DNA of 6,001 bases, taken from contig JALSQP010000163.1 of the NCBI GenBank assembly GCA_026985375.1, forward strand, positions 1 to 6,001. Direction: 5' to 3'. Source of the stretch: Desulfurococcales archaeon. GTDB lineage: Archaea; Thermoproteota; Thermoprotei_A; Sulfolobales; Desulfurococcaceae. Of the stretch, positions 1 through 6,001 are shown piece after piece. The position numbers and the translations under genes are program-made. The notes beneath the pieces were generated by a model. It saw only the letters and a program-made list of their open reading frames with translations, was not told the DNA's origin and ran no database searches. Every line of letters starts with the position of its first letter. Position 1 is the stretch's first letter.

Positions 1-330
1 GATCAACTTCTTGGTACTGGGATCTATTGTTGCGAAATTGGCTCTAAAAGCTATTTCATAGCCCTCCTTAATGGTCATTCCTGCACCGATGGCTTCGATG
101 GGTCCTCTCCCGGTATAGACTTCATGTGGATTATATCCTATTATTGATATAACTGCCTCATCGCTTTCGGGCGCGATCCCTTTCTCAACAGTATACATGG
201 CTCCACAAACACCGTCCCTAGCGATCCTGTCAAGACCCGGCTTATAGGCCTTCTCAAGAGTCGTCACAGGATCAGATAATCTATCAGCCATACCATCCAG
301 AACCAGATAAAGAAGCCTATTAGCTACCAT
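1..330 (-). CDS. apgM: Archaeal 2,3-bisphosphoglycerate-independent phosphoglycerate mutase, N-terminal part
   Basis: Interconverts 3- and 2-phosphoglycerate in glycolysis/gluconeogenesis in the cytoplasm; a metalloenzyme of the alkaline phosphatase superfamily. Only the first 110 codons are present and the reading frame stays open to the left edge, so about three quarters of a roughly 400-residue protein is missing. Visible landmarks are the metal-binding Asp in YLVLDGMADR (D12), the PESDEA segment with the presumed phospho-acceptor Ser56 followed by D57, and the family signature GYNPHEVYTGRGPIEAIGAG at about 65-84, then RANFAT near 96-101. The ATG at 330 is chosen because a GGTGAT ribosome binding site (340-335) sits five bases upstream and an in-frame TGA closes the frame just before it. 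It is divergent from the small-gene cluster starting at 606. Family assignment is secure; nothing unusual is seen in the visible part. Confidence 0.95.
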   Translation of the reverse strand, partial: MVANRLLYLVLDGMADRLSDPVTTLEKAYKPGLDRIARDGVCGAMYTVEKGIAPESDEAVISIIGYNPHEVYTGRGPIEAIGAGMTIKEGYEIAFRANFATIDPSTKKLI

Positions 331-334
331 TACC

Positions 335-404
335 CATCACCAAATTGATCATTTTCATTGACAATGCTATATAGTGAGAAGGTAATAACATTAATTCTTT
401 AAAG
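335..404 (-). promoter_or_regulatory. Putative promoter and ribosome binding site of apgM
   Basis: On the minus strand a TTTAAA core (403-398) inside CTTTAAAG resembles an archaeal TATA box. A start about 25 bases downstream would give a leader of roughly 40 nt that contains the GGTGAT ribosome binding site at 340-335. The rest of the 331-605 divergent intergenic region is A+T-rich; apart from the sites listed separately I see no gene in it. The TATA call is by eye only. Confidence 0.4.
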
Positions 405-540
405 TTGCTTAGCTTGTTTCTGGTAGTGAGTTCTCTCATATGAAGCTACACGTATAATTTTGCTTTATGTTGTGCGGATTTCGCGCCTTCTTATAAAATT
501 AACATCTCCTATCAATTATTGTCTTACTGAGTATTTTAAT

Positions 541-564
541 AATTTTGTGCGTTTGCGCAAAATT
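541..564. repeat. 10-bp inverted repeat at the promoter of the small-gene cluster
   Basis: AATTTTGTGC and GCGCAAAATT are reverse complements except for one position (a T-G wobble), separated by the four bases GTTT. The right arm overlaps the A+T-rich element that best fits a TATA box for the gene at 606. An inverted repeat in this position is typical of an operator where a repressor would block TBP/TFB binding, but no specific regulator can be assigned. Confidence 0.4.
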
Positions 565-601
565 TAATAGTGTGCTATAGCTCAAAATACTTATGGGTGA
601 T
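559..601 (+). promoter_or_regulatory. Putative promoter and ribosome binding site of the 606 gene
   Basis: AAATTTAATA at about 559-568 is the best TATA-like element. A transcription start near 590 would leave a short leader carrying GGTGAT (596-601), four bases before the ATG at 606. The same GGTGAT ribosome binding site precedes apgM, which supports a shared anti-Shine-Dalgarno. The ribosome binding site is convincing; the TATA box is tentative. Confidence 0.45.
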
Positions 602-605
602 AGAA

Positions 606-860
606 ATGGCCTGGTTCCCTGGTTATGGTTGGAGAGGAGGCTGGGGCTGGAGAAGAAGCTGGAGAGGCCCATGGCCTGGTAATGGGCCATTCAGCTACCT
701 ACCGCCGTGGCAGAGACCTGGATGGCTATTCGGAAGAGGAGCATGCTGGTGGCTGCTTGGTGGCCCATGGGGATACTGGGCTAGGACTTGGTATTCCTAT
801 CCAGTACCCTATCCATACGTCCCTCCAGCTTACTACCCATACTATCCATGGGGATGGTGA
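606..860 (+). CDS. Small Trp/Gly/Pro/Tyr-rich protein, DUF5320-like, function unknown
   Basis: An 84-residue protein of extreme composition: by my count 15 Trp, 15 Gly, 15 Pro and 11 Tyr. The N-terminal third is a basic Gly/Trp/Arg region (GWRGGWGWRRSWRGPWPG). The middle has a conserved-looking block, PFSYLPPWQRPGWLFGRGAC at 29-48, with the single cysteine at 47. The C-terminal third is a Tyr/Pro tail ending PYYPWGW. No signal peptide or clear membrane helix is visible, and there is no enzyme motif. The ATG at 606 is preferred over the upstream in-frame ATG at 570 because GGTGAT lies four bases before it. The stop codon lies inside the ribosome binding site of the next gene, so the two are translationally linked. 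From memory it resembles small archaeal proteins grouped with DUF5320, sometimes found near metal-cofactor ATPases; that assignment needs a profile search. Function is unknown. Confidence 0.75.
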   Translation: MAWFPGYGWRGGWGWRRSWRGPWPGNGPFSYLPPWQRPGWLFGRGACWWLLGGPWGYWARTWYSYPVPYPYVPPAYYPYYPWGW

Positions 861-868
861 CAAGTACA

Positions 869-1069
869 ATGTACTGGTGGTATTACCCACCAGTATACAC
901 GCCGTACTACATGTATGATCCTATGGCCATGATGGCATACATGATGCAGTGGATGACCATACCATATTATTATGCACTGTACATGGAGATGTTTAGGGCA
1001 ACTCTGGATGCATGGAGAAAAGCCATAGAGGCAATATCGACTAGTATATCACAGACGACAAAACAGTAA
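869..1069 (+). CDS. Small Tyr/Met-rich protein, function unknown
   Basis: A 66-residue protein whose first 43 residues contain all 10 methionines and all 12 tyrosines, including YDPMAMMAYMMQWMTIP (16-32). This may be an aromatic/Met-rich hydrophobic helix that could bind a soft metal or lie at a membrane. The last 23 residues are a more ordinary polar, Ser/Thr/Lys-rich tail with a short amphipathic helix (TLDAWRKAIEAI). The start is ATG 869, because GGTGA (856-860) sits eight bases upstream; that GGTGA contains the TGA stop of the preceding gene, so co-translation is likely. An in-frame ATG at 854 also exists but has no ribosome binding site. It starts MYWWYYPP, similar in flavour to the protein at 1216 (MSWWYRF). 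No recognised domain; role unknown, probably a partner of its two neighbours. Confidence 0.7.
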   Translation: MYWWYYPPVYTPYYMYDPMAMMAYMMQWMTIPYYYALYMEMFRATLDAWRKAIEAISTSISQTTKQ

Positions 1070-1131
1070 TACTCCGCCATAAACAACTCGTTGCCAGGGT
1101 CTAGACGAAAGATCTAGTCATTAAATAGTTC

Positions 1132-1137
1132 TTTTTT
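1132..1137 (+). terminator. Possible oligo-T terminator after the two-gene unit
   Basis: A run of six T follows the 869-1069 gene at a distance of about 60 bases. Archaeal RNA polymerase can terminate at such U-rich tracts without a strong hairpin. A weak CTAGA/TCTAG stem lies just upstream (about 1101-1117). If active, the next gene at 1216 is transcribed from its own promoter. Confidence 0.35.
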
Positions 1138-1154
1138 ACCAAGTAGACGTAACA

Positions 1155-1164
1155 TAATATATGT
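1155..1164 (+). promoter_or_regulatory. Putative TATA box for the 1216 gene
   Basis: TAATATATGT is a good TATA-like element. It would place a start near 1185-1190 and a leader of about 30 nt bearing the strong GGAGG sequences at 1201-1210. Assigned by position and composition only. Confidence 0.4.
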
Positions 1165-1200
1165 ATTAATGAGGACCTACATGATCGGATATTAAAACAA

Positions 1201-1227
1201 GGAGGGAGGTCCACCTTGTCTTGGTGG
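1201..1227 (+). promoter_or_regulatory. Strong ribosome binding site and start-codon hairpin selecting a TTG start
   Basis: GGAGGGAGGT (1201-1210) contains two overlapping strong Shine-Dalgarno sequences, and the second lies five bases before TTG 1216. This makes the TTG far more likely than the in-frame ATG at 1237, which has none. CCACC (1211-1215) and GGTGG (1223-1227) are perfectly complementary and hold the TTG in a seven-base loop. A further six-base complement of AGGTCC (1207-1212) occurs at 1173-1178. Whether either structure forms at growth temperature is unknown. Confidence 0.5.
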
Positions 1228-1548
1228 TATAGGTTTATGAGGAGAATGTATTATTGGTTGCCGCCACCCTACCCCATTTATCCAGTGTCATCACCTGTTC
1301 CTTACCAGCCATACACTAGCCAGTCTGGACAGCCAAGCGGGCAGGCACAGATGCAGCAACCAGTAGCTCCACCTTATATGCCGCCATATTTCCCCCCGCC
1401 ACCATATCCGCTTCGTCCAGAAGACGAGCTAGCAATGCTCGAGGACTATAAAAAGATCCTCGAGGAAGATCTCAGAGAAATACAGGAAGAACTCAAGAGT
1501 GTAGAGGAAAGGATCAAAGAGCTTAAGAGAATGCTTGGCCAGGAATAA
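1216..1548 (+). CDS. Aromatic/proline-rich protein with C-terminal coiled coil, DUF5320-like
   Basis: A 110-residue protein in three parts. Residues 1-35 are aromatic and basic (MSWWYRFMRRMYYWLPPPYP). Residues 36-68 are a Gln/Pro/Tyr-rich low-complexity linker with PPYMPPYFPPPPYP. Residues 69-108 are a charged helix with a clean a/d heptad pattern (L82, L86, I89, L93, V96, I100, L103, L107), predicting a coiled coil and therefore oligomerisation. A disordered Gly/Pro/aromatic head plus an acidic/basic coiled-coil tail is the layout I recall for DUF5320 proteins. The TTG start is chosen because of the strong GGAGGT five bases upstream. It lies between the two smaller aromatic-rich genes and moeA on the same strand and may form a complex with the former. 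No catalytic motif is visible and its function is unknown. Confidence 0.8.
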   Translation: MSWWYRFMRRMYYWLPPPYPIYPVSSPVPYQPYTSQSGQPSGQAQMQQPVAPPYMPPYFPPPPYPLRPEDELAMLEDYKKILEEDLREIQEELKSVEERIKELKRMLGQE

Positions 1549-1568
1549 TGCTACTTAGATTAGAAATA

Positions 1569-1573
1569 TTTTT
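1569..1573 (+). terminator. Possible oligo-T terminator
   Basis: Five T residues within ATATTTTTC lie about 20 bases after the coiled-coil gene, followed by a further TTCTTTTC about 17 bases on. This suggests a termination zone between the small genes and moeA. There is no strong hairpin; the call rests on composition and position. Confidence 0.3.
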
Positions 1574-1592
1574 CAATGCTTTGTCAATTCTT

Positions 1593-1602
1593 TTCGATCG
1601 AA
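1593..1602. promoter_or_regulatory. Perfect 10-bp palindrome upstream of moeA, possible operator
   Basis: TTCGATCGAA is a perfect palindrome 57 bases before the preferred moeA start, in otherwise asymmetric A+T-rich DNA. A 5-bp inverted repeat GAGGA/TCCTC (1608-1612 and 1623-1627) follows. Palindromes here could bind a dimeric regulator such as the Tfx-family protein encoded downstream, but no such binding is shown by the sequence. Confidence 0.3.
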
Positions 1603-1659
1603 TAAATGAGGAGAACATAACTTCCTCCAATATTTTCCTATACACCGGTGCGAAGAAGA

Positions 1660-2913
1660 ATGTATTCCATCTATGAGAAATTATATAAGTATGTTGACCC
1701 CTTTGAAGCCGTGTCATTGCTCATAGACGGGTTCGAGAGAAGAGTAGTAAGGTTAAGACCAGAGAAGAGCGTAGGCTATATCCTCGCTGAACCAGTCTAT
1801 GCAGAGATAGATAGGCCCTATGCTAATCTATCTCATGTGGATGGTTGGGCTGTTAGATCAATAGATACGGTAGGTGCTTCTTCGGAGAGACCTGTCAAGC
1901 TTAAGGTGAGAGACGATGTGGATTCCCGAAGGGCAGACCAGGCAGAGCTCCGGCCAGGCGAGACGATTTTCGTTGAGACAGGATTCCCCATACCCATTAA
2001 TGCTGATGCAGTCATACAGGTCGAGTCAGCCCGTAGAATCGGAAACAATGTCTACATCTACGCACCGGTAACCCGAGGATACAATGTTTTTCCCCGATCC
2101 AGTGATTTCAGGAAAGGAGAAAAACTACTCGATAAAGGTACGAGGATCACTAGCTATGCCGTGAAATTATTAATGGATGCTGGTGTTTGGAGGATAAAGG
2201 TCTACGATAAACCTAAAATAGCTGTCTATAGCACGGGTGTCGAGCTCAAAGAAGAGCCGGCCATGCCCAGCCAATCTTACATACCTGACTCCTCAAGATT
2301 ATTCATAAATCATGTGATCAAGGAGCTCAGAGGGGAAATAATCGATACGGCCAATATACCTGATTCTCATGAATCAATAGCTAGAGTAATAGAGGAGATC
2401 ATAGATGATGTTGACCTTGTAGTAACAATAGGAGGAGTATCCATGGGTCCACGCGATATGACGTGGACAGGGATAAAGAATAGGATAAAGTACAACAGGG
2501 TCTTTAGAGGAGTAAAAATGCATCCGGGAAGATCAACAAGCGGTTTCAGGACAAGCACTGCATCAATACTTAATCTTCCGGGACTGCCTCAGTCAACCAT
2601 AGCAGCGGCATTATTAGTACTAGCCCCAGTCGTACGTTATATGTCCGGGGCCGACCCGAACATAGATAAGCCAACACTGTACGTGAAGCTTGCCAAAGAT
2701 TATCGGAGCGACAAATACTTGGGATTTTACAGGATAAGATACGTGGAGATCATGGGTGGAGAAGCAGTCGTATGGGAGGATAACCCATCCTATAACGTCT
2801 TTACGCCACTAAGAACTAGCGGCATAACAACAATACCCCCCGGTAAGAAGCCATTGAAGGGAGAAATGATACCAGTGTATAGACCAAGGATGATCTATCC
2901 AGAGCCGAGCTAA
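1660..2913 (+). CDS. moeA: MoeA-family molybdopterin molybdenumtransferase, divergent
   Basis: MoeA uses MoO4 (or WO4) to insert metal into adenylated molybdopterin, the last common step of Mo/W cofactor synthesis. This 417-residue protein has the family core in order: SHVDGWAVR (57-65; D61 matches E. coli D59), ETGFPIP (106-112; T107 matches T100), SSDFRKG with D149 (E. coli D142), STGVEL (191-196; E195 matches E188) and GGVSMGPRD (258-266; D266 matches D259), then a C-terminal beta domain (about 338-408). Two loops are unusual: the typical KPGKP is HPGRS at 288-292, and GLPGNPVS is replaced by NLPGLPQS (305-312). These suggest a specialised paralogue. ATG 1660 is preferred: GGTG lies nine bases upstream, and a weak TATA-like ATATTTT near -27 would also fit a leaderless start. 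An in-frame GTG at 1648 would add four residues. It is 63 bp upstream of the Tfx-family gene. Confidence 0.9.
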   Translation: MYSIYEKLYKYVDPFEAVSLLIDGFERRVVRLRPEKSVGYILAEPVYAEIDRPYANLSHVDGWAVRSIDTVGASSERPVKLKVRDDVDSRRADQAELRPGETIFVETGFPIPINADAVIQVESARRIGNNVYIYAPVTRGYNVFPRSSDFRKGEKLLDKGTRITSYAVKLLMDAGVWRIKVYDKPKIAVYSTGVELKEEPAMPSQSYIPDSSRLFINHVIKELRGEIIDTANIPDSHESIARVIEEIIDDVDLVVTIGGVSMGPRDMTWTGIKNRIKYNRVFRGVKMHPGRSTSGFRTSTASILNLPGLPQSTIAAALLVLAPVVRYMSGADPNIDKPTLYVKLAKDYRSDKYLGFYRIRYVEIMGGEAVVWEDNPSYNVFTPLRTSGITTIPPGKKPLKGEMIPVYRPRMIYPEPS

Positions 2914-2947
2914 ACCTTAAAGTTAATTAAGTCCCTAAACACAATTG

Positions 2948-2988
2948 TTTATCAAAGTAAATTATCCCTGATAGATTATGGAGGAGGA
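2948..2988 (+). promoter_or_regulatory. Start region of the Tfx gene: possible leaderless promoter and internal ribosome binding site
   Basis: No Shine-Dalgarno precedes ATG 2978, while TTTATC (2949-2954) lies at about the distance expected for a leaderless transcript. The ATG itself runs into GGAGGAGG (2980-2987), a strong ribosome binding site five bases before an in-frame TTG at 2993. The neighbour at 1216 uses exactly such a GGAGG-plus-TTG start, so two starts five codons apart are possible. Confidence 0.35.
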
Positions 2989-3466
2989 CAATTTGAAGCT
3001 AGGGTTTTTCACTGAGCGGCAGATAAAAATCCTATATCTTCGAAACAAGGGACTTTTACTAAGAGATGTCGCGGAGATCATGAAGACGAGCTACCAGAAC
3101 ATATCATTGATCGAGAAGCGCGTGTATAGGAATGTTAAGCTAGCCAAGGACACGATCCTCATATATAGGATCGTGACATCGCCTGTAAAGATATTGCTTC
3201 CAGCGGGATCTCATTTGGCGGAGATTCCGAGAAAGGTCATACTAGGGTGCGATAAGAAGGGAGTGAAGCTTAAAGCGGATTTCACACTCATTTATAAGCT
3301 TATAAGATTTAGGACATCCGAAAACATAAGGGGCCAATACATAATCAAGCCCATACTCCTTCTAGTGGATCTCCAAGGTCAGCCACACGTCTATGATTAT
3401 GAGAATGTAGAACCCTTCATTAGGGAGGTAGAGAGGATCATAGGAGAAAAGCTAATAGAGCAATAA
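2978..3466 (+). CDS. tfx: Tfx-family DNA-binding transcriptional regulator
   Basis: A 162-residue protein matching the archaeal Tfx family. Residues 10-52 form a sigma-70 region 4/LuxR-like helix-turn-helix: FFTERQIKILYLRNKG, then LLLRDVAEIMKTSYQNISLI (26-45) with the recognition helix about 38-47, and the family signature ISLIEKRVYRNVKLAKDT. Residues 60-160 form the Tfx C-terminal domain (SPVKILLPAGSHLAEIP at 68-84, then a beta-rich stretch). In Methanothermobacter, Tfx binds DNA downstream of the promoter of the molybdenum formylmethanofuran dehydrogenase operon, so its position 64 bases after moeA on the same strand is suggestive of Mo/W-responsive control. Direct ligand binding is not evident from sequence. 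The ATG start is given; a TTG at 2993 with a strong ribosome binding site is an alternative that would remove five residues. Family assignment is confident; the regulated genes are inferred. Confidence 0.9.
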   Translation: MEEDNLKLGFFTERQIKILYLRNKGLLLRDVAEIMKTSYQNISLIEKRVYRNVKLAKDTILIYRIVTSPVKILLPAGSHLAEIPRKVILGCDKKGVKLKADFTLIYKLIRFRTSENIRGQYIIKPILLLVDLQGQPHVYDYENVEPFIREVERIIGEKLIEQ

Positions 3467-3469
3467 AGT

Positions 3470-3540
3470 ACGTCGGCCTCCGGCTTCTCCACATCCCCGG
3501 CTAAGGTTCAGAGACTCTCTTTTCCCCACCCACGATGAAG
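3470..3540. other. G+C-rich intergenic island between convergent genes, possible ncRNA or IS end
   Basis: The segment from about 3471 to 3505 is roughly two thirds G+C, well above the surrounding A+T-rich DNA, and has no credible ORF. In A+T-biased hyperthermophiles such islands often mark structured RNAs. On the minus strand it reads CCGGGGATGTGGAGAAGCCG followed by GAGGCC, which reminds me of the 3' ends of archaeal IS200/IS605 tnpB genes (the omega-RNA region). I found only short stems (for example GCC-TCC-GGC), so a folded RNA is not demonstrated. CTCTCTTTTCC at 3516-3526 may serve as a terminator for the Tfx gene. Confidence 0.3.
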
Positions 3541-3584
3541 TATTTATCTTGGCAGGAAAATAATGTTGACGGGACAAATAAGAA

Positions 3585-3902
3585 CTATTTGTTACGCCTA
3601 GTATTATGGGTCTTCATAGCCTCGATTACTGCTTTGTATGGCTGGGGAGCCGAGCCTGTACACTCCCCGGTTGACAGGCTTGAGTCGATGCAGACCCTTA
3701 TCAAACCCTTTTTAATCAGCATCGAAACTATATCCTCGATCTCTGGGCAATACATCCCTGTATAGGTGAGCCTCCAGTCACAATCCTTGAAACAAGAAGT
3801 TAAACCATACTTAAAGGTATAAAGGTAAATAAGGTTATGGAGAGTTATCCTCGAAGGGTTATAGATCTCTATAAGTTCCAATATTATCCTTGTCTTCAAC
3901 AT
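3585..3902 (-). CDS. Small winged-helix-like protein with Panacea/YwgA-type signature
   Basis: A 105-residue protein. Residues 5-70 follow the pattern of archaeal Panacea (DUF4065)/YwgA-like proteins: helical RIILELIEIY, a second helix LHNLIYLYTFKYGL, then YTGMYCPEIEDIVSMLIKKG (48-67) followed by LIRV, which corresponds to the family's Y-x-G-P-Y-S-x-E-L ... L-x-x-x-G-L-I motif. Five cysteines (37, 41, 52, 71, 81) are notable for so small a protein and might bind a metal or form disulfides. The C-terminal 30 residues are not recognisable. ATG 3902 has a G-rich GGCGGGG stretch five bases upstream and a TATA-like element further up. It converges on the Tfx gene. The overlapping plus-strand frame at 3535-3765 lacks any recognisable motif and is judged spurious. 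A regulatory or toxin-antitoxin-type role is possible but unproven. Confidence 0.6.
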   Translation of the reverse strand: MLKTRIILELIEIYNPSRITLHNLIYLYTFKYGLTSCFKDCDWRLTYTGMYCPEIEDIVSMLIKKGLIRVCIDSSLSTGECTGSAPQPYKAVIEAMKTHNTRRNK

Positions 3903-3934
3903 CTATTCCCCGCCCACATATAGGAGAGCTTAGT

Positions 3935-3944
3935 CTTAAAAAGA
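3935..3944 (-). promoter_or_regulatory. Putative TATA box for the 3902 gene
   Basis: On the minus strand TCTTTTTAAG is a TATA-like element about 33-42 bases before the ATG. It would yield a leader of about 15-18 nt containing the GGCGGGG stretch. Assigned by eye. Confidence 0.35.
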
Positions 3945-4141
3945 AGAACTAGTAAAAATACCTTCCATAACTCGGAAACAAGAAGATATGGATGAAACAA
4001 CAATTGTCGACAGTGGCTATATACAACATATTATATACAACTATACAGAGCGCATTGTTTTCCGAACAATTTATTCATATCTCAATTGTATAGCAATATA
4101 TGTATCAAATAGATAGAATAATAAAAACATATTATATTGTG
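3945..4141. other. A+T-rich intergenic stretch with short repeats, no clear gene
   Basis: About 200 bases of very A+T-rich DNA downstream (in minus-strand sense) of the tnpB remnant. TATATACAAC occurs twice (4018-4027 and 4032-4041), and its last nine bases recur at 4437-4445 at the other border of the remnant. ATTGTT/AACAAT (4054-4059 and 4065-4070) can form a six-bp hairpin. A 42-codon ATG frame at 3988-4116 has no ribosome binding site or recognisable content and is not called as a gene. This may be residual insertion-sequence DNA. Confidence 0.4.
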
Positions 4142-4147
4142 CTATAT
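4089..4147 (-). repeat. Imperfect inverted repeat at the 3' end of the tnpB remnant
   Basis: TATAGCAATATA (4089-4100) pairs with TATATTGTGCTATA (4134-4147) apart from a two-base bulge, with a 33-base loop. The right arm overlaps the stop codon of the tnpB remnant. It could be a leftover of an insertion-sequence end or of an omega-RNA, but A+T-rich DNA readily gives such repeats by chance. Confidence 0.25.
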
Positions 4148-4445
4148 TTTCACATAAGTGGTTGCCCGTGCTTTGTATTTTCGATATTTTGAAGGCGATG
4201 AGTTCTTGTATGGTCTTCTCCTGTTTGGGTCGGGTTTTCGTCCCCGCATTGAGGGGGCTGTTGGGGCTCTACTTACCGCTTCAGCCCCTCATACGCAGGT
4301 ATTTGAGAGTCAGATTCCATGGAGCTATTGTGTCCCCGGCAACGATATATCCGCTAGGTATTCTAACCCACCTGTAGTTGAGGAACTCCGGCCTACCACC
4401 TCTGGGTAAAGTTCTTGATGTATTCCCTACACTAACATATACAAC
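4142..4445 (-). pseudogene. tnpB: Decayed C-terminal fragment of tnpB (IS200/IS605 OrfB)
   Basis: TnpB is the RNA-guided nuclease carried by IS200/IS605 elements. On the minus strand, 4445-4284 encodes 54 residues that follow the TnpB C-terminus: VVYVSVGNTSRT, then LPRGG where CPxCG is expected, YRWVRIPSGYIV where CPxCGYI is expected, and GDTIAPWNLTLKYLRMRG, the RuvC-III region (consensus DRDxxAAxN) with one Asp kept. It ends at a TGA (4283-4281); in another frame a tail with APTAPSMRGRKPDPN, resembling the TnpB C-terminal extension, continues to a TAG at 4142, so there is at least one frameshift. All four zinc-ribbon cysteines are lost, one by deletion, and an in-frame TGA (4448-4446) lies immediately upstream. 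The N-terminal three quarters is absent. The fragment is richer in G+C than its flanks. It is inactive debris of an old insertion. Confidence 0.75.
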
Positions 4446-4448
4446 TCA

Positions 4449-4640
4449 TATCTCCTCCAATAGTGCCGTGATAGATTATGATCTATTTACAGTAGATGCA
4501 TTCTATTGATGTCCTCGAATATGGTGAAGAATATATTAGAAAGAATTGCTGAGAATATTTGCTGATAACAATGCAGACCATACTTTCCTTAATAGTTGTG
4601 CTTAGTGCTTATCCTTCGTTTCAGTAAATGTTTTTCATGA
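4449..4640. other. Intergenic region between tnpB remnant and HD gene, no feature seen
   Basis: A+T-rich DNA with stops in all frames. In the tnpB frame a few codons beyond the TGA read ALLEEI, which could be further tnpB residue but is too short to count. No promoter, RNA gene or convincing terminator for the HD gene could be identified. Confidence 0.5.
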
Positions 4641-6001
4641 CTAGCTTGTCTCTGGTGGTTTTTCCTCAGCGCTTCTGCCTATGCCCTCGTCTATTATCTC
4701 CTTAGCTAGTGATGTGGCGGTTGCTATATCGTTGCTGGTGAGCTTCTTGTATTTTTCTCTATTAATGTAGACGAGGAATATTGCTTCTGGGATTATTCCG
4801 TGTTCCTTAGCAAATTTATTGAGTGGTATTTCATATCGATCCACTATTCTTCCCGACATGGCCTTCGCTATCAGGATGTGGCTGAATAGGTCTTCGGCGG
4901 CTGAAGGGAACACATCTATCGATATGATGGTAACCTTTATATCTTCGCAATGGAATCCTTTCTCGCCGAGGAGAACCGAGAGCTCCGTGCTTATCTGCTT
5001 GTTTATCGCTGCTTGGATGACCTCCTTGAAGCGCCTGGAGAATATATGGCGTGCGTCATTCTTGTTTATAGTGTATTTTGCGAGGAGCTTCCATGCTGGT
5101 TTCCTTATGTAGAGCAGGTTTTTGAGTGCTTGGCGTCCAAGCTCCCTATAGGTTTCTTCGCAGACAGCTCCTATGTCCCCGCTTGCCATGATGTTCTGTA
5201 GTAGCCCGTATATGCTGTAATCTGTGAGCGACATATAGGCTTCTAGGTCGCCCTCAACGACCCTATCTATTATTCCTGCGATATAGTGTTTAAGGCATCC
5301 AAGGAGTATACCTATGGTCTCGATAAAGGCAAGATTGACGTGATGTAGATAGACGTTCTTATACATGAATTTCCTGGCATTTAGAAGCCTTACTAGGTCA
5401 TCAACAGCTTTTGCTTCGATCCCTGGTATCAGGAGATTCTCGTAGGGGATTAGATGTGTGTTAAGTATCAGCCAGTCGATATTGATCTCGCCGAGCGGTA
5501 GCCCCGTGTAGTAGCTGTCCCGCTTAAGATAGTCGAGTATGTCGGCCGGGTAGAAGAAGTCTCTGACGACTAGTCTGACAACCATATGGGGGGCTAGATC
5601 AGGGCTTGGCTGGAAATAGTCTTCACGGCTTAGAAGACCTTTCTTGCCGAGATCAGTGTATTTAGCCATAGTGTATGGAGGCTTCATGGCTACGTCTAAT
5701 AACTCTATAACGGTGTCGGCATCAATACCTTTGCCACTCTCATCCACAACACGGTGTATAATGCGGCGGAGATAATCCCTGTAGATCAGGTAGCCCATGA
5801 CCTCATGGTTACCGAACCTGTAGCCGAGGAACCCGGGATTGCCAAGGACATACTTGTCAAAGGCGTGACTAAAAGGCCCGTGCCCAATATCATGGAGAAG
5901 ACCTGTAAGACGCGCGGCAAGCATTAGTTCACGAGCATGGCGGAGCATATACCTGCCGGTATCGCCCTGATGAGCATCCAGTAGCTCGAGGCTCCTAAGG
6001 A
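4641..6001 (-). CDS. HD-superfamily phosphohydrolase (COG1078-like, dNTPase-related), start outside window
   Basis: HD hydrolases of this group remove phosphates from nucleotides; SAMHD1 and bacterial dGTPase-like YwfO are relatives. The frame is open to the right edge: 17 further codons precede the first ATG (5948) and read as coherent protein (LELLDAHQGDTGRYM), so the true start lies beyond 6001. The metal-binding core is LLHDIGHGPFSHAF (at 5897-5856), with the paired His-Asp. The family motif DILDYLKRDSYYTGLPLGEI is also present (roughly 5546-5487), followed by INIDWLI. The first metal-ligand His, usually in an R-x-x-H-S-L-G motif, is expected upstream and is not visible. The visible part is 452 residues, close to full family length, ending in a charged tail, EEKPPETS. 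The exact substrate cannot be read from sequence. It is transcribed toward the tnpB remnant and appears intact. Confidence 0.9.
   Translation of the reverse strand, partial: LRSLELLDAHQGDTGRYMLRHARELMLAARLTGLLHDIGHGPFSHAFDKYVLGNPGFLGYRFGNHEVMGYLIYRDYLRRIIHRVVDESGKGIDADTVIELLDVAMKPPYTMAKYTDLGKKGLLSREDYFQPSPDLAPHMVVRLVVRDFFYPADILDYLKRDSYYTGLPLGEINIDWLILNTHLIPYENLLIPGIEAKAVDDLVRLLNARKFMYKNVYLHHVNLAFIETIGILLGCLKHYIAGIIDRVVEGDLEAYMSLTDYSIYGLLQNIMASGDIGAVCEETYRELGRQALKNLLYIRKPAWKLLAKYTINKNDARHIFSRRFKEVIQAAINKQISTELSVLLGEKGFHCEDIKVTIISIDVFPSAAEDLFSHILIAKAMSGRIVDRYEIPLNKFAKEHGIIPEAIFLVYINREKYKKLTSNDIATATSLAKEIIDEGIGRSAEEKPPETS

Follow-up and report, generated by a model that had tools for sequence, protein, structure and literature searches.

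Among the described systems, those closest to the locus analysed here are built around the NifX-domain proteins IssA and orange protein (ORP). IssA of Pyrococcus furiosus carries a tail in which cationic, aromatic and Gly residues come after a Pro-rich stretch (7 cationic, 14 aromatic, 15 Gly and 11 Pro of 70), and which, according to the portion of the report available, is predicted to be unstructured and is proposed to wrap an anionic thioferrate chain (PMC5524996). ORP of Desulfovibrio is a Nitro_FeMo-Co protein accompanied by MinD-type ATPases, as far as the available text describes it (PMC6345978), and in Archaeoglobus fulgidus a NifX/CbiA gene set linked to the ORP genes shows constitutively high expression, in a report whose available part makes no mention of the three genes considered below (PMC3949148). 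Two Pfam families are also relevant, namely DUF5320 (PF17253) and DUF134 (PF02001), the latter comprising sigma70-region-4-like helix-turn-helix proteins. No operator for DUF134 or DUF5320 genes is described in the titles and the opening parts of the abstracts of the papers listed for either family, in a literature made up mainly of open-access papers. Likewise, no paper was found there that links DUF134 to the 'dinitrogenase iron-molybdenum cofactor', the name of that cofactor to a Trp-rich protein, or IPR003731 to a palindrome.

The window, i.e. the whole stretch of DNA that was analysed, is 6,001 nucleotides long (contig C163 of genome G000) and belongs to an archaeal draft genome, 0.99 Mb in size and 69% complete. 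The first-pass annotation had described in it three consecutive small genes of extreme composition with real ribosome binding sites and a tight coupling of the first two, and these features are borne out for all the genes concerned. Gene A (606..860, plus strand; ATG at 606, stop at 858-860) encodes an 84-residue protein rich in Trp, Gly, Pro, Tyr and Arg (W 15 or 17.9%, P 15, G 15, Y 11, R 7) with 29 aromatic and no acidic residues and a pI of 9.9, and is preceded by the ribosome-binding-like stretch GGTGATA at 596-602. Gene B (857..1069, plus strand) encodes 70 residues from GTG 857, a start that overlaps the stop of A (GTGA), or 66 residues from ATG 869; the shorter form has 12 Tyr and 10 Met, with a Tyr/Met-rich start, and a ribosome-binding-like GGGGATG lies at 850-856. 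Gene C (1216..1548, plus strand; TTG at 1216) encodes 110 residues, including 20 Pro and 11 Tyr, in which a Pro/Tyr-rich start is followed by an acidic, DUF5320-type coiled-coil-like C-terminus (pI 4.6), with AAGGAGGGAGG at 1199-1209 as its ribosome-binding-like stretch.

Relatives were examined in a comparison set of 61 genomes, the window genome (G000) included, and in named genomes scanned with the alignment of A. From the 209 relatives that the latter scan yielded, the best 80 were retained as loci; these come from Desulfurococcales, Thermofilum, Bathy-, Hades-, Thor-, Hermod-, Brock- and Nezhaarchaeota, Thermococcus, Methanocellales, Archaeoglobi and others, and at least nine of them probably represent the same genomes as members of the 61-genome set. 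Head and coil regions in these 80 loci were called with Hidden Markov Models (HMMs) made here from the alignments, and neighbours were counted with further HMMs of our own, for which the local members of DUF134 and Nitro_FeMo-Co served as input.

Gene A has matches in 37 of the 61 genomes (own counted), to which a motif scan adds two (G049 and G059), and its best named match, at 95% identity, lies on a contig of a Desulfurococcales archaeon (JALVYU010000031.1). The protein bears an archaeal 'head', GPWPGxGPFSYLPPWQRPGWxxGRGxCWW, for which there is no Pfam name. In a 64-row alignment (A4) the positions P24, G25, G27, L32, P33, P34, W35, R37, P38, G39, W40 and G43 are invariant and C47 is nearly so, the Cys being missing in some relatives (L085, L094, L104); 48 of the 64 rows are free of acidic residues. 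Neither Pfam nor NCBIfam gave any match to A even at an E-value of 10, and the gathering score of DUF5320 was not reached. Structure prediction from the 64-row alignment as a single chain (AF2) returned no confident fold (mean pLDDT 48.4), and A alone is thus predicted to be unfolded, the failure of a single-chain prediction being weak evidence for disorder. A fold search of a viral library with this model found nothing, as expected from a model of such low confidence, and a profile of A with its fused relatives had no convincing relative among the solved structures (four matches at E-values of 0.27-0.79, two of them prefoldin coils). In one database relative (P0103) the head is joined to a zinc ribbon and not to a coil (precomputed PF13240, PF12773 and PF17032), and PF17032 is listed for P0104 too.

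The connection to DUF5320 that the first-pass annotation had suggested is borne out through the coil of C and through relatives of A. The coil of C (residues 57-95 only) scores 21.1 bits against the DUF5320 cut-off of 27 (E-value 7e-4), which is sub-threshold, while its relative in G045 clears the cut-off with 30.8 bits; PF17253 had no match at an E-value of 0.001 in the whole of the window genome. C has matches in 26 of the 61 genomes (own counted). In G051 (L091) and G044 (L100) head and coil occur in one open reading frame, as they do in the database proteins P0013, P0014, P0040 and P0095, and among the best 80 of the 209 named loci 21 are fused and 42 are split on one strand with the parts at most 1 kb apart. 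PF17253 is present on 28 of 120 database relatives of A, among the matches listed, and those read carry the coil in the same chain. At L194, too, a gene has the start typical of Pfam DUF5320 (66.9 bits, profile positions 1-63) but lacks the coil, which our own coil HMM places in a separate gene after it; DUF5320 is absent from the best 25 of 30 Pfam families for this second gene. Since elsewhere head and coil form a single protein, the interpretation of A and C as the head and coiled-coil halves of a split DUF5320-like protein is well supported by these sequence comparisons. The genes of the window and DUF5320 share the coiled coil of C and single-gene relatives consisting of a head and a DUF5320 coil, and relatives of A in other genomes have the neighbours of DUF5320 genes, DUF134 and Nitro_FeMo-Co. 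They differ in that A lacks a coil and is unrecognised, in that the head has SYLPPWQRPGW where L193 and L195 have starts of the GPMTGRGAGYC type, and in that the protein is spread in the window over two genes with B in between. At L198:1498-1734, L204:1444-1728 and L200:1432-1686 the coil was observed behind short Trp-rich heads of other kinds, RGWWCPRHPWPP being an example; these loci hold DUF134, and L198 and L200 also hold Nitro_FeMo-Co genes.

Gene B has matches in 10 of the 61 genomes (own counted) and none in Pfam or NCBIfam. It forms a small family by itself, marked by a conserved DP, by a PYYY-like stretch and by E...W.K, and a single long helix is predicted for it (residues 22-69, mean pLDDT 76.7). 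In three genomes of the same genus (G002, G004, G005) A and C are separated by 18-33 nucleotides, with no match to B in between. Judged from this distribution, B is a lineage-specific middle gene outside the conserved core; gene order is kept in related genomes, and the core found across archaea consists of A and C, split or fused, without B.

Two neighbours recur beside the head genes, DUF134 and Nitro_FeMo-Co proteins (each assigned through one member searched against Pfam). Of the 37 genomes with a match to A, 25 have one or the other at a distance of at most 1 kb, against a rough chance expectation of 0.4% per genome. Within 3 kb of the head in the best 80 of the 209 named loci, DUF134 is found in 53, Nitro_FeMo-Co in 42 and either in 65; the remaining 15, some of them at contig ends, have neither. 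A DUF134 gene is present in 37 of the 39 genomes with A versus 4 of the 22 without it (counts uncorrected for relatedness). Starting from DUF5320 the same company appears: among the best 20 DUF5320 loci that a sample of 200 genomes of the phylum gave, DUF134 and Nitro_FeMo-Co occur in 18 each and at least one of them in all 20. Moreover, a Nitro_FeMo-Co domain and a DUF5320 coil are joined in one protein in eight open reading frames (seven distinct), two of which (L196 and L208) exceed both Pfam cut-offs; the search that gave these eight coil-NifX fusions found no head-NifX fusion. In a Thermococcus locus (L115) the end of a NifX-domain gene coincides with the start of the head gene, and the NifX protein ends in PWRWW.

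A third, less constant associate is a MinD-type ATPase, a cluster member of which occurs in 33 of the best 80 named loci, the one member tested having 4Fe-4S domains (Pfam). Matches to such ATPases are present in 15 of the 20 genomes with split A and C versus 5 of the 41 others, a partial link; matches of this type number two each in G001, G004 and G005 and one in G002, with none in G003 or the window genome (69% complete). Rarer neighbours in the best 80 loci are FeoB (7), DtxR-type (9), metallo-beta-lactamase-fold (8) and radical SAM (9) proteins. In the sister genomes an operon of Nitro_FeMo-Co and DUF134 genes lies upstream of A, at 1.8-2.2 kb in G004 and G005 and at 8.4-10.1 kb in G001 and G002; such neighbours are unseen in the window because the contig ends 605 nucleotides upstream of A. 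The window genome had no match to DUF134, to a stand-alone NifX protein or to a MinD-type ATPase, which its incompleteness may explain. Compared with solved structures, the NifX-domain partner of G005 is related to 2wfb, the Desulfovibrio orange protein (E-value 4.9e-6), and to 1eo1, MTH1175 (1.4e-7), while the DUF134 protein of the same genome has no relative at E-values of 0.01 or below. On the evidence of gene order, a module of head genes with DUF134 and NifX-domain genes is well supported.

Other arrangements of the Nitro_FeMo-Co domain were noticed in the same genomes. In the window genome (L257:739-2025, contig C147) a cation-efflux transporter carries it as a C-terminal fusion (Pfam 63.8 and 41.9 bits), and Nitro_FeMo-Co matches in frames of 429-435 residues in G001, G003, G004 and G005 suggest the same fusion. 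At L254:2877-5156 of G008 the palindrome described below precedes a Nitro_FeMo-Co gene, whose product is extended at its N-terminus by a Gly/Arg-rich stretch, followed by two consecutive MinD-type ATPase genes, the first of which carries 4Fe-4S domains (Pfam); this is an ORP-like operon in an archaeon.

The region before A holds two copies, each with one mismatch, of the palindrome TGTGCN4GCACA, which flank a TATA-like box. The first predicted operator copy (546..559, plus strand; TGTGCGTTTGCGCA) lies directly 5' of the TATA-like AAAATTTAATAG and is common to G001, G004 and G005; the second (571..584, plus strand; TGTGCTATAGCTCA) is exact in G002. The 68 nucleotides 5' of A share 97-99% identity with the corresponding stretch of G001, G004 and G005 and 57%, ungapped, with that of G002, whereas the 92 nucleotides further upstream are 25-38% identical in ungapped comparison. 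With at most one mismatch, the palindrome precedes 65 of 93 deduplicated head genes, made up of 19 of 32 from the order set and 46 of 61 from the named set; the reversed pattern does so in none of the 93 and base shuffles in 1 of 930. The case rests on position and comparison, as the palindrome count within the window alone is not significant; the number of sites by itself also says little, since the 61 genomes hold 34 exact palindromes versus 19 for the reversed control, and with one mismatch and an A/T centre the genus has 17 sites versus 25 for the control. An all-A/T centre is present in 16 of the 34 exact sites, and 12 of these 16 immediately precede a head or Nitro_FeMo-Co gene; of the other four, one is by a metallo-beta-lactamase-fold-like gene (by eye), one is intergenic near a transporter-like gene and two are inside coding sequence. 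Two of the 18 exact sites without such a centre (G049, G059) precede A. A near-operator site shared by G000, G001, G004 and G005, inside a gene that by eye resembles translation factor 5A, was taken as chance.

An exact palindrome also precedes the Nitro_FeMo-Co gene in G001, G002, G004, G005 and G008, that is, in the sisters, the Nitro_FeMo-Co/DUF134 operon. Its presence follows the recognition helix of the DUF134 protein, being found with 38 of 44 proteins that have SRGT[LVI]WR and with none of the 15 that have another helix (Fisher p 1.4e-9, uncorrected for relatedness), 20 of the 79 DUF134 genes having no head upstream region to score. From these sequence patterns we infer that DUF134 binds TGTGCN4GCACA and co-regulates both operons; a sigma70-region-4-like protein encoded beside head genes would thereby differ from DUF134 as described in the papers listed in having a predicted operator.

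Taken with the described systems, these observations make A and C, with B as a lineage-specific addition, likely helpers of an IssA/ORP-like NifX-domain protein in binding, storing or delivering an anionic metal sulfide, most likely iron-sulfur, a reading to which we assign a probability of about 0.5. Counting against it are the lack of the near-invariant Cys of A in some relatives, the failure to find a head-NifX fusion, the 15 loci with neither partner nearby and the partners missing from the window genome. The earlier suggestion that the proteins may form a complex is best read in its metal-linked form, given the NifX-domain and DUF134 context; the gene context gave no support for membrane association or RNA binding. 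Like IssA, as far as it is described in the part available (PMC5524996), the system combines NifX-domain partner genes with a cationic, Trp/Gly/Arg/Pro-rich chain, predicted for A to be unstructured. It differs in that the tail-like chain is a separate gene, A, B and C having no match to the NifX domain (IPR003731) and a separate NifX-domain gene being present in the sister genomes, and in that thioferrate binding was tested for IssA, whereas A is likened to it by composition and not by sequence comparison. With ORP it shares a Nitro_FeMo-Co protein related to 2wfb and MinD-type ATPases near the head genes; it differs in being archaeal and in adding DUF134 and the head and coil proteins. Unlike for ORP, no sigma54 control is expected in an archaeal module.

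Because A has the chemistry of the tail without a NifX domain, and AF2 finds no fold for it, it is proposed to act as an IssA-like tail in trans. It would be a loose, free-standing scaffold that holds metal sulfide within an ORP-like module under the control of DUF134, and the cationic, acid-free, aromatic and presumably unfolded chain would wrap a thioferrate chain or an anionic cluster. The acidic coil of C, possibly together with the helix of B, may be the assembly piece that docks A to the NifX-domain partner. The metal could be iron alone, or Mo, W or Cu could be included, and metal-sulfide binding by A is suggested by this analogy. More tentatively, and with rather lower odds, a whole archaeal family of disordered Trp/Arg 'wrap' proteins might coat an anionic metal-sulfide polymer made on the NifX-domain partner, as an IssA in two or three pieces that the DUF5320 coil brings together and that is switched by a metal-sulfide-responsive DUF134 through the operator TGTGCN4GCACA, common to archaea from Desulfurococcales through Asgard archaea and Archaeoglobi. 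If true, DUF5320, DUF134 and the unnamed Trp-rich head family would gain one role in archaeal metal-sulfur handling, there would be a reason for a cell to pay for a protein with 18% tryptophan, and the predicted operator would make the regulon open to a simple binding assay.

An unlikely alternative is that A-C serve the metabolism of the molybdopterin (Mo or W) cofactor specifically. Downstream of C, on the same strand, the window has a MoeA-like gene (1672..2913; listed open reading frame start 1648) and a gene for a Tfx-family DNA-binding regulator (2978..3466), and such genes lie 3' of C in the window and in all four other same-genus loci that were read; the Nitro_FeMo-Co proteins owe their name to a Mo cofactor, and the orange protein binds a Mo-Cu cluster according to the title of a cited reference. 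The linkage was downgraded as a key to function, since it hardly extends beyond the genus: outside it, the best 80 of the 209 loci show no match to tfx and a single MoeA-like gene (L142, about 3 kb away, 26% identity), and FeoB and DtxR-type proteins, among the recurrent neighbours there, are linked to iron.

A second alternative takes A for a nucleic-acid binder, with an Arg/Gly/aromatic chain for RNA or G-quadruplex DNA and DUF134 as its DNA-binding partner. A is indeed rich in Arg, Gly and Trp, and a screen for G-quadruplex motifs in Methanosarcina mazei lists, in the part available, a DUF134 and a DUF5320 protein (PMC7565180). The same text indicates that the screen matched a composition-biased motif and that these proteins are known there from the motif alone and not from binding (PMC7565180), and the gene context and the coil-NifX fusions favour metal-sulfur proteins, so that this alternative appears improbable. 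The extreme Pro/Tyr/Trp composition and the long helix predicted for B would also suit structural or envelope-associated proteins, such as an aromatic-rich matrix held together by coiled coils; with DUF134 and NifX-domain genes recurrent among the annotated neighbours and no envelope genes so, this is very doubtful.

Between the window genome and its sisters the dN/dS ratios (NG86) are 0.069-0.137 for A (four pairs), 0.059 for B (one pair) and 0.069-0.130 for C (three pairs), synonymous sites being saturated in the fourth pair of C (with G002); among the remaining pairs no value exceeds 0.264 (A, G001-G004; three versus three changes). A, B and C are therefore real and evolve under purifying selection, with dN/dS at about 0.06-0.14, far from the value near 1 that the first-pass annotation had named as grounds for doubt. 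That the genes are spurious low-complexity frames, a notion to which the extreme composition and the lack of Pfam or NCBIfam matches for A and B might lend colour, is close to excluded by these ratios, the invariant core across archaea, the ribosome-binding sites and the promoter block that is 97-99% identical in three sisters.

The rest of the window carries on its minus strand an apgM gene truncated by the contig end and an HD-domain gene. A search of the window against Rfam gave nothing at gathering scores, and a scan for sigma70-type promoters, which found fewer promoter-like sites than in shuffles, was set aside as unsuited to an archaeon; a scan against viral contigs gave a single weak match (38%). 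A region of about 1.1 kb at 3470-4640 has short open reading frames only, with no recognised gene and no Rfam match. Within it, a 105-residue frame on the minus strand (3585-3902), for which Pfam gave no convincing match, has relatives at the equivalent place in the four other same-genus loci read, forming a cluster of five.
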